Shown: piece by piece, positions 1-64,000 of the stretch
Layout: the number at the start of each line of letters is the position of its first letter
Numbering within the stretch: the first letter of the stretch is position 1
Source of the DNA: Candidatus Sulfidibacterium hydrothermale
GTDB lineage: Bacteria > Bacteroidota > Bacteroidia > Bacteroidales > F082
Direction of reading: 5' to 3'
Assembly (NCBI RefSeq): GCF_020149915.1
Contig: NZ_CP083760.1
Coordinates: 62,001-126,000 of the forward strand
DNA: 64,000 nt
The notes under the pieces: generated by a model
The model's database searches: none
Told to the model about the DNA's origin: nothing
The model's input: the letters and a program-made list of their open reading frames with translations, nothing else
Translations under genes and position numbers: made by a program

Positions 1-1098
1 GAAGAAATCGACTATGCCCTGCTGCTCGACGGCCTGAAAGCCGAACGCGAACAAGGTATCACCATCGATGTGGCTTACCGCTATTTTTCCACCGCCAAGC
101 GGAAATTTATCATTGCCGACACCCCCGGCCACGAGCAATATACCCGCAACATGATTACCGGTGGTTCCACAGCCAACCTCGCTATTTTGCTGGCCGATGC
201 CCGCAAAGGAGTGATCACCCAGACCAAACGGCATACTTTTCTGGTTTCGCTGTTGGGTATTAAACACGTGGTACTGGCTGTGAACAAAATGGACCTGGTG
301 GATTACAAACAGGAAGTTTTCGACCGTATTGTGGAAGATTACAAACGGTTTATCACCCAGCTGGATGTGCCGGATGTAACCTTTATTCCGCTTTCGGCCC
401 TGAAAGGCGATAACGTGGTGGAGGTGTCAGACAAAATGCCCTGGTATCACGGCCAAAGCATGCTCGAATTTTTGGAAACCGTGCATGTGAGCAGCGACCG
501 CAATTTTGAAGATTTTCGTTATCCGGTGCAGTATGTTATCCGTCCCGACCTGAAATACCGCGGATTTGCCGGGAAAATGGCTTCGGGTGTGGTACGTAAA
601 GGTGATGAGGTGATGGTACTGCCTTCCGGGAAAAAATCTAAGGTAAAAACCATTACCACGTACGACGGCGATCTGGACTATGCTTTTCCGCCGCAGAGTA
701 TCAGCCTGACACTCGAGGACGAAATTGATATTTCGCGCGGCAACATGCTGGTACATCCGGATAACCTGCCCCAGGTGAGCCGTCACTTTGAAGCCATGCT
801 GGTGTGGATGGACGAAAAGCCCATGAATCCATTTACCCAATTTTACATCAAACACAACACGCACAGCACCAAAGCCAAGATTGATCAAATCCGTTACCGG
901 GTAGATGTCAACACGCTGGAGCACCAGACTATTGACCATTTTGAGCTGAACGAAATCGGCCGGGTAGTCATCACCACGGTGGAACCGCTTTATTTTGATG
1001 CTTACAAAAAGAACCGGCAAACCGGTGCTTTTATTCTGATTGATCCGATTACGCACAACACAGTAGCTGTGGGCATGATGCTGGATAAACTCAGTAGT
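1..1098 (+). repeat. Long inverted repeat, arm 1 (cysN part of cysNC)
   Basis: This stretch matches 47399-48496 in opposite orientation, without gaps and with only scattered base changes: I count two differences in one stretch of about 140 bases and three in another. The encoded protein is identical throughout. Identity collapses just after the codons for LSSD. The match may extend beyond the left edge of the window. Confidence 0.95.
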
Positions 1099-1725
1099 GA
1101 TGCGTTACCTACCCGCATTACCGATGACGAAAAAAGCATGATTGCTGCCGGTCGTAGTCTGGTAAGCCGTGAAGAACGCGAAAAACACTACAACCAGAAA
1201 GGCGCTACGCTTTGGATTACCGGTCTTTACGGAAGCGGTAAAAACGAGCTGGCTTTTGTACTGGAAAAAGAACTGATCGGGTCGGGCGCCACAGTGGTAG
1301 TACTTGACGGCAAATCGTTGCGGTCGGGACTGTCGCGTGAGCTGGATTTTGATCCGGCCGACCGTGCCGAGCATCTGCGGCGGGTGGCCCACATTGCCCG
1401 TATTCTGAACGACCAGGGGATACTCACCATTTGTTCTTTTACCTCACCGGATGAAAACGTCCGCCGCCAGGTGGCCGAAATCATCGGCCCCGATCGCTTC
1501 CATCTGATTTATATGGATGCCGACGTGGAATATTGCAAAAAACACGCTGACGGCGATTTATACGAACGGTACGAAAAAGGGGAAGTACGCCATTTGCCGG
1601 GTGTGGACATGCCTTACGAGATTCCTGAAAAGCCGCAGCTTGTTTTCCGTCCCGAAGAACAGGAAACCAATACAGAAAAAGTACTGGAATATCTGAAAGA
1701 AAATAAAATTTTCCCACTGGAATAG
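1..1725 (+). CDS. cysNC: Sulfate adenylyltransferase subunit 1 / APS-kinase-like fusion (CysNC), copy 1, 5' end outside window
   Basis: The protein is the GTPase subunit of ATP sulfurylase, which with CysD makes APS from sulfate and ATP, fused to a C-terminal APS-kinase-like domain. The reading frame is open from base 1, so the start and the GTPase P-loop lie outside the window; the GTG at 70 is internal. Visible are the GTPase G3 motif DTPGHEQ, the G4 motif NKMD, two beta-barrel domains, and from about base 1195 a kinase domain. In that domain the Walker A reads GLYGSGKN, with Asn where Ser/Thr is expected, and the usual DGDNxR reads DGKSLR, although the phospho-acceptor region CSFTSP is kept. 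Bases 1-1098 align without gaps to 48496-47399 on the minus strand. Whether the kinase domain is active is uncertain. Confidence 0.93.
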
Positions 1726-2158
1726 CTGTGTGAGGCGAAGTTTCTTTTGGACGTGGACCTGCAAAACGGGTAGTTTCCGCATTTTTCATTCACCAAGGGG
1801 AGTGGATGCTTGAACGATTGTAGAAATTGCGAAGTGGCGAAACATCAAACATCCCACATTTTTACATCTACATCCAAACATCTCCACGTCTCACATCCAA
1901 GCATCCCCCACATCTCCCATCCAAACATCCTCATGTCCTCACGTCCTTCTGCGGCAGGGATGGTGCGGATAGCCCGCAGGGCCGGGGCCGACGGAAGGCT
2001 TGCGGAGGCGGGGCGACAGGCGAAGCCCCCGCAAACGCTTAGCCGACGCGGCGCCGGAACGAGGACTATGAGCAACCAGCCCGTGATGGCCTGTGCGTGG
2101 GCCCGCCCATATCAAAATATATCGGACAAGTCTGCCCGGTTTAAAAAGAAAAAAGCCG
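1726..2158. other. Gene-free region: cATCC-rich tract followed by a GC-rich block
   Basis: No credible gene is seen. About 1845-1950 is a low-complexity tract built on repeats of catcc/cacatc, similar to one at 13380-13462. About 1955-2110 is abruptly GC-rich, in contrast to its surroundings, and reads like a degenerate interspersed repeat. Open frames here have no recognisable protein features and I treat them as chance. Confidence 0.5.
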
Positions 2159-2189
2159 TTTGTTTCTGTTTGATTTCTCAGTACTTTTG
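2159..2189 (+). promoter_or_regulatory. Promoter of glnS
   Basis: TTTG (2159-2162), a 19-base spacer and TACTTTTG (2182-2189) match the Bacteroidetes sigma-ABfr consensus TTTG-N19-TAnnTTTG exactly. The ATG of glnS follows 32 bases later. Confidence 0.7.
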
Positions 2190-2221
2190 CGTTTTCATTT
2201 GAACTTAACGACTTGAACAAT

Positions 2222-3901
2222 ATGGAATCGGCTGAAAACAGCGCGCGGTCGCTCAATTTTATAGAGACAATTATCGAGGAAGACCTGCGCAACCATAAAA
2301 ACGGCGGGAAGGTACATTTCCGGTTTCCGCCCGAACCGAACGGTTATCTGCATATCGGTCATGCCAAATCGATTTGCCTGAATTTCGGGCTGGCAGAAAA
2401 GTATCACGGGCCGTGTAACCTGCGCTTTGACGATACCAATCCAACCAAAGAGGATACGGAATATGTGGATTCGATTAAAGAGGATATCCGGTGGCTGGGG
2501 TTCCGCTGGGAAGGGGAACCGAAATATGCTTCGGATTATTTTGACCAGCTGTATGCGTGGGCGGTGATGCTGATAAAAAAAGGCCTGGCGTATGTAGATG
2601 AGCAGACGCAGGAAGAAATCAGTCGCCAGAAAGGGGTTCCGACACGGCCGGGTATTGAGAGTCCGTACCGGAATCGTCCGGCGGAAGAGAGCCTGGCACT
2701 GTTTGAGCAGATGAAAAACGGCGAAGTGCCCGACGGCGCCATGGTGCTGCGGGCCAAAATCGACATGAGCTCGCCCAACATGCACCTGCGCGACCCCATC
2801 ATGTACCGTGTGTTGCATGCCGAACATCACCGTACCGGCAAAAAATGGTGTATTTATCCTATGTACGACTTCGCCCACGGGCAGTCGGATTACATAGAAG
2901 GGATTACGCACTCGCTGTGTACGCTGGAATTTGAGATTCACCGGCCGTTGTACGACTGGTTTCTGGACCAGATTGCCGAAGAGGGACGGCCACGGCCGCG
3001 ACAGATTGAGTTTGCCCGGCTGAACCTGAGCTATACGGTGATGAGTAAACGAAAACTGCTGGAACTGGTGGAAAAAAAGATTGTATCGGGCTGGGACGAC
3101 CCGCGGATGCCAACCCTTTCGGGAATGCGGCGGCGGGGCTTTACGCCGGAAGCTATCCGCGATTTTTCGGACCGTGTGGGCATTGCCAAACGGAACAACG
3201 TGATTGACGTGGGACTGCTGGAATTTAGCGTGCGTGAGCATCTGAACAAAATCACCCCGCGGGTTTTCGGCGTGCTCGACCCGGTGAAAGTCATCATCAC
3301 CAACTACCCGGAAGACCAAACGGAAATGCTGACGCTGATTAACAATCCGGAAGATGAAAGTGCCGGCACGCGCGAAGTACCGTTTACACGGGAACTGTAT
3401 ATCGAACGCAACGATTTTATGGAAGATCCGCCGCGGAAGTTTTTCCGCCTGGGACCGGGCCGCGAGGTACGCCTGAAAGGGGCTTACATCATCAAATGCG
3501 AAGATTATAAAAAAGATGAAAACGGCAACATCACCGAAATATACTGCACTTACGACCCCGAAACCAAAAGTGGCAGCGGCGTACAACGCAAAGTGAAAGG
3601 TACGTTGCACTGGGTATCGGTAAGGCATGCAGTGGATGCTGAAGTGCGGCTGTACGACCGGCTGTTTTCGGATGAAGATCCGGCCGGGCACAAAGACCGT
3701 GATTTTAAAGAGTTTCTGAACCCCGATTCGCTGAAAATTTTGGAACATTGCAAGCTGGAACCTTCGCTGAAAACGGTACAACCGGGCGACAAATTTCAGT
3801 TTCAGCGCATTGGCTATTTCTGCGTGGACAAAGAGAGTACGCCGGAACAGTTGATTTTTAACCGGACGGTGGCACTGCGCGACAGTTGGAAGAAGAGATA
3901 G
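2222..3901 (+). CDS. glnS: Glutaminyl-tRNA synthetase
   Basis: This class I synthetase charges tRNA-Gln with glutamine in the cytoplasm. The protein has the HIGH signature in [15 protein letters not shown] near residue 35-50, the KMSKS-equivalent VMSKRKL near residue 270, and C-terminal anticodon-binding beta-barrels. Its 559 residues fit the usual 550-570. I chose the ATG at 2222 over the TTG three codons earlier because it gives the normal N-terminus and lies at a proper distance from the consensus promoter. A strong hairpin terminator follows directly, so it is probably a single-gene transcript. Confidence 0.97.
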
Positions 3902-3919
3902 CTTCTGCTTTTCATTGAA

Positions 3920-3966
3920 AATAACCCTGTTTCGGACTTCCCGGTCCGAAACAGGGTTATTTTTTA
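3920..3966 (+). terminator. Rho-independent terminator of glnS
   Basis: The perfect 18-base arms 3920-3937 and 3944-3961 enclose a 6-base loop and are followed by a run of T. It begins 19 bases after the glnS stop codon. Confidence 0.9.
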
Positions 3967-4063
3967 AAGAAGGTTTTTTATCAAAGAACCGTCCAAGCCA
4001 ATGCTTGGACGTGTGGTTATTCCACCTAAACACCTGAATAATTATAGGTTATAAAATGCAAGT

Positions 4064-4218
4064 TTACCGACGTAAATCTTTCCCTATTTCCCAAATAATC
4101 GCTGCGGCCAACACAAAAGTCAATACGTTTTTAACCAATGAGGAATCGGAAAATCGATAAATAAGAACACCATAAACAAACTTATCGCACTAACGTATTT
4201 AATTGGCTTATTTTTCAT
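4064..4218 (-). pseudogene. Possible remnant of a small membrane protein gene
   Basis: On the minus strand an ATG opens MKNKPIKYVSAISLF, and another frame continues as DKFVYGVLIYRF...VLAAAIIWEIGKDLRR before a stop. Joined by a frameshift, this resembles short membrane proteins with a DKF(V/G)H..., WEI pattern (VanZ-like or related). It may instead be chance. The rest of the gap 3967-4313 holds only a short hairpin (CCTGTTTC/GAAACAGG, 4245-4271). Confidence 0.25.
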
Positions 4219-4313
4219 GTATTTAAAATTATTTTAATTGTTGCCTGTTTCGGGAAACACCTGAAACAGGTTAGATATCCAATAGTTCAGGCAACTTCTT
4301 TGAGAATAATGTT

Positions 4314-4913
4314 TCAAAACCGGTATCCTATCCGCAAAAGAATATTTGCAATCATTTCATTGTCGGGAGTTAAATAATCTTTGTCTTTTAAATAAAAAAT
4401 ATACGCCAATCCTATCCCGGCTTCGTAATTAAAATGTTTACCGATATTTCGCCGTATACCCCACAGAGTACTAAGCCACAACTGTCTATATATCCGCTGA
4501 TGTTTTTCATTGGATAGTACAAACCAGTCGGGGAAATAACTTGCCTGTATTGAAACAAAATTTCCGCTGTTCCCGTCAATTCTTCTGGATGCTGCTTTTC
4601 GTTTATTTAAATTGTAATACCAACGAGGCTCGATGGTAAACACCGGGGCCATAACAAAAACGGTTTTGGTATACGAATCGCCCGGATAAATATTGGTAAC
4701 CTGCATGCCGACCTCACTACGCAGAGCAAACTGATTGGCGAGCCGAAACACGTAATGCATCCATATTCCGGGGAAACCGGTTTGTATACCAAAAAAAGAT
4801 TTTTCCACGCTGGCGGCTGGGGGTGATTTCGAATTTTCTGTTTTTGAATTTTGGGCTGTGGCTACCTGGGATACAAAAAACAGAGCAAGGGTAAAGAATA
4901 AAAAATTTTTCAT
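4314..4913 (-). CDS. Secreted protein of unknown function, probable outer-membrane beta-barrel
   Basis: I do not recognise a specific family. The 199-residue protein begins with a clear signal peptide (MKNFLFFTLALFFVSQVATAQ) ending in a typical AQ cleavage site. It is followed by a short Ser/Lys/Pro-rich linker and by alternating hydrophobic/aromatic stretches that end in an aromatic residue (LLRIGYRF), as in outer-membrane barrels. Its relatives in Bacteroidetes are usually annotated as hypothetical outer-membrane proteins. It stands alone between glnS and the DUF4442/manA pair. The exact role cannot be inferred. Confidence 0.75.
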   Translation of the reverse strand: MKNFLFFTLALFFVSQVATAQNSKTENSKSPPAASVEKSFFGIQTGFPGIWMHYVFRLANQFALRSEVGMQVTNIYPGDSYTKTVFVMAPVFTIEPRWYYNLNKRKAASRRIDGNSGNFVSIQASYFPDWFVLSNEKHQRIYRQLWLSTLWGIRRNIGKHFNYEAGIGLAYIFYLKDKDYLTPDNEMIANILLRIGYRF

Positions 4914-5113
4914 ATAAAATTGGTTTTAAAACGATGCGACGTGAAATTCAGCAGCGTGGGTTGGGCGTTGTTGATTTCATTACAAAACAATAAAAATTAA
5001 ACCAAAAAACAAAGCTTTGTTCAAATTTTAACATATGAAGATTCGAGAATATTTTATTGGAAAATCTCGTTCAACTTTGTGCTGAAAATAGGTGATTGGA
5101 ATTATCTGAAATT

Positions 5114-5629
5114 TTACGCCCCCGATTTCTTCCTTTTCCGCTTTTCCTTGTAAAACGCTTTGTCGGCAATGTAAAGTGTTTTATGCATTTCCACATATTT
5201 TTTGCCGGCTTTGTTTTCGAACCACACGGGCAGCGTAAGCGTCATTTCTTTTTCACGGGCCACGGTTTCTTTTATTTTGGTGATCAGCGCATCATCCACC
5301 CGGAACCGCGCACACACTTTTTTGCTCACAGGCCGGATAAATTTAACAGAAGCCGCTTTGTCCCACACCACGTAATCCGGACCCAGCACTTTAATCAGCA
5401 TAATCATGTACATGGGGTCCAGCGCGCCGAAACTGCTGCCGCCAAAAACCGTCCCGACGTAGTTGCGGGTTTTCAGTTTCAGCTTTACCGAAACGTGTAT
5501 CTCTTTCCAGTCATCGGCAATAAACTGCACCTTTCCGCCCGAGCAGTGGTACGCCGGAAACAGGTTAAACCCTGCGCGGTAAAGGCGGGTGTAAGCAGAT
5601 TCTTTCTTTTCGGTCGGGAAACATTTCAC
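5114..5629 (-). CDS. DUF4442 hotdog-fold protein (possible acyl-CoA thioesterase)
   Basis: The 171-residue protein matches the DUF4442 pattern: an N-terminal AGFNLFPAYHCSGGKV, the central RNYVGTVFGGSSFGALDPMYM, and DYVVWDKAASVKF. These proteins have the hotdog fold of acyl-CoA thioesterases, but their substrate is generally unknown. The C-terminus is strongly basic (KEKRKRKKSGA). The gene starts 18 bases after the manA stop on the same strand, so the two are probably cotranscribed. That link does not reveal a shared pathway. Confidence 0.85.
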   Translation of the reverse strand: MKCFPTEKKESAYTRLYRAGFNLFPAYHCSGGKVQFIADDWKEIHVSVKLKLKTRNYVGTVFGGSSFGALDPMYMIMLIKVLGPDYVVWDKAASVKFIRPVSKKVCARFRVDDALITKIKETVAREKEMTLTLPVWFENKAGKKYVEMHKTLYIADKAFYKEKRKRKKSGA

Positions 5630-5647
5630 AGGCAGGACAATTTTTAA

Positions 5648-6628
5648 CTATACAAGATAAATTTCCAACAATTTGGCTTTGCCCTGCGGACGAAGTTCAA
5701 TATGATTGATCACATTGGGCAGCACTACGGCATCGCCCAGCGCAATCTCTTCCTCGCCGCCGTCCCATTTCAGCACGGACGAACCTTCCACGCCCATGTA
5801 AATCACAAACGAGTCGAGTTCTTCAAAATCTTTGCTCATGGGTTTGTCGTATTCCAGCAGGTTGGTGGTAAACTGCGGGCACTGCACCAACGGCACGGTT
5901 TCATTTTTCTTCGGCCGGTAATGGGTTTTATAATCGTCGTACACTTCAAAGTCAATGGCGTCAAGCGCTTCGCGGGTATGCAGTTCGCGTTTCATGCCGC
6001 TGGCGTCGATGCGGTCCCAGTCGTAAATACGGTAGGTCGTATCCGACGTTTCCTGAATTTCGGCCAGCAAAATACCGGGACCGAGGGCGTGCACCCGTCC
6101 GGCAGGAATAAAAAACACATCACCGTTTTCCACTTTTTCAAAATTCAGAATCTCTTTTAACCTTCCTTCGTTCAGGTATTTCTGATAGGTTTCTTTGTCC
6201 ACTTTTTGGCTGAATCCGCTGATGAGCTCGGCTCCCTTTTCGGCCTCAATGATGTACCACATTTCGGTTTTTCCGCGACCGATTTTACGTTTGGCGGCCA
6301 ACTCATCGTCAGGATGCACCTGTATCGAAAGCCAGTCGTTGGCATCAATGTATTTCACAAGCAGCGGAAACTCGTCGCCGTACTTTTCGTACACATCGTC
6401 GCCCACCAGGTCGCCCATATACACACTCACCAGCTCATTCAGTTCATTGCCGGCCAAAAAACCGTTTTTCACCAGCGTCGGGTTGCCTTCCACACCCGAC
6501 ACCACCCACACTTCACCGCAGTTGGGCAGTTTCCCGAAATCCATTCCGAGTACATCTTTTATTTTGCGCCCGCCCCAGATTTTATCTTTAAAAACGGGTT
6601 GAAATTTCAACGGATATAATGTGTTCAT
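5648..6628 (-). CDS. manA: Mannose-6-phosphate isomerase, class I
   Basis: This zinc enzyme interconverts mannose-6-phosphate and fructose-6-phosphate and supplies GDP-mannose-type precursors for surface sugars. The 326-residue cupin protein has the start LKFQPVFKDKIWGG, the metal-ligand segment SIQVHPDDELA near residue 120, and FIPAGRVHALGPG near residue 175, all typical of the short Bacteroidetes/Firmicutes form. The ATG at 6628 follows a TAACTTTG promoter element at 6653-6646 (minus strand). The downstream partner is the DUF4442 gene. Confidence 0.95.
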   Translation of the reverse strand: MNTLYPLKFQPVFKDKIWGGRKIKDVLGMDFGKLPNCGEVWVVSGVEGNPTLVKNGFLAGNELNELVSVYMGDLVGDDVYEKYGDEFPLLVKYIDANDWLSIQVHPDDELAAKRKIGRGKTEMWYIIEAEKGAELISGFSQKVDKETYQKYLNEGRLKEILNFEKVENGDVFFIPAGRVHALGPGILLAEIQETSDTTYRIYDWDRIDASGMKRELHTREALDAIDFEVYDDYKTHYRPKKNETVPLVQCPQFTTNLLEYDKPMSKDFEELDSFVIYMGVEGSSVLKWDGGEEEIALGDAVVLPNVINHIELRPQGKAKLLEIYLV

Positions 6629-6645
6629 GGCATCAGTGTTTTTTG

Positions 6646-6653
6646 CAAAGTTA
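6646..6653 (-). promoter_or_regulatory. -7 promoter element of manA
   Basis: TAACTTTG on the minus strand matches TAnnTTTG and lies 17 bases before the manA ATG. Confidence 0.5.
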
Positions 6654-6881
6654 AGAAAACTGACGTTTGGAAAATGCAGGGTACATCAAGAATACGAGCA
6701 AAGATTCGTATTTTAGAATATTGCCCGGGGTTGTTTAATTTCATTCAATTTATCCTGAGTAATCATTCTCCATTTTTATCCACCGGTTTTGGGAAAGAGA
6801 AACCAATACTTGAAAGATCGGTTAAACCGCTTTCTTCTGTCGGTTTAAAATACAATTTCCTCCTGTAATTTTTATTTTGTA

Positions 6882-7073
6882 ATGAGCGGACGCAAGATAA
6901 TTGGAAAGAACCTTTCACACAATGCCGGAAGGCAAAAGTATACCAAAGGACGGCGACCTTGGGTCATCCATTACACCGAAACTTTCAAAACCCGTGCAGA
7001 AGCCATGCAACGTGAACAGTTTTTCAAAACCATTGACGGATACAACTTCCTTAAATCCAAGGAGATAATTTAA
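6882..7073 (+). pseudogene. N-terminally truncated GIY-YIG nuclease remnant
   Basis: The 63 codons read NAGRQKYTKGRRPWVIHYTETF...EAMQREQFFKTIDGYNFL, which is the C-terminal half of small GIY-YIG (UvrC/YhbQ-type) proteins. The diagnostic GIY...YIG strand pair and the catalytic Arg are missing, and the preceding bases do not supply them in any frame. I read it as a decayed copy of the GIY-YIG family seen intact elsewhere in this window. Confidence 0.6.
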
Positions 7074-7108
7074 TTTTAATATTTTTTACTTCCAAAACTA
7101 TATTTTTC

Positions 7109-7116
7109 TAATTTTG
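7109..7116 (+). promoter_or_regulatory. -7 promoter element of tRNA-Ser
   Basis: TAATTTTG ends 5 bases before the mature tRNA 5' end, so transcription would start almost at the tRNA itself. An upstream T6 run (7082-7087) sits where the -33 box would be. Confidence 0.4.
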
Positions 7117-7121
7117 CCCCC

Positions 7122-7209
7122 GGAGAGTTGCCGGAGTGGTCGAACGGGGCGGTCTCGAAAACCGTTGTCCGCTTTTTGCGGACCAAGGGTTCGAATCCCT
7201 TACTCTCCG
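7122..7209 (+). tRNA. tRNA-Ser(CGA)
   Basis: The acceptor arms GGAGAGT/ACTCTCC pair perfectly. The anticodon loop CTCGAAA gives CGA, the long variable arm is typical of serine tRNAs, and the T loop TTCGAAT is present. The 3' CCA is not encoded. Confidence 0.95.
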
Positions 7210-7801
7210 CTTATTCTAAAATACCCTTTGCTTTCTGTAAGCGCTGATTCTTTTACAGGAACTCAAAGAAAAAAATGCTGACCACCCCGATTTAAACTTC
7301 CTAAATAATTTTATCGCTTAATTTTTTTAAACGCTTTCCTAAACGACTCTTTTATCATGGGTTCCGGAAAATAAAACAAAATAAAAGAACCGGTTATATT
7401 GTTAAATTTGGTTAAATCAGGCTTATTTTTATTATTTTTAAATACTAATTTGATTAACTTTGGCTTTTAAATCAGATCATGATGTTTTTTCTAAATGAAC
7501 CATAAATCTGTTTTCCATGCCAACACAACAATTTTCCCTGATTTTTCTTCCTTTTTTATCATCTAAAAAAACATCGCTTTTGGGTGTAACCCAGTATTTA
7601 AACAAACAACAAAACCTTAATTCAGGATAAAGCTTTGTTCGTGTCCATCATCTTCAGAAAAACAGAAAAAGACAAACACATAAAAAATTAAAATATTTTT
7701 TCTTTTATCCAGATTTTAGAAATGGTCATGAGGTTCCGCCATTTTCTTTTATCAAATCCGTAAAAAAATTGAGAACCCCTTAAGATGAAAACCAATTTCT
7801 C
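7210..7801. other. Gene-free AT-rich region between tRNA-Ser and the M16 peptidase
   Basis: No gene is recognised. A short hairpin (CTGTAA/TTACAG, about 7237-7260) lies behind the tRNA, and a TAACTTTG motif at 7455-7462 could be a distant promoter for the peptidase. I found no integrase or repeat of the tRNA 3' end that would mark an attachment site. Confidence 0.4.
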
Positions 7802-10468
7802 ATGAAAAAAATTCTTATTGCTCTTTTAGCGTTTTTCATTGTTTCTCCCATGATGGCCCATCAAACAGGAGTGCAGAAAAACGAAGAAACCGTATTACGC
7901 CACACCTTGAAAAACGGATTGCGTGTGGTAATTATCAGAAACCCACTTGCTCCAGTGGTCACCACAGAGATTAATTACCTTGTCGGTTCCAATGAAGCCC
8001 CTAAAGGTTTCCCAGGAATGGCACATGCCCAGGAACATATGATGTTTAGAGGCAGCCCGGAACTTTCAGCAGATCAGCTTGCCGACATCTCTGCTGCTAT
8101 GGGCGGCGATTTCAATGCAGACACCCGGCAAATGGTAACGCAGTATTTTTTCACTGTTCCGACCGAAGACCTGGATATTGCTTTGCATATCGGAGCAATT
8201 CGTATGCGCGGCGTTTTAGACAGCGAAAAATTGTGGGAAAAAGAACGTGGAGCCATTGAACAGGAAGTATCCAGAGACTTGTCCAACCCTCAATATGTTT
8301 TTTACAAAAAACTGTTGGCAGCCATGTTCAAAGGCACTCCCTATGCACACGACGCATTAGGAACAAAAGCTTCGTTCGACAAAACTACCGGTACCATGCT
8401 GAAAAAGTTCCATGACTCCTGGTATGCTCCCAACAACGCTATTTTGGTCATTGTAGGCAGGGTAAACCCACAGAAAGCATTGACAATGGTGGAGAAATAC
8501 TTTGGGGATATTCCGGCTAAAAAGCTGCCGCCGCGTCCGGTTATCCAATTGCAACCGGTAAAACCCGACACTTTGCATTTAAAAACGGACTTGCCTTACG
8601 GACTGGCTATTGTATCATTCAGAATGCCCGGAACCGACAGCCCGGATTATGCCGCTGCCCAGGTTTTATCCGATGTGTTGTCGAACCATCGTGGAAAATT
8701 ATACGCTCTGGTTCCGGAGGGAAAAGCTTTGTACACAGGATTCTCCATGAGCGGACTGCGGAAAGCAGGAATCGGATTTGGCATTGCTGTATTCCCCAGA
8801 GGCGGAAATGCGGAAAAACTGCTTCAGGAAGTTACCTCGGTATTATCTTCTGAAGTAAAAAATGGTGTGAATCCTGATTTGGTAAAAGCAGCAAAACTCC
8901 ATGAGATTTCTTCTTTCGAGTTTCAGAAAAATTCCGTATCCGGCCTGGCAAATGTATGGTCAGAAGCACTGGCCGTGGAAGGCCGACAGTCTCCGGAAGA
9001 AGACCTGCAAGCCATTGAAAGGGTTACGGTGGAAGATGTAAACCGCGTAGCCCGGAAATACCTGGATATGAATCATGCCATCGTAGCTATTTTGACACCA
9101 CAGTCTTCAGGAAAGCCCATTTCCCGTAAAGGTTTCGGCGGAGCCGAATCGTTTGCTCCCAAAAATCCCAAACCGGTGAAACTGCCCGAATGGGCCGAAA
9201 AAGCCATGGGCCGGCTGGTGGTTCCCCAGTCCATCGTCAATCCTACGGTTACCACTTTACCCAACGGTATCCGGCTCATTGTCCAACCCGAACATATCAG
9301 CAATACCGTTACCATTTACGGAGGAATAAAAAACCAACCCGATTTGGAAACACCAAAAGGGAAAGAAGGAGTAGATGCTGTATTAGACCAACTGTTTAAT
9401 TACGGTTCGACCACACTCAACCGGATTCAGTTTCAAAAAGCACTGGACGATATTGGCGCCAATGAATCTGCCGGAAGCAGTTTCTTGTTACAGGTTTTAT
9501 CCAACCATTTTGAACGTGGCGTACAACTTTTGGCCGACAACGAAATTCATCCGGCATTGCCCAATCGTGCTTTTATGATCATTCAACGTCAAACAGCAGC
9601 TATGGTAGCCGGACAATTAAAAAGTCCTGATTATTTATTTAGCAAGGCCATCAAAACTTCTTTATTGCCTAAAGGAGACCCGGCACTGCGTCATGCTACA
9701 CCAGCTTCGGTGATGTCTCTTAAGATGCAGGATGTAAAAGATTACTATCAAACCGTTTTCCGTCCAGACTTAGCCACGATAGTCGTCATCGGAAACATCA
9801 CTCCCGAGAAAGCCAAAACCGTAATCGAAAAATATTTCGGTAACTGGAAAGCTACCGGTAAAAAACCCAATGTGGAATTTTCGCCGGTACCCATGAACAA
9901 AGCTTCTCAAACTCATGTTCCTGATGTCAGCAGAGTACAGGACAGAGTAGCTCTGGCCGAAAACCTTGAACTTACCCGTTCTAATCCTGACTATTATGCT
10001 CTTCAGGTAGGAAATCATGTACTGGGCGGGGCTTTTTATGCTACCCGTTTGTTCCGCGACCTCCGCGAGAATTCCGGCCTGGTTTATTATGTTTCTTCAT
10101 CATTTAACATTGGAAAACACCGTTCCAATTACATGGTAAACTATGGTTGTAATCCGTCCAACGTGGTCAAAGCCAAAGATATCGTTGTGAAAGACCTGAA
10201 ACAGATGCAAAAAGAAGAAGTAACGGAAAAAGAATTAAAAATGGCCAAATCCATCCTTCTCCGTCAAATTACTCTTTCTGAATCAAGTATCGACGATATC
10301 GCAGACGGACTGCTCAGCCGTTCGCTGAAAGATTTACCGCTAAATCAACCGGTCATTGCAGCAAAACATTACATTTCAATTTCTGCAGGACAGGTGAAAG
10401 ATGCTTTTACTAAATGGGTTCATCCGGAAAATCTGATTCAGGTTACTTTGGGACCGAATCCAAAATAA
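7802..10468 (+). CDS. M16 (pitrilysin-type) zinc peptidase, two-unit, secreted
   Basis: The 888-residue protein has an N-terminal signal peptide (cleavage near residue 20) and two M16 units. The first carries the inverted zinc motif HAQEH at residues 75-79, with the distal Glu in the EKERGAIEQEV segment about 75 residues later. The second (from about residue 480) lacks HxxEH, as in the inactive half of processing-peptidase-like proteins, but keeps the GLVYYVSSSF region. Such proteins degrade peptides in the periplasm or at the envelope. It is probably transcribed alone and ends at a bidirectional hairpin. Confidence 0.92.
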   Translation: MKKILIALLAFFIVSPMMAHQTGVQKNEETVLRHTLKNGLRVVIIRNPLAPVVTTEINYLVGSNEAPKGFPGMAHAQEHMMFRGSPELSADQLADISAAMGGDFNADTRQMVTQYFFTVPTEDLDIALHIGAIRMRGVLDSEKLWEKERGAIEQEVSRDLSNPQYVFYKKLLAAMFKGTPYAHDALGTKASFDKTTGTMLKKFHDSWYAPNNAILVIVGRVNPQKALTMVEKYFGDIPAKKLPPRPVIQLQPVKPDTLHLKTDLPYGLAIVSFRMPGTDSPDYAAAQVLSDVLSNHRGKLYALVPEGKALYTGFSMSGLRKAGIGFGIAVFPRGGNAEKLLQEVTSVLSSEVKNGVNPDLVKAAKLHEISSFEFQKNSVSGLANVWSEALAVEGRQSPEEDLQAIERVTVEDVNRVARKYLDMNHAIVAILTPQSSGKPISRKGFGGAESFAPKNPKPVKLPEWAEKAMGRLVVPQSIVNPTVTTLPNGIRLIVQPEHISNTVTIYGGIKNQPDLETPKGKEGVDAVLDQLFNYGSTTLNRIQFQKALDDIGANESAGSSFLLQVLSNHFERGVQLLADNEIHPALPNRAFMIIQRQTAAMVAGQLKSPDYLFSKAIKTSLLPKGDPALRHATPASVMSLKMQDVKDYYQTVFRPDLATIVVIGNITPEKAKTVIEKYFGNWKATGKKPNVEFSPVPMNKASQTHVPDVSRVQDRVALAENLELTRSNPDYYALQVGNHVLGGAFYATRLFRDLRENSGLVYYVSSSFNIGKHRSNYMVNYGCNPSNVVKAKDIVVKDLKQMQKEEVTEKELKMAKSILLRQITLSESSIDDIADGLLSRSLKDLPLNQPVIAAKHYISISAGQVKDAFTKWVHPENLIQVTLGPNPK

Positions 10469-10521
10469 TCTTCTTTGCCGAAGATTATTGCTATAAAACC
10501 TCGTTTATATGAGATTTTATC

Positions 10522-10558
10522 AGAAAAGGGAGGCTCTTAAAATGAGTCTCCCTTTTCT
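10522..10558. terminator. Bidirectional terminator between M16 peptidase and dusB
   Basis: Arms of 15 bases (10522-10536 and 10544-10558, one G-T pair) enclose a 7-base loop. The arms are rich in A on the left and T on the right, so the hairpin can serve both convergent genes. Confidence 0.85.
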
Positions 10559-10576
10559 ATTATCTATCGAAACAGA

Positions 10577-11563
10577 TCATTTTCCATAAAACTGCCGGAC
10601 ATCGCGTAATATTTGTTCCACTTCTTCGGCCGACGATGCCTGCATCAACCGGATACGAAATGGTTTAAACCCGGGAAAGCCTTTAAAATAAGAACCCCAG
10701 TGTTTCCTGATTTCCATTATACCGGTCCGTTCACCTTTCCAGGCAACAGACCGTTGCAAGTGCAATAAACTGATGCGTACCCTTTCGTCAATACTAACCG
10801 GTGGCAACAATTCGCCGGTAGCAAAATAATGCTTAATATCCCTGAAAATCCACGGATTGCCATAAACCGCCCGGCCAATCATCAAACCATCCACACCGTA
10901 AGTGTCTTTAAAATGTTTGGCAGAAAGCGGATCAACAATATCGCCATTGCCAATAACCGGAATATGCATCCGCGGATTATTTTTCACTTCGCCGATTAGT
11001 GTCCAGTCGGCAGGAGTTGAATAACGGGTGGTGCGGGTACGCCCGTGGATAGTAATCGCCCGGATACCGACATCCTGCAAGCGTTCGGCGATATCTACAA
11101 TCTCTTTGTGCTCTTCGTCATAACCCAGGCGGGTTTTTACCGTCACCGGAAGTTTCACTGCTTTTACAATAGCAGCCGTCATTTTTACCATCTTAGGAAT
11201 ATCATTCAAAATACCGGCTCCGGCTCCTTTACGAACCACTTTTTTTACCGAACAACCAAAATTAATATCAATCAGGTCGGGATGAGCACTTTCAGCATAA
11301 CGGGCCGCCTCAACCATAGAATCAATATCATGACCAAAAATCTGGATTCCTACCGGCCGCTCCGACTCATCAAAATCCAGCTTCTTCACACTCTTGGCTG
11401 CTTCACGAATCAACCCTTCGGAAGAGATAAACTCGGTGTACATCATATCTGCACCAAAAAGTTTACAAACATGACGAAAAGGAGGATCGGTTACATCCTC
11501 CATCGGAGCAAGAAACAGCGGCATCTCACCCAAATCAATATTTCCGATTTTCACTTTGGACAT
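10577..11563 (-). CDS. dusB: tRNA-dihydrouridine synthase
   Basis: This FMN enzyme reduces uridines in the tRNA D-loop. The protein shows LAPMEDVTDPPFR near the N-terminus, the substrate-binding INFGCSVKKV(V/R) with the catalytic-loop Cys, VTVKTRLGYD, ITIHGRTR and GLMIGRAVYGNPW, as in DusB-type proteins. I chose the ATG at 11563 (MSKVKIGNIDLGE, 328 residues) instead of the longer frame from 11626. The family begins there, a minus-strand TACTTTTG promoter element sits 23 bases upstream, and the longer frame would overlap the divergent gene. Confidence 0.95.
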   Translation of the reverse strand: MSKVKIGNIDLGEMPLFLAPMEDVTDPPFRHVCKLFGADMMYTEFISSEGLIREAAKSVKKLDFDESERPVGIQIFGHDIDSMVEAARYAESAHPDLIDINFGCSVKKVVRKGAGAGILNDIPKMVKMTAAIVKAVKLPVTVKTRLGYDEEHKEIVDIAERLQDVGIRAITIHGRTRTTRYSTPADWTLIGEVKNNPRMHIPVIGNGDIVDPLSAKHFKDTYGVDGLMIGRAVYGNPWIFRDIKHYFATGELLPPVSIDERVRISLLHLQRSVAWKGERTGIMEIRKHWGSYFKGFPGFKPFRIRLMQASSAEEVEQILRDVRQFYGK

Positions 11564-11586
11564 GAATACATTAGCAAAAGGTGGGA

Positions 11587-11594
11587 CAAAAGTA
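11587..11594 (-). promoter_or_regulatory. -7 promoter element of dusB
   Basis: TACTTTTG on the minus strand lies 23 bases from the dusB ATG, and one base from the divergent element of the next gene. Confidence 0.5.
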
Positions 11595-11595
11595 T

Positions 11596-11603
11596 TAATT
11601 TTG
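11596..11603 (+). promoter_or_regulatory. -7 promoter element of the CPBP protease gene
   Basis: TAATTTTG lies 22 bases before the ATG and back to back with the dusB element, so the two promoters would compete for polymerase. Confidence 0.5.
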
Positions 11604-11625
11604 CTGTTGATTGTAATTTTCAGCA

Positions 11626-12552
11626 ATGGAACGAAAGGTTTTTTTTAGCAATACCAGTCCCGCCGTAAAGCTTTTTATTTTGCTGGTGGCATTTCTGATG
11701 GCCATGTTCATTTTCTCCGCAGCGGGGATTCTTTCCGGAGTTCTTTTTTACGGCAAAGACCTTTCTTCTATTCTGGCTACCGTTTCGCATCCACAAAGCG
11801 AAGCAGACCGGTCATTTCTTTATCTTTTTCAGCTAATTAATCAGATTGGCGTCTTTTTTCTCCTGCCTTTTTTATTTGCCTATCTCTTTAGCAACAACAG
11901 CAAATTGTATTTGCGATTAAATAACCCCTCATTACCGTTTATTATTGCAGCCGGAATAATCATATTTACTATTCTTCCTTTCATCAACTGGATTGGTGAT
12001 ATCAATCAGCAGATGTCTTTTCCCGACTGGCTTTCCGGCGTGGGCGAATGGATGAAAGCCAAAGAAAACCAAGCCGATAAACTTACCTTGTTTTTTTTAA
12101 GTGTTTCGAATGTCAAAGGCCTGTTTTTGAACATTCTCATCATTGGCCTTATTCCGGCTTTGGGAGAGGAATTGTTATTCAGAGGATTATTGCAGCGACT
12201 GTTCAACGAATGGACACGTCATGTTCCTTTGGGAGTCATCCTGACTGCATTCGTTTTTAGCGCCATACATCTGCAGTTTTTTGGGTTTCTTCCGCGTTTT
12301 GTTTTAGGTCTTATTTTAGGAACCCTTCTTGAAATAACCCAAAGTCTTTGGGTTCCTGTCTTTTCTCATTTTGTAAACAACACGACCCTGGTTGTTCTTT
12401 ATTACCTCCACAATAAAGGGCTTATCACTATAGAACCCGAGCACTTCGGATCAATGCATCATTTCTTTCCTGTTTTACTCAGCCTGCTTTTTACCCTTGC
12501 CCTGCTTGTTTGGATGGCTCAAAAACAGAAAAAAAGGAAAACAACTTTTTGA
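11626..12552 (+). CDS. CPBP-family intramembrane metalloprotease (CAAX-protease-like)
   Basis: The 308-residue membrane protein has about eight hydrophobic segments. It carries the family motifs EELLFRGLLQRLF (EExxxR) near residue 185, FVFSAIHLQFFGF (FxxxH) near residue 210, and HFVNNTT near residue 250. These supply the glutamates and histidines of the Rce1/Abi active site. Bacterial members process small peptides or membrane proteins, and the substrate here is unknown. The gene is divergent from dusB with overlapping promoter elements. Confidence 0.9.
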   Translation: MERKVFFSNTSPAVKLFILLVAFLMAMFIFSAAGILSGVLFYGKDLSSILATVSHPQSEADRSFLYLFQLINQIGVFFLLPFLFAYLFSNNSKLYLRLNNPSLPFIIAAGIIIFTILPFINWIGDINQQMSFPDWLSGVGEWMKAKENQADKLTLFFLSVSNVKGLFLNILIIGLIPALGEELLFRGLLQRLFNEWTRHVPLGVILTAFVFSAIHLQFFGFLPRFVLGLILGTLLEITQSLWVPVFSHFVNNTTLVVLYYLHNKGLITIEPEHFGSMHHFFPVLLSLLFTLALLVWMAQKQKKRKTTF

Positions 12553-12867
12553 TTCAACACACTACAATCTCTCTCTTGCCTAAAAATAGATTCGATAAGC
12601 CGTCCCTGCAGAACTCTCTATTTCATATTGATTTCGATGGATTTCTAACACAACATTTTTACCGTTACTACACCGTTACCAAAAAATTTTCGGCATCAAC
12701 AATCATTCATCCTTCCCAATGACAAAAGGTTGAAATACTTAAAGTTTAAAGTGCCTAAAGGGGGAAATCACAAAAGACAAAAAAGCAAATCACAAATGAA
12801 ATTCCAGGGTCCAAAAAACAAATCACAAGAAAAACCACAAACACCCAAACGCCAAACAATTGACAAT

Positions 12868-12942
12868 TAGCTCTTTTCATCGCTTGAACGGCCTCTTGTA
12901 CGATGAACTTCCCGATTTCGTTTGCGTCAAATACGGAAGATG
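12868..12942 (-). pseudogene. Possible fragment of a GxxExxY-family (PD-D/ExK) gene
   Basis: On the minus strand the codons read DANEIGKFIVQEAVQ..., close to the usual N-terminus of GxxExxY proteins (ENEIGKIIVDxAI). The match stops after about 20 residues and nothing downstream continues it. It is a weak call and could be coincidence. Confidence 0.3.
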
Positions 12943-13184
12943 TGATACTTGGAGTCCCGGAGGGACGACTTATTCCCATTGACGCTGAATTTATTCAGAG
13001 GCCTGTGTTCAATCTCTTCGGGATTAAAATATGAATCCAACTACTTTAAGTACTTCACACTTCAAATTTTAAGTACTTCAAATACTTCAAGTGCCTAAAG
13101 GGGGAAATCCTAAAAAGCAAAAAACCAAATGACAAATGAAGTTCCAAAAAACAAAAGACAAATTCCAGAAATCAACTTCTTTTA

Positions 13185-13265
13185 TCCTTCTGAGCGTAGC
13201 GAAGAATCTATTTTAACCACTGCCAGTTTTTTGAGCTCCTTCACTACGCTCCGTTCAGGACGACA
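13185..13265. repeat. Intergenic palindromic repeat, TTCACTACG family
   Basis: CCTTCTGAGCGTAGCGAAGA and the inverted CTTCACTACGCTCCGTTCAG form two arms. Related copies occur at 51934-52032 and 54387-54426, always between genes. Confidence 0.7.
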
Positions 13266-13465
13266 ACGAAAATATGGTAAAATACTGAAAATCAATGGAT
13301 CACCATTCCTATTCACCATTCATCACTCAACATTTATCGTTCATCCTTTCCCAGTGACCCGTCACCAAAATTTAACGTGCAGAAAATCACCACAAAACAT
13401 CAAAAATCCCACATCGCACATCGAAAATCCTCCATCCTCCCATCTCACATCCTCACATCCAAACT

Positions 13466-15076
13466 TTATTGTTGTTGCACCCATTCTCCGTAATAATCCA
13501 CCGCCACGTTGGTTTTGGGTTGTGCTTTGTAATATTCGTTGGAATTATAATTCCATCCCATGGTAGATGAGCCTCCGGCACTCTGGGTAGTAATCACAAA
13601 ACGATTGGCAACAAAACCGATATGTGCAGCCTGTGCTGCCGGCGAAGACTGGTCGCCGCCACTCGGATCAACAGGAATCCAGCCATAATGCGGCAGATAA
13701 ACCTCCACCCAACGATGAAAAACATCATCTATCGACCGTTTATCTCCTCTGTTGGCAATGGTTCCTACATACCGGGCAGGAATGCCGGCAGCCCGGCACA
13801 TGGCAATAAAAACAAACGAATATTCCGAACAAGAGCCGTTTCCCCTGGACAAAACTGTTGGGGCTGTGTTCCACCCTCCTACCCGCTGATAATACAAATG
13901 GGCTATCACATAATTAAAAATCTTCCGCATTTTCCAATATAAGTTGGTTTCATTGCCTACCGCCCGCTTCACAGCATGGGTGATCACCGTATCATGAATA
14001 TCATATTTTGCCGCATCACGCAGATAGTTTTGCTTGATCTTTTGAGGGATTTCGGCTTCTGTACCCACATCTTCGGGATAAATAAACCAACGAACATCAT
14101 ACGTTGTTATCTGATAAGTAACCGTAGCCACCTTTTTTTCACCCGGGGCAAGGTTTGTCCAGACAAAATGAGCTGTTTTTTGTCCAAACTGGTCCGTAGC
14201 AATATCTTTTAAACCCGGAGAATATTTAAACGGCCCATCCAGTTGCTGGCTGACCCTGTTTTCCGGAAGCGCAATTTGCACATCCATGCGCAAAAGTTTA
14301 TCCGGACCGAAGTTCAGGGTTTGATGATGATAAATTATTTTTTCGCGTGACGGATGAAACCGGATATATTTTTCATGATCAACTTTTAAGTGATAAACCT
14401 TTTGGGTTTCGAAATCCACATTCCACAGACTTTTTCCGTCCCAGCACAAATCGCGGGCATAAGGCCCCGGAGCATCCGTAATTAAAATAACCATTCCGTC
14501 AGAAGGATCGACACGATAAATTTGATCGGTCCTGCGATCGGCAACCCAAAGATATTTCCCGTCAAAGGTAAGGCCGGTAGGAGAAAAAGCCGGAGAACGA
14601 AATTCTTTAATTGTTGTTCCGTCTTCCGGGTCAAATTGAATCAATTTATGATGCAGATTATCCACGCACCACAAATAATGCCCGTCCCAGGCAAGTCCTG
14701 ACGGCGAAGGAGTTGGCGCATCCAGCGTTTTTAAAATATTTCCCGTTTTCGGATCTATTTTAAATATTTTACCCCGATGATATTCGTCACCTTGCGGAAT
14801 CAGCCCTTTGCTGTCTGCATTCCATAAATATTTTCCGTCAAAAGCAAGGCCTACCGGATAATAAGCCGGCGAAGCAATTGTCCGCAAAACTTTTCCCTGC
14901 GTATCCATTTCATAGATCTTATCCGATTGAAAATCGGAAATCCACAGATGTTGTCCGTCCCAGGTAAGTCCGGCAGGATAATTACCGGGTGTTTTAAACG
15001 ATTGTAAAATTTGTCCGGTATATGCCAACAAGCTTACCGGGAAAAGTAACAATAAAAACAGGGAAATCTTTTTCAT
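13466..15076 (-). CDS. Secreted transglutaminase-like protein with N-terminal beta-propeller repeats
   Basis: The 536-residue protein has a signal peptide. It then has five repeats of about 45 residues with the core GLxxDGxxLW (SMP-30/NHL-like propeller blades, residues about 35-230), a linker domain, and a transglutaminase-like domain. That domain has Cys in RGNGSCSEYSF, His in HRWVEVYLPHYG and Asp in WIPVDPSGG, the Cys-His-Asp triad of the family. It is probably periplasmic or surface-exposed. The substrate is unknown, and propeller plus transglutaminase is a combination met in Bacteroidetes. It stands alone between repeat-rich gaps. Confidence 0.88.
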   Translation of the reverse strand: MKKISLFLLLLFPVSLLAYTGQILQSFKTPGNYPAGLTWDGQHLWISDFQSDKIYEMDTQGKVLRTIASPAYYPVGLAFDGKYLWNADSKGLIPQGDEYHRGKIFKIDPKTGNILKTLDAPTPSPSGLAWDGHYLWCVDNLHHKLIQFDPEDGTTIKEFRSPAFSPTGLTFDGKYLWVADRRTDQIYRVDPSDGMVILITDAPGPYARDLCWDGKSLWNVDFETQKVYHLKVDHEKYIRFHPSREKIIYHHQTLNFGPDKLLRMDVQIALPENRVSQQLDGPFKYSPGLKDIATDQFGQKTAHFVWTNLAPGEKKVATVTYQITTYDVRWFIYPEDVGTEAEIPQKIKQNYLRDAAKYDIHDTVITHAVKRAVGNETNLYWKMRKIFNYVIAHLYYQRVGGWNTAPTVLSRGNGSCSEYSFVFIAMCRAAGIPARYVGTIANRGDKRSIDDVFHRWVEVYLPHYGWIPVDPSGGDQSSPAAQAAHIGFVANRFVITTQSAGGSSTMGWNYNSNEYYKAQPKTNVAVDYYGEWVQQQ

Positions 15077-15276
15077 GGGTATCGTGTTTTAGAATGATCG
15101 TTTTGCAAAATGACTTCGAAAATTTAATCTTTCTTCCTCTCCGGGTTCTTCTGCTTTTTACACCTAAAAACAACCCGGTCCTTTCTGCGTAACAAAGTTA
15201 CAATGAAAGCATCGAAAGAAGAAACAATCCTTCGAAAAACACGAAAATTATTTTTGCTTATTGGATTCTTTGGGTT

Positions 15277-16461
15277 TTAATTTTTTCCCACCCGGCTATT
15301 TACATATTCACGCAAATCCGATCGGAGAATTTTACGGATTTCCGGGGAATTCTCGTCGGTTGCTTTACAAAAGAGCATGCCGAAAAGCGGATATTTCTTA
15401 AAGTCGGTTTTCCGGATGTCCAGCGGGTGACTGAAATCAGACAACAGCTTACGGTAATCAAAAGCTGCAATATCTTCGCCGTCAATACCGGTAGAATTAT
15501 CCAAAATAACAATGGCAAAAACCTCTTCTTCTCTGTTTTTCAAAATGGTTTCCCAGTCGGGCTTTTGCTGATTAAAGAAAAATTCATACTCATTTATTCC
15601 AAAAGCATACCATGCCATATCGGGCGAAGAACACCAACCGCCAAAGCGCATGGGGTTTACCTCGATGGGAATAACTTCGCCGGCAGGAGTTACACGGACT
15701 TCAATATGTGCCGGAAAATTTCTCACACCGGTACGTTGGTTCAATTCCCCCAAAAATGTCGTCATTTTCTCCAGATAATGCTGCATGATTTTCTTGGAAG
15801 TAAAATACAAACGGTCGCTCACATCTTTTCCTGAAGCAAAAACATGCTGCATAATATTCAATATCACTGGGTTCCCTTGTTGGTCAAAATAACAGTCAAT
15901 AGCAAATTCATCCCCGTCGATAACTTCTTCAATAATAAAATCGGAAAGGTTGATTACCTCCTGAGGATAAACCTTGCGGTAATCGTTTATCTCTTTTTGG
16001 ATACGGCGAAGGATTTCAGGCCATTCTTCACGGTTCTCAACCTTATAAACACCCATGCTAAAAAAGCCTACTGCCGGCTTAATCACAAAAGGAACCGGAA
16101 TGGTTTCTATATCCAGCGATTCCAAATCGGAAAACGGAATCCCCTTAAAAAAATATCCGGGATACATTTCCTGAATCTTCTGCCGGAAAACAATTTTATT
16201 TTTAAATCCTCTGATTTGCTCCGGAAGAGAAGAAAAGGGCAAGTGTTTTTCTATCCAGGCAATTGCATTTTCCGAATTGGAATAAATCAAAACATTATCA
16301 TCCTGTTTTTTCATCAACACCGCATCTTCTTCAGAAATCAAACGAAAAGAACCGGATGATACCAATTCTTTCCAGGCATTGGTGTTAATTACAGGATACC
16401 CATTCTTCTCCAGGGTCTTTTGTAAAAAATCCGAAACGAAAGGTTTATCAAGAAGGACCAT
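15277..16461 (-). CDS. ATP-grasp domain protein (carboxylate-amine ligase type)
   Basis: The 394-residue protein shows the ATP-grasp arrangement: VPFVIKPAVGFFSMGVYKV (lysine and glycine-rich loop, about residue 145-165), DFIIEEVIDGDEFAIDCYF (about 200-218), and the metal-binding HIEVRVTPAGEVIPIEVNPMRFGGW (about 265-290). Members join an acid to an amine or thiol through an acyl phosphate. The substrate cannot be told here. It is divergent from an Lrp/AsnC regulator, which suggests an amino-acid-related role under its control, but this is inference. Confidence 0.85.
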   Translation of the reverse strand: MVLLDKPFVSDFLQKTLEKNGYPVINTNAWKELVSSGSFRLISEEDAVLMKKQDDNVLIYSNSENAIAWIEKHLPFSSLPEQIRGFKNKIVFRQKIQEMYPGYFFKGIPFSDLESLDIETIPVPFVIKPAVGFFSMGVYKVENREEWPEILRRIQKEINDYRKVYPQEVINLSDFIIEEVIDGDEFAIDCYFDQQGNPVILNIMQHVFASGKDVSDRLYFTSKKIMQHYLEKMTTFLGELNQRTGVRNFPAHIEVRVTPAGEVIPIEVNPMRFGGWCSSPDMAWYAFGINEYEFFFNQQKPDWETILKNREEEVFAIVILDNSTGIDGEDIAAFDYRKLLSDFSHPLDIRKTDFKKYPLFGMLFCKATDENSPEIRKILRSDLREYVNSRVGKN

Positions 16462-16483
16462 TGCTGTATATTTATTTTTCCGG

Positions 16484-16491
16484 CAAAATTA
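16484..16491 (-). promoter_or_regulatory. -7 promoter element of the ATP-grasp gene
   Basis: TAATTTTG on the minus strand lies 22 bases before the ATG. Confidence 0.5.
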
Positions 16492-16560
16492 ATATCTAAG
16501 GTTTAAATAACTTAAGACCGTTTTCATTTAAGAAATTTTTCCTTATATAAGAATATTAAC

Positions 16561-16587
16561 AGGAATAATTCCTATATTTGGAATATA
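16561..16587 (+). promoter_or_regulatory. Promoter and overlapping operator-like dyads of the Lrp gene
   Basis: AGGAATAATTCCT (16561-16573) is a perfect inverted repeat around one base. TATATTTGGAATATA (16573-16587) is a second one with a 3-base centre, and it contains a TATATTTG -7 element (16573-16580). This is what an autoregulated Lrp/AsnC promoter would look like. Confidence 0.5.
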
Positions 16588-16614
16588 TTATTTTATCAAA
16601 AGGAAAATCGTCTT

Positions 16615-17088
16615 ATGTCTGTTCACATTGATCAGGTCGACCGCAAAATTCTGAAGCTTTTACAGGAAGATGCCCGGATGGGAATCAAAACCATTGCGGC
16701 TCAGTTAAATATGACCAAAACACCGGTTTACGAACGAATTAAACGGCTTGAAAAAGCCGGGGTTATTACCAAATATGTGGCATTGATCGACCGGAAAAAG
16801 ATTTCGCCATCAATGATCGTCTTTTTATCCGGCGCTCTCAAAGTCAGTGCTTTTGAGCAAATTCAGGAATTTTACGATGCCGTGGAAAAAATACCGGAAA
16901 TAACAGCCTGCTATCTGATGGGGGGCGAAAATGATTTTTTACTTAAAGTTATCGTAAAAGACCTGGACGCTTACAACCTGTTTTATGCTCAAAAAATTGC
17001 CACCTTACCGCGGGTGGGATATATCCGAAGCTCTTTTGTATTAAACGAAACAAAAAATTCCACCGCATTGCCATTTTTTGATGAATAG
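16615..17088 (+). CDS. Lrp/AsnC-family transcriptional regulator
   Basis: The 157-residue protein has an N-terminal AsnC-type winged helix (VDRKILKLLQEDARMGIKTIA...MTKTPVYERIKRLEKAGVI, residues about 8-50) and a C-terminal RAM ligand-binding domain (ITACYLMGGENDFLLKVIVKD, residues about 100-120). Such proteins sense amino acids and regulate adjacent metabolism. It faces the ATP-grasp gene across a 150-base region with two dyads, so it may control both itself and that gene. Confidence 0.92.
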   Translation: MSVHIDQVDRKILKLLQEDARMGIKTIAAQLNMTKTPVYERIKRLEKAGVITKYVALIDRKKISPSMIVFLSGALKVSAFEQIQEFYDAVEKIPEITACYLMGGENDFLLKVIVKDLDAYNLFYAQKIATLPRVGYIRSSFVLNETKNSTALPFFDE

Positions 17089-17205
17089 GATTTTTTGCCG
17101 GATAATTATTTCTTTGGTATCGGATGTCAAAAAAAGACCATACCGGAAGCTTTTTTACTCAAAAATCATTTCTCCCGCATCAATGATAATTCCCTTCCGG
17201 TTCTA

Positions 17206-17652
17206 TTACCGTTTTGAGCGGAAAAAATCCGATAAGATTTTACTGCAGGCATCCGCCAGAACCCCATTTTCCACTTTTGTTGCCGGATGTAAAACTGGTT
17301 TTCCTAGCTGTGTAAATCCACGTTTTTCATCTTTTGCACCATATACAATTTTTCCTATTTGAGACCAAAAAGCCCCACCGGCACACATCACACAAGGCTC
17401 CAGCGTAACATACAACGTACAATCGTTCAGATATTTACTTCCAAGAAAATTTGCAGCCGCAGTAAAAGCCTGCATTTCAGCATGGGCCGTTACATCATGC
17501 AGGGTCTCCGTTAAATTATGTGTCCGGGCCACAATACGCTGGCTACAAACCACAACAGCACCGACAGGAACCTCACCGGCATCATACGCCTTTTGTGCTT
17601 CTTTCAGCGCTTCATTCATAAAATACTCATCCGAAAAAACCGTTAGTTCCAT
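17206..17652 (-). CDS. tadA: tRNA-adenosine deaminase / CMP-dCMP-type nucleoside deaminase
   Basis: The 148-residue zinc deaminase has HAEMQA near residue 57 (His ligand and catalytic Glu) and PCVMCAGG near residue 87 (two Cys ligands). The proteins of this type make inosine at the wobble position of tRNA-Arg, while close relatives deaminate guanine or other bases, so the tadA name is probable and not certain. A minus-strand TACTTTTG at 17676-17669 lies 16 bases before the ATG. Confidence 0.85.
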   Translation of the reverse strand: MELTVFSDEYFMNEALKEAQKAYDAGEVPVGAVVVCSQRIVARTHNLTETLHDVTAHAEMQAFTAAANFLGSKYLNDCTLYVTLEPCVMCAGGAFWSQIGKIVYGAKDEKRGFTQLGKPVLHPATKVENGVLADACSKILSDFFRSKR

Positions 17653-17668
17653 TCCGTTTATTTTTAGT

Positions 17669-17676
17669 CAAAAGTA
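17669..17676 (-). promoter_or_regulatory. -7 promoter element of tadA
   Basis: TACTTTTG on the minus strand lies 16 bases before the start codon. Confidence 0.45.
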
Positions 17677-17777
17677 GAAAAAGCTGGTGAACAAGATTTG
17701 CTTTTTTGTTTTTCAAAGAACGGAACACATTTTTTCTGTTGAGGGAATAAAAATTTTTAAAATTAACCGTGAAGTTG

Positions 17778-17785
17778 TAAATTTG
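17778..17785 (+). promoter_or_regulatory. -7 promoter element of the CAU tRNA
   Basis: TAAATTTG ends 29 bases before the tRNA. A T5 run at 17754-17758 is at the -33 distance. Confidence 0.5.
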
Positions 17786-17814
17786 CGCCACTTTTTAACC
17801 GTTCTGCAAAATCC

Positions 17815-17888
17815 GGGCCTATAGCTCAGTTGGTTAGAGCACCTGACTCATAATCAGGTGGTCCCAGGTTCAAGTCCTGGTGGGCCCA
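17815..17888 (+). tRNA. tRNA with anticodon CAU (Met, or Ile2)
   Basis: The acceptor arms GGGCCTA/TGGGCCC, anticodon loop CTCATAA (CAT) and T loop TTCAAGT make a normal 74-base tRNA without encoded CCA. The acceptor pairs do not look like an initiator. Elongator Met and lysidine-modified Ile2 cannot be separated by eye. Confidence 0.93.
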
Positions 17889-17950
17889 CATTTTTCCCGA
17901 TAAAAATATTCCGGAAAAACCGGTTATCCTTTAAAAAAAGTTTTGACAAT

Positions 17951-17982
17951 AAAAAAAGGCGCATTGTTTAATGCGCCTTTTT
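17951..17982. terminator. Bidirectional terminator between the CAU tRNA and ahcY
   Basis: AAAAAGGCGCATT and AATGCGCCTTTTT form a 13-base stem with a 4-base loop, usable in both directions. Confidence 0.85.
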
Positions 17983-18002
17983 AATACAACTTGATTCTTT
18001 TT

Positions 18003-19454
18003 CTAATACCGATAATGATCGGGTTTATACGGCCCTTCCGGTTTTACACCGATATAAGCCGCCTGCTCCGGAGTCAGTTTGGTAAGTTTTACTCCCAGCT
18101 GGTCCAGATGTAAACGGGCCACCTCTTCATCCAGATATTTAGGCAACCTGTACACGTCCACGGCATAATCGTCACGGTGTTTCCACAAATCCATTTGTGC
18201 CAGTGTTTGATTGGTAAACGAGTTACTCATCACAAACGACGGATGACCGGTAGCACAACCCAGATTAACCAGCCGGCCTTCGGCCAGCAGATAAATAGAA
18301 TGTCCGTCGGGGAACACATACTTATCCACCTGCGGCTTAACATTAATTTTTTTGATGCCGGGATACGTTTCCAGTTTATGTACCTGAATTTCATTATCAA
18401 AATGGCCGATGTTACAAACGATCGACTCGTCTTTCATTGCAGCCATGTGCTCAATGGTAATGATATCGCGGTTTCCGGTCGTTGTCACAAAAATATTTCC
18501 TTCTTTCACCGCTTCTTCCATGGTCGTCACTTCAAAGCCTTCCATGGCAGCCTGTAAAGCACAAATCGGATCGATCTCGGTAACGATTACGCGGGCGCCA
18601 TACGAACGCATCGACTTGGCAGAACCTTTTCCCACATCGCCATAGCCGGCTACCACGACCACTTTTCCGGCAATCATCACATCGGTAGCCCGTTTAATTC
18701 CGTCGGCCAGCGACTCACGACAACCATAAAGATTATCAAATTTCGATTTGGTTACCGAATCGTTTACATTAATTGCCGGAACCAACAGCTCCCCGGCCTC
18801 TTTCATCTGATACAAACGATGAACTCCGGTAGTGGTTTCTTCCGAAACCCCTTTCCATTCTTTCACCATGTTGTGCCATTTTTGCGGTTCTTCGGCCAAC
18901 GTGGTTTTCAAGAGTTTTAAAATTTCTTCTTCCTCTTCACTGCCGGGAACAACATCCAGGGTATCCGGATTTTCCTCTGCAGCATATCCTTTATGAATCA
19001 ACAAGGTGGCATCGCCGCCATCGTCCACTACAAGGTTCGGTCCTTTTCCACCGGGAAACGAGAGGGCTTGTTTGGTGCACCACCAATATTCTTCCAGGGT
19101 TTCTCCTTTCCAGGCAAACACCGGTACTCCCTGCGGATTTTCCGGCGTTCCGTTTCCTACCACCACCGCTGCTGCCGCATGATCCTGGGTAGAAAAAATA
19201 TTACAACTGGCCCAACGCACATCCGCACCCAGTTCCACCAGCGTTTCTATCAATACAGCCGTTTGAATGGTCATGTGCAACGAACCGGTAATCCGCGCCC
19301 CTTTCAACGGTTTTTCTTTTCCGTATTTTTTCCGCAATGCCATCAGCCCGGGCATCTCTTTCTCGGCAATTTCAATTTCTTTCCGTCCCCATTCATTCAA
19401 ATGAAGATCGGCTACTTTATATTCCAATTCTGTTTTGGTTTTGATTTCAGACAT
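18003..19454 (-). CDS. ahcY: S-adenosylhomocysteinase
   Basis: The enzyme splits S-adenosylhomocysteine to adenosine and homocysteine, feeding homocysteine to methionine synthase. The protein carries the NAD-binding [18 protein letters not shown], the signature [14 protein letters not shown] and the C-terminal DHYRY. Its 483 residues include the approximately 40-residue insertion found in many bacterial forms. I start at the ATG at 19454 (MSEIKTK); a TTG two codons earlier is less likely. The promoter element TATTTTTG lies 20 bases upstream. It shares the SAM cycle with metH at the right end of the window. Confidence 0.97.
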
Positions 19455-19474
19455 TTTCAAAAAATTTTTCGCCG

Positions 19475-19482
19475 CAAAAATA
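19475..19482 (-). promoter_or_regulatory. -7 promoter element of ahcY
   Basis: TATTTTTG on the minus strand lies 20 bases before the ATG. Confidence 0.5.
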
Positions 19483-19512
19483 GCGATTTTTTGGGTTGTG
19501 GTTAGAAGAATT

Positions 19513-19675
19513 CTTTTTAGGGCCTGCGGGCGGGCTATTCACTATAGTCCTCGCCGGCAGGGCTGTTCGCCGGTATGGCGGGCGGGTGCTTCGTTGTCGC
19601 ACCGCCCGCCATCGGCTCACAAGCGCTCCCGGCTGCGGGCTGCCGTTACTATCCCTCAGGCAAAACAACCGATTC
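19513..19675. repeat. GC-rich intergenic block
   Basis: A 160-base block of high GC (runs such as cgggcgggc) sits between AT-rich genes. It recalls the block at 1955-2110, though no long exact match is seen. It is probably a degenerate interspersed repeat. Confidence 0.4.
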
Positions 19676-19690
19676 ATCCGGTTTTTCTTT

Positions 19691-19698
19691 TAATTTTG
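19691..19698 (+). promoter_or_regulatory. -7 promoter element of the exosortase gene
   Basis: TAATTTTG lies 24 bases before the ATG at 19723, which also supports that start. Confidence 0.45.
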
Positions 19699-19722
19699 TC
19701 CGTTACAATCCTTTACCGTTTT

Positions 19723-20313
19723 ATGAAATCTCCTTTTCGCTCTCATATCCGGCCGTTTATTCAAAAACACAAACTGCAGCCTTTGGTCGATGTGTTGTTG
19801 TTTTCAGTAATTATCTATTTCTTCCACTGGCTCTGGTGGAGTGGCGGACTCAAACATTTCCTGAAAGAATTTGCTTTTTTTACAGAAACCGAAGAGTTTC
19901 TGGCTCATCAGGTAGCTGTCCCGGCAGCCTGGATTATGGAACATCTCTTAAACTACCCCCTCAAAATGCTGAACAATACGCTTTATCTGCCTAATCATAG
20001 TTCTGTGGCGGTGGAAGGAGCCTGCTCAGGACTAAAACAATTTTACGAATGGACATTGTTGATGATCTTATTCCCCGGACCCTGGAAAAAGAAAATCTGG
20101 TATATTCCGTTGGGACTGCTTATTATTCATCTCGATAACATTATCCGGATTGTAATTTTATCCGTAATTGCCGTTCATTGGCCGGCCCATTGGGATTTTA
20201 TCCACATGTGGATCTTACGTCCTTTCTTTTACGTGGTGATTTTTATTTTGTGGGTCATTTGGGTCGAAAAAATAAAAAACCCGGAAAAGATATCGCCGCC
20301 TTCTTCGGGATAA
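19723..20313 (+). CDS. Exosortase/archaeosortase-family membrane transpeptidase
   Basis: The 196-residue protein has several membrane segments and the three catalytic residues of the family: Cys101 in VEGACSGLKQ, Arg142 in DNIIRIVIL, and a His near 161 (DFIHMW). Exosortases cleave and anchor proteins with a C-terminal PEP-CTERM-like signal. The ACSG context resembles XrtA-type enzymes. I chose the ATG at 19723; the longer frame back to 19435 runs into the ahcY 5' region. The gene converges with a membrane protein (4 bases apart) and lies beside a deacetylase and a FemAB-like gene, the typical company of XrtA. No target protein with a sorting tail is visible in the window. Confidence 0.88.
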   Translation: MKSPFRSHIRPFIQKHKLQPLVDVLLFSVIIYFFHWLWWSGGLKHFLKEFAFFTETEEFLAHQVAVPAAWIMEHLLNYPLKMLNNTLYLPNHSSVAVEGACSGLKQFYEWTLLMILFPGPWKKKIWYIPLGLLIIHLDNIIRIVILSVIAVHWPAHWDFIHMWILRPFFYVVIFILWVIWVEKIKNPEKISPPSSG

Positions 20314-20317
20314 AAAA

Positions 20318-21019
20318 TTATCTTACAATTACCCGGTAACTCATCATATACGGTGTATTTACCATCAGAACCAACCCCATCCCTATCAATAAAAAATTAA
20401 CCGGATAGAAAAAATGATTTCCGGAGAAAAAATAAATGCATCCGGCCCATATTCCAAAAGGCAAATACCAAAGAAACAAAAGTTGCAATAACTTTTTCCC
20501 GGGGGATAGATCTGCAAAAGACGGTAACAAAGGACTAAACACCGCAGAAACAGCAAAAATATTGATCAAAAAAATCATCATGGCCATTATCACAATGCCA
20601 TATTGAAAAGGACGGGAAAAACCGGACCAGGATAATGCAAAAAACAGGTTTCTATGGTAGAAAACATCCGCAAAAGGAATAAAAAAAGTTTTCACAAGAA
20701 GGATCAGCCCCGTCCATCCGAGAAACAATTGTAATATTTCGGGCGTTTTAACCGGAAACTTTGGTCGCCATGGGAAAAAAATAAACAACAAAACAAAAAA
20801 CAACTCCGGAAATAGATACAAAGCCATCACCTGATAAAAATTCCAATGCCGGGCAGTAATGTGAAAATCAAATCCGTTCCATTGTATTTGCCCCTGAAAG
20901 TGGGAAACCGTTTTTCCGGTCAAGAGCAAAAGCCACTGCAAAAGCAAAACAAAAGCAAAAGCCAGCAGCAACCCAAAAGTGCTGTTAAGTAACCATTTCA
21001 ACCTCTGCTTATCAAACAT
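20318..21019 (-). CDS. Polytopic membrane protein of unknown function in the exosortase locus
   Basis: I do not recognise the family. The 233-residue protein has about six hydrophobic helices and short basic loops. Its ATG overlaps the end of the deacetylase gene by 8 bases, which points to translational coupling, and its stop is 4 bases from the stop of the convergent exosortase gene. By context it could be an accessory of the exosortase or of an envelope glycan step, but no motif supports a specific activity. Confidence 0.7.
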   Translation of the reverse strand: MFDKQRLKWLLNSTFGLLLAFAFVLLLQWLLLLTGKTVSHFQGQIQWNGFDFHITARHWNFYQVMALYLFPELFFVLLFIFFPWRPKFPVKTPEILQLFLGWTGLILLVKTFFIPFADVFYHRNLFFALSWSGFSRPFQYGIVIMAMMIFLINIFAVSAVFSPLLPSFADLSPGKKLLQLLFLWYLPFGIWAGCIYFFSGNHFFYPVNFLLIGMGLVLMVNTPYMMSYRVIVR

Positions 21020-21821
21020 GACGATTTAACGATGATAAATACGATTCGGCAGCTGTTCCCATAGAAACAGCCGGATACGCTTGCAGCATCCCGGATAACC
21101 GGCTCATACATCTTTTTGTGTTGATTCGGTTTAGCTGATTGCGAAAAAAAGAAAACAAATTCGTAACCGGAAGATCTGGATCAAAATCTCTGGGATGAAA
21201 ATAAAACAAATGATATTGTTCCTGACGAAAAAGATATTGAACAAAAGAAAAAGGCAACGCCCTGAAATATCCCCCTCCCGAATACGGAAGCCCGTAAAAA
21301 GTTGTCACTAACGGAAATTCCAACACCTCATGATGAACCGTTTTAATAGCAAAAGGGATTTCTCCCGGACTTTTTGACAACTGAACCGAACTATCGGTTT
21401 TGATCCCGTATTTTGCAAGAATATCAAAAGCCCATTTGTCTTTTAACTTCAGATTAAACCCCGGCGCACGATAGGCCATCACTTTTTCTCCCGTAATATC
21501 CTGCAAAACATCCAAACACTGTTTCAAATCTTTTTCAAAATATTCAGCTGAAATAAAATGCGGATTATGGTGCCAAAAAGAATGGGCTCCGATTTCATGG
21601 CCTTTACTGTGAATTTTTTTTACCAATGCCGGATAATATTTTGCCACCCACCCCAAAACAAAAAAGGTAGCTTTTAGGTCAGATGCTTCCAACCACGCTA
21701 AAACCCGGTCTGTATTTTTCTCTATCCTCGACGGAAGTTCACGCCAGATATGACCGCTGTACCGGTGACGGTTTTCGTGGGTATGAAACCAGTCTTCGAT
21801 GTCAAACGTAAGAATATTCAA
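21012..21821 (-). CDS. Polysaccharide deacetylase of the XrtA/PEP-CTERM locus type
   Basis: The 269-residue NodB-fold protein has the metal-binding TFDIEDWF at the start, HEIGAHSFWHHNP (two His ligands) near residue 75, AYRAPGFN near residue 118, and a C-terminal part with YSGGGYFRALP and FYFHPRDFDPDLP. That last part is characteristic of the deacetylases (with a DUF3473-like extension) found next to exosortase A. It would remove acetyl groups from an exported glycan. It is flanked by a FemAB-like gene upstream and the coupled membrane protein downstream. Confidence 0.85.
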   Translation of the reverse strand: MNILTFDIEDWFHTHENRHRYSGHIWRELPSRIEKNTDRVLAWLEASDLKATFFVLGWVAKYYPALVKKIHSKGHEIGAHSFWHHNPHFISAEYFEKDLKQCLDVLQDITGEKVMAYRAPGFNLKLKDKWAFDILAKYGIKTDSSVQLSKSPGEIPFAIKTVHHEVLEFPLVTTFYGLPYSGGGYFRALPFSFVQYLFRQEQYHLFYFHPRDFDPDLPVTNLFSFFRNQLNRINTKRCMSRLSGMLQAYPAVSMGTAAESYLSSLNRHV

Positions 21822-21860
21822 AAGAGTAATTGGTTTTACAATCTTCCGCTATGTTATCGG

Positions 21861-22931
21861 TTAATACAAATGATCTATCACACGCGGCCCCAAAAAAACT
21901 TTTATCCTTTGAGGAATTACTTTCCAAAGTTTCCCTAAAAGCGATTTTTGATGCAAAAGGTCAAAATTCGAAAAGACATATAACGGCACTTTCTTAACTG
22001 GCCAATGGTCTTTATAATTTTGTACCGATGAGTTTTCCGTACTTCTGCCAAAAGAATAAATCAACGGACACTCATCCGCTTTCCCCAGATCAATAAAAAA
22101 ACGGCACATCTGCCAGTGTAATGCATCCGACACATAAAACTGCCTATACCGGGGAAGAGTGGCAAAATAGACATTCTCTATAAAACCATGGTATGAAACA
22201 GTCAGGGCACTGCCAACCGGTTTACCGGCAAGATAAGCCACAAAAAAACGGGCTTGTCCGTACTGATACGATTGGATGAAATCATGAAAATATCCTTTTC
22301 CATAATTCACCGACCGAAGATGACGGATATTTTCAGAATAAACAGAATAGAAATCATTCAAAAGCTCCGTTCCGCCATTTTTAAATATCAATCCGTTTTC
22401 AGAAGCTTTTCTTATTTTTCTTCTCAGATTCGACGACAAATGATGAAATGTTTCCCGCTTTCCGTTTTTTAAATAAAAAAGTCCGGTTACTTTTTCCGAT
22501 TTTTGAAATGAACTGTCGTTTTGCTCACCCAAAGAGCGAATAAAAATTTTTTGATGGTCCGGTAATCCAGCGGCCAACCGATTCACTTCCGATTTATAAA
22601 AACCCGGGGGGAGTTGTTGGAAAAGTATTTCAGTGATCATTTGACCAATAATTTTGCTTTTAACCAACGACGAATCATCGGTTAAAACTCCGCCATACGA
22701 AAAATGCGGAAGGCTCACCCAGGCTTTTCCGGTATTCACCAAAGGCAACAAACCGGTTATCCGGTTATTGTCATACAAAAGCAAATAATACGGTTTCCAG
22801 TGAAAATGTTTCCGGTAAAAAGAAAAAAGGGAAGGATTGAAAGAAAAAGGGACCAGAGATGACTGGGAGGATGTATATTTATTCCAAAGAGAAATGGCGC
22901 TGGAGTCCGGTAAGCAGGAAAGAGAAAGCAC
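21861..22931 (-). CDS. FemAB-like GNAT acyl/aminoacyltransferase (XrtA-associated type)
   Basis: The 356-residue protein has the double GNAT layout of FemAB proteins. The first half has PHFSYGGVLTD; the central stretch LSSNLRRKIRKASENG leads into the second GNAT unit with HLRSVNYGKGYF, PVGSALTVSYHGFIENVYFA, and the signature YSFGRSTENSSVQNYKDHW. The last matches the (F/Y)GRS..xxFKxxW pattern of PEP-CTERM-associated FemAB proteins. The start is a GTG, because a stop codon lies directly upstream in frame. It heads a three-gene unit with the deacetylase and membrane protein. Confidence 0.82.
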   Translation of the reverse strand: MLSLSCLPDSSAISLWNKYTSSQSSLVPFSFNPSLFSFYRKHFHWKPYYLLLYDNNRITGLLPLVNTGKAWVSLPHFSYGGVLTDDSSLVKSKIIGQMITEILFQQLPPGFYKSEVNRLAAGLPDHQKIFIRSLGEQNDSSFQKSEKVTGLFYLKNGKRETFHHLSSNLRRKIRKASENGLIFKNGGTELLNDFYSVYSENIRHLRSVNYGKGYFHDFIQSYQYGQARFFVAYLAGKPVGSALTVSYHGFIENVYFATLPRYRQFYVSDALHWQMCRFFIDLGKADECPLIYSFGRSTENSSVQNYKDHWPVKKVPLYVFSNFDLLHQKSLLGKLWKVIPQRIKVFLGPRVIDHLY

Positions 22932-22982
22932 GGAATATTATTTTCTGTCCTATCACACAGTGTTCAGGAAAGAACAACGCTG

Positions 22983-23102
22983 TCATGTCGAACGAAGAGA
23001 GACATCTCCTGAGCATTGGAGAGGGAACCCAGACAAAAGATTGCCAAAGGGGTAGATTCTTACTGAGGAGATTTCTCGTCGCTGTGCTTCCCTCGAAATG
23101 AC
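22983..23102. repeat. Intergenic palindromic repeat, GTCATGTCGAACGAAG family, full copy
   Basis: The left arm TGTCATGTCGAACGAAGAG...GACATCTCCT and the right arm AGGAGATTTCTC...CTTCCCTCGAAATGACA are imperfect inverted copies. Half copies follow at 23115-23175 and 23210-23325, and another full copy starts near 23722. Confidence 0.75.
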
Positions 23103-23322
23103 AGAATGGTGCCGGGGAGATTTCTCACACTCGTCCTCCTAACGTCGGGCTCCGTTCGAAAGGGCAGTTCTTTTTTTAGCGTTATCGAACCCTTTGGACC
23201 GGAATACAGGGTGACGGTGAGAAATCTCTTGATGAACAAAAGCCAAAATCCCGGAAAAGGACTGCTGAAGAGGTTGTGTCTTTTAAGGAGATTTCTCGCT
23301 CATTCCTCACTCGAAAAGACAA
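23103..23322. repeat. Partial copies of the GTCATGTCGAACGAAG palindrome
   Basis: Fragments reading GGAGATTTCTCACACTCGTCC...TTCGAAAGGGCAG and GTGAGAAATCTC...GGAGATTTCTCGC...CTCGAAAAGACA line up with the arms of the neighbouring full repeat. They lead straight into the 3' end of the GIY-YIG gene. Confidence 0.6.
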
Positions 23323-23625
23323 TTAAATATCATGAATCTTATCATTCAAAAAATCCCATGTAGGATTAAATGCTGATATCAGCTTATTCTTTTTTTCTCT
23401 TCGCCACTTTTTTATTTCTTTTTCCCTGTCAATAGCATGGTCTATTCTCGTAAAATGTTCGTAATAAATCAGAAAATGGCAATTATATTTTTTTGTAAAC
23501 CCTTCATATTTTCCTGTTTCGTGTTCTTCTACTCTTCGTTCTAAGTCATTTGTCACGCCAATATACAGGACATTTTTGTATTTATTAGTCATGATGTAAA
23601 CGAAGTAGTTGTGAAAAAGGGCCAT
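23323..23625 (-). CDS. Small GIY-YIG nuclease-domain protein
   Basis: The 100-residue protein starts FVYIMTNKYKNVLYIGVTNDLERRVEEHETG, with the paired strands (here V/YI...YIG) and the catalytic Arg region, followed by YYEHFTRIDHAIDREKEIKKWRREKK with the conserved Glu. It is a stand-alone GIY-YIG domain of the UPF0213/YhbQ-like kind. Both flanks are palindromic repeats, and similar genes at 27150 and 50555 also sit in or between repeats. The function is unknown; it may be a passenger or helper of repeat mobility. Confidence 0.85.
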   Translation of the reverse strand: MALFHNYFVYIMTNKYKNVLYIGVTNDLERRVEEHETGKYEGFTKKYNCHFLIYYEHFTRIDHAIDREKEIKKWRREKKNKLISAFNPTWDFLNDKIHDI

Positions 23626-23711
23626 TGTTTAGAAGGCGGGAATTTTTACGTAATGTTATACGGGGACTCGCCATCCTATTGTCGCGGGCCCGATTCGACA
23701 TGACAGATAAG

Positions 23712-23937
23712 AACAACGCTGTCATGTCGAACGAAGAGAGACATCTCCTGAGCATTGGAGAGGGAACCCGGACAAACGGTTGCCTGATGGACAGGTTTTT
23801 TCCGGGGAGATTCCCGCCCGCCTGATGTCGTTCGGGCGGGTCTTGTCACTATGCTTCATCGAAAGGACAAGTGGAATGCGAGGGGGATTTCTCACACTCG
23901 CCCTCCTATCGTCGGGCTCAGTTCGAAAGGACAGCAA
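23712..23937. repeat. Palindromic repeat, GTCATGTCGAACGAAG family, second full copy plus half copy
   Basis: GCTGTCATGTCGAACGAAGA...CATCTCCTGAGCATTGGAGAGGGAACCC repeats 22979-23031 almost exactly. An inverted arm (GGGGAGATTCCCGC...TCGAAAGGACA) and a further half copy follow. The middle carries a short GGCGGGCGGG hairpin. Confidence 0.7.
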
Positions 23938-23946
23938 GAACTTTTA

Positions 23947-25563
23947 TCAGAAATCATAATACAAATTCCGGAGAGAAGTGCGCAGACCGATGTAAAAATA
24001 GTGTGTATTTTCGTCGGTAACGTCGGAATGCAGATTACGCCATACAATTCCTATAGTAAAGTTTAAATTGTAAGCAGGATTAATTAAGAACGAAGTACTA
24101 AAGTTTTGGTACCATAGCCGCGTACGAATACCCTGTCCTACATAATTACCATAATCGCTGACCCTTGTGTTATACGATTTATAAATATCACCGCCGTAAT
24201 TCATCCCCGGAGGGTCCTGTCCTTTAATTGAATAAAGAAATTCATAGTTAAAAAAGAATCTTTTAAAATTATAACGGATAAAGTTTACCGATTCCCAAAA
24301 ATTAGCACCAAAAGGATGCGCAATTGGCTGGTTATAATTTCCGTAATTAATGCGTTCAATTCGTTCAGAATATGTATAGGGAGGTACGTAGTTGAATTCT
24401 GTCTGGAAATACAGGTTTTTAATTTTAAAAGAGTCGTAGCTTTTAAATCCCAACTGAAAAGCTTGTTTATTAGCCCAATAACCGTTACCAGCAAAGACTT
24501 CATGCAGTGTAAATTCGTCAATGGCCAATTGTCCGTAAAAAACATTGTGTTTCCCCACGATTACACTCAGATTGAGTCCCAACAGGGCATTGTCAGGTGA
24601 GCCGATACTAAATTCCACCGGACGGAGAAAAATAACCGGATTTAAATACTGTAAATCAAATCCACGATAATTTCCTAACGTGTCGGTAGCTTGCCAGATT
24701 ACAGCATCGAAGAAACTAAGGTTCACTCGTTTGGAAACGGACCAGCTCAGGTAATGAACCGTAGAGTATTTTCGTGGATAACCGATTTCTGGGATGTTGC
24801 TGCGGATATCAATGTATTGATTATACAACACCATGTATTTGATATGCCATACATTCACCATAAGTTTAAAAAAAGCATTGGGAAAAGAGACATCCGAAAG
24901 CAACAAAGAACGGTAACCATCGCCCAGAAAATTACGGCCATGGCCTAACTGAAAGGTAAAATGTTTTCCTGCCTGTACATTGATATAACCGGTCACATTG
25001 GAATAATCGAATCCGCCATCTCCATAGCTTCGGGGAATCCCCTGCCCCGGCACCACATGATTTTTCCGAATCCAACTATCCACATAAGTTGGAAAAACCG
25101 CCTGATTTTCATAAAAACTGGTGTAAAAAGTAACGTTGTTTCCTATGCGGCCGAAAGCCTCAATTCCACGTGTATTCACCCAGGTGTTTTTATCATCTGC
25201 AAAATCGTGACCAAAAGAAAAATTCATTAAGGGATTCACCAATAAATCCAAATGTTCTGTACGGAAGATAACCACATCATCGTTGAAAAGTTTATCCCAG
25301 GCTTTTTGTTTCCATTTCTTATCTGGAGTTTTCTTTTTGTGTAACCAAAGCTCTTTTCTTATAGAGTCGTACCGGACCGCCCGTTGCACTTCCGGAAAAT
25401 AGTAAGGCCGGATGGAAGTATGGAAACGCAGGGTATTACTGTATAATGCTTTTTGCAGGTTTTGGTTAAATTCCTGGTTTAAAGGCAAAAACGTTCTTTG
25501 GGCAAGAGCTTGATGCAAGATAATAAAATAAAAGAAGATAATAAAACAATAGGTTCTTTTCAA
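23947..25563 (-). CDS. Wzi/RemB-like outer-membrane protein (capsule assembly)
   Basis: The 538-residue protein has a signal peptide (to about residue 22, LAQR) and long alternating beta-strands, ending in an aromatic residue as beta-barrels do. Segments such as FGHDFADDKNTWVNTRGIEAFGRIG, GHGRNFLGDGYRSLLLSD and YNQYIDIRS...YPRKYSTVHYLSW are characteristic of Bacteroidetes capsule-assembly Wzi/gliding RemB proteins. It probably anchors or organises surface polysaccharide at the outer membrane. The start is a TTG, because an in-frame stop lies just upstream. A TAACTTTG promoter element (25592-25585) lies 21 bases before it. It follows the WecA-like gene in the same direction. Confidence 0.82.
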   Translation of the reverse strand: MKRTYCFIIFFYFIILHQALAQRTFLPLNQEFNQNLQKALYSNTLRFHTSIRPYYFPEVQRAVRYDSIRKELWLHKKKTPDKKWKQKAWDKLFNDDVVIFRTEHLDLLVNPLMNFSFGHDFADDKNTWVNTRGIEAFGRIGNNVTFYTSFYENQAVFPTYVDSWIRKNHVVPGQGIPRSYGDGGFDYSNVTGYINVQAGKHFTFQLGHGRNFLGDGYRSLLLSDVSFPNAFFKLMVNVWHIKYMVLYNQYIDIRSNIPEIGYPRKYSTVHYLSWSVSKRVNLSFFDAVIWQATDTLGNYRGFDLQYLNPVIFLRPVEFSIGSPDNALLGLNLSVIVGKHNVFYGQLAIDEFTLHEVFAGNGYWANKQAFQLGFKSYDSFKIKNLYFQTEFNYVPPYTYSERIERINYGNYNQPIAHPFGANFWESVNFIRYNFKRFFFNYEFLYSIKGQDPPGMNYGGDIYKSYNTRVSDYGNYVGQGIRTRLWYQNFSTSFLINPAYNLNFTIGIVWRNLHSDVTDENTHYFYIGLRTSLRNLYYDF

Positions 25564-25584
25564 AGTATGAACGATTTAGATTAT

Positions 25585-25592
25585 CAAAGTTA
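25585..25592 (-). promoter_or_regulatory. -7 promoter element of the Wzi-like gene
   Basis: TAACTTTG on the minus strand overlaps the stop codon of the upstream WecA-like gene and lies 21 bases before the TTG start. Confidence 0.4.
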
Positions 25593-26705
25593 ATCAGCAT
25601 CAGCGATAAAACTACTGACAGGTCTTTTTTTATTACGTCGCTTTTTTAATAAATAATAAGGAATAGAGGTGAGGAAAGTGGCTATTAATACCAAAATAAC
25701 GGTAAGTTCCAATACGCGTAATGAACTCAACCAGAAAGAGATTCCAATAAAAAAGAGATTTACCAATAGAAGAATAGAAGTGGCTTTCCGGTGACTACCG
25801 GTCAGTTCGTATAAATAATGATGTATGTGTCTTTTATCCGGTTTAAAAGGGGATATCCCTTTGGCCATACGAATTACCATCACACGCACTGTATCAAAAA
25901 TAGGAATAATCAGAATACCGATAGAAACTGCAGGTGAGGCCTTGATAAAATATGAACTTCCTTTAGCTATGGCAGCATTTAATTCATTAAACTTAATAGC
26001 AAAAATAGCAAGAATAAAGCCCACCAGTAAAGAACCAATATCTCCCATAAAAATTTTATATCTTTTAGAGAAAAAGTTGAACCGGAAAAAAGCCAGCAAT
26101 CCTCCAATAAGAGCTACCGCCAGTAAGGCAAGCTGCATTTTCCCTATCAGGAGAAACCATCCGCCGAAAGCCAGCGAAGCCAAAATACCCACTCCCGACG
26201 ATAAACCATCAATGCCGTCAATCAGGTTAAAAGCATTGATAATGGCCACAATAACAAAAAGACTCAGAAAATCACTGGAAACATAATTTAACGCACCAAT
26301 ACCGGCAAAGCCGTGCAGACTGGAAAGACGAACCCCTCCAAGATCAATAATAATCGCAGCAGCGATAATTTGTCCAACAAATTTTTTCAATGGACTTAAA
26401 CCGATAATGTCGTCTTTTAAGCCGACAAAAAAGATAACCAGGCTTCCAGCAATAATATACTGAATATATGGTATTTTCGCAATATTTATAAATATCATGG
26501 AAGCAATAACAAAGCCGGAAAAAATGGCTATTCCACCCAGTGTAGGGGTAATTTTCTCATGAGAAGTCCGTCCATTGGGCACATCATACAGGTTTTTGGC
26601 CTTGGCGACCTCAATAAGTGGTGGAATAGAGACATAAGTAATCATAAAGGAGAGTATTAAAGTCTCCCACATGATCAGGTGTTCATTGGCAAATAATATT
26701 TCCAT
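25590..26705 (-). CDS. wecA: Undecaprenyl-phosphate N-acetylhexosamine-1-phosphate transferase (WecA/MraY family)
   Basis: This multi-pass membrane enzyme starts lipid-linked glycan synthesis by moving GlcNAc-1-phosphate from UDP-GlcNAc to undecaprenyl phosphate. The 371-residue protein shows the family motifs in order: GLKDDIIGLSP (Asp-Asp), NAFNLIDGIDGLSSGV, MGDIGSLLVGF and the C-terminal cytosolic loop DKRHIHHYL (HIHH). About eleven hydrophobic helices are visible. It would be the initiating enzyme for the glycan built by the downstream-mapped WecB/WecG genes. A TATCTTTG element sits 17 bases before the ATG. The sugar specificity is inferred. Confidence 0.88.
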   Translation of the reverse strand: MEILFANEHLIMWETLILSFMITYVSIPPLIEVAKAKNLYDVPNGRTSHEKITPTLGGIAIFSGFVIASMIFINIAKIPYIQYIIAGSLVIFFVGLKDDIIGLSPLKKFVGQIIAAAIIIDLGGVRLSSLHGFAGIGALNYVSSDFLSLFVIVAIINAFNLIDGIDGLSSGVGILASLAFGGWFLLIGKMQLALLAVALIGGLLAFFRFNFFSKRYKIFMGDIGSLLVGFILAIFAIKFNELNAAIAKGSSYFIKASPAVSIGILIIPIFDTVRVMVIRMAKGISPFKPDKRHIHHYLYELTGSHRKATSILLLVNLFFIGISFWLSSLRVLELTVILVLIATFLTSIPYYLLKKRRNKKRPVSSFIADAD

Positions 26706-26722
26706 GGTTGTATTTACTCTTG

Positions 26723-26730
26723 CAAAGATA
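26723..26730 (-). promoter_or_regulatory. -7 promoter element of the WecA-like gene
   Basis: TATCTTTG on the minus strand lies 17 bases before the ATG. Confidence 0.5.
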
Positions 26731-26861
26731 AGGTAAAAGAAATGATTTACGACACCCCTTTTTTGTTTTATACTGGTCTTTCCTTATCTGTTTGATCAGA
26801 TAGCAAATGAAAATAAACGGTACTAATGAAGAGACTTGTACGGGCAGCCTGTAAAAGTGTC

Positions 26862-27149
26862 CTCAGCGTTGAACGAATGGTGGAGTATGTAATCCGTTAT
26901 AAATCCTACATTGCTTCCGAACGTTTAATGCTGAGCCGTTCCAAAGGCCGGAATGTGCGTAAGCAACGGCGTGAGCATCTAACGAACCAATGATGGAATT
27001 TCTCAAGAAATGAGACTCTCGCGTCCGCCAGGGCGGACTCAGAGTTAAACAATGGTATTGTACTCATTAATTGTAAATCCAGCTTTTCTTTTCTCGTTTA
27101 ATGCTGAACTCGCCTTTGGCGGGTGTGAGCATCTAATAAATCAAAGCCG
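26862..27149. repeat. Hairpin repeats with CTGAG...CGTGAG shoulders, cluster 1
   Basis: GTTTAATGCTGAGCCGTT ... AACGGCGTGAGCATC (about 26925-26980) is a hairpin whose outer stem is ATGCT/AGCAT and whose inner stem is GCCGTT/AACGGC. ACTCTCGCGTCCGCC...GGCGGACTCAGAGT (about 27012-27046) is the same design on the other strand. A third copy (about 27098-27137) ends just before the GIY-YIG gene. Confidence 0.7.
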
Positions 27150-27446
27150 TCAATCTTCAATCTCATCATACAAATCTTTCCAACCCGGATTAAAATGATT
27201 GATAAGCGCTATTTTCTTATCCCTTTTCCAAGATTTTATTTGTTTCTCCCTTTCGTAAGCTTCACTCAGGTGAGGAAAGTATTCGTAATACACCAATTTA
27301 TCCACATTATATCTTGCTGTAAATGAATTGGGGAAAAATTTTGTCTTGTGTTGATATATCCTGTTTTTTAGCGCTGATGTTACACCTGTATATAAAACAG
27401 TATTCTTTTTTGTCGTTGTAATGTATGTGAAGCCGCCTCTTACCAT
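27150..27446 (-). CDS. Small GIY-YIG nuclease-domain protein between hairpin repeats
   Basis: The 98-residue protein reads FTYITTTKKNTVLYTGVTSALKNRIYQHK at the start and YYEYFPHLSEAYEREKQIKSWKR later, a full stand-alone GIY-YIG domain whose second strand has YTG instead of YIG. It lies exactly between a hairpin ending CGGGTGTGAGCATCT and one starting AGACTCTCACG. Elsewhere in the cluster these hairpins are joined by a spacer of about 40 bases, so the gene occupies the spacer position. Confidence 0.8.
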   Translation of the reverse strand: MVRGGFTYITTTKKNTVLYTGVTSALKNRIYQHKTKFFPNSFTARYNVDKLVYYEYFPHLSEAYEREKQIKSWKRDKKIALINHFNPGWKDLYDEIED

Positions 27447-27459
27447 ACCGTATTTATGA

Positions 27460-28125
27460 GGTTAGACTCTCACGTCCGCCAGAGGCGGACTCAGAGTTGA
27501 ACGAGTGGTGGAGTATGTAATTCGTATAAACCCAATATTGCTTCCGAACGTTTAATGCTGAGCCGTTCTTCAGGGAGGCTGTGGGCAGCAACGGCGTGAG
27601 CATCTCGTATATCAGAGACGAAATAAAACCGCTCTGATAAAAATGAGTCTCTCACGCTGCTCTTCCACTTTTGCCCGCCTAATGGCAACTTAGAGATAAA
27701 CGTATGGTGGTAGTTAGTGTCATCTGTTTTAAATACCATCTTTCTCTCCTGCGTTCAATTCCGAGACACCTTTAGGGCAGGACAATGCGTTAGCGTGGCC
27801 ACGTCTCCGCCGACTGACGGATCCGGGCAGGCGTGGGAATCTAATGAATCATAGATAGATGATGTAGTAACTTACCCAGACTCTCACGGGCACGCTAGCG
27901 CACAGCCTACAAAGTGGTGCCCTCAGAGTTAAACGAACGGTGGGGTACGTTGACCTGATTTGTTATGAATCCCACTCTTTCTCCCCCGCGTTTAATGCTG
28001 AGCCGTTCTTCGGGAAGGGGTGTGCGCTGGCAACGGCGTGAGCATCTCGTATATCAGAGACAAAATAAAACCGTTCTGATAAAAATGAGACTCTCACGCC
28101 TCCTCATGGCGGACTCAACATTGAA
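27460..28125. repeat. Hairpin repeats with CTGAG...CGTGAG shoulders, cluster 2
   Basis: At least five further hairpins follow in tandem. Several pairs are linked by an almost constant spacer (ATCAGAGAC-AAATAAAACCG-TCTGAT, seen at about 27609-27650 and 28040-28085) that is itself a small hairpin. Inner stems and loops differ from copy to copy while the shoulders are kept. No gene is seen between 27447 and 28529. Confidence 0.7.
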
Positions 28126-28341
28126 TGAAAAAAAGGGTACTTTTTCTACTCAGTTTTAGGGCTAAAAAACTAGAATATAGTGTGTTATACAACAAATACT
28201 ACACATAAAATCATGCCAAAAAAAATTTCCCGTAATTATTCACCCTATTATTCCCACACAACCCATTGAATATAAACATTTTATTTTTTATTCACGAATC
28301 CCTGTTAATAAATTATTGAAATAAAATATCACCATCTTACT

Positions 28342-28349
28342 TATCTTTG
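28342..28349 (+). promoter_or_regulatory. -7 promoter element of the HU-like gene
   Basis: TATCTTTG lies about 180 bases before the start codon, which would give a long untranslated leader. Confidence 0.4.
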
Positions 28350-28410
28350 TTGACCGGTAATCCTCTTATAATAAGGGTTATGCGTTCTTAAACAAATTTG
28401 GATTAAATAA

Positions 28411-28529
28411 AAAGAAAGGAGGCAGCCTATGAAATAATTGCTTAAAAAAACGACAGGGTCTCTGTCCAACGGGTTGGTCTGGTTACCTTTAAAACCAGGA
28501 TTATTCATTTTTTAAGAAAGGAGGGCGAT
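28411..28529 (+). promoter_or_regulatory. Structured leader of the HU-like gene with a two-codon mini-ORF
   Basis: AAAGAAAGGAGG (28411-28422) precedes the mini-ORF ATG AAA TAA (28429-28437). Two hairpins follow (GACAG/CTGTC at 28452-28466 and CTGGTT/AACCAG at 28479-28498), and then a second near-perfect Shine-Dalgarno, AGAAAGGAGGG, 5 bases before the HU start. Such strong Shine-Dalgarno sites are unusual in this phylum. Translational control is an inference. Confidence 0.45.
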
Positions 28530-28904
28530 ATGATTAGTTATCGCTTAAACAAACGGGTGAACCCTCGATCACCGGAGGATACGCGTAAATATTATGCATT
28601 TCCCAAAGCTTCGGGGACCATTGAACTGAGAGAACTGGCCCGGCGCATTTCCCGCGAATCCACCGTAAGTATGATGGATACGGTAGCTGTGCTGGAAGGA
28701 TTGCTCCAAGTTATTCCGGACATGTTGCTGGACGGCAACATTGTGAAACTGGGTGACTTTGGAACTTTCCGGCTGGGAATCTCTTCCGAAGGGGTAGAAA
28801 ACCCTGATGAATTTAACGCTTCAAAAATCCGGAGAACCAACCTGATTTTCCGAGCCGGGAAGGTTTTTCAGGATCGCTTGAAGTGTAAGCTACCCTATTT
28901 TTCG
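28530..28904 (+). pseudogene. HU-related histone-like DNA-binding protein, 3' end split off by an IS
   Basis: The protein matches the Bacteroidetes HU-related family: an N-terminal extension (YRLNKRVNPRSPEDTRKYYAF), LRELARRISRESTVSMMDTVAVLEGLLQVI, and the HU core NIVKLGDFGTFRL followed by NLIFRAGKVFQDRLK. The frame runs into an IS3-family element after LPYF, and in the present genome ends at 28970 with IS-encoded residues. Joining 28904 to 30106, after removal of one TTTCG target copy, restores LPYFSGKLTEER and a stop. The IS therefore disrupts only the last eight residues, and the protein may still work. Confidence 0.8.
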
Positions 28905-28925
28905 GGCCATTCAAAATTAGAGTTT

Positions 28926-29705
28926 TTAAGTGAATTTTATCAACATATCCATAGGGGTTTTGTTTTTTAATGCTTCATGAGGTCTGTGGTAATTGTAATC
29001 TTCCATCCATTCACTTACTTGCTGTCGGACTTCGTTAATTGTTCTAAAAACATATGCGTTTAATAGTTCTCTGCGCAAAGAGCCATTTAGGCGTTCAATA
29101 TAAGCGTTCTGTGTAGGTTTCCCCGGTTGTATAAAAACAAGCCGTATTTTATTTTTCTTACACCAACTATCCAGCTTATCAGATATAAATTCGGGTCCAT
29201 TATCTACACGTATCATTTCGGGTTTTCCTCTGGTAATTAATAATCTTTTTAGCACTCTTATAACACGTAAAGCTGGTAAAGAAGTATCTACTTCAATAGC
29301 CAACACTTCCCGGTTAAAATCATCTATAACATTAAGAAGGCGATACTTCCGACCATCCCACAAACTATCATTCATAAAATCAACAGACCATACCTGATTG
29401 ATTTTTTCAGGATGGAACAACGCATGCTTCACCCGGGCCGGTAGCCGCTTTTTAGCTCGTCTTCGAATGTTTAATTTCATTTGTGTATAAACTCTGTAAA
29501 CTCGTTTGTGATTCCAATTGTATCCTTCTCTTCTAAGCCGGTGATAACATTTCCAAAAACCAATAGAAGGATGCTTATCAACCATTTTTCCCAGCAGTTG
29601 TATGATTTGTTCATCTCCTTTTTTCTTTTTGGGTTTATACTGGTATGTGCTTCTGGAAATATGAACCGCTCTGCATGCCTGACGAACACTTAGCTTTTGT
29701 TCCAA
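28926..29705 (-). CDS. IS3-family transposase OrfB (DDE integrase domain)
   Basis: The 259-residue reading frame from the ATG has an HTH_21-like N-terminus and an rve integrase core with Asp109 (WSVDFMND), Asp168 (RVDNGPEF) and Glu204 (YIERLNG), spaced as DD35E. All three catalytic residues are present, so the element looks active. In frame the coding region extends upstream to the A7G slippery site at 29758-29751 ([18 protein letters not shown]...). The functional protein is probably an OrfAB fusion made by -1 frameshifting. Confidence 0.92.
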
Positions 29706-29743
29706 AACTAAATAATCGACCGCGGCTCTTTGCTCATCAGGCG

Positions 29744-30010
29744 TTACAACTTTTTTTCAATCAGTTCTTTCAACGCATAATTTTCCATACTTGTTTCAGC
29801 ATACATCTTTTTTAGTTTGGCATTTTCTGCTTCCAGTTCTTTTAACCGTTTTACTTCTCTCACTTCCAATCCGCCATACTTTGCTTTCCAGTTGTAAAAG
29901 GTAGCCTGGCTAATGCCATACTCTCTGCAAAGGTCTGCTGTGGGAATGCCTGCTTCTTGTCGTTTCAAAATGGAAACAATTTTTGTTTCAGAAAATCTTG
30001 TCTTTTTCAT
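29744..30010 (-). CDS. IS3-family transposase OrfA (HTH_8)
   Basis: From the ATG at 30010 ([15 protein letters not shown]...) the product has 88 residues. It has a helix-turn-helix ([23 protein letters not shown]) and a C-terminal leucine-zipper-like helix ([18 protein letters not shown]). The frame ends just after AAAAAAAG, the standard -1 slippery heptamer of this family. It binds the IS ends and regulates transposition. Confidence 0.9.
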
Positions 30011-30101
30011 CTTCTTCTTTTTTGACCGTTTAAAATTAATAATTTGTTCTGACGCGCCCGCTCTGGCGGGCTTGTCCAACTCTAATTTTAAATGGCCGAA
30101 T

Positions 30102-30465
30102 TTCGGGGAAGCTGACAGAAGAACGTTAAATTCACCCGGGCGAAAGATGCCTCGTTGTCTTCCTAAGCCTCACGGCTTATTTTTTAAGGCAGTAACAAAA
30201 TTACTGCCTTTTTTATTCCATGTAAAGACCTTTTCAAAAAAAATTAACAACGCATTATTCTACGGTAATCCCCAAACATCAAGGGAAATGACAAAGTTAT
30301 TCACAATACCGGAATAAATCTTCTTTTTTTCGTAACTATTTTTCCTTCTGTATAAAAGATATACTTATCAATAAACCTTTTTATGCTGATCCATTTGCCG
30401 GTTTATGAGTATCATTTTTTATTTTGTCTTTATAAGATTAAAGGCTAAAGCTCAAAGGCTAAAAT
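30102..30465. other. Severed 3' tail of the HU-like gene, its terminator and an AT-rich gap
   Basis: Bases 30102-30129 encode the last residues (SGKLTEER, stop) of the HU-like gene. A terminator at 30186-30214 follows. The rest, to 30465, shows only low-complexity tracts (for example aaaggctaaag repeats). Confidence 0.6.
30186..30214 (+). terminator. Terminator, originally of the HU-like gene
   Basis: AAGGCAGTAA and TTACTGCCTT form a 10-base stem with a 5-base loop followed by T4. Confidence 0.8.
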
Positions 30466-30850
30466 CTAAAGGCTAAAGTATTGGGAAAACTTATTTGGTT
30501 TTTTTTCTGTTTTAGAACAGATAGCCCCGAGAATGTTTTTTAATTCTTGGGATTCGGAAATTAGGATTTCACTTTTCCTGTAAGATCATTTTTTAAATTA
30601 ATTCCACGAATTACTTTTAACCAGTAATTTGCTTCTCTGATTTCTTTTAATGATATTCTTACTTTATTGGTAAAATCACTTTGCTGGAAGCACCTTGTGA
30701 TTCCTCATAGTTTGCACCAGCTGAAGTAGCTGCTTTTATTAGTTGATACTTTATGATTTTATACTCTTCGGTATTGGGGAGTTTTCTTAAAAAAAGAATA
30801 ACATTTATCGAAAATATTAACAGCCTTTTACCTAAATCATATTCTTTCAT
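30466..30850 (-). pseudogene. Frameshifted four-helix-bundle (S23/IVS-type) gene
   Basis: The N-terminal 58 codons (MKEYDLGKRLLIFSINVI...YQLIKAATSAGANYEESQGASSK) are normal for the family. A frameshift after SSK then shifts the rest (DFTNKVRISLKEIREANYWLKVIRGIN...SEILISESQELKNILGAICSKTEKK) into other frames. The missing alanine codon and a second shift near 30570 both break the frame. It sits directly downstream of wecB. Confidence 0.75.
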
Positions 30851-30887
30851 TTTGGTTTTTTATACTTTAGCCTTTGTACTTTGAGCT

Positions 30888-32039
30888 TTAGCCTTTATAC
30901 TTTACAATGGCTTCCACACACCGTTCAGCCGTCTTTCCATCCCATAATTCCGGGCGTTGGGGGTGGCGAGAGAGTTTTAACGTATCCTGATATTCTTTAC
31001 GGATACGTTCCACATTGTTGCCTACCAACACCGAAGCCCCACCATTTTCGCGTAACGTTACCGGACGCTCGGTATTCCAACGCAAAGTAAGACAAGGAGT
31101 TCCCAATACACAACTTTCTTCCTGTAAACCACCACTGTCCGTCAAAATAATACGTGCTTCCATGTTGAGTTTTAACATTTCATGATAACCTACAGGATAT
31201 AATAAGATTACTTTTTCATTAGCTCCCAATTCTTCCCATAAGCTAAATTCTTTCAACCGTTTTTGAGCTCTCGGATGAATAGGCCATATTAAATACATAT
31301 CCCTCGCGACCTCATTGGACAAGAAATTAATGATCGGTTGAAGTATTTCTTTTCGATCCACGTTGGATGGGCGATGCAGGGTTAACAAAGCATAGCTTTG
31401 TAATGGCAAAAGTTTAAAGTTAAAAGGACAAAGTGAGTTTTCTTGGAGAATTTGGTTTATAGAAAGTTCTTCTGCTTTTGAACGATTAGTTTCAAGAGTA
31501 TCAATCATGATGTTGCCAACGAAAGCTATTTTTTCGTCCGGGATCCCTTCTTTTTTGAGGTTTTCACCGGAGATACGGTCGGGGATAAGAAGAAGATCTG
31601 AAAGGCGATCGGTAACAAGGCGGTTAATCTCTTCCGGCATGGTCATGTCGCCGCTACGCAGTCCGGCTTCAATGTGGCAAACTTTAATGTTTAGTTTCTT
31701 GGCCGTAACGCTGCAGGCTAACGTGGCATTTACATCGCCTACCACTACCACCCAGTCTGGTTTTTCTTTTTCCAGTACTTTCTCAAATTCGATCATCGTG
31801 TAGCCCACCTGTTCAGCATGAGTACCTGAACCGACACCCAAATTGATATCTGCTTTCGGAATATTCAAGGCTTCAAAAAAAGCGTTGGACATACGGTCAT
31901 CATAGTGTTGACCGGTGTGAACAAGTATATGATCTATTTTTTTGGTGTTTCCATTCGAATTATATTCATCAATAGCTTTAATAAATGGTGCTATTTTCAT
32001 AAAATTGGGACGGGCACCGACTACGGAAATGACTTTCAT
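30888..32039 (-). CDS. wecB: UDP-N-acetylglucosamine 2-epimerase (non-hydrolysing)
   Basis: The enzyme converts UDP-GlcNAc to UDP-ManNAc in the cytoplasm. The 383-residue protein has GARPNFMKIAPF at the start, HTGQHYDDRMS, the central HIEAGLRSGDMTMPEEINR, LLTLHRPSNVD and the allosteric/active-site segment TDSGGLQEESCVLGTPCLTLR. The ATG overlaps the wecG stop by 4 bases, so it is translationally coupled. With the nucleotide-sugar dehydrogenase at 55154 it would supply UDP-ManNAcA. It lies at the end of the polysaccharide operon. Confidence 0.95.
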   Translation of the reverse strand: MKVISVVGARPNFMKIAPFIKAIDEYNSNGNTKKIDHILVHTGQHYDDRMSNAFFEALNIPKADINLGVGSGTHAEQVGYTMIEFEKVLEKEKPDWVVVVGDVNATLACSVTAKKLNIKVCHIEAGLRSGDMTMPEEINRLVTDRLSDLLLIPDRISGENLKKEGIPDEKIAFVGNIMIDTLETNRSKAEELSINQILQENSLCPFNFKLLPLQSYALLTLHRPSNVDRKEILQPIINFLSNEVARDMYLIWPIHPRAQKRLKEFSLWEELGANEKVILLYPVGYHEMLKLNMEARIILTDSGGLQEESCVLGTPCLTLRWNTERPVTLRENGGASVLVGNNVERIRKEYQDTLKLSRHPQRPELWDGKTAERCVEAIVKYKG

Positions 32040-32740
32040 TGAAATTTATTAAAATACAAATAATATATAAACTTTGTTAGCTGTAAATTTCTTTTTGTTC
32101 GGGCTAATGGTTGTTTATACCATCGGTATAACCATTCAAGATTAAATTGTTGCCAAACTTTCGGAGCTCTTTTTACTTTCCCAGCATAAACATCAAAACT
32201 ACCTCCAAGTCCTTGGTAAATAGCTGGGTGAATTTTATACATTTCCTGCATAATTAATTCTTGTCTTGGAGAACCCATCGCTACAAAAACGATGTCTGGT
32301 TTTTTCTTTTTTATGTCATCCAGTAATTCTTTTTTTTCTTCTTTGTTTTTAATGAAACCGTCTCTAAAATTAAGAATGTTTATTCCAAAGAATTCATTTT
32401 TTAACTTATTAACTGTGATATTTATTACATCTTTTGTAGAGCCGACTAAATAAAAAGAATTTGTTTTATAATACTTTCTAATAATATGCAACCATAATTC
32501 AACACCAGGAATCCTTTTTACACTATTTATTCCCTTTTTTTTCAATGCCCAAACAGCACCAACACCATCTGGATAGCCTATATTGTTATTTATTACTTTT
32601 CTCGTTTGATCTGTTGCATGCAATATTTTTTCTGCATTAACAGCCACTAAAATACCTTTATTATTTTCAACATAACTTATGGCATCATTATAATCCTTAA
32701 AAGGATATATATGAACGTTATTTATGGAAACCGGTTTCAT
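32036..32740 (-). CDS. wecG: WecG/TagA/CpsF-family glycosyltransferase
   Basis: The 234-residue GT26 enzyme has VAVNAEKIL, YPDGVGAVWALKKKG, VAMGSPRQELIM and GLGGSFDVYAGKVKRAPKVW...LEWLYRW, the typical motif order. Family members add ManNAc (TagA) or ManNAcA (WecG) to lipid-linked GlcNAc. With WecA, WecB and the dehydrogenase present, ManNAcA transfer is the likely step. It overlaps both neighbours in the operon (4 bases with wecB, 23 with the upstream gene). Confidence 0.9.
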   Translation of the reverse strand: MKPVSINNVHIYPFKDYNDAISYVENNKGILVAVNAEKILHATDQTRKVINNNIGYPDGVGAVWALKKKGINSVKRIPGVELWLHIIRKYYKTNSFYLVGSTKDVINITVNKLKNEFFGINILNFRDGFIKNKEEKKELLDDIKKKKPDIVFVAMGSPRQELIMQEMYKIHPAIYQGLGGSFDVYAGKVKRAPKVWQQFNLEWLYRWYKQPLARTKRNLQLTKFIYYLYFNKFQ

Positions 32741-33914
32741 TTTTATTAGCTAAAAGATAAAAGCTTAGGGCATACATCATCCAAGCCTGAGACCAACGCA
32801 TATAAGGAATCTTTGATGACAAACCTTGTTTTAACTGATAGTAAAAATACCCTTTTTTGTCTTGCATATTTCGAATTGTCCAGCTCAAAACTTTATCAAT
32901 TAGAATTTTATGTTGATTAAATAATCCTAACTTATACATTGTGACAACGAATTGAGCCGGAGAATGTATATCAACAGGATAAACTTTATCGTGATAATAT
33001 TTTGGTGTTCCGTCTCTTAAAAAAAAATTATTTAAATAAAAATTAATTCCCTTATTTATAGCATCATCAAATTCCTTAGAATCTGTATAGTTTTGATATT
33101 CACATATTGCCTCAAGATTATAACCTGTATGAAAACTATCTATCCAATTTTGCGTTGGTAATTCTCCATAAACCCAGCTTCCATCATTATTTTGCGCATG
33201 AACACATGCCAATATAGATTGTCTGGCCAATTCTTTATATTCCTCTTTTTTGGTATAATAGTAAATCCTTGCTAACAGCTTGCTACCTAAAAGAGAGGCA
33301 TTATAAACCGTGTCGTTTCCCCGAAGAGGAGAATAGGAAAACAAAAAACCTTCTTTCTTGGGGGTTTTGTGCAAATCATTTTTTACAAATTCTGCACTTG
33401 ACAATGCTAATTCCAGAAAACTATAATCTTTTGTTACTTCATACGCATCCATTAACCCGTAAGCTACAAAAGTGGTTGCTACTACAGTAGGCGTATATCT
33501 AGGAAATAAAAACAACCTTCTTGCCTGCCAATCGAAGTTATATCCCCAACAGCTTCCTGAATATCCGCTTGATTTTAATTCGTTTAGTTTATCTCTAAAA
33601 AATAACAACTTATCTAAATATTCTGTTTTTTTATCTATAAAATATAAATTTGAATAAGCTGTTAAAAAAAGCCCCAGTGCTTTAGGATTGTATTCTTTTG
33701 GAATCAGGAAAACCTTTCGGAGATTAACAGGATTTCGTTTAAAAGCTTGTATTTGAACTAAACGGAAAAGTGCTGAATGTTTAAACGGTAATACTTGGAA
33801 AAGTTTAGAATTCAACCCATCATAAGGATCCCATCCTTTAAAGTTTTCCTTTTCAATAAAATTTTTTAATTTTTCAAAGTTTTCAAATAAAATTAGGTTA
33901 ATTAGTGTGTCCAT
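32718..33914 (-). CDS. Alpha/alpha-toroid protein of the polysaccharide operon
   Basis: The 398-residue protein is rich in helix-pair repeats with conserved aromatic turns (GYSGSCWGYNFDWQAR, TPTVVATTFVAYGLMDAYEVT, NNDGSWVYGELPTQNWIDSFHTGYNLEAICEY, HSPAQFVVTMYKLG). This suggests an alpha/alpha-barrel like those of glycoside hydrolases, lyases or terpene cyclases. I do not recognise a named family or catalytic pair. It lacks a signal peptide, so it should act in the cytoplasm, perhaps on sugar intermediates. It overlaps its neighbours by 23 and 17 bases. Confidence 0.65.
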   Translation of the reverse strand: MDTLINLILFENFEKLKNFIEKENFKGWDPYDGLNSKLFQVLPFKHSALFRLVQIQAFKRNPVNLRKVFLIPKEYNPKALGLFLTAYSNLYFIDKKTEYLDKLLFFRDKLNELKSSGYSGSCWGYNFDWQARRLFLFPRYTPTVVATTFVAYGLMDAYEVTKDYSFLELALSSAEFVKNDLHKTPKKEGFLFSYSPLRGNDTVYNASLLGSKLLARIYYYTKKEEYKELARQSILACVHAQNNDGSWVYGELPTQNWIDSFHTGYNLEAICEYQNYTDSKEFDDAINKGINFYLNNFFLRDGTPKYYHDKVYPVDIHSPAQFVVTMYKLGLFNQHKILIDKVLSWTIRNMQDKKGYFYYQLKQGLSSKIPYMRWSQAWMMYALSFYLLANKNETGFHK

Positions 33915-34992
33915 TTAAAGTGTAAAAAAATATTTTTTTAATAATATTCGTTACTGTTAGAAATTGTACGTTCTGCTTTTTTAATAACCTTTTTAAAGTT
34001 TTATCATCATAAAAACTTTTTGAATGGCCTATTAATATAAATGGATGATATTTATATTTTGATGTTTTTTTAACCTGAAAAGCCTTTTTTAAAAAAAAAT
34101 TCATTTTTTTTTGGTTAAACAGACAGAAATCCCACGTAACAAATTCCTTTTCAAAAAAGAATTTTATTTTCTCTATTTTACTTTTATTTAATGCCCTTGT
34201 TTGAATTTTTTGGAGAGACGATGTTTTATTTTTTAAAACTATTTTAATACGATGTAAATCATATTTAAAAATTCTCATTATGGGATAAGAAAAAATAGGT
34301 AATTCAATTATTGTCTCTTTGTGTACAAACTCTTGATCTTGATTTAAAACATTATAATCTTTAACAAACCAATAAGGAATATTATTTTTTATTATAGTAA
34401 AATCAACATTAGACAACTCATTTATCTCGTAACCTCCTGCAAAAACAGAAGAATCTGCAATAAATCCTAATTCTGTTAATATTCGGAAAACACTTTCAGA
34501 AGGCAATATGTTAAATCCTCCAGCCCTAAAAATGTTGCATTTATAATCTGAATTAATTGGCTTCAAAAGGTTTTCTAAAACTTTTTGTCCTGTTAAAAGA
34601 ACAGTTTTTAAATCAGTATCAAACTCTTTAGTTTGATACAAAGGGATATTTTTCATACACCAATTATTATCAACTTGCCAATGATTGTTAACAAATTTTG
34701 CATTTAACCATTGTGGATGAATATGTAATTGAACATCATGCCCATTATTTAGGGCTTCTTTTATTTGTTTTTCCATAGCAAGTGCTGGATTCTCATTATA
34801 CCCCATTTTATTCCCTTTTTCCCATTCTTGCTTTAATTTTAAATATTCTATAACCTCAAAAAAAATTGTAATTTTTGCATTATATTTTTTACATAAATTT
34901 AATACCTTTTGAGTCGGGAGAATTAAATTATTAAAAATATTTCCGGCCCCATTACCAAATAATTCATAATCTAAAGTCAATCCCAAGTCCAT
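33898..34992 (-). CDS. NodB-fold polysaccharide deacetylase-like protein
   Basis: The 364-residue protein starts with LGLTLDYELFGNGAGN (the Asp-Tyr-Glu variant of the metal-binding strand), continues with KITIFFEVIEY, and has HDVQLHIHPQWL near residue 115, where the two histidines would bind metal, as in carbohydrate esterase 4 relatives. A later FRAGGFNI corresponds to the RAP motif. No signal peptide is seen. It could deacetylate a GlcNAc-type intermediate, though catalysis is unproven. Confidence 0.75.
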   Translation of the reverse strand: MDLGLTLDYELFGNGAGNIFNNLILPTQKVLNLCKKYNAKITIFFEVIEYLKLKQEWEKGNKMGYNENPALAMEKQIKEALNNGHDVQLHIHPQWLNAKFVNNHWQVDNNWCMKNIPLYQTKEFDTDLKTVLLTGQKVLENLLKPINSDYKCNIFRAGGFNILPSESVFRILTELGFIADSSVFAGGYEINELSNVDFTIIKNNIPYWFVKDYNVLNQDQEFVHKETIIELPIFSYPIMRIFKYDLHRIKIVLKNKTSSLQKIQTRALNKSKIEKIKFFFEKEFVTWDFCLFNQKKMNFFLKKAFQVKKTSKYKYHPFILIGHSKSFYDDKTLKRLLKKQNVQFLTVTNIIKKIFFYTLNGHTN

Positions 34993-35856
34993 TTATAAAA
35001 ATACTTTAAAGTTTTTTGAAGTAAAAAAATTAATCAACCAAATATCAAATTTACTTAATTTGTTTTTCCATTTATCCATACGGGTTTTATCAAAACCTTT
35101 TTTGAGCTCTCCTGTAGATGAATGGCTTGATGGTTTCCCAAATACTGAAAACATTGTTTGTTGTAAGTTTATTTCACAGTAGTTACATATCTTTTTAAGT
35201 TCATATTCCGGATTTAATATTAAATGATTGTAGTCAACAAAAAAGAAAAGTTCTTTATTGTTTTTATAATATTTTGCCAACCAAACGTAGTCTGTAATAA
35301 AAAGTAAAAGCGTGATATAATGAATAATGAATCCGAATTTCTTTTTTCTTTTTCTAGTAGCTTCATCATTCAATTTGGAAGCACAAACAGCTCTAATATC
35401 TCTGTGCAACAGGATAATCTTTGAGTCAGGATACCATTGTTTTAATATTTTTGTTTTACTAAAATGTAAAGGATATTTTACCCCTACTCTTTCTTTTTTC
35501 TCTTTTTTACGAAATTCATTTAGTAAAACAGAAATAAAACTTTTTAATGATCTGTCAGTTTTTAAGAATTCTTTTTTTATCAAGTTTTTGCTAATTCCCA
35601 AGTCCTTATAATCTTGCCAAAAAGTACCTCGAATTTTTTGTGTATAAACAAAATCTACTAACTTGTTTACATTTTCTTCTTTTTGCAAATTCCCGAATTT
35701 GTAAAATTGTTTCCCAAATGAGTTTAATAATGGTAAAAATAAATGCATTTCATCAGTAGCCATCGCAACTTGTGAATTGGCATTTAAAATATTTTTTAGC
35801 AACGTGGATCCTGTCCGGTGCATTGCTATAATAAAAATGGGTTTATTGAGCATCAA
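34993..35856 (-). CDS. Sulfotransferase (PAPS-dependent), no. 1
   Basis: The protein would transfer sulfate from PAPS to a sugar of the exopolysaccharide. The 287 residues have the 5'-phosphosulfate loop IIAMHRTGSTLLKNILN at the N-terminus and the 3'-phosphate motif ILLHRDIRAVCASKLND near residue 150. It lacks a signal peptide, consistent with acting on cytoplasmic intermediates. Its start overlaps the upstream glycosyltransferase gene by 14 bases. Confidence 0.85.
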   Translation of the reverse strand: MMLNKPIFIIAMHRTGSTLLKNILNANSQVAMATDEMHLFLPLLNSFGKQFYKFGNLQKEENVNKLVDFVYTQKIRGTFWQDYKDLGISKNLIKKEFLKTDRSLKSFISVLLNEFRKKEKKERVGVKYPLHFSKTKILKQWYPDSKIILLHRDIRAVCASKLNDEATRKRKKKFGFIIHYITLLLFITDYVWLAKYYKNNKELFFFVDYNHLILNPEYELKKICNYCEINLQQTMFSVFGKPSSHSSTGELKKGFDKTRMDKWKNKLSKFDIWLINFFTSKNFKVFL

Positions 35857-36925
35857 ATACTTCTTGATAATGTTTTAGAAACCTTTTTGAGATAACATCC
35901 TTTGTAAATGTTTTTTTTGCTAATTCATGATTATTTCGTGAAATTTTTTCATACAATTTGGGATTGTTTAATAAACTTTCTATAAAAGGGACAAAATCAT
36001 TCGGATTTATGCTAGATATAATAAATCCATTCTCACCATTTTTTACCCAATCAGGAATCCCTGCATTAATTCTTGATATTATCGGCATACCATAAAGCAT
36101 TCCTTCAAGAATTGTGTTTGGGATACCTTCTCCGTACATTGTAGGAAATAATGTTATATCACAAAGTTTTAATACATTATGTTTTTCCTCATCCATTATA
36201 TATCCTTTAAAAATTACATTGTTAATATTTTTTTGTTTTACATATTCTTTTGTTTCTTCTAGTTTATCACCATCTCCAGCTATTACTAATTCCATTTTCC
36301 TATTGTATTTGGTTTGTATTATATTGAAAATATCAATTGCTAACTGCATTCCTTTTCCTTTAGTAATTCTAGAAAGAAATAAAAATCTAATCATCCTACT
36401 ACTTTCAGAAAAATTTCTTATTCTTTCTTCTAATGAGAAATCATTAATATATTTATCATCAGCTATCATTGTTTCCAAAAAAAATAATTTATTTTTATCT
36501 ATTCCCATCCTTGTTAATTTAGTCTTAAAAATAGTGCCTGATATAAAGAATGCATCAACATTATTGTAAATAGAAAATATATTTTTATAAAGCCTTGAAT
36601 TTATTATTATATTTTCTAAATTATAATCCCAACCGTGAATAAATACAACAACTTTTTTTTTCTTTAATTTTGCAATTAATAAAAACAATAAATCACGCCA
36701 TATAGCAGTTTTAGTTAAAGAAGGATTTAGATGTACAATATCATAACTTTTTATTTTAATAAAAAATTCAAAATATTTTTTGAACAAGAAAAATATTTTT
36801 TTCTTTTTGGGTTTACTGTAATAAAAGTAATCAATGAAATCATAGGAATTTAAGTTTAGAACTTTATAAAAATTAACCACCCCACCTCTATAAACCAAAT
36901 CCCTTGTGTTAATAATAACCTTCAT
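35843..36925 (-). CDS. Glycosyltransferase, GT4-like
   Basis: The 360-residue protein has a GT-B fold. The N-terminal half carries DIVHLNPSLTKTA and VVFIHGWDYN, and the C-terminal half carries FLFLSRITKGKGMQLAIDIF, VIAGDGDKLEETKEY, and FPTMYGEGIPNTILEGMLYGMPIIS, the EX7E nucleotide-sugar site. It retains the anomeric configuration and adds one sugar of the repeat unit. The donor is unknown. Confidence 0.88.
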   Translation of the reverse strand: MKVIINTRDLVYRGGVVNFYKVLNLNSYDFIDYFYYSKPKKKKIFFLFKKYFEFFIKIKSYDIVHLNPSLTKTAIWRDLLFLLIAKLKKKKVVVFIHGWDYNLENIIINSRLYKNIFSIYNNVDAFFISGTIFKTKLTRMGIDKNKLFFLETMIADDKYINDFSLEERIRNFSESSRMIRFLFLSRITKGKGMQLAIDIFNIIQTKYNRKMELVIAGDGDKLEETKEYVKQKNINNVIFKGYIMDEEKHNVLKLCDITLFPTMYGEGIPNTILEGMLYGMPIISRINAGIPDWVKNGENGFIISSINPNDFVPFIESLLNNPKLYEKISRNNHELAKKTFTKDVISKRFLKHYQEVFDAQ

Positions 36926-36943
36926 CTATTGTGTTAAATAGAG

Positions 36944-38266
36944 TTAATACCGTCTTTTATATCGAGTTGTTAAATGTTTGAACATCTCATCTTTAGCACT
37001 AATAGTCAAACCAATAATAGAGTAATATAAAAACACCATTGAAGGTGTAGTTATTGTTACACTACTATAAGTAAAAAAATCAAGAAAATAGATAATTACA
37101 AATACTAATGCTGTTATCCCTAATTTTTTGAAGTTCTTATCTAACTGTGAAATTCTTTTTTTTATATGATTGAACAAACTCAACTGAATAAATATCCACA
37201 CAATCATGCCAAATATTCCAGTTTGAAATAATACCCAAAACATACCTGTTCTAGATCCATATCCCAAATTAAATTTATATTGTAATACATTTGCATGACC
37301 TTTTATTAATTTTGTTTTTATTATAGAACCCGGGCCAATTCCAAATAAAAAATCTTTAATCTCTCTTTTCTCAAAAAAATCTATAACCAGAGGGAAAACA
37401 CTAATCCTTCCCGTTCTTTGTATCTTATCCACTGAAACATTTCTAGTTTCGTAATCAAAAATATATTCCGCTACATAGCTAATATCAAAACTCCCTCCTA
37501 CTTTATTCTGTTTATTTAGACTTGGATTAATAACCACTATCAGATAGATTGTTATTAAACCCAATACTAAGAATTGTAAAAAACGAACAATTCTTATTTT
37601 CTTGGATAATAAATAACGATTAAAAAAATAAACATTAACGATTAAAACACTTGGAATAAATACCAAGATCGCTCGTTTACTACCGGATAAACCAAAAAGA
37701 GTTAATAAAACAATATAAATGATTAGTTTATTATTCTTCTCGGGATAATATTTAGAAAAATACAATGTCAATGCAAATAAGGGAAAAATAGCAGAAACTG
37801 AACCGCTATCAACAGACATTGTACCTATGTAATTTTCAGTCATTCCCACCAAATAAACTTTTAGGAAAGCAGCAATTAATTGTACGATAATTAGTATTTG
37901 TAGATGTTTCCAAAATTTCTGAAAAAAACTATGAGAATTGTTAAGTTTTAGTAATGAAAAAAGTAATAAAAAGGGAATTAAGGTTCTTCTAAGAAACAAT
38001 AAATATAATAAAAGAGACTCTCCAGATAAAATAAAAGAAATTAAAGAAATAAAGAAATAAAGAAAAACTAAAAATCTAAAATACTCAATTTTAACAGGCT
38101 TCTTTTTCAGGTTAATTAAAAATAAAATAATAATTAAGCCGTCTATAATTAATCTAACAACTCGATCATTAATCCCAAAAGATATTTGTAGTAAAAAGGG
38201 GGTCATACTAATATAAAGAAGCATTAATACAATATAATAATTAAGCTTGTTAAACAATTGACTCAT
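36944..38266 (-). CDS. wzy: O-antigen polymerase/ligase-like membrane protein (Wzy)
   Basis: The 440-residue protein has about ten to twelve hydrophobic helices and one long periplasmic loop (about residues 245-320, including FGIGPGSIIKTK), as in Wzy polymerases. Wzy sequences are poorly conserved, so the call rests on topology, on a Wzy_C-like loop motif and on being the only such protein in a cluster with Wzx. It overlaps the acetyltransferase stop by one base (TAATG). Confidence 0.75.
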   Translation of the reverse strand: MSQLFNKLNYYIVLMLLYISMTPFLLQISFGINDRVVRLIIDGLIIILFLINLKKKPVKIEYFRFLVFLYFFISLISFILSGESLLLYLLFLRRTLIPFLLLFSLLKLNNSHSFFQKFWKHLQILIIVQLIAAFLKVYLVGMTENYIGTMSVDSGSVSAIFPLFALTLYFSKYYPEKNNKLIIYIVLLTLFGLSGSKRAILVFIPSVLIVNVYFFNRYLLSKKIRIVRFLQFLVLGLITIYLIVVINPSLNKQNKVGGSFDISYVAEYIFDYETRNVSVDKIQRTGRISVFPLVIDFFEKREIKDFLFGIGPGSIIKTKLIKGHANVLQYKFNLGYGSRTGMFWVLFQTGIFGMIVWIFIQLSLFNHIKKRISQLDKNFKKLGITALVFVIIYFLDFFTYSSVTITTPSMVFLYYSIIGLTISAKDEMFKHLTTRYKRRY

Positions 38267-38790
38267 TATTTATTATTTTTTACATTTGTTTCAATTGATT
38301 TTATTATTTTAGCAGGATTCCCAACAACAATTGAGTTGTCGGGAATATTTTTAGTAATAACTGACCCTGCACCAATAATAACATTATTTCCAACAGTAAT
38401 TTCACCCAGTATAATAACACCACAACCAATATCCACATTATTACCAATTACAGGTGATGCACCTCCCTTTTTTTTATTACCAATAGTTATATTATGTCTT
38501 AGGGTAATATTGCTACCTAGAATTGCATTTTCATTAATAACTATACCATGCCCGTGAAAAATTTTAAGACCTCCCCCTATTTTTGTACCTTCTCTAACAT
38601 CAAATGTCAATAGCCAATTAAAAAGAACTCTATATAAAATTCTTACGATGAGTTGCGGGATAAAAATGATAATGTTAATTATTATATTATTTGTTTTACT
38701 ACACAAAAAAGATGTTGTTCGAAAAGAAGTTAATAATAACAAACTCTTTAAATTTGTCTTATTATTTATAATATCTTTTTTTAATTTCAT
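38266..38790 (-). CDS. Left-handed beta-helix acetyltransferase (serine-O-acetyltransferase-like)
   Basis: The 174-residue protein has a hydrophobic N-terminal segment followed by hexapeptide repeats (IHGHGIVINENAILGSNITLRHNITIG...IGNNVDIGCGVIILGEITVGNNVIIGAGSVITKNIPDNSIVVGNPAKII). The catalytic-type His sits in FHGHGIV. It resembles the CysE/WcaB group and would O-acetylate a sugar of the polysaccharide. Confidence 0.85.
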   Translation of the reverse strand: MKLKKDIINNKTNLKSLLLLTSFRTTSFLCSKTNNIIINIIIFIPQLIVRILYRVLFNWLLTFDVREGTKIGGGLKIFHGHGIVINENAILGSNITLRHNITIGNKKKGGASPVIGNNVDIGCGVIILGEITVGNNVIIGAGSVITKNIPDNSIVVGNPAKIIKSIETNVKNNK

Positions 38791-38806
38791 TATTTTAGAA
38801 AAACTA

Positions 38807-39895
38807 CTAAGAAAAAGAATTTAAGTATTTTTTTAAGTTTTTATTAATAATGTTTTCCCAAGAATAATCAGACAATGTTTTACTGATAGTCTGCGGCTTT
38901 ATTTTGTCTAATCTCTTAAATGTGGAAACCAGTGCTTCGTAAAATGATTCTGGAGTATCTTCACATAAAATCCCATTATCATTATTAATTAACTTTTTAT
39001 TTTCAAGTGTGGAGGTTGCTATACAAAATAAGCCAGAGTTAATATATTCAAACGTTTTTGTTGGAGGTTGGCATTCAAAGTATTCAGTTTTTGGTATAAA
39101 AGATACTCCAATATTGTTTTTCACAAAAAAAGACATCAGTTTATAATGAGGTATTTTACCATGGAGAGTAATAATATTTTCTAGCTTTGTAACATTAACA
39201 GCTTGCTTAATTTTTTGAATTTCTTTAGAATTACCGGGTCCAACAATATCATACGTAATTGAAATTTCCCCTCCATATTCAGTAAAGAATTTTTTTAACC
39301 CATAAACAGTTTTATAAATATGCCTTTGATTTAAAATGCCAACATATAATAAATTCATTGAATTTACATTTGAACCTTTCTTTTCCACAAATTTATCAGA
39401 ACCAAGAGGTAATATATGTGTTTTTTTAGTTCTTAATCCTAATTTTTTAGATAAGCATTCAGATATTATTGTAACATTTTTAAAAAAAAATGTTTCTGTT
39501 TTCAATAAATAGAAAAAGAATACTCTTTTAAACACATTCTTATAAATAGGTCCTGTTCTCAAATCAAGTATATAATTACAATTTTTTTTATATGAGAATA
39601 ACTTTATAAGTGAAGAAAATTGAAAATAAAAGATAAAAATTATATCAAACTTTTCTTTAGATAACAATGAGTTTGTTTTTTGAATTAGTTTAATAATTGT
39701 TTTTAACTTACCATAGTTATTATTTATAGTTACAATATTAATACTGGCTGACCTATATGGGTTATCAACCGAATTTAAACACAAATAGGTTATTTCAAAA
39801 TCACTACTTAAATATTCACAATATTTTAGCCCGTCAATTAATGTCCCAAAGGACCTTTTATCGATGAATAAAATTTTCTTTTTTTTATTTACCAT
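38807..39895 (-). CDS. Glycosyltransferase, GT4-like
   Basis: The 362-residue protein has a GT-B fold. Visible are a basic N-terminus, LLYVGILNQRHIYKTVYGLKKF, a region YDIVGPGNSKEIQKIKQ, and the C-terminal donor-site segment SFIPKTEYFECQPPTKTFEYINSGLFCIAT, a variant of the GT4 EX7E region. Donor and acceptor are unknown. It lies between an acetyltransferase and a sulfotransferase gene in the operon. Confidence 0.82.
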   Translation of the reverse strand: MVNKKKKILFIDKRSFGTLIDGLKYCEYLSSDFEITYLCLNSVDNPYRSASINIVTINNNYGKLKTIIKLIQKTNSLLSKEKFDIIFIFYFQFSSLIKLFSYKKNCNYILDLRTGPIYKNVFKRVFFFYLLKTETFFFKNVTIISECLSKKLGLRTKKTHILPLGSDKFVEKKGSNVNSMNLLYVGILNQRHIYKTVYGLKKFFTEYGGEISITYDIVGPGNSKEIQKIKQAVNVTKLENIITLHGKIPHYKLMSFFVKNNIGVSFIPKTEYFECQPPTKTFEYINSGLFCIATSTLENKKLINNDNGILCEDTPESFYEALVSTFKRLDKIKPQTISKTLSDYSWENIINKNLKKYLNSFS

Positions 39896-39900
39896 ATTGA

Positions 39901-40767
39901 TTATTGATCAAATTCCCACTTATCGGGAAAATACTTTTTTAAATAATATTTAACATTATGCTGATAATACCAAAGTTTTTTCTCTGGGTGCCCATTGTAA
40001 TAGTCCCCCGTATTAATATTGTATTTATTTATTCTTGTTTGGATGTAATTAAGTTTATTATTATTATTATTTTTAATTTTTGCTTTAATCTTTGGGATTA
40101 ATTCTAAATATTCTTGTGAATATTTGGTGGGCTTTATTTCTGATTTCTTTTTTTCAGTTTGTTTTCTAATTCCGTAACTTCCAAATGCAAAATGGTGCTG
40201 TTTCTCCCAAAACTTTTCTTTTCCATTGTAATATGGCAAACCTGTTAATTTTGATATCTTTATTAATAATAATTTGGGGTTTTGAACCAGCTCGTCATAA
40301 TTAATAGAAATGAAAGATAAGTTTGCATCAAAAAATTTATAGTAATAATTAGTATATTTTTTTATAGCATCTTCTATTTTCCCACCTCGCTTCCAGATGG
40401 AAAAAATGTAATCATAAATATTCTTATATAGGAGTAAATTCCAAACTTTAATATCTGTATTTGATAACCATAAATTATTGTCAATTACCCAATTTATACT
40501 TTTTGATGAATCAATTAACCAATCAACTTGTAGTTTTTCAAAAGCTTCTTTATGAAAATTTGATTCATTACTATAAATTATTTTTGTTAATACTGGACAT
40601 GGGTCCATTCCACAAGAACATTTAATTTTAAAATGGTGGTTTCGATATGGACGATACCAAGCGTGTATTTCTCCTAATGAAAAAGCATCCTTATCATTTC
40701 CCAACATTAAATCTAACATTGTGCTGCCACTTCTACCAGTCCCACATATATTTATTAATGTTTTCAT
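39901..40767 (-). CDS. Sulfotransferase (PAPS-dependent), no. 2
   Basis: The 288-residue protein opens with LINICGTGRSGSTMLDLMLG, a 5'-phosphosulfate-binding loop, followed by FSLGEIHAWYRPYR and an unusual Cys-rich stretch KIKCSCGMDPCPVL that could bind metal. LLYKNIYDYIFSIWKRGG takes the place of the 3'-phosphate motif. The C-terminal tail is rich in Asn, Lys and Tyr. It differs clearly from the other two sulfotransferases and probably acts on another position. Confidence 0.78.
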   Translation of the reverse strand: MKTLINICGTGRSGSTMLDLMLGNDKDAFSLGEIHAWYRPYRNHHFKIKCSCGMDPCPVLTKIIYSNESNFHKEAFEKLQVDWLIDSSKSINWVIDNNLWLSNTDIKVWNLLLYKNIYDYIFSIWKRGGKIEDAIKKYTNYYYKFFDANLSFISINYDELVQNPKLLLIKISKLTGLPYYNGKEKFWEKQHHFAFGSYGIRKQTEKKKSEIKPTKYSQEYLELIPKIKAKIKNNNNNKLNYIQTRINKYNINTGDYYNGHPEKKLWYYQHNVKYYLKKYFPDKWEFDQ

Positions 40768-40780
40768 AATGTCTGAAATT

Positions 40781-41893
40781 TTATTTCAATAATAACTTTT
40801 CAATAAGATCAATATTTTCCATTGAAAAGTACTTAATACAATATGACTTTGCAGACTTTCCCATTTCTTTTCGAAGAGTTTTGTTATTAATTAGTAAATC
40901 TAATTTTTGTGTCATTACATCAATAGTATTACAATAATAACCTACTTTATATTTATTGAAAACATTATCAGGATTCACATTCAAGCTCAACACAGGAACT
41001 TCATTAAGCCAAGCTTGAATAAATGTAACAGGAACACCCCCTTCCAACAAACTTGTATTTACAAAAATATGCGAATTTGCTAAAACGTTATTTACTTCAT
41101 CTGGGTGTAGTTTCCCAAGAACGAATAAGTTTTTTGAACTACTTATTTTTTTTAAAATAAACTTACCATATTTAGTCTTTTTATCTGGTAATTTTCCAAT
41201 AACTTTAAATAATATATCTTCCTGACTTTCATATTTCCTTGCTAGTTCAATAAATTTTTCCAACTGTTTAATAGGTTTTATATTTGCTATCCAAACTACT
41301 GATATCGGCTTATCTTTTTTTTTAATCTCGTAATTTGGAACAGGAAAAAATTTATTTATTAAAATAGTATTACTTTTATTATAGTTTAATAGTAATTGTT
41401 CATTATGATAGTTCTCTTGGGTGATGATCATATCAGTATTTAGTATTCCGAAATTTATTAGCTTTTTATTTAGATAATTTACAAGCAAGGAGGGGGTCAA
41501 CTTTAAACTGTACTTTTCCACATCTGTTTTTGAAGCAATATGCCAGATAACTTTACATCTGTGTTTTTTGCAATATTTACAGGCTATTCCTAAAAATGGC
41601 ATCAAGTTACGGTGGTATATAAAATCAGGGTTAATTAATTTTAATTTTTTATTAATTTGTTTTCTGTAAGAAAACAGAGGGTTCCCAAACCATTTGTTTT
41701 TCTTCAATAACTTTAAAGGATGTAATATAATCCCATCATCTTCATAAGGAACGTCGTCATTGGTGGAGTTAACAAAAATATAATGAACCTCATACCCTCT
41801 TTTTACCAAATTTTTTGCAAGTATAAATGCTTGGTGTTCAGAACCTCCAATCAAATACTTGTAATAACTGTAAATTAAGAAAACAATTTTCAT
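40781..41893 (-). CDS. Glycosyltransferase, GT4 family
   Basis: The 370-residue protein has YYKYLIGGSEHQAFILAKNLVKRGYEVHYIF at the N-terminus (the GGxE acceptor-side motif). It also has VVWIANIKPIKQLEKFIELA, FKVIGKLPDKKTKYG and FVNTSLLEGGVPVTFIQAWLNEVPVLSL (EX7E variant) in the C-terminal domain. It is a retaining GT-B glycosyltransferase of the repeat-unit assembly. The donor is unknown. Confidence 0.9.
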   Translation of the reverse strand: MKIVFLIYSYYKYLIGGSEHQAFILAKNLVKRGYEVHYIFVNSTNDDVPYEDDGIILHPLKLLKKNKWFGNPLFSYRKQINKKLKLINPDFIYHRNLMPFLGIACKYCKKHRCKVIWHIASKTDVEKYSLKLTPSLLVNYLNKKLINFGILNTDMIITQENYHNEQLLLNYNKSNTILINKFFPVPNYEIKKKDKPISVVWIANIKPIKQLEKFIELARKYESQEDILFKVIGKLPDKKTKYGKFILKKISSSKNLFVLGKLHPDEVNNVLANSHIFVNTSLLEGGVPVTFIQAWLNEVPVLSLNVNPDNVFNKYKVGYYCNTIDVMTQKLDLLINNKTLRKEMGKSAKSYCIKYFSMENIDLIEKLLLK

Positions 41894-41894
41894 T

Positions 41895-43304
41895 TTAATT
41901 TAAACAATTATCTTTTCTAATATTCGAAATCACGTACAAATGTTTACCTGACTCTGTTCTTGGAGTGTTTTCAACATACGTCCAGTTTAGTTTACAATCA
42001 CTCCCAAACATTTTTTTAAAATTATCTTCAATTATTAGTTTCTTATCATTGCTAATTTTATTAAAATTAGTTGTTTTAATAAGAAACTCTATATTTTCAT
42101 AATCATGTTGAATAATTTGAAACTGCTCAATATCTTCTATAGAATTAAAAATTGTGGTTAAAAAAGTTCCATCAATTATATCTCCATTTTTTTTATATAG
42201 ATTACTAGCTGTTCTTCCTGTCAACTCTTGATAATGCAGATAATCGAAACAAACTTTATCATTAATTATTTTAGCTGTATCTCCAATATCGTATCGTATT
42301 AATGGCATTGCATAATTATTCAGGGTGGTCAAAAGCATTTTCCCATTTTTTCTTTTACATATCTTTCTTTTGTTATTACCCACAATCTCAACCAGATTAT
42401 TATTAATAAGTACATTCCAAAATTGATGACTTTTATCTTCAAAAGATATAGCCCCTACTTCCCTGCTACCATAAAAATCATAAACCTCACAAGAAAAAGC
42501 TTTTTCAATTTCAAACCTCATTTCTTTTGTTAATAATGTTGCCGTAGAAATTATTTTGTTCTGTGGTTTTATTTTGATATTGTTTTTATTAATGTAAAGG
42601 GCAACATTATACAAGCTTTGTGAATAACCTCGAATATAATCAAACTTGATTTTATTTAATATGTAAACACATTCTTTCATTTCTTTTTTAGTCAAAGAGC
42701 TTGAATTCATGGTTATAGTATTATTTTTAATGAAATGCTTAAATAGATTTTTGGGTAAAGTTGGCCTGCCAATGTCTTGAGAAGCCCCCCAAATTAAAAA
42801 CACATGCTTTTGCCATGGTTTTATACCAATTTGCCTTAAAAAAAATAAAAAATTTGCAGTATGATTTCTTTTAAACAATTCATGTTGTAAAAACATGGCT
42901 TTTTCACCTGTTGAACCTCCCGAACTGTTTATGTAAGAGTTTAACAGCTCTGATTCGTCTGAAGTAAGATCGTCAAAATTCTCTCTTATAATTGTTTTTG
43001 TTAAAATAGGTAAATTTTCAATCTCAGATAGACTTTTTAATTCTATTTTATCGTTTTTAGATTTAACCCAATTAGCTTTTTTAAATATATTGTAATAATA
43101 AACAGTATGTTTATTAGCATAGTTTAATATTTCATTAACATGTTTAAGCAGAGCATCTATTTGTTTCTTTTCACTTTGTTTTGATAACTTAATTATTGCA
43201 CGATACTTTTTATAAACATACCTGTTTTGAGGTTTGAGTAAAACCCCTAAGTACAACGAAAAGAAGTGAAAGATAGATTTTATTTTTAAAAAGATGTTAA
43301 TCAT
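41895..43304 (-). CDS. PaaK/CapK-like adenylate-forming enzyme
   Basis: The 469-residue protein has the adenylation loop YINSSGGSTGEKAMFL near residue 130, a central YDFYGSREVGAISFE, and LIRYDIGDTAKII, as in the phenylacetate-CoA ligase-like CapK family found in capsule clusters. It would activate a carboxylic acid for transfer to the glycan, or load an amide. The acid is unknown. It overlaps the CapA-like gene by 8 bases. Confidence 0.85.
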   Translation of the reverse strand: MINIFLKIKSIFHFFSLYLGVLLKPQNRYVYKKYRAIIKLSKQSEKKQIDALLKHVNEILNYANKHTVYYYNIFKKANWVKSKNDKIELKSLSEIENLPILTKTIIRENFDDLTSDESELLNSYINSSGGSTGEKAMFLQHELFKRNHTANFLFFLRQIGIKPWQKHVFLIWGASQDIGRPTLPKNLFKHFIKNNTITMNSSSLTKKEMKECVYILNKIKFDYIRGYSQSLYNVALYINKNNIKIKPQNKIISTATLLTKEMRFEIEKAFSCEVYDFYGSREVGAISFEDKSHQFWNVLINNNLVEIVGNNKRKICKRKNGKMLLTTLNNYAMPLIRYDIGDTAKIINDKVCFDYLHYQELTGRTASNLYKKNGDIIDGTFLTTIFNSIEDIEQFQIIQHDYENIEFLIKTTNFNKISNDKKLIIEDNFKKMFGSDCKLNWTYVENTPRTESGKHLYVISNIRKDNCLN

Positions 43305-44430
43305 CTTTGTAAAGATTTAGTTTTATAATTTCTATAAGATTTTCTCTGTGAGATTCACATCTGATATTATTTAGTAAGGACATAAGAAAACTTTCATTGA
43401 AAATATAATTAATAAAACCTGTCCGCTTTAACAAAGCAAAAACATATTTATTGACAGGAAGTAATGATTTTAAATAGCTATTTTGTTTTTTGCGAATAAA
43501 TTCTTTCCATTTTTTTTCATATTGATCTTTGTCCAAAATAATTTTAGAAATATAGTCAAAGAAATCAAGGAATTGTTTTTTTTCTTTATTAGATAAAATA
43601 TTTATTCTATAGTTATTTTTATTTTGCTTATATGGTATCGTTTTATAATTCAATCCTCTTTCATTTATTTCTAATAACAAATAAAATCCAATATGTGCTT
43701 GCTCAAATCCTCTTGTAGAGGGAAAAAAGAAATTACCTAAACTATAAAAAATTGGCGATTCTTTATAGATTTCCATCCCTTGAATACAATGAGGATGATG
43801 CCCTACTACTAAATTAGCACCAATATCAATAAAAAAACGATATAATTGTTGTTTTTCAGGAGATGGGTAGTGAAAATGCTCATTGCCACCATGGGCAAAA
43901 ATTATTATATAATCGACATTTTCTTCTTTTAATGATAGTATTTGACGCAGCACATGATAGGTATTACTCGTACCAACTTCATTAATGTTTTCATTAAACT
44001 CATTTTCAGCATAAGAAATTATTCCTATTTTTTTATTCCCACTTTCAATAGTGATATTGTTTCTTATTTTATTTCTAGATGTTCCTGCACCAAATGTTAA
44101 GATATTATTTTTACTACAAATATTAATGGTATCATCTATTCCTTGACCATCAAAATCTTTAATATGATTATTTGCTAAAGAAACAATATTTATTTTTGCT
44201 TTATTCAAAAGCCCTATAGATTCAAAATTAGCTTTTATAGAAGGGCCGATTTTCTTTATTTTTTTGTTTGAGTTTGTAAAAGGACATTCTAAGTTACCAA
44301 TATTATAGTCAGACGACCTTAATTGTTCTAAAATATCTGATTTTAAAAAATCAGATAAAACATCATTTGAAAAAACAAAGTCTCCTTCAATTGATGCCGG
44401 GCAAATGTCACCAACAAAACCTAAGCGCAT
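43297..44430 (-). CDS. CapA/PgsA-family metallophosphatase-fold protein
   Basis: The 377-residue protein has GFVGDICPA, NIGNLECPFT, IVSLANNHIKDFDGQGIDDT, IIFAHGGNEHFHYPSPEKQQ and VVGHHPHCIQGMEIYKESPIFYSLGNFFF, the conserved metal-binding set of the PGA_cap family. Such proteins occur in poly-gamma-glutamate and capsule loci. In this operon it lacks the other Pgs genes, so a role in glycan decoration with its CapK-like neighbour is more plausible than poly-glutamate synthesis. Confidence 0.88.
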   Translation of the reverse strand: MRLGFVGDICPASIEGDFVFSNDVLSDFLKSDILEQLRSSDYNIGNLECPFTNSNKKIKKIGPSIKANFESIGLLNKAKINIVSLANNHIKDFDGQGIDDTINICSKNNILTFGAGTSRNKIRNNITIESGNKKIGIISYAENEFNENINEVGTSNTYHVLRQILSLKEENVDYIIIFAHGGNEHFHYPSPEKQQLYRFFIDIGANLVVGHHPHCIQGMEIYKESPIFYSLGNFFFPSTRGFEQAHIGFYLLLEINERGLNYKTIPYKQNKNNYRINILSNKEKKQFLDFFDYISKIILDKDQYEKKWKEFIRKKQNSYLKSLLPVNKYVFALLKRTGFINYIFNESFLMSLLNNIRCESHRENLIEIIKLNLYKDD

Positions 44431-45250
44431 TATTTTTTATTATTTTTTTGATCGTATTTTTAATTAAAAGAGGATTAATCCCAAGTTTCCTTAAAAATAT
44501 ATTTATCAATTCTCTATATTCTCCTGATTTACGTTTTAATAGATCAAATGTTGTGAAATATTCTGGCCAAAAACTTTCACCAAAGTTTGGATTAATATTT
44601 TCTAAAATGTTTTCCCAAGATTTATCTGGTTCGTATCCAAACTTAATCAAATCGTCAGATATATTACCATGTAAAATAACTTGACCTACCACTCTTGATA
44701 AATCTGCTTTCCATACGCCAATCCCATTAGGTAATATCGGTCTAACTCCCTTTAAAGCAGATAAAGCTTTTTTATTAGGTTTTGCAACTAAATGATATTC
44801 ACTAAATTTTGCTTTCCTTTTTAAAAATGGAATTTGTTTTTCAATTAATTCTTGTATTTCATCCGGTTTTGAAACCAAATCTTCATATTTTATTAAAATG
44901 AATCTCTTATGTTTTCTAAGCTTATCATAATACTTTACAAATAGTTTCCAATATCGTAACCCTGCCCAATAAATATCCTGTCTAGAACCATGTTTGCTAA
45001 TAATAGCATCTCTAGGGTCTCTTATAATGCAAATTACATATAAATCCGGATTAAGCATTAATGGTAAATTAACTGCATAATAATCTGCTGGGTATTTTGT
45101 TAAAAAAATATTTCCAGTTAAAGGCTCATCTTTAAAAATTCTAGCTTCGTGTTCAACATAATTGTCAATTTCATAACATGCAACCATTGCTTCTGCAAGT
45201 AAAGTTGTACCTGTTCTTGGACCAGAGCCAATAATGTGTATCCTTTTCAT
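44408..45250 (-). CDS. Sulfotransferase (PAPS-dependent), no. 3
   Basis: From the ATG at 45250 (MKRIHIIGSGPRTGTTLLAEAM) the product has 280 residues with a classic 5'-phosphosulfate loop at the very start. It has the 3'-phosphate motif VICIIRDPRDAIISKHGS near residue 82, and RFILIKYEDLVSKPDEI further on. The ATG 45 bases upstream would add a hydrophobic stretch not normal for the family. It overlaps the CapA-like gene start by 23 bases. Confidence 0.87.
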   Translation of the reverse strand: MKRIHIIGSGPRTGTTLLAEAMVACYEIDNYVEHEARIFKDEPLTGNIFLTKYPADYYAVNLPLMLNPDLYVICIIRDPRDAIISKHGSRQDIYWAGLRYWKLFVKYYDKLRKHKRFILIKYEDLVSKPDEIQELIEKQIPFLKRKAKFSEYHLVAKPNKKALSALKGVRPILPNGIGVWKADLSRVVGQVILHGNISDDLIKFGYEPDKSWENILENINPNFGESFWPEYFTTFDLLKRKSGEYRELINIFLRKLGINPLLIKNTIKKIIKNNALRFCW

Positions 45251-45309
45251 TTTATTAAAATAGAAAAATACAAACAATAATAAATTTAATCCCAAATAGT
45301 TACGTAAAA

Positions 45310-46629
45310 TTAACTAATATATGGTATTGCTACTATTCCTGTTTTTTTTCTTACAAATACTATATTGATTACATTTAGAATAGTAATAGTAAAAGCTGTT
45401 GCAATTGCAGCACCATATACACCATAAAATTTTGTCAGAATAAATAACAACAAAATGTTTAGTGCCAATGTAAAATATGATATTTTACTTCTGATAATTT
45501 CATTTCCTGTCATTACTAAAATTAATCCAACAGCTCCTGAGGCAATATTAATAAATTGAGCTATTCCTAAAATTATTAAAATTGCATAAGCATCTTCAAA
45601 TTCTTTTCCCCATAATGATAAAATATTTCTCCCAAATAATAGAAATATTAATAAAGGTAATAAACCAATAATAAACAACCCTTTAGTTGTCTGCTGAATC
45701 ATTTTTTCCAGTTCTTTAATTTTGTTTTTTTCATACAACGCTGCAATTTTTGGAGCTACTGCGGCATTGGTTATTTGCAAAATGAAACTCGTCATAAGTG
45801 CAAGTCTAGCAGCAACAGAAAATAAACCAACTTCTTTTACACTGCCAAAATACCCAAGAATTAAGATGTCGCCATTATTTTGAATAACACCAGTAATAGC
45901 AACAAAAAAGAGAGGTATTGAAGTTTTAGTTAATTTTCTTACAATAAGTCGTTTTTTCTTATTACACTCACAAACTTTATTCCAATATAACCCTATAGTT
46001 AATGTGACTACTAATCTACCTATTGCATAAACTATAGCAACTGTAATTATGTTAATTTTAAATTTTAGTAACCAAAACAGTAAAAGTAAAATGCCGGTTA
46101 TTGTAATACTTAATGTCTGATCAACCAAGATGCTCTGCCATATTTTTCTAAACCCAATTAACCCAGCTGAAAAAATTCGTGAAAAAACCTGCGGGGTAAG
46201 TACAATTAAAAAAATAATTAATGGGTAAGTTAATTGAGGTTTATTAAATATTTTCGCTGCTATCCATGGTGCCAGTAAAATTAAAAGCAATGATAATACA
46301 ATTGCTATTATTCCATTTAAAAAATATGAGGAATACATTACATCGCCAATGTGTTTCCAGTTTTTATGGTTATGTGCAATAGCTACTTCTTTAATTATGA
46401 CTTGACGCATTCCTAATAAGCTAATGATTATTAGAATATTTATAATACGATTACTTAAATTAATAATACCAATTCCTTCAGCGCCAATTGTTCTTCCAAG
46501 AAAAATACTTACAGTTAACCCGGCAATCATCCCCACTATTTTAATTATTGTAGAGGTAAATGATTTCCTCAATACTTCTGAAGTGTGAATATCAAGTTTT
46601 TTTAATAGATATTTTGATTTTTTTAGCAC
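45310..46629 (-). CDS. wzx: Lipid-linked oligosaccharide flippase (Wzx, MOP superfamily)
   Basis: The 439-residue protein has about twelve hydrophobic helices. The N-terminal FTSTIIKIVGMIAGLTVSIFLGRTIGAEGIGIINL and the middle ATGVIQNNGDILILGYFGS-like region (TGVIQNNGDILILGYF) are typical of polysaccharide flippases. It would move the finished repeat unit across the inner membrane before Wzy acts. It is the first glycan gene after cysNC in the transcription direction. Confidence 0.9.
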   Translation of the reverse strand: MLKKSKYLLKKLDIHTSEVLRKSFTSTIIKIVGMIAGLTVSIFLGRTIGAEGIGIINLSNRIINILIIISLLGMRQVIIKEVAIAHNHKNWKHIGDVMYSSYFLNGIIAIVLSLLLILLAPWIAAKIFNKPQLTYPLIIFLIVLTPQVFSRIFSAGLIGFRKIWQSILVDQTLSITITGILLLLFWLLKFKINIITVAIVYAIGRLVVTLTIGLYWNKVCECNKKKRLIVRKLTKTSIPLFFVAITGVIQNNGDILILGYFGSVKEVGLFSVAARLALMTSFILQITNAAVAPKIAALYEKNKIKELEKMIQQTTKGLFIIGLLPLLIFLLFGRNILSLWGKEFEDAYAILIILGIAQFINIASGAVGLILVMTGNEIIRSKISYFTLALNILLLFILTKFYGVYGAAIATAFTITILNVINIVFVRKKTGIVAIPYIS

Positions 46630-46801
46630 CTTATTTGATTTTTTCTTTTAGTATCGAAAAATATAATGTTTTTTAAATTTTAAACATTTTTCTTATCCTT
46701 TCTTAAGATTGGGATTGATATTATCTACTGTCACAGACGGGGGGTACATATTTTAAAAGAGACAAAACTTCCAGTATAATTTACCCTTTGTTTTTTGCTG
46801 G

Positions 46802-48679
46802 TTATATCACCTTTTCAACAACATCAAAAACATCCATTTTTTCAGGTGAAATTATTATGTCTGCTTTTTCTGGAACATCATATTTCTCATCAACTCCTGC
46901 CAAATTACTTAATTTTCCTTCTTCAGCCATTTTATACAAACCATATTTATCGTTCTTTCTACAGTATTCCACATCTGCATCAATATAAACTAGTTTGAAT
47001 TTGTCCTCGCCTATTATTTTCTTTATCTGCTTTCGGATATTTTCCCGAGGTGAAATGAAAGAGCAAATAACAATAATTCCTTGGTCGTTTAGTTGTTTGG
47101 CGATATGCGCAATTTTACGTAAATATTCGACACGATCGGCGGGGGAGTAATCCAGTTCTTTGGACAGGCCTGCCCGTACCGATTTACCGTCAAAAACCAC
47201 TACAATTTTTCCCCGGTTGAACAATTCGCGCTCCAAAGCATAAGCTAATTCATTCTTGCCACTACCATGAAGTCCGGTAATCCAAATGGTGGCCCCTTTT
47301 TGTCCGTATCGTTTTTCACGTTCTTCGGTAGAAATAAGACTACCTTCTCGGATAATGTGTTCGCGTTCTTTTTCGGTAATAAAGCCGGAGCGTTTATCGC
47401 TGCTGAGTTTATCCAGCATCATGCCCACAGCTACTGTGTTGTGGGTGATCGGATCAATCAGAATAAAAGCACCGGTTTGCCGGTTCTTTTTGTAAGCATC
47501 AAAATAAAGCGGTTCTACCGTGGTGATGACTACCCGGCCGATTTCGTTCAGCTCAAAATGGTCAATAGTCTGGTGCTCCAGCGTGTTGACATCTACCCGG
47601 TAACGGATTTGATCAATCTTGGCTTTGGTGCTGTGCGTGTTGTGTTTGATGTAAAATTGGGTAAATGGATTCATGGGCTTTTCGTCCATCCACACCAGCA
47701 TGGCTTCAAAGTGACGGCTCACCTGGGGCAGGTTATCCGGATGTACCAGCATGTTGCCGCGCGAAATATCAATTTCGTCCTCGAGTGTCAGGCTGATACT
47801 CTGCGGTGGAAAAGCATAGTCCAGATCGCCGTCGTACGTGGTAATGGTTTTTACCTTAGATTTTTTCCCGGAAGGCAGTACCATCACCTCATCACCTTTA
47901 CGTACCACGCCCGAAGCCATTTTCCCGGCAAATCCGCGGTATTTCAGGTCGGGACGGATGACATACTGCACCGGATAACGAAAATCTTCAAAATTGCGGT
48001 CGCTGCTCACATGCACGGTTTCCAAAAATTCGAGCATGCTTTGGCCGTGATACCAGGGCATTTTGTCTGACACCTCCACCACGTTATCGCCTTTCAGGGC
48101 CGAAAGCGGAATAAAGGTTACATCTGGTACATCCAGCTGGGTGATAAACCGTTTGTAATCTTCCACAATACGGTCGAAAACTTCCTGTTTGTAATCCACC
48201 AGGTCCATTTTGTTCACAGCCAGTACCACGTGTTTAATACCCAACAGTGAAACCAGAAAAGTATGCCGTTTGGTCTGGGTGATCACTCCTTTGCGGGCAT
48301 CGGCCAGCAAAATAGCGAGATTGGCCGTGGAACCACCGGTAATCATGTTGCGGGTATATTGCTCGTGGCCGGGGGTGTCGGCAATGATAAATTTCCGCTT
48401 GGCGGTGGAAAAATAGCGGTAAGCCACATCGATGGTGATACCTTGTTCGCGTTCGGCTTTCAGGCCGTCGAGCAGCAGGGCATAGTCGATTTCTTCGCCG
48501 GCATGGCCTACCCGTTTGCTGTCGCGTTTTAAAGCCGAAAGCTGGTCTTCGTACAGCTTTTTACTGTCGAACAACAACCGTCCGATAAGGGTTGATTTGC
48601 CGTCGTCCACCGAACCGGCAGTAAGTAATCGTAATAAATCTTTTTTCTGGTCCTGGTCAAGGAATTCTCTGATATCCAT
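46802..48679 (-). CDS. cysNC: Sulfate adenylyltransferase subunit 1 / APS-kinase-like fusion (CysNC), copy 2
   Basis: With CysD, encoded just upstream, this protein makes APS; GTP hydrolysis drives the reaction. The 625-residue protein has the GTPase P-loop GSVDDGKS (residues 22-29), DTPGHEQ and NKMD, two beta-barrel domains, and a C-terminal kinase-like domain from about residue 455. That domain has GLHGSGKN (Asn for Ser/Thr), DGKSVR in place of DGDNxR, and an intact CSFISP loop. Residues up to LSSD equal copy 1; the kinase tail differs at roughly a third or more of positions and is more AT-rich, like the neighbouring island. A full CysC is encoded nearby, so the tail may be regulatory or structural. 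Confidence 0.96.
47399..48496 (-). repeat. Long inverted repeat, arm 2 (cysN part of cysNC)
   Basis: This is the counterpart of bases 1-1098, gap-free and with only scattered differences. The arms are in opposite orientation about 46 kb apart, so recombination between them would invert the segment with the exopolysaccharide genes. Confidence 0.95.
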
Positions 48680-48717
48680 GCGTTAGTTGTCGTTCAACAT
48701 TTTACTGTCAATAAAAC

Positions 48718-49626
48718 TTAAAAATAACCTTCTCTTTTTTTCTGTTCCATACTGGCTTCCTGGTCGAAGTCGATGACGCGGGTGGTGCGTTCTGATACCG
48801 AAACGGTCATCATCTCTTCCACAATTTTTTCGATGGTGTCGGCTTCCGATTCGATGGCGCCGGTAAGCGGATAGCAGCCGAGCGTACGAAACCGTACTTT
48901 TTTCATCACCGCTTTTTTGCGTAATTCTTCCGGCATGCGGTCATCGTCCACCATAATCCAGTTGCCGTCCACATTGACCACCGGCCGTTCTTTGGCATAA
49001 TAAAGCGGAACGATGGGGATGTTTTCGAGCCGGATGTACTGCCAGATATCCAGTTCTGTCCAGTTTGAGATAGGGAAAACCCGGATGGATTCGCCTTTGT
49101 GCACTTTGGCATTGTAGATATCCCACAGCTCAGGGCGCTGATTTTTGGGGTCCCATTGGTGGTATTTATCGCGGAAAGAGTAAATGCGTTCTTTAGCCCT
49201 TGATTTTTCTTCGTCGCGCCGGGCGCCCCCAAAAGCCGCATCAAATTTGTATTTGTCGAGTGCCTGCAACAAAGCCTGTGTCTTCATCACATCGGTATGT
49301 ACTTTTGATCCGTGCGTAAACGGACCGATACCGGCTTCATACCCTTCTTTGTTGTAGTAAACAATTAAATCCCATCCTTTTTCTTTAGCGTAATTATCTC
49401 TGAATTCGATCATCTCGCGAAATTTCCACTTGGAATCGATATGCATCAAAGGGAAAGGCACCTTTCCGGGATAAAAAGCTTTTTCGGCCAACCGCACCAT
49501 CACTGAAGAATCTTTTCCGATGGAATACAACATCACCGGGTTTTCAAATTCAGCAGCAACTTCGCGGATGATATGAATGGATTCGGCTTCTAATTCACGC
49601 AGATTGTTGATAGAATAAGTTTGCAT
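48718..49626 (-). CDS. cysD: Sulfate adenylyltransferase subunit 2
   Basis: The catalytic subunit of ATP sulfurylase has the PP-loop motif [22 protein letters not shown] near residue 32, [38 protein letters not shown] and the C-terminal GYF, with the usual length of about 300 residues. It adenylates sulfate to APS together with CysN. It lies 38 bases upstream of cysNC and 15 bases downstream of cysC on the same strand, so it is part of a sulfate-activation operon. Confidence 0.97.
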
Positions 49627-49641
49627 AGGGTATTTTTTGTA

Positions 49642-50259
49642 TTACAGTACTTTAAGCGGATCAAACTTAATTTCCGGCAATATCTTTTTGAGCATATGCT
49701 GTACTGTTCTGTCGATATCAGGGTGGGTGTTATCTACTCTTAAAAAAGGTTTTTGGGGTGCTTCAAACGGAGCAGAGATGCCGGTAAAATTTTTGATCTC
49801 ACCGGTCCGGGCTTTTTTATACAAACCTTTCGGATCGCGTTGTTCACAAACTTCCAGCGGCGTATCCACAAATATCTCCAGGAAATCCTCCTCACCTATA
49901 ATCTCTTTGGCCATTTTTCGCATTTGGTTAGTCGGGCTGATAAAAGAACACAAAAGAATAATGCCACAATTCATGAACAGTTTGGAAACTTCCGCAATCC
50001 GCCGGATGTTTTCTATCCGGTCTTCATCGGTAAATTGCAGGTTTTTATTGATTCCGGAGCGCACATTGTCGCCATCAAGTATCTGGCAGAAATAATTCAA
50101 CTCGAACAATCTTTTTTCCAACAGACTGGCCAGGGTAGTTTTGCCGGAACCGGAAAGACCGGTAAACCAAATGACTTTGGCGCGTTGTTTTAAATAGATT
50201 TCTTTTTCGCGGCGGTCTTTGATTTTGTCGAAGACGGTGTGGATATTGTTTTTATTCAT
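49642..50259 (-). CDS. cysC: Adenylylsulfate kinase
   Basis: The enzyme phosphorylates APS to PAPS, the sulfate donor of the sulfotransferases. The 205-residue protein has a standard Walker A (GLSGSGKTTLASLLE), LDGDNVRSGINKNLQF, the phospho-acceptor loop CSFISPTNQMRKM, and FVDTPLEVCEQRDPKGLYKKARTGEIKNFTGISAPFE. Every motif that is altered in the CysNC tails is intact here, so this is the likely true APS kinase. Confidence 0.96.
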   Translation of the reverse strand: MNKNNIHTVFDKIKDRREKEIYLKQRAKVIWFTGLSGSGKTTLASLLEKRLFELNYFCQILDGDNVRSGINKNLQFTDEDRIENIRRIAEVSKLFMNCGIILLCSFISPTNQMRKMAKEIIGEEDFLEIFVDTPLEVCEQRDPKGLYKKARTGEIKNFTGISAPFEAPQKPFLRVDNTHPDIDRTVQHMLKKILPEIKFDPLKVL

Positions 50260-50533
50260 GATGTAAAAAGTTCAAAGGTTAAAGGGGAGGTAAAGGATAA
50301 AATTCAAAGGATAAAGGTTAAAGGAGTTAACGTTTTTTGGATGTTTTAGAATAGATGCTACCAAGAATTTTCATAAGTTCATTTGACTCGTCACGTTGTG
50401 CAAGCCATTCGTTATAGTTATCTGTAATTGCAATAACCAAACGAATCCAATAGTTGGACTCCCGCATTTCTTTTAACGCAATACCGATTTTATTCGAAAA
50501 ATCAGCTTTCGAAACAGCTCCTTGTGCCTCTTT

Positions 50534-50853
50534 ACCCTGTCAAATACGAATGAATCAACTTTTATTATTAGAATTTAAGAATGTTTTTAGTCTATTCCTT
50601 AAGAACATTTTCCCATAAAAAGTTTTTAGATATTTCTCACGACGAAGCGCATCTTTTTGTGACAAACATGCTTCATAATAAATTAGCTTTAATGGCCTTC
50701 TGTTTTTTGTTGAACTGACCTGCCCTTTAAAATGTTCATTCATTCGTTGTATCAAATTTGAAGTATACCCTGTGTAGAACTTATTATCTTTTTCACTTAA
50801 TAAAACGTAGACAAAAAAGAAATCATCCATAATTTGACACAATTTGACAGGGT
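50534..50853. mobile_element. 320-base inverted-repeat unit containing only a GIY-YIG gene
   Basis: The ends ACCCTGTCAAAT (50534-50545) and ATTTGACAGGGT (50842-50853) are perfect 12-base inverted repeats, extendable to 15 with one mismatch. The unit splits a four-helix-bundle gene cleanly. An additional direct AATTTGACA lies inside the right end (50831-50839 and 50841-50849). No obvious target duplication is seen. Confidence 0.75.
50555..50830 (-). CDS. Small GIY-YIG nuclease-domain protein carried by the inverted-repeat unit
   Basis: The 91-residue product from the ATG at 50830 reads MDDFFFVYVLLSEKDNKFYTGYTSNLIQRMNEHFKG at its N-terminus (strand pair VYVL...YTG, catalytic Arg). It then has YYEACLSQKDALRREKYLKTFYGKMFLRNRL with the conserved Glu. 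The gene fills almost the whole space between the terminal inverted repeats. The longer frame back to 50866 begins in the interrupted host gene and is not preferred. By itself the family suggests DNA nicking; a role in mobility of the unit is inference. Confidence 0.85.
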   Translation of the reverse strand: MDDFFFVYVLLSEKDNKFYTGYTSNLIQRMNEHFKGQVSSTKNRRPLKLIYYEACLSQKDALRREKYLKTFYGKMFLRNRLKTFLNSNNKS

Positions 50854-51091
50854 GAATAGTTTGCACCGCTGGATGTGGCAGATTTTATCAGCTGATAGCT
50901 AATTATATCATATTCTTTCCCTTTTGGGAATTCTCTTACCAAAGATATTATTTGGATTGAAAACTCAAATAAACGTTGTGATAAGTTATTATTATCCGAC
51001 TGCATTTTTTTTAATTTTCTCAATTATTTTTTATCCCAGCCCCCATTTTAACCTTTCCACTTTAACCTTTAACCCTGATCCTCGAGACAAA

Positions 51092-51883
51092 TTATTTCGT
51101 CACAACAAACCACGGGTTTAAAATATCTTCCTTATTGTATACTAAAGGTTCATTGGTGTTGGCAATAAGAACTTTCCCTCCGGCGGCACGGACAATGGCA
51201 TCACCGGCAGCCGTATCCCATTCGGAAGTCGGGGCAAAACGGGGATAAATATCCGCTTCACCTTCAGCAACCATGCAGAGTTTCAGCGAACTCCCTTTAG
51301 AAACTATTTTTACATTAGAATGCGCTTTTTCTAATTTTTTAATAAAATCTTCGGTTTCTTTTGTTAAGTGTGAACGACTGGCCACAATACCAAAATAATT
51401 TTTCGGGTTCTTTTTAGGAATCCTATTTTCTTCTTTTAATTCTTTATTTATATCTTGTTTTTTACCGGCTTGTTCTATTTTATAAGCTCCCTCTTTGCGA
51501 TCTCCAACGTATAAAATATCCAAAACCGGGGCATATACCACCCCCATTACCGGAACCTGATTTTCCACAAGTGCTATATTTACTGTAAACTCGCCATTTT
51601 TCTTCACAAACTCTTTGGTACCATCCAGCGGATCCACAATCCAGAGTCTTTTCCAGTTTTTTCGTTCGGAATAAGGAATGTTGCGTCCTTCTTCGCTCAA
51701 TACGGGAATTCTGGTTTTTTTCAGATAAGACATGATCACTTCGTTAGCGCTTTTGTCCGCTTGTGTCAATGGGGAACTATCGCTTTTATATTCCACATTA
51801 AAATCTGTTTTATAGATTTCGAGGATGGATTTGCCGGCATCTAATGATGCGGAGATTATTGTTGAGAGAAAATTTTTATCCAT
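51092..51883 (-). CDS. cysQ: 3'(2'),5'-bisphosphate nucleotidase
   Basis: This inositol-monophosphatase-fold enzyme hydrolyses PAP (and PAPS), removing the inhibitory by-product of sulfotransferases. The 263-residue protein has the metal-binding IPVLSEEGRNIPYSER, the signature LWIVDPLDGTKEFVKKNGEFTVNIALV, and the C-terminal TSEWDTAAGDAIVRAAGG. It lies in the sulfate-activation operon between the transporter and cysC. Confidence 0.95.
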   Translation of the reverse strand: MDKNFLSTIISASLDAGKSILEIYKTDFNVEYKSDSSPLTQADKSANEVIMSYLKKTRIPVLSEEGRNIPYSERKNWKRLWIVDPLDGTKEFVKKNGEFTVNIALVENQVPVMGVVYAPVLDILYVGDRKEGAYKIEQAGKKQDINKELKEENRIPKKNPKNYFGIVASRSHLTKETEDFIKKLEKAHSNVKIVSKGSSLKLCMVAEGEADIYPRFAPTSEWDTAAGDAIVRAAGGKVLIANTNEPLVYNKEDILNPWFVVTK

Positions 51884-51933
51884 AGTTTTTGGGAACAGTG
51901 TTTTGGAGTTAGTATTATTTTTATGTCATTCTG

Positions 51934-52032
51934 AACGGTGTGAGTAGGGCTGCAGGAAGCGAGTGAAGAATCTCACTTAAAAAAACACTTCTATTGTTGT
52001 TTTAGATCCTTCACTACGTTCAGGACGACAAA
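51934..52032. repeat. Intergenic palindromic repeat, TTCACTACG family
   Basis: GTCATTCTGAACGGTGTGAG...GTGAAGAATCTC and AGATCCTTCACTACGTTCAG..ACGAC form imperfect inverted arms separated by about 40 bases. Confidence 0.65.
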
Positions 52033-52121
52033 TGAGAGAAAAAATAGAACTTCTACGTTTCTTATTTGGGATTTCTGTTTGTTGTTTTAGTATTTTTCAA
52101 GTAAAAAGCGTAAAGTTTCTC

Positions 52122-52265
52122 TGTCGTTTAACTCTGAGTCAAAGGTAGGGTTTCTGTGATAGGACGGTGTGAGAGTCTCTTTTTCATATTTCGGCATTAA
52201 TAGTCCAAGATGCTCACGCAGCGCATCCTCCTTTTTCGGCCCAATGGCTGCTCAGCATTGAACGG
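52122..52265. repeat. Hairpin repeats with CTGAG...CGTGAG shoulders, cluster 3
   Basis: GTTTAACTCTGAG...GTGTGAGAGTCTC is followed after a 30-base spacer by GATGCTCACGC...GCTCAGCATTGAACG. The pair has the same design as the clusters at 26862-28125. Confidence 0.65.
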
Positions 52266-52342
52266 ACAGAAAAATAGCCAGCTTAAAATACACATACTTT
52301 TTATCCCTTTAGTTTTTATTAGCAGGACAACAATGAACATTC

Positions 52343-54130
52343 TCAATTAATCTTCAGCCCAAACTGCAAAACCAACCCCAATACAGCAACCAGCATAAAT
52401 AAAAGGGTCATAGGAAGTCCGATCCGGAAAAAATCTTTAAAATTATATCCTCCCGGTCCGTAAACCATCAAGTTGGTCTGATATCCGATGGGGGTAATAA
52501 AGCTGGCCGCCCCGGCAAAAGCCACCAACAAAGCAAACGGCTTTGGATTGGTGCCCAGTTGGGCAGCCAAACTCATAGCGATCGGAAAAATAATGGCTAC
52601 CGAAGCAATGTTTGTAATAATAGCCGCCAACAAATTAGTTATTAAAAATATGCCGATAAAAAGGGTAACAATGCCATATGGTTTTAACAACTCTATGAAA
52701 ACATTGGAAACACCGGCAGCAATGCCGGTTTTAATCATGGCTGTTCCCAACGCCAGAGAAAGAGCAATGATCAAAATCAGGTTATAATTAATGGCTTTAT
52801 ACAGCTCACGAGGAGAAGCTACTTTTGTCAACAGTAAAAGCACCATAAAAACAAGCAATGAGTTGAACAACGGCACCCAGTGCAATGATGAGAGTACGAT
52901 AGAAACCAAAAGCCCGCCTACAATAAGTAAACTTTGACGTACAGGCATTTTTTCAATACTCCGGATATTGTTGAGCATATAAAAGTCTTTGGAGTCCTGA
53001 GTACGTTTTTCAAAATCTTTACCGGCTATCAGTAAAAGCAAGTCCCCGGCAGATAATTTCACATCGCCTATTTTCCCCCTGATTTTTTCTCCATTCCGGT
53101 GAACGGCAATAATTGCCGCGTCAAAACGTCCACGGAAATTACTTTCTTTAACGGTTTTCCCTATCAACCCGGAATTAGGTGATACGACCACTTCTACCAG
53201 CTCTGTTTTGTTTCTCTTAGCAAACATGCCCAATTGCGAAGGTTGAAGTGTTTTATTATTTTCCACCATATCGGCAATCGTTTCGGTATTTCCGGCAAAA
53301 ATCAAAAGATCTTCTTCAAAAATCATGGTCTGCGGAGTTACCGGAGATAACGTTCTGTCTTCGCGAATAATTTCCACTAAAAATAATCCTTTCAGGTTTC
53401 GCAACCGGGCACCTTCAATGGTTTTGTTATGATATTGGGAACCTTTTGCCACTTTCATCTCCACAATATATTCTCTGGATTTTTCTTCGATGTTATCCAT
53501 CACATCCCCTTTATCTGGAAGTAACTTATCCGAAAAAAAGACCAGATAAAGTCCGCCAAGAAGAATCATCACCACACCTACCGGAGTAAAATCAAAAATA
53601 TCCAGTGATTTAAAAGCCGGGAAAAGCGACTGGTCGGCCACCATTCCATTAACAACAAGGTTAGTGGATGTCCCAATCAAAGAGGCTGTTCCGCCAAGGA
53701 TCGCTGCGTAGGAAAGTGGGATAAGTAATTTCGATGGGGCAATATTGTTTCGTTTTCCCCAGTTGTGCACGTAAGGCATCATAATGGCCACTAGCGGCGT
53801 ATTGTTAATAAAAGCGGACAGGGCAGAAACAGGAAAAATAAGTTTAAAAATAAATTTTTTATAAGAAAATGTCCTGCGGAAAAACCGGTCAAACAGGTTG
53901 TCAATTAACGTTGATTTTCGAATGACTTCTCCAATAAGTAATAACAAAATGATAACGGCTAGTTGCTCATTGGCAAATCCTTTGAGCATTTCTTCAGGAG
54001 TTAAGATCCGGAAAATCCCAAGTATACTAATCCCAATAATAAACGTAAACCCCGGACCGAACAGATTCTTGTATAAAGAAACGATCAGAAAGAGAATAAC
54101 AAGAGTTACTATGATTTGGTTTAAGGACAA
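52343..54130 (-). CDS. SLC13-family sulfate/anion transporter with two TrkA-C domains
   Basis: The 595-residue protein has about ten to twelve membrane helices in two blocks. They frame two cytoplasmic TrkA-C (RCK_C) domains at roughly residues 205-285 and 300-370 (EMKVAKGSQYHNKTIEGARLRNLKGLFLVEI; VVVSPNSGLIGKTVKESNFRGRFDAAIIAVHRNGEKI). Family motifs include FINNTPLVAIMMPYV, TSTNLVVNG and the final GYQTNLMVYGPGGY. This arrangement is found in plant/algal and bacterial sulfate permeases such as SAC1/SLT-type proteins. Its place beside cysQ, cysC, cysD and cysNC supports sulfate uptake. The start appears to be TTG. Confidence 0.88.
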   Translation of the reverse strand: MSLNQIIVTLVILFLIVSLYKNLFGPGFTFIIGISILGIFRILTPEEMLKGFANEQLAVIILLLLIGEVIRKSTLIDNLFDRFFRRTFSYKKFIFKLIFPVSALSAFINNTPLVAIMMPYVHNWGKRNNIAPSKLLIPLSYAAILGGTASLIGTSTNLVVNGMVADQSLFPAFKSLDIFDFTPVGVVMILLGGLYLVFFSDKLLPDKGDVMDNIEEKSREYIVEMKVAKGSQYHNKTIEGARLRNLKGLFLVEIIREDRTLSPVTPQTMIFEEDLLIFAGNTETIADMVENNKTLQPSQLGMFAKRNKTELVEVVVSPNSGLIGKTVKESNFRGRFDAAIIAVHRNGEKIRGKIGDVKLSAGDLLLLIAGKDFEKRTQDSKDFYMLNNIRSIEKMPVRQSLLIVGGLLVSIVLSSLHWVPLFNSLLVFMVLLLLTKVASPRELYKAINYNLILIIALSLALGTAMIKTGIAAGVSNVFIELLKPYGIVTLFIGIFLITNLLAAIITNIASVAIIFPIAMSLAAQLGTNPKPFALLVAFAGAASFITPIGYQTNLMVYGPGGYNFKDFFRIGLPMTLLFMLVAVLGLVLQFGLKIN

Positions 54131-54546
54131 TTGTGTTTTTTGTTACTGGTTACTAGTTGCTGGTTTCGAGTCTAGGATTTAGCGTTTTTTAGTGAAGAAT
54201 GAAAAGTGAAAAATACCCGATTCATGGTATGTAATCCTGCTTATCATTTTTCATTTGTTTTGCGTTCAGCGTTTGGCGTTCGTCCCCTCGCCACTTCGCA
54301 ATTTCGTTACTATCGTTCGTTACTTTTACCTTTTTACTTTAAACTTTCACATTTTTCAGAGAAAGGCCTCTTTTTTCTGTATTTTTTTGAGATCCTTCAC
54401 TACGCTTCGCTCCGTTCAGGATGATAGTCGTGTTTGAAAAAATTCATATTATAATTTAAACACGTTGTCTGGTTTTTCCCTGATCATATTCCGTAAGTCA
54501 ACAATCAAATAAAGCATTCATAGGTTTTGTGTTCAACGTTTTGCGT
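54131..54546. other. Gene-free region with a palindrome fragment and a dehydrogenase 3'-end relic
   Basis: It holds low-complexity sequence with gcgttcagcgtttggcgttcg-type wording, a TTCACTACG palindrome fragment (54387-54426), and a relic of the 3' end of the nucleotide-sugar dehydrogenase gene (54449-54512). Confidence 0.6.
54449..54512 (-). pseudogene. Relic B of the 3' end of the nucleotide-sugar dehydrogenase gene
   Basis: On the minus strand it reads LIVDLRNMIREKPDNVFKL and a stop. This aligns with the true end LVVDLRNMIKDKTDKVFKL of the gene at 55154. Only the last approximately 20 codons are present. Confidence 0.8.
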
Positions 54547-54936
54547 TTATAGCCTAAATTTAGTCCCTTTGTAAGGGGAGTTTTTGAGATAATTCATAAA
54601 ACGTTTAATCTTTCGGGACAATTTATCCGTTCTTTCTAAAAGTTCTTTTAATACTTCTTCTGAAATATATTCGTAATCAAATGCACGATACGATTGAGAC
54701 CTTACTTCTTCATTTGATCCCTTGGCTATTGAAAGAAAATTACTGAACTCTTTGTTCCCATCTCTACCAAAACCTTCAGCCAAATTATCCATTATTGATC
54801 CTGCTGCAGCTCTTATCTGATCACGAAATCTATAATCTTTAACAAATGGCTCTTTGGATGTAATTTGAAAAACAAACTTTGCAAGTTTTCTGGCTTCCTG
54901 CCAAACTTCTAAATCTTCAAAATTGTTAATTTTCAT
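54547..54936 (-). CDS. Four-helix-bundle protein (S23/IVS family)
   Basis: The 129-residue protein reads FEDLEVWQEARKLAKFVFQIT...FRDQIRAAAGSIMDNLAEGFGR...EFSNFLSIAKGSNEEVRSQSYRAFDYEYI, the standard pattern of the family first seen in 23S rRNA intervening sequences. The proteins form pentameric helical bundles of unknown function. It lies between two relics of the dehydrogenase 3' end. A 3' fragment of a second copy follows at 55096-55148. Confidence 0.9.
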   Translation of the reverse strand: MKINNFEDLEVWQEARKLAKFVFQITSKEPFVKDYRFRDQIRAAAGSIMDNLAEGFGRDGNKEFSNFLSIAKGSNEEVRSQSYRAFDYEYISEEVLKELLERTDKLSRKIKRFMNYLKNSPYKGTKFRL

Positions 54937-54993
54937 TTCTGAAAACAGATATTCTCCTAAACACTTTAACGCTAAACACAGAACACTGAACGT

Positions 54994-55056
54994 TTATAAT
55001 TTAAAAACCTTATTCGTTTTTCCCTTCGCCATATTCATCAAACCCACAATCAAGTA
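54994..55056 (-). pseudogene. Relic A of the 3' end of the nucleotide-sugar dehydrogenase gene
   Basis: It reads LIVGLMNMAKGKTNKVFKL and a stop, again matching the last approximately 20 codons of the dehydrogenase. The following bases (ttcataggttttgtgttcag...) repeat those after relic B almost exactly. Confidence 0.8.
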
Positions 55057-55095
55057 AAGCGTTCATAGGTTTTGTGTTCAGCGTTTGGCGTTTAT

Positions 55096-55148
55096 AGCCT
55101 TTTAATCCCTTTGTAAGGGGCATTTTTGAGATAATTCATAAAATACAA
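55096..55148 (-). pseudogene. 3' fragment of a four-helix-bundle gene
   Basis: On the minus strand it reads FMNYLKNAPYKGIKRL, the same end as the intact gene at 54547 (MNYLKNSPYKGTKFRL). The rest of that copy is gone. Confidence 0.7.
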
Positions 55149-55153
55149 AACTT

Positions 55154-56464
55154 TTATAATTTGAATACTTTATCCGTTTTATCTTTAATCATATTGCGAA
55201 GGTCAACTACAAGTTTGGCCTGTTGTTGAATAAACTCCACATCAAAATCTTTATGGTTGGTTGTCAATACGACTACATCGGCACTTTCGAGTGTTTCCCG
55301 GGTTAAATTAACCGAATTAAAAGTCCGGCCTTCTCCGGTATGTACTTTCGGAATATAAGGATCATGATAAAAAACCTGTCCCCCTTTGTGGGCTGTGATA
55401 TCCATAATTTCCAGCGCCGGAGATTCCCGTTCATCGTCAATGTTCGGTTTGTAAGCTACGCCAAGAAACAAGATATTGCTACCGTTGACCGCTTTTTTCT
55501 GGCTGTTGAGGGCTGTGGCTATTTTTATGTACATGTAATGCGGCATGCGCATATTAATGTGACCGGCGGTGTGAATCATACTCAAATCAAAATCGTACTG
55601 TTTGGCGATGTGCTCGAGGTAAAATGGATCCAACGGAATACAATGACCGCCGATACCCGGACCGGGATAAAAAGCCTGAAAACCGAAAGGTTTGGTTTTG
55701 GCCGCTTCAATGACTTCCCAGATATTAATATGCATCTTGCCGGAAAGCAGGGCCAGCTCATTAATCAGACTGATGTTCACCAAACGATAGGTGTTTTCGA
55801 GAATCTTTACCATTTCTGCCACCCGGGGTGAAGAAACCGGATGGATATTATCAATAGCTTTTTGATACAGTGCTTTCCCGATTTCCATTCCTTCCGGCGA
55901 TAACGCACCCATTACTTTAGGGGTATTGCGGGTGTGGAAATTTTTGTTGCCCGGGTCCACCCGTTCGGGAGAATAGGCCAGCCAGAAGTCTTTGTTGTGT
56001 TTCATGCCGCTTTCGTGCTCAATAATCGGCAACATGAAATTTTCCGTCGTCGTGGGATAGGTCGTACTTTCCAGGCTGATAAACGTACCAGATTTCATAT
56101 TCCGGCCGATATCCATACAGGCGCTTTCGATGTAGCTCATATCCGGTTTACGGAATTTGTCCAAGGGTGTGGGAACACAGATAATCAGGGCATCGCAATC
56201 TTTCATGCGGCTAAAATCGGTGGTGGCTTCCAGTGTCACTTTATCCACTACCTCACGCAGTACGGCATCGCGGATGTCTTTAATGTAGTTATCACCCTTA
56301 TTTATCTTATTAACTTTTTCGGTACTTTTATCAAAGCCGATGACTTTTACGCCGGCTTCGGCAAAATTCACTGCCAGCGGCAGTCCTACATAGCCCAGTC
56401 CGATAATTCCTACGGTTTCTTCATCGCGAGCTATTTTACGGAGTAAATTTTCTTTTAAGTTCAT
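55154..56464 (-). CDS. Nucleotide-sugar dehydrogenase (UDP-HexNAc 6-dehydrogenase type)
   Basis: This NAD enzyme oxidises C6 of a UDP-sugar to the uronic acid. The 436-residue protein has the Rossmann motif VGIIGLGYVGLPLAVNFA, VPTPLDKFRKPDMSYI, SLESTTYPTTTE, AYSPERVDPGN, and the catalytic Cys in PGPGIGGHCIPLDP. Its length and motifs suit UDP-GlcNAc/ManNAc dehydrogenases (WbpA/WecC). With WecB it would give UDP-ManNAcA, though UDP-GlcNAcA is possible. Its last codons have been copied twice downstream. Confidence 0.93.
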   Translation of the reverse strand: MNLKENLLRKIARDEETVGIIGLGYVGLPLAVNFAEAGVKVIGFDKSTEKVNKINKGDNYIKDIRDAVLREVVDKVTLEATTDFSRMKDCDALIICVPTPLDKFRKPDMSYIESACMDIGRNMKSGTFISLESTTYPTTTENFMLPIIEHESGMKHNKDFWLAYSPERVDPGNKNFHTRNTPKVMGALSPEGMEIGKALYQKAIDNIHPVSSPRVAEMVKILENTYRLVNISLINELALLSGKMHINIWEVIEAAKTKPFGFQAFYPGPGIGGHCIPLDPFYLEHIAKQYDFDLSMIHTAGHINMRMPHYMYIKIATALNSQKKAVNGSNILFLGVAYKPNIDDERESPALEIMDITAHKGGQVFYHDPYIPKVHTGEGRTFNSVNLTRETLESADVVVLTTNHKDFDVEFIQQQAKLVVDLRNMIKDKTDKVFKL

Positions 56465-56572
56465 GTTTTATTTATATTTTTTGACCATGTGCTTTGAATG
56501 AAAGGGGGGAAAGATGGATGAGTGGAAGATTGGATGGGGGTGAAATGTTGAAAGTTTTGTGTCAATCAATAC

Positions 56573-56983
56573 CTACAGCTTGTTTTGCCAACCTTTTCTT
56601 GTTTCTTTCCGTTGAATTGAACGAATTAAGTTAATCAGTTTGTTTTCTAAACTGTAATGCCGTTTATCAAATTCCTTAAAATCTGCTTCGCTTATTTGTC
56701 CCGCTTCTTTAAAACTGAAAAATGTACTGTAAAGTTCACCACAAGATCCAAGGCTGTAATTGAGAAAATTTAAATATTCCTTAATTGACTTTCTACAATA
56801 TCCTTCAGCAATATTTCTTTGGATACTTAAGCTGGCATCTATGGTATTAGAAGCCGGTTTTTTTAAGTCATAAGGAAAATTTTTTAAGACATTACAAACA
56901 AAAACATACATTTCAACAGCTTCCTGCCAGACATTTAACTTGCGGTAGCCGCGATTGATGTTTTTGTTATTATCAATATCCAT
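56573..56983 (-). CDS. Four-helix-bundle protein (S23/IVS family)
   Basis: The 136-residue protein reads YRKLNVWQEAVEMYVFVCNVLKNFPYDLKKPASNTIDASLSIQRNIAEGYCRKSIKEYLNFLNYSLGSCGELYSTFFSF, a clear member of the family but distant from the copies nearby. It is upstream of the dehydrogenase and transcribed in the same direction. The function is unknown. Confidence 0.88.
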   Translation of the reverse strand: MDIDNNKNINRGYRKLNVWQEAVEMYVFVCNVLKNFPYDLKKPASNTIDASLSIQRNIAEGYCRKSIKEYLNFLNYSLGSCGELYSTFFSFKEAGQISEADFKEFDKRHYSLENKLINLIRSIQRKETRKGWQNKL

Positions 56984-57143
56984 TAGAAAGATGTTTATTA
57001 CTGTACCTTTTTTATTATCAGGGCCCTAATCTCCCATCCATTCTTCCATTCAATCTTTCTTCCAAGACACGCTTCCGCCTCCTAAGTCCCATCCACCAGG
57101 GGCGAACGAACTGTATATCAGTATTTTATTATTTAAACCAAGC

Positions 57144-57674
57144 TTACTTTTCCCAAAGCAAAAGCAGCTCGTTTTTATCTTTTGTCTTCAGAAAATGCTG
57201 AAGCTCTTTGTCGTTAACTATAATATACCGCAACTTACGCTGAAGAACTTCTTCTGCTTTATCCACCAGCTCCAGTAAATAATTTTTATCCACATCCCCC
57301 ACAAACCATAAATCCATGATGGGCGAATCCTTGCCTTTGGCCAGTTCTCCTACAAGATATACTTTCTCAAGGTTACCCAGCTTTTTAACCACCTTATCCA
57401 TCACCTGGTCAATGCCCACATACTTAATGAGTAAATTATGAATTTCTGGAAAGAGTGGATGCCGGGTATTTGCATGGTATAATTTTTTATTCCCTTTCTT
57501 ATCTGCCGACAACAATCCGGCTTCTTCAAAACGGTTGAGTTCCTGACGAATGGCATTGGTAGACTCTCCAAATTCCGGTTCCAGCGAACGCAAATAAGCC
57601 GTGGTATCACTGTTCAGAAAAAATTTGAGCAGTAGTTTCAAACGGGTTTTCGATGTAATTAACGCTTCAAGCAT
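57144..57674 (-). CDS. Winged-helix protein with nucleotidyltransferase-like C-terminal domain
   Basis: The 176-residue protein has an N-terminal winged helix (ALITSKTRLKLLLKFFLNSDTTAYLRSLEPEFGESTNAIRQELNRFEEAGLL, residues about 3-55). Its C-terminal part (VYLVGELAKGKDSPIMDLWFVGDVDKNYLLELVDKAEEVLQRKLRYIIV) resembles a MNT-type nucleotidyltransferase, although the usual GSxxxGxxxxxSDxD is degenerate. Such proteins often accompany UDP-sugar dehydrogenases in Bacteroidetes polysaccharide clusters. A regulatory role for the cluster is likely but unproven. Confidence 0.8.
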   Translation of the reverse strand: MLEALITSKTRLKLLLKFFLNSDTTAYLRSLEPEFGESTNAIRQELNRFEEAGLLSADKKGNKKLYHANTRHPLFPEIHNLLIKYVGIDQVMDKVVKKLGNLEKVYLVGELAKGKDSPIMDLWFVGDVDKNYLLELVDKAEEVLQRKLRYIIVNDKELQHFLKTKDKNELLLLWEK

Positions 57675-57705
57675 GGAATATAGTGATTGGAGAATAGTGA
57701 ATAGA

Positions 57706-58062
57706 CTATTCTTTGCTTTTTAAATATTTAATTAAACCATAAGTTAATTTTGAACATTGGGTAATTGATGAAAGTAAATCATCGTGGTTTGCATCATCTA
57801 AATACCCGACTTTATGTGATAAAATAATTAACGTTTCCAATTCAGCCAAAGAACCCAATGAAATATAAAGAAATTGAATAAATTCTTTATCTCCATTTCT
57901 TGCCGCTCCCTCGGCAATATTGGTGGGGACAGAAACAGCGGCCCTCCGGAGTTGGGAAACAATTCCAAACTGCTCATGCTTTGGAAAATCAACCGTTTTC
58001 TTATAAAAATCCTCTGTCAGCTGCAGCGCTGATTTCCACACATCCAAATCCTTGTGATTCAT
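57706..58062 (-). CDS. Four-helix-bundle protein (S23/IVS family)
   Basis: The 118-residue protein reads HKDLDVWKSALQLTEDFYKKTVDFPKHEQFGIVSQLRRAAVSVPTNIAEGAARNGDKEFIQFLYISLGSLAELETLIILSHKVGY, the full family pattern. It precedes the winged-helix gene by 31 bases on the same strand. Beyond its start lies a tract of repeated attcactattcact. Confidence 0.9.
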   Translation of the reverse strand: MNHKDLDVWKSALQLTEDFYKKTVDFPKHEQFGIVSQLRRAAVSVPTNIAEGAARNGDKEFIQFLYISLGSLAELETLIILSHKVGYLDDANHDDLLSSITQCSKLTYGLIKYLKSKE

Positions 58063-58246
58063 AGAGGGACCGGTTTTTATAATTGTTGAATGATCAAAAG
58101 TAAACAGCTCTATTCACTATTCACTATTCACTACTCACCATTCACTAATTGAGTACCAAAAGTACTCAATATTTTGGTTTTGTCAAGCACAAATGTAAAA
58201 AAATTTTGTTTTGTATAGCCCTTGGAAAGAAAAAAATGTGAAAAAT

Positions 58247-58795
58247 TCAAGGAAATCGCCTGACAATGGGAGGGGTAGAATCCACGTTACTCTTATGCAA
58301 AGCCCGGTCGTAAATGAAAAAGGTAAACATGATCGTATCATAATCCGACAACGGATTATCCAGAAACAGGGTATCCTGAATGGTTCCCGAAATGGATTTA
58401 TCCCCCAGATCCGGAGTCAGCCAGGGAATACGGGCATTAAACGTAATGGTATCATACCGTCCGGAATCCGGGTTCCACGACAGCAACGGCACCTCCACAA
58501 ATTTCCCGTTTTGTTTTTCAAAATATTTGATAATCAGATTATAATAATATTTACTACCGGGATCAAACGGAGGCTGCAAATAATTGGCCGGCAATCCGAT
58601 ATCGCCATCACCATCTTCGAAGGTAAATTCCAGCACGCCACGCCGGGCCACATGGGCAGCCGTATCCACTTCCAGCAAAAAACGGCTGAAATGAATTTGG
58701 GGAATAATAGGATAGTCTTCTTTGTTTTGGCAGGAAACCATACACAACAATGCCGGTAAAAGCAGAATAAGTCCTATTTTTGCCCCTGTTTTCAT
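58247..58795 (-). CDS. Lipoprotein of unknown function
   Basis: From the ATG at 58795 the product has 182 residues with a lipoprotein signal peptide (MKTGAKIGLILLLPALLCMVSC, lipobox ending in Cys22). A beta-rich domain follows, with FTFEDGDGDIGLP and repeated DT-rich turns, that I do not assign to a named family; similar proteins are hypothetical lipoproteins in Bacteroidetes. A longer start at 58825 would overlap the divergent gene and spoil the signal peptide. Confidence 0.78.
   Translation of the reverse strand: MKTGAKIGLILLLPALLCMVSCQNKEDYPIIPQIHFSRFLLEVDTAAHVARRGVLEFTFEDGDGDIGLPANYLQPPFDPGSKYYYNLIIKYFEKQNGKFVEVPLLSWNPDSGRYDTITFNARIPWLTPDLGDKSISGTIQDTLFLDNPLSDYDTIMFTFFIYDRALHKSNVDSTPPIVRRFP
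58775..58782 (+). promoter_or_regulatory. Candidate -7 promoter element of the LuxE-like gene
   Basis: TATTTTTG lies 41 bases before the ATG, inside the 5' end of the divergent lipoprotein gene. Confidence 0.3.
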
Positions 58796-58823
58796 CACCG
58801 GGTAAAAATACAATTTTTCATTC

Positions 58824-59816
58824 ATGCAGAAACCGGAAAGTATCGAAAAAAAAATCTTTTCCCTTCATACAGAAGCGGATTTTAACCGTACTGCGCTTTC
58901 CGTTTTCCGGTTTCAGTATGTTTACAATCCGGTTTACCGGCAATTTGTCGATGCTTTGGGGATCGATCCGTCACCCATTGATCACTACCGGAATATTCCT
59001 TTTCTCCCCATCGAATTTTTTAAAACCCACCAGGTCGTTTGCGGAACATTTACTCCGGAAGCTGTTTTTGAAAGCAGTGGAACCACCGACACGACCACCA
59101 GCCGGCATCCGGTAAAAAAACTATCCCTTTACGAAGAAAGCCTGATGAAAGGATTTCAGCTGTTCTTTGGGAACCCGGAAGAATATGTCTTTTTGGCCCT
59201 GTTGCCTTCTTATCTGGAACGGACCGGTTCATCATTGGTCTATATGACCCAGCAACTGATTCAAAAAAGCCAACACCGTGAAAGTGGTTTTTATTTGCAC
59301 GATTATCAACGCCTGGCCCGTCATTTAACCGCTTTAAAAAAGCAAAACAAAAAAGTTCTTTTATTGGGAGTTACCTATGCTTTGCTGGATTTGGCAGAAC
59401 AGTTTCCGGTGCATTATCCCGAACTTATCATTATAGAAACCGGTGGCATGAAAGGAAAGCGCCGCGAAATGGTACGCGAAGAACTACACGGGATTTTGAA
59501 AAAGGCTTTTGGGGTACCCCGTATTTATTCGGAATACGGAATGACCGAATTGTTATCACAAGCTTATTCCAAAGGGAACGGACTTTTTCAAACGCCTCCG
59601 TGGATGAAAATTCTTATTCGCGACACCAACGACCCACTGGATGTTGTACCACAAGGAAAAAGCGGAGGAATTAATGTGATTGACCTAGCCAATCTTTACA
59701 GCTGTTCTTTTATTGCCACACAAGATTTGGGAAAAATCGTCTCTTCCGGTTCTTTCGAAGTGCTGGGACGATTTGACAACAGTGATGTACGGGGATGTAA
59801 CCTACTGGTACAGTAA
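58824..59816 (+). CDS. LuxE/PaaK-like acyl-protein synthetase
   Basis: The 330-residue protein resembles the LuxE family: YRNIPFLPIEFFKTHQVV, AVFESSGTTDTTTSRHPVK (adenylate-binding loop), VYMTQQLI, LLLGVTYALLDLAEQFP, IIETGGMKGKRREMVREELH and YSEYGMTELLSQAY. Family members activate fatty or other acids as acyl-AMP. Many non-luminous Bacteroidetes carry one, of unknown purpose. It stands alone. Confidence 0.85.
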   Translation: MQKPESIEKKIFSLHTEADFNRTALSVFRFQYVYNPVYRQFVDALGIDPSPIDHYRNIPFLPIEFFKTHQVVCGTFTPEAVFESSGTTDTTTSRHPVKKLSLYEESLMKGFQLFFGNPEEYVFLALLPSYLERTGSSLVYMTQQLIQKSQHRESGFYLHDYQRLARHLTALKKQNKKVLLLGVTYALLDLAEQFPVHYPELIIIETGGMKGKRREMVREELHGILKKAFGVPRIYSEYGMTELLSQAYSKGNGLFQTPPWMKILIRDTNDPLDVVPQGKSGGINVIDLANLYSCSFIATQDLGKIVSSGSFEVLGRFDNSDVRGCNLLVQ

Positions 59817-59875
59817 AAAAACAGGTGAAATTTTTCAAATTTTTCGCATAAACTGAATATTTTTACCAAATAAAT

Positions 59876-60328
59876 CCCCTCCCGGGAGGGGTGTAGGGGT
59901 GGGTCAAACACACAAGAAAATGCGCCGGAAAATATTACCATACAATCCACGGCTAAAAGGATTGGCCAAAGCTTTACGAAAAAACATGACTTTCTCAGAA
60001 GTTCTTCTTTGGAATGAACTCAAGCAAAAGAAAATGAAAGGATATGATTTTGACCGACAACGGCCTATTGACAACTACATTGTCGACTTTTACTGTAAAG
60101 ATTTAATGCTTGCCATTGAAATCGACGGTATCAGCCATGACTTTGAAGATGTTCTTGTTAAGGATGAAATACGGCAGCAGAAATTAGAAAAAATGGGGGT
60201 CCGTTTTTTACGATTTGATGATCATGAGGTACGAAAAGATATGCCCAATGTTTTAAGAACCATTGAACTGTGGATTGAAGAGCAAGAACAAAAAAGATAG
60301 AACCCACCCCTGCCCCTCCCAGGAGGGG
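59876..60328. mobile_element. 453-base inverted-repeat unit containing only a DUF559 endonuclease gene
   Basis: The left end (59876-59904) and right end (60302-60328, reverse complement) share CCCCTCC.GGGAGGGG..AGGGGTGGGT with a few differences. Each arm is also a small palindrome (CCCCTCC/GGGAGGGG). The coding region fills the interior and ends one base before the right arm. Confidence 0.65.
59920..60300 (+). CDS. DUF559 (very-short-patch-repair-like) endonuclease
   Basis: From the ATG at 59920 the product has 126 residues: LAKALRKNMTFSEVLLWNELKQKKMKGYDFDRQRPIDNYIVDFYCKDLMLAIEIDGISHD, with the PD-(D/E)xK-like residues in IVDFYC and AIEIDG, then RFLRFDDHEVRKDMPNVL. The family is related to Vsr/MTES nucleases. 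A GTG seven codons earlier lies inside the left inverted repeat and is less likely. Confidence 0.88.
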   Translation: MRRKILPYNPRLKGLAKALRKNMTFSEVLLWNELKQKKMKGYDFDRQRPIDNYIVDFYCKDLMLAIEIDGISHDFEDVLVKDEIRQQKLEKMGVRFLRFDDHEVRKDMPNVLRTIELWIEEQEQKR

Positions 60329-60762
60329 AACAAATTACAACAGAAGAATTATTATTTCAGAACAGTATTTAGGCTTTTTTAATCGTTCAACTTTCGCGGG
60401 TTTGTTTTTTCTCAAAGGTTAAATGACACATAAGCTATGGGCAGGCTACCGAAACGGCGGGCCAGCGAGAGGGTGAATGCCGAAAAGCTTACAGCATCGT
60501 GCAAAAGTGCTTGCATTTCTCTTGCGATGAGCAAGAGACCCTTTTGCCGGAGATGTTGCTTTTCGGCAGAGCAGGAAGAAGCATTCGTTTCGGTCGTCTT
60601 CTTTGGTTCCTTTCTTGACGAGACAAGAAAGGAACAGAAAACGACTTAAAATTCTTTTTACTTAAGTAAAAAAGCAATTTTACCCGGAATTAATAAATAC
60701 TTTTAAAAAGTAAAAATCTTTCCTTGGATATTTTTATTCACCTAAACTTCAAACCGTTATTC
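60329..60762. other. Gene-free region with a GC-rich repeat-like block
   Basis: About 60440-60650 is richer in GC and ends in the perfect hairpin GTTCCTTTCTTG/CAAGAAAGGAAC (60606-60635), a wording common in interspersed repeats. No gene is supported. Confidence 0.45.
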
Positions 60763-61938
60763 CTACATCAGCTTTTGCTGTAGCCGCCACCAGCGATCCG
60801 GCAACTCCTGATTCAGGGCTTGTTGGTAATCGGCATACGAACAGGGGGTATAAGGATACTTCAAGGTTCCTTTTCCGGTTTTACTTTCCACAGGAATTTC
60901 TATCCACCACCGGTCGGTTTTTTTACTTTTTAAAAAGAAAAGCTCCTCTTTATAATCGTCGAGGTATACACGAAACCGGATAAAATCCTTACTGTTTTTA
61001 TGCGGAATATCATTTTGACGATTGGCCACTCCGTCCAGAAAATACCAAATCATCTGTGCAGTCAGTTGAGCTGTCAGTTCCCGGTGATCGTAATCCGGAT
61101 TATATTCATAAAACCCGATACTGGTCAGCTTATCATTCATACCGGCATAGCGGCAAATACGGCAGGCTTCTTCTCCATTCAATCCGTTGGGACCGGCATA
61201 ATAGCTCCCCGGGGCATCGGCAGCACGAATGGCAGAAATATCAATGCTCATCATATCCGCATTACGAACCATCGGTTCCGTTTCGCTGATATCAGCACGT
61301 ACATTTCCCAGCCTGTTGATCTCGAAGAAAAGATTTTTCATCAGCTGCAATGCATCACGATTGACGAAATAACTCTGATAACCAATATTCGTATAATTAA
61401 ACAGAAAATTGGGCTGATGCATGATGATACGACTCAGATACGACCGGGCATTCAACTCTTCTTCATCCTGTCCTAAATCAAAAACTGCGTCCATTGCCGC
61501 AATATTAATCACCCGTCCGATATTTTCATACGCCAGGTAGTTGGCATACGTTAAATCCTGGCTTCCGCCAATAATTATGGTAAGGATATTTTTCCGGATT
61601 AGCGAAGCCGTTACTTCTTTTACGGCAAAATAGGTGTCTTCAATGGAATTTCCTTGTTTAATATTTCCCAAATCAGCTATTTTTAAATGATTCCAGTGGG
61701 ATAACAAAGGATACAACTGGGATCTGATTTTATCCGGAGCCTTGGCACAACCTTTATTTTTCAGGGCTTTGCGATCTTCCAACACGCCCACAAGGGCAAT
61801 ATTCACATCGGACAAATCCGGAAAACCAGACTCCCGGGTAAACGGTTTGATCAAATCAGCCACAAAAAAATTGTCAGCAGAGCCGGTAACGGTAATCACC
61901 GATTTCTCCAGCGGTTCAAAATACATTTCAATATCCAT
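60763..61938 (-). CDS. Arginase-fold (formimidoylglutamase-like) protein with altered metal sites
   Basis: The 391-residue protein has the ureohydrolase fold: IIIGGSQDLTYANYLAY (residues 121-137), AAMDAVFDLG (147-156) and MMSIDISAIRAADAPGSYYAG (229-249), aligned with the family motifs GGDHS, DAHxD and SxDxD. Several manganese ligands are replaced: the His of GGDHS by Gln or Asp context (GGSQD), the His of DAHxD by Val, and the second Asp of SxDxD by Ser. It is therefore unlikely to be a classic two-manganese hydrolase, and databases probably label relatives formimidoylglutamase. It may have a different or regulatory function. Confidence 0.8.
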   Translation of the reverse strand: MDIEMYFEPLEKSVITVTGSADNFFVADLIKPFTRESGFPDLSDVNIALVGVLEDRKALKNKGCAKAPDKIRSQLYPLLSHWNHLKIADLGNIKQGNSIEDTYFAVKEVTASLIRKNILTIIIGGSQDLTYANYLAYENIGRVINIAAMDAVFDLGQDEEELNARSYLSRIIMHQPNFLFNYTNIGYQSYFVNRDALQLMKNLFFEINRLGNVRADISETEPMVRNADMMSIDISAIRAADAPGSYYAGPNGLNGEEACRICRYAGMNDKLTSIGFYEYNPDYDHRELTAQLTAQMIWYFLDGVANRQNDIPHKNSKDFIRFRVYLDDYKEELFFLKSKKTDRWWIEIPVESKTGKGTLKYPYTPCSYADYQQALNQELPDRWWRLQQKLM

Positions 61939-62063
61939 AACACCTGTTTGCTTTCGGGAACGAAAATAGCAATTTCATTGAAAAACGGGGTAACTCCAAA
62001 AAGTTTTATCCCGGAACGCCCATTTGTCCGCCGGAACACAAAAAGTTCAAAAAGAAAAAAGTG

Positions 62064-62071
62064 TATCTTTG
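62064..62071 (+). promoter_or_regulatory. -7 promoter element of the metH transcript
   Basis: TATCTTTG lies 40 bases before the SAM riboswitch. Confidence 0.5.
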
Positions 62072-62110
62072 CCGCATATTTCAAATCCCTCCTGTTCGGT
62101 GAGGCTTTTG

Positions 62111-62224
62111 ATTTATAAAGAAGGGTGGAGAGATTAGGCTCTGTGAAGCTCTGGCAACCTTCCGCCACAGGCGGAAAAGGTGCCAATACCTAACCCGTAC
62201 GGCAACGGACGGGAAATGATAAAT
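62111..62224 (+). promoter_or_regulatory. SAM-I-type riboswitch upstream of metH
   Basis: The core follows the SAM-I pattern: AAGGGTGGAGAGATTAGGCT, GAAGCTCTGGCAACC, a variable stem TTCCGCC/GGCGGAA, and AAGGTGCCAATACC. ATTTAT (62111-62116) and ATAAAT (62219-62224) can close the P1 stem. SAM binding would lower expression of metH. The switching hairpin is not clear, though TGCCGGCAAAAAATGCCG lies downstream. Confidence 0.9.
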
Positions 62225-62353
62225 TAAAAGATTACGTTCAATGAAAAAACAAAACGATCTACACAATCTGTTGTAAAAGAATTTTTTACACGGCTATTTT
62301 TATCCGGCTGCCGGCAAAAAATGCCGACGGACAAAGCCATAACTATCAATACC

Positions 62354-64000
62354 ATGACCAAAACCAAACCAGACATACGGGAAGAATTAAAAAAACGGGT
62401 ACTTGTTTTGGATGGTGCCATGGGCACCATGATTCAACGGTATCATCTGGAAGAGAAAGACTACCGGGGCGAACGTTTTAAAAACGTGAAACAATTGCTC
62501 AAAGGCAATAATGACCTGCTCAACATCACGCAACCGCATATTATCCGCGAAATTCACGAACAATACCTTGAGGCCGGAGCCGATATTATCGAAACCAACA
62601 CCTTTAACGGAACCCGTATTTCGCAAAGCGATTACGGTTTGGAAAAATATGTGGACGAAATGAACTTTCAGGCTGCCCGGATTGCCCGTGAAGCCGCTGA
62701 TAAATTTACCAAAAAAACGCCGGACAAACCCCGTTTTGTTGCCGGAGCCATGGGCCCGACCAACAAAACCGCTTCCATGTCTCCCAAAGTCAACGACCCT
62801 GGCTACCGCGATGTCACTTTCGACGATCTCATGAAAGATTACTATGCACAGGCTTCCGCTTTGCTGAAAGGAGGTGCTGACATCTTGCTCGTCGAAACCA
62901 TTTTTGACACCCTTAATGCCAAAGCGGCGCTTTTTGCCATCGAAAAGATCATGGAAGAAAAAGGGGAGAAAATTCCGGTAATGGTCTCTGGAACCATCAC
63001 CGACAACAGCGGGCGAACCCTGTCAGGACAAACACTGGAAGCTTTTTTTACTTCCATCAAGCATATCGAATTGCTCAGCGTCGGGTTAAATTGCTCTCTG
63101 GGCGCCGAGCAAATGCGGCCTTATCTGGCTGAATTATCACGTATTGCTCCTTTTCCCGTGAGCGTTTACCCCAATGCCGGATTGCCTAACCAATTTGGTG
63201 AATACGATGAAAGTCCGCACAAAATGGCCGGCCACATCAAAGAGTTTCTCGACAACCGGTATGCCAATATTGTCGGCGGTTGCTGCGGGACTACGCCGGA
63301 GCATATCCGGGAAATGGTACAACTGGCCGAAAAAGCACAAACGCGCCAGATTCCTCCTGCCCGTCATGTCACCGAGCTTAGTGGCCTGGAACCGGTGGTT
63401 ATCGACAAAAACAAAAACTTTGTCAATATTGGCGAACGGACCAATGTAAGCGGTTCCCGCCGGTTTGCCCGCCTTATCCGCGAAGGAAAATATGAAGAAG
63501 CGCTGTCTGTTGCCCGCGATCAGGTAGAAAACGGAGCTCAAATTCTGGATGTAAGCATGGACGACGGGATGCTGGACGCCAAAACCGAAATGGTGAAATT
63601 CCTGAACATGATGGCTTCCGACCCGGAAATCTCCAGGCTGCCTGTGATGATCGACTCTTCCAAATGGGAAGTTATTGAGGCCGGATTGAAATGTTTGCAG
63701 GGAAAAGGAATTGTAAATTCCATCAGCCTGAAAAACGGCGAAGAAGAGTTTCTGGAGCATGCCCGTATTATTCGTGATTTTGGAGCAGCTGTTGTGGTAA
63801 TGGCTTTTGACGAAAAAGGACAAGCAGCGACCTACGAAGACCGTATCCGGGTTTGTAAAAGGGCTTACGACCTGTTAACACAAAAAATAGCCTTTCCGCC
63901 CGAAGACATCATTTTCGATCCCAACATTTTGGCCATCGGCACCGGAATGGAAGAACACAGCAACTACGCCGTAGATTTTATCAAAGCCACCCGGTGGATT
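62354..64000 (+). CDS. metH: Cobalamin-dependent methionine synthase, N-terminal part (runs off the window)
   Basis: The enzyme methylates homocysteine with methyl-tetrahydrofolate through cobalamin. The visible 549 codons cover the homocysteine-binding barrel ([18 protein letters not shown] at the start, zinc Cys in the [13 protein letters not shown] region and in [12 protein letters not shown]) and most of the pterin-binding barrel ([46 protein letters not shown]). The B12 and reactivation domains lie beyond the right edge. Control by the upstream SAM riboswitch is expected. Confidence 0.96.

Follow-up and report, generated by a model that had tools for sequence, protein, structure and literature searches.

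A GIY-YIG nuclease gene within a predicted three-way DNA junction: a candidate family of minimal mobile elements with gene-less derivatives

A 320-bp unit that is bounded by perfect inverted ends, holds a single GIY-YIG gene and interrupts another gene raises the question of whether it is mobile and, if so, what moves it. The unit lies in the 64,000-nucleotide stretch of Candidatus Sulfidibacterium hydrothermale DNA analysed here (NZ_CP083760.1, positions 62,001 to 126,000; hereafter the window). The initial annotation of this DNA took it for a minimal mobile unit in which the nuclease serves either as the mobility factor or as the passenger of an element mobilised in trans. The features of the unit and of the gene it interrupts are listed here.

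50327..50533, minus strand: C-terminal part of the interrupted S23 gene, a 46-residue frame recognised via insert-free S23 copies
50534..50853, no strand assigned: candidate mobile unit, core ACCC...GGGT, 320 bp, preceded by TTT and followed by GAA on the plus strand; the S23 frame needs 322 bp removed
50534..50545, plus strand: left arm of the outer stem, ACCCTGTCAAAT, inverted pair with the right arm
50546..50563, plus strand: 5' side of inner arm A (last GIY-YIG codons, stop codon and bases beyond), 89% complementary to 50730-50747
50555..50830, minus strand: GIY-YIG nuclease gene, 91 codons, ATG start at 50830; Pfam PF01541; model pLDDT 91
50730..50747, plus strand: 3' side of inner arm A, coding (codons of QRMNEH), pairs with 50546-50563
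50748..50759, plus strand: 5' side of inner arm B, coding (codons of SNLI), 10 of 12 bases pairing with 50830-50841 by eye
50830..50841, plus strand: 3' side of inner arm B, gene leader directly before the right outer arm, pairs with 50748-50759
50842..50853, plus strand: right arm of the outer stem, ATTTGACAGGGT, exact reverse complement of the left arm
50854..51023, minus strand: N-terminal half of the interrupted four-helix-bundle (S23/IVP) gene, TIGR02436 1.4e-6

Most of what had been claimed for the unit is borne out. Its 12-base inverted ends are perfect, with the arm at 50534-50545 matched by its exact reverse complement at 50842-50853, and nowhere else in the 3.27-Mb genome does this 12-mer occur exactly. 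The single 91-codon frame that fills it, on the minus strand from the ATG at 50830, matches PF01541 (6.3e-17) and is the sole gene inside, in agreement with the claim that the unit contains no transposase. The interrupted gene had been described as encoding a four-helix bundle, and its N-terminal half matches TIGR02436 above the cut-off and PF05635 (0.0012) below it. The 46-residue C-terminal frame has no family match in the profile search and is recognised through insert-free S23 copies, which occur in the window's own genome and in one genome of the same genus (G006). At the insertion point of the window these copies read GTGCAAACTATGAAGAGGCACAAGG or similar; the G006 copy has a stop codon upstream of the site and consequently offers an empty site, not an intact gene. 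The claim that the two halves reunite in frame did not hold, as removal of 320 bp produces a frameshift and the halves fuse as one protein only after removal of 322 bp. Palindromic arms around the window's S23 gene were first suggested and then dropped, as they were not significant against shuffles.

Other GIY-YIG genes were noticed in the same genome, which has 17 matches in all. Three more matches lie in the window, at 23389-23610 (minus), 27213-27434 (minus) and 6915-7028 (plus), and none of the three proved to be surrounded by an exact inverted pair of at least 11. Elsewhere (C1:2733572-2735942, equivalent to 773-3143 of locus L100) lies an array of 6.7 tandem copies (99% matches) of a 356-bp unit, each consisting of a GIY-YIG gene and a tRNA-Met 3' end; the start of this array falls within a complete tRNA-Met gene, at its 3' end. 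In another genome (G435), a GIY-YIG gene at about 1470-1840 of L311 has other perfect inverted ends of at least 15 bp, CCCCTCACCTATGCC. This unit adjoins a tRNA-Lys gene at the latter's 5' end and has, by eye, the 11-base direct repeat GGGCCGGTAGC on both sides, and units of this related type may duplicate their target. A further GIY-YIG gene of G435 (L308) lies within another inverted pair, ATCCCGCCCTTC/GAAGGGCGGGAT, which suggests that palindromic ends are a wider habit of such genes.

GIY-YIG relatives came from a single scan of genomes collected at one per species, which found 195 places encoding one; the best 80 were kept. Both ends, with no more than one mismatch per end, are present in 63 of these 80 relatives, and perfect CCCTGTNAAAT/ATTTNACAGGG ends surround the gene in 43; outside the genes, about 414 kb of these loci contain 2 such pairs, which serve as the chance level. 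The other 17 fail this strict end test. A loose complementarity test accepted 71 of 80 but also 16 of 191 in its null, and the strict count was used in its place. Element size ranges from 277 to 322 bp. One base in the middle of the ends varies, and it is complementary between the two ends in 63/63 relatives (46 T-A, 12 G-C, 5 C-G). The search for further copies with the same ends, suggested in the initial annotation, thus finds them in relatives and none further in the window's own genome, and in the comparison of independent copies the inverted ends remain at the edge.

The 63 hosts, Patescibacteria among them, are labelled by their submitters as Bacteroidota (12), Moraniibacteriota (8), Thermodesulfobacteriota (4), Cloacimonadota (3), Myxococcota (3), Campylobacterota (2) and others; 20 of the 63 have no phylum label. 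The resolution of a GIY-YIG tree (78 proteins, 85 columns) was too low for it to demonstrate transfer between phyla. The pattern with an interior of 250-280 occurs in 0 of 173 genomes of the window's own family, a count that leaves room for copies of the window's own size, as its interior of 296 is itself outside the pattern. Because the window unit is single in its own genome and none of these 173 genomes fits the pattern, no recent activity is shown there. Several familiar identities were also considered and set aside. At the gathering cut-off, Rfam gave no rRNA and no intron in the 80 loci (L020-L099), only tRNAs and one DUF3800-V RNA, and no match, introns included, in the window at 50000-51400; a group I or group II intron was rejected on this basis, and no known RNA family was found in a set of 10 loci. 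Carriage by phages or plasmids was rejected, with only weak matches in 5 of 50,697 phage records, 3 of 72,556 plasmid records and one viral contig, as was a defence system, the window protein having no PADLOC match.

The initial annotation missed a second level of organisation in the unit. Two inner inverted pairs abut the outer pair with zero unpaired bases, such that the unit would form a three-way junction in which one side of inner arm A and both sides of inner arm B are, by eye, coding or nearly so; codons would accordingly serve structure. The predicted DNA fold is this junction on both strands, with z scores of -4.2 (0 of 100 shuffles as good) and -3.3 (1 of 100). The C-terminus of the window protein has diverged, yet both inner arms are kept with different letters.

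The junction was tested in the 64 full elements (63 relatives and the window) by comparing the bases inside each end with the adjoining inner stretches. Its score exceeds the maximum of 192 triplet-shuffled controls in 55 of 64 elements and the 95th percentile in 59, and in 33 of the 64 all 20 of 20 bases pair with no unpaired base at the junction. Measured from the left end, the position of the junction is 87-101 nt in the 59 elements that score at least 16. The stems of these elements (43 distinct arm sets) are 96.2% Watson-Crick, compared with a shuffle maximum of 83.3%, and two-sided (compensatory) changes number 124 in 16 pairs, compared with a shuffle maximum of 32. The 59 were themselves chosen for pairing, and the per-element test on all 64 is therefore the cleaner of the two. 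The junction is missing in 5 of the 64 (L029, L038, L046, L075, L086). Eight of the 17 failures of the strict end test were examined with 8-bp arms; four (L039, L052, L091 and L092) score above every one of 120 shuffles, and the other four (L058, L060, L079 and L095) do not. A preferred folding strand was considered and rejected, with G.T 8 versus A.C 15 on the gene strand of full elements and GU 12 versus 12 in short copies. Only the base pair that adjoins the core shows a bias (G.T 12, A.C 1, p 0.003, in the 72 of 125 copies with flank polarity, these copies not being independent).

Evidence of movement comes from dispersed copies and from empty sites. Two full copies in genome G223 (L356 and L357) are 98.3% identical and have flanks that are 51% alike. 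The elements L072 and L077, from two species, are identical and lie in S23 genes that are clearly diverged on both sides, and L029 and L046 are 98.9% identical with strongly diverged flanks. For L072/L077 an orthologous empty site is found in G268 between the same neighbours. For L084, which lies between atpD and atpC, this junction was read in 17 relatives of a 34-genome family and supplies empty sites, for instance GAGATTAAAAAATAA in G531 where L084 has GAGATT-C-element-AAAAAATAA. The same position holds a 25-nt palindrome with similar ends in G539 and an S23 gene with its own inverted arms in G536 (L333). Uninterrupted alleles therefore exist for L072 and L084, and, as judged from sequence comparison, mobility follows from the orthologous empty sites together with near-identical copies in unrelated or diverged flanks. 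The reading of the unit as a minimal mobile unit is supported: it was to be abandoned if no second unit with these ends and no uninterrupted allele existed, or if the ends fell outside a comparison of independent copies, and second units, empty alleles and ends at the edge were all found.

The joint between element and target is less regular. No target duplication is seen at the orthologous empty sites of L072/L077 and L084. Among 51 short, gene-less copies (described below), 30 have no common flanking base and 21 have 1-4; in four the same 4 bases stand on either side (TCAA in three), and a small duplication could account for this. Flank polarity is evident in 72 of 125 copies (71 short, 54 full), mostly as TTT before and GAA after the element or the mirror TTC before and AAA after, in either orientation relative to the core, and most remaining flanks are TTTA..TAAA-like. 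A base added beside the core is absent from the empty sites, and both orthologue comparisons give the core plus one base. The frames of 19 interrupted genes require 2, 1 and 0 extra bases (mod 3) in 8, 6 and 5 cases, and since they disagree, an exact rule of core plus one or core plus two was rejected as universal.

The insertion sites are varied. Of the 80 loci, 16 were read as insertions in S23 genes, mostly after '(S)V.AN(Y/I/S)'; one gene half passes the TIGR02436 cut-off in 14 of these 16 cases, with L025 below it and L049 without a match. GxxExxY genes are interrupted in 3 of 80, and the TIGR04256 cut-off is passed in L027 and L038 and not in L099. An ATG lies no more than 14 nt past the right end in 21 of 63 elements. 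The use of the same site in diverged S23 genes is a homing-type pattern, yet many other sites are used as well, and S23 insertion is one frequent outcome of element movement. Some S23 genes have palindromes around or within them: the L072 gene has inverted arms of repeated 10-12-mers, above shuffles, and the L333 gene has flanking inverted arms of this kind by eye, so that separate palindromic elements may carry S23 genes. At L029 (2051-2091) and L046 (797-837), the 3' part of the same S23 gene that holds the element also contains a 41-bp palindrome with ends of this type; it is in frame and adds a peptide, as the palindromic elements of Rickettsia likewise do.

Gene-less short copies with the same ends (30-60 bp by pattern) are present in 28 of 49 element-bearing genomes, which are the source of 50 of the 80 loci and of which 39 contain the strict full pattern. 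The window's own genome has 0 short copies, and the reversed-pattern control gave 0/50. Of 71 distinct short copies, the interior forms two hairpins in 53, one in 17 and none in 1, and the fold z is below -2 against shuffles in 53 of 71. These two-hairpin interiors indicate that most short copies are the same junction with shortened loops. At least 20 copies are present in genome G231: the strict pattern finds 12, and 300 kb examined further contain 8 more that have longer interiors or one mismatch. Seven of the copies in this genome, of 80-82 bp, have 9 pairs with two-sided change, a number reached in 0 of 500 shuffles. Nested copies also occur, with a whole second element in place of a hairpin. 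In Moranbacteria, 16 places matching parts of the full element were examined; 12 of them (L340-L350, L352) contain deletion derivatives of 110-151 bp with perfect ends, and 11 of these 12 have a junction score of at least 15, compared with a maximum of 14 in 240 shuffles. They retain the ends and, by eye, C-terminal coding sequence, and the catalytic part is gone; like MITEs, they are gene-less copies that share ends and interior with the full element.

The distribution of short copies was also compared with that of the nuclease. Among 239 sampled Patescibacteria, the strict pattern finds a full element in 3, including the centre genome and one already known, and a short copy in 6. Short copies occur in 17 of 26 element-bearing Patescibacteria (those so named among the 49) compared with 5 of 236 unselected ones (the 239 minus the centre genome and two genomes among the 49; p 3e-16). 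GIY-YIG matches number 12, 5, 5, 1 and 9 in the five unselected genomes that hold short copies, whereas nine without them, the first ones of the list, have 0-2 (p 0.004). ACCCTGT ends were found at 0 of 12 GIY-YIG loci examined, of the 32 matches in these five genomes, although L308 and L311 do have perfect inverted ends of other sequence, and the link of short copies there is consequently to the nuclease family and not to a full element with the same ends.

The properties of the encoded protein bear on its possible role. It is a single domain of 84-91 residues in 66 of 80 relatives; Y8, Y19, G21, R29 and E65 are invariant in 77/77 aligned proteins, and H33 is conserved in 76/77. An AlphaFold2 model of the window protein (pLDDT 91) has its best Foldseek matches in the PDB with SLX1 (7cq2, 3.7e-4) and UPF0213 (1zg2, 4.4e-4), followed by more SLX1 entries and At-HIGLE (7wme, 9e-3), and UvrC and I-TevI domains rank lower, at E 0.5 or worse. 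The fold and the invariant Tyr, Tyr/Gly, Arg, His and Glu place the protein in the SLX1/UPF0213 type. SLX1, HIGLE and ANKLE1 are reported to cut branched DNA, and from the predicted structure we infer an SLX1-type, structure-selective cleavage of branches by the nuclease of the element. Association and predicted structure favour a mobility factor over a passenger, the two roles left open by the initial annotation.

Because the element's own DNA can form a branch of the kind cut by related nucleases, the following mechanism is proposed. The sequence of the element can fold into a three-way DNA junction: its inverted ends pair as the outer stem, and the leader, two adjoining coding stretches and the 3' end of the gene supply the two inner ones. 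The folded ends would be extruded from the duplex or formed on single strands at replication, and would be recognised by the nuclease. Cleavage at the base of the junction would release the unit, and the released unit would be joined into a TTT^A-like site, with no consistent target duplication and often with 1-2 extra bases; the cleavage, the excised form and the exact joint are the inferred steps of this scheme. Gene-less junctions and deletion derivatives would be mobilised in trans by such a nuclease. The scheme builds on common ends, three stems with compensatory changes, gene-less junctions, empty sites and near-identical dispersed copies, all read from sequence. The window unit is probably one member of a family of minimal autonomous elements, in which the nuclease cuts the folded DNA that encodes it and also mobilises gene-less copies in trans. 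On balance, we lean towards transposable elements of a new class which, at about 280 bp, may be smaller than any autonomous element known so far. Such an element would move as a three-way junction cut by its own SLX1-like nuclease, with codons doubling as substrate arms, and would carry swarms of gene-less junctions and MITEs in trans across bacterial phyla.

Inverted ends of 12 bp are typical of elements recognised by a transposase, and the nuclease could be mere cargo in a MITE family whose transposase is encoded elsewhere. Gene-less copies with identical ends exist, as that account expects, and the four short copies with 4 common flanking bases fit it too. Against it, no larger element with these ends was recognised in the loci examined (about 380 kb in long stretches, where 13 longer end pairs were read, from positions and open frames, as neighbouring separate copies), the empty sites lack target duplication, and 30 of 51 short copies have no common flanking base. 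Moreover, the inner stems, like the ends, are conserved, which would be needless for a transposase that binds ends, and the presence of gene-less copies follows GIY-YIG content. A passenger role is thus unlikely, if the least unlikely of the alternatives; the features of a DDE-type insertion sequence, or of a MITE of one, were not found, as no transposase gene was recognised between such ends in the loci examined and the empty sites show no target duplication. Same-site transfer between diverged S23 homologues also looks like homing, and the nuclease might cut uninterrupted S23-like alleles, with repair copying the insert and the stems being incidental or regulatory. The near-identical elements at the same site in L072/L077 and L029/L046 agree with this, as do the 16 insertions in S23 genes and 3 in GxxExxY genes among 80 (14/16 and 2/3 passing the NCBIfam cut-off). 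Homing nevertheless does not account for insertions at unrelated places (two in one genome, the atpD-atpC junction, and those near start codons, 21 of 63), and it leaves the gene-less copies and the conserved junction without explanation; we regard it as improbable, more so than a passenger role.

Stem pairing can also be maintained by quasi-palindrome correction, and template switching at replication might make and spread the palindromes, with the nuclease an independent gene (for example of repair or defence) that settled inside one. The nested copies, in which a hairpin is replaced by an entire element, can be explained in this way, and the two GIY-YIG genes with quite different inverted ends (L308, L311) are compatible with it. 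To our knowledge, however, template switching does not bring complete units of 290 bp, still 98% identical, to unrelated loci or from one species to another, and 98%-identical units at unrelated loci and identical units across species are what is seen; the association of short copies with GIY-YIG number also argues against it. As an account of the whole element it is the least probable of those considered here, although short palindromes could be spread or perfected by template switching without the nuclease.

The preferred reading, an element moved by its own nuclease, has several consequences. If the nuclease is the mobility enzyme, one GIY-YIG domain of 84-91 residues would be enough for DNA movement, a further enzyme class would join the known drivers of bacterial transposition, and the lower size limit of autonomous elements would shift downwards. 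The gene-in-junction design would place codons under selection for DNA structure, a prediction that is directly testable, and the element might find use as a very small DNA-insertion tool. The family would also explain where the dispersed palindromes of some Patescibacteria come from. No description of the family was found in a search confined to open-licence PMC papers, and the term 'inverted repeat' is absent from the available text of a 2006 phylogenomics paper on GIY-YIG (PMC1564403).

Comparison with known systems helps to place the element. IS200/IS605 elements have folded DNA ends. REP/REPIN sequences are small palindromes without a gene of their own, which a single small enzyme, the RAYT (TnpA-REP) transposase, is proposed to mobilise in trans (PMC3116915, PMC8266576). 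The family described here resembles these systems in its small palindromic gene-less copies and folded ends. It differs from them in having a GIY-YIG enzyme in place of a Y1 HUH one and a gene threaded through a three-way junction, and no GTAG tag was seen; membership in REP/RAYT or IS200/IS605 was rejected, since the only gene in the unit is of PF01541 and no Y1 HUH transposase lies within it. With SLX1, HIGLE and UPF0213 the nuclease shares its predicted fold; it is set apart from these and from ANKLE1 by its small size, its one domain and its location inside the branched DNA itself. With homing endonucleases of the I-TevI type the element shares a catalytic superfamily and same-site transfer between homologues, and it departs from them in its inverted ends, many targets, gene-less derivatives, lack of an Rfam intron and weaker match to the I-TevI fold. 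IS1272 is reported to carry a transposase gene and to transpose by replacing inverted repeats (PMC5678879); the element resembles it in the lack of target duplication and in the replacement of stem-loops, as in the nested copies here, and differs in carrying a GIY-YIG gene only. Finally, a 2024 study of rRNA insertions in CPR bacteria placed all GIY-YIG genes in non-intron insertions and doubted homing (PMC11270868); the words 'palindromic' and 'hairpin' are absent from its main text. Unlike those insertions, 0 of 80 element loci match an rRNA family. Like them, the element places a GIY-YIG gene in a non-intron insertion in the same host group, and the family perhaps explains the GIY-YIG insertions that have been reported, unexplained, in rRNA genes of Patescibacteria.
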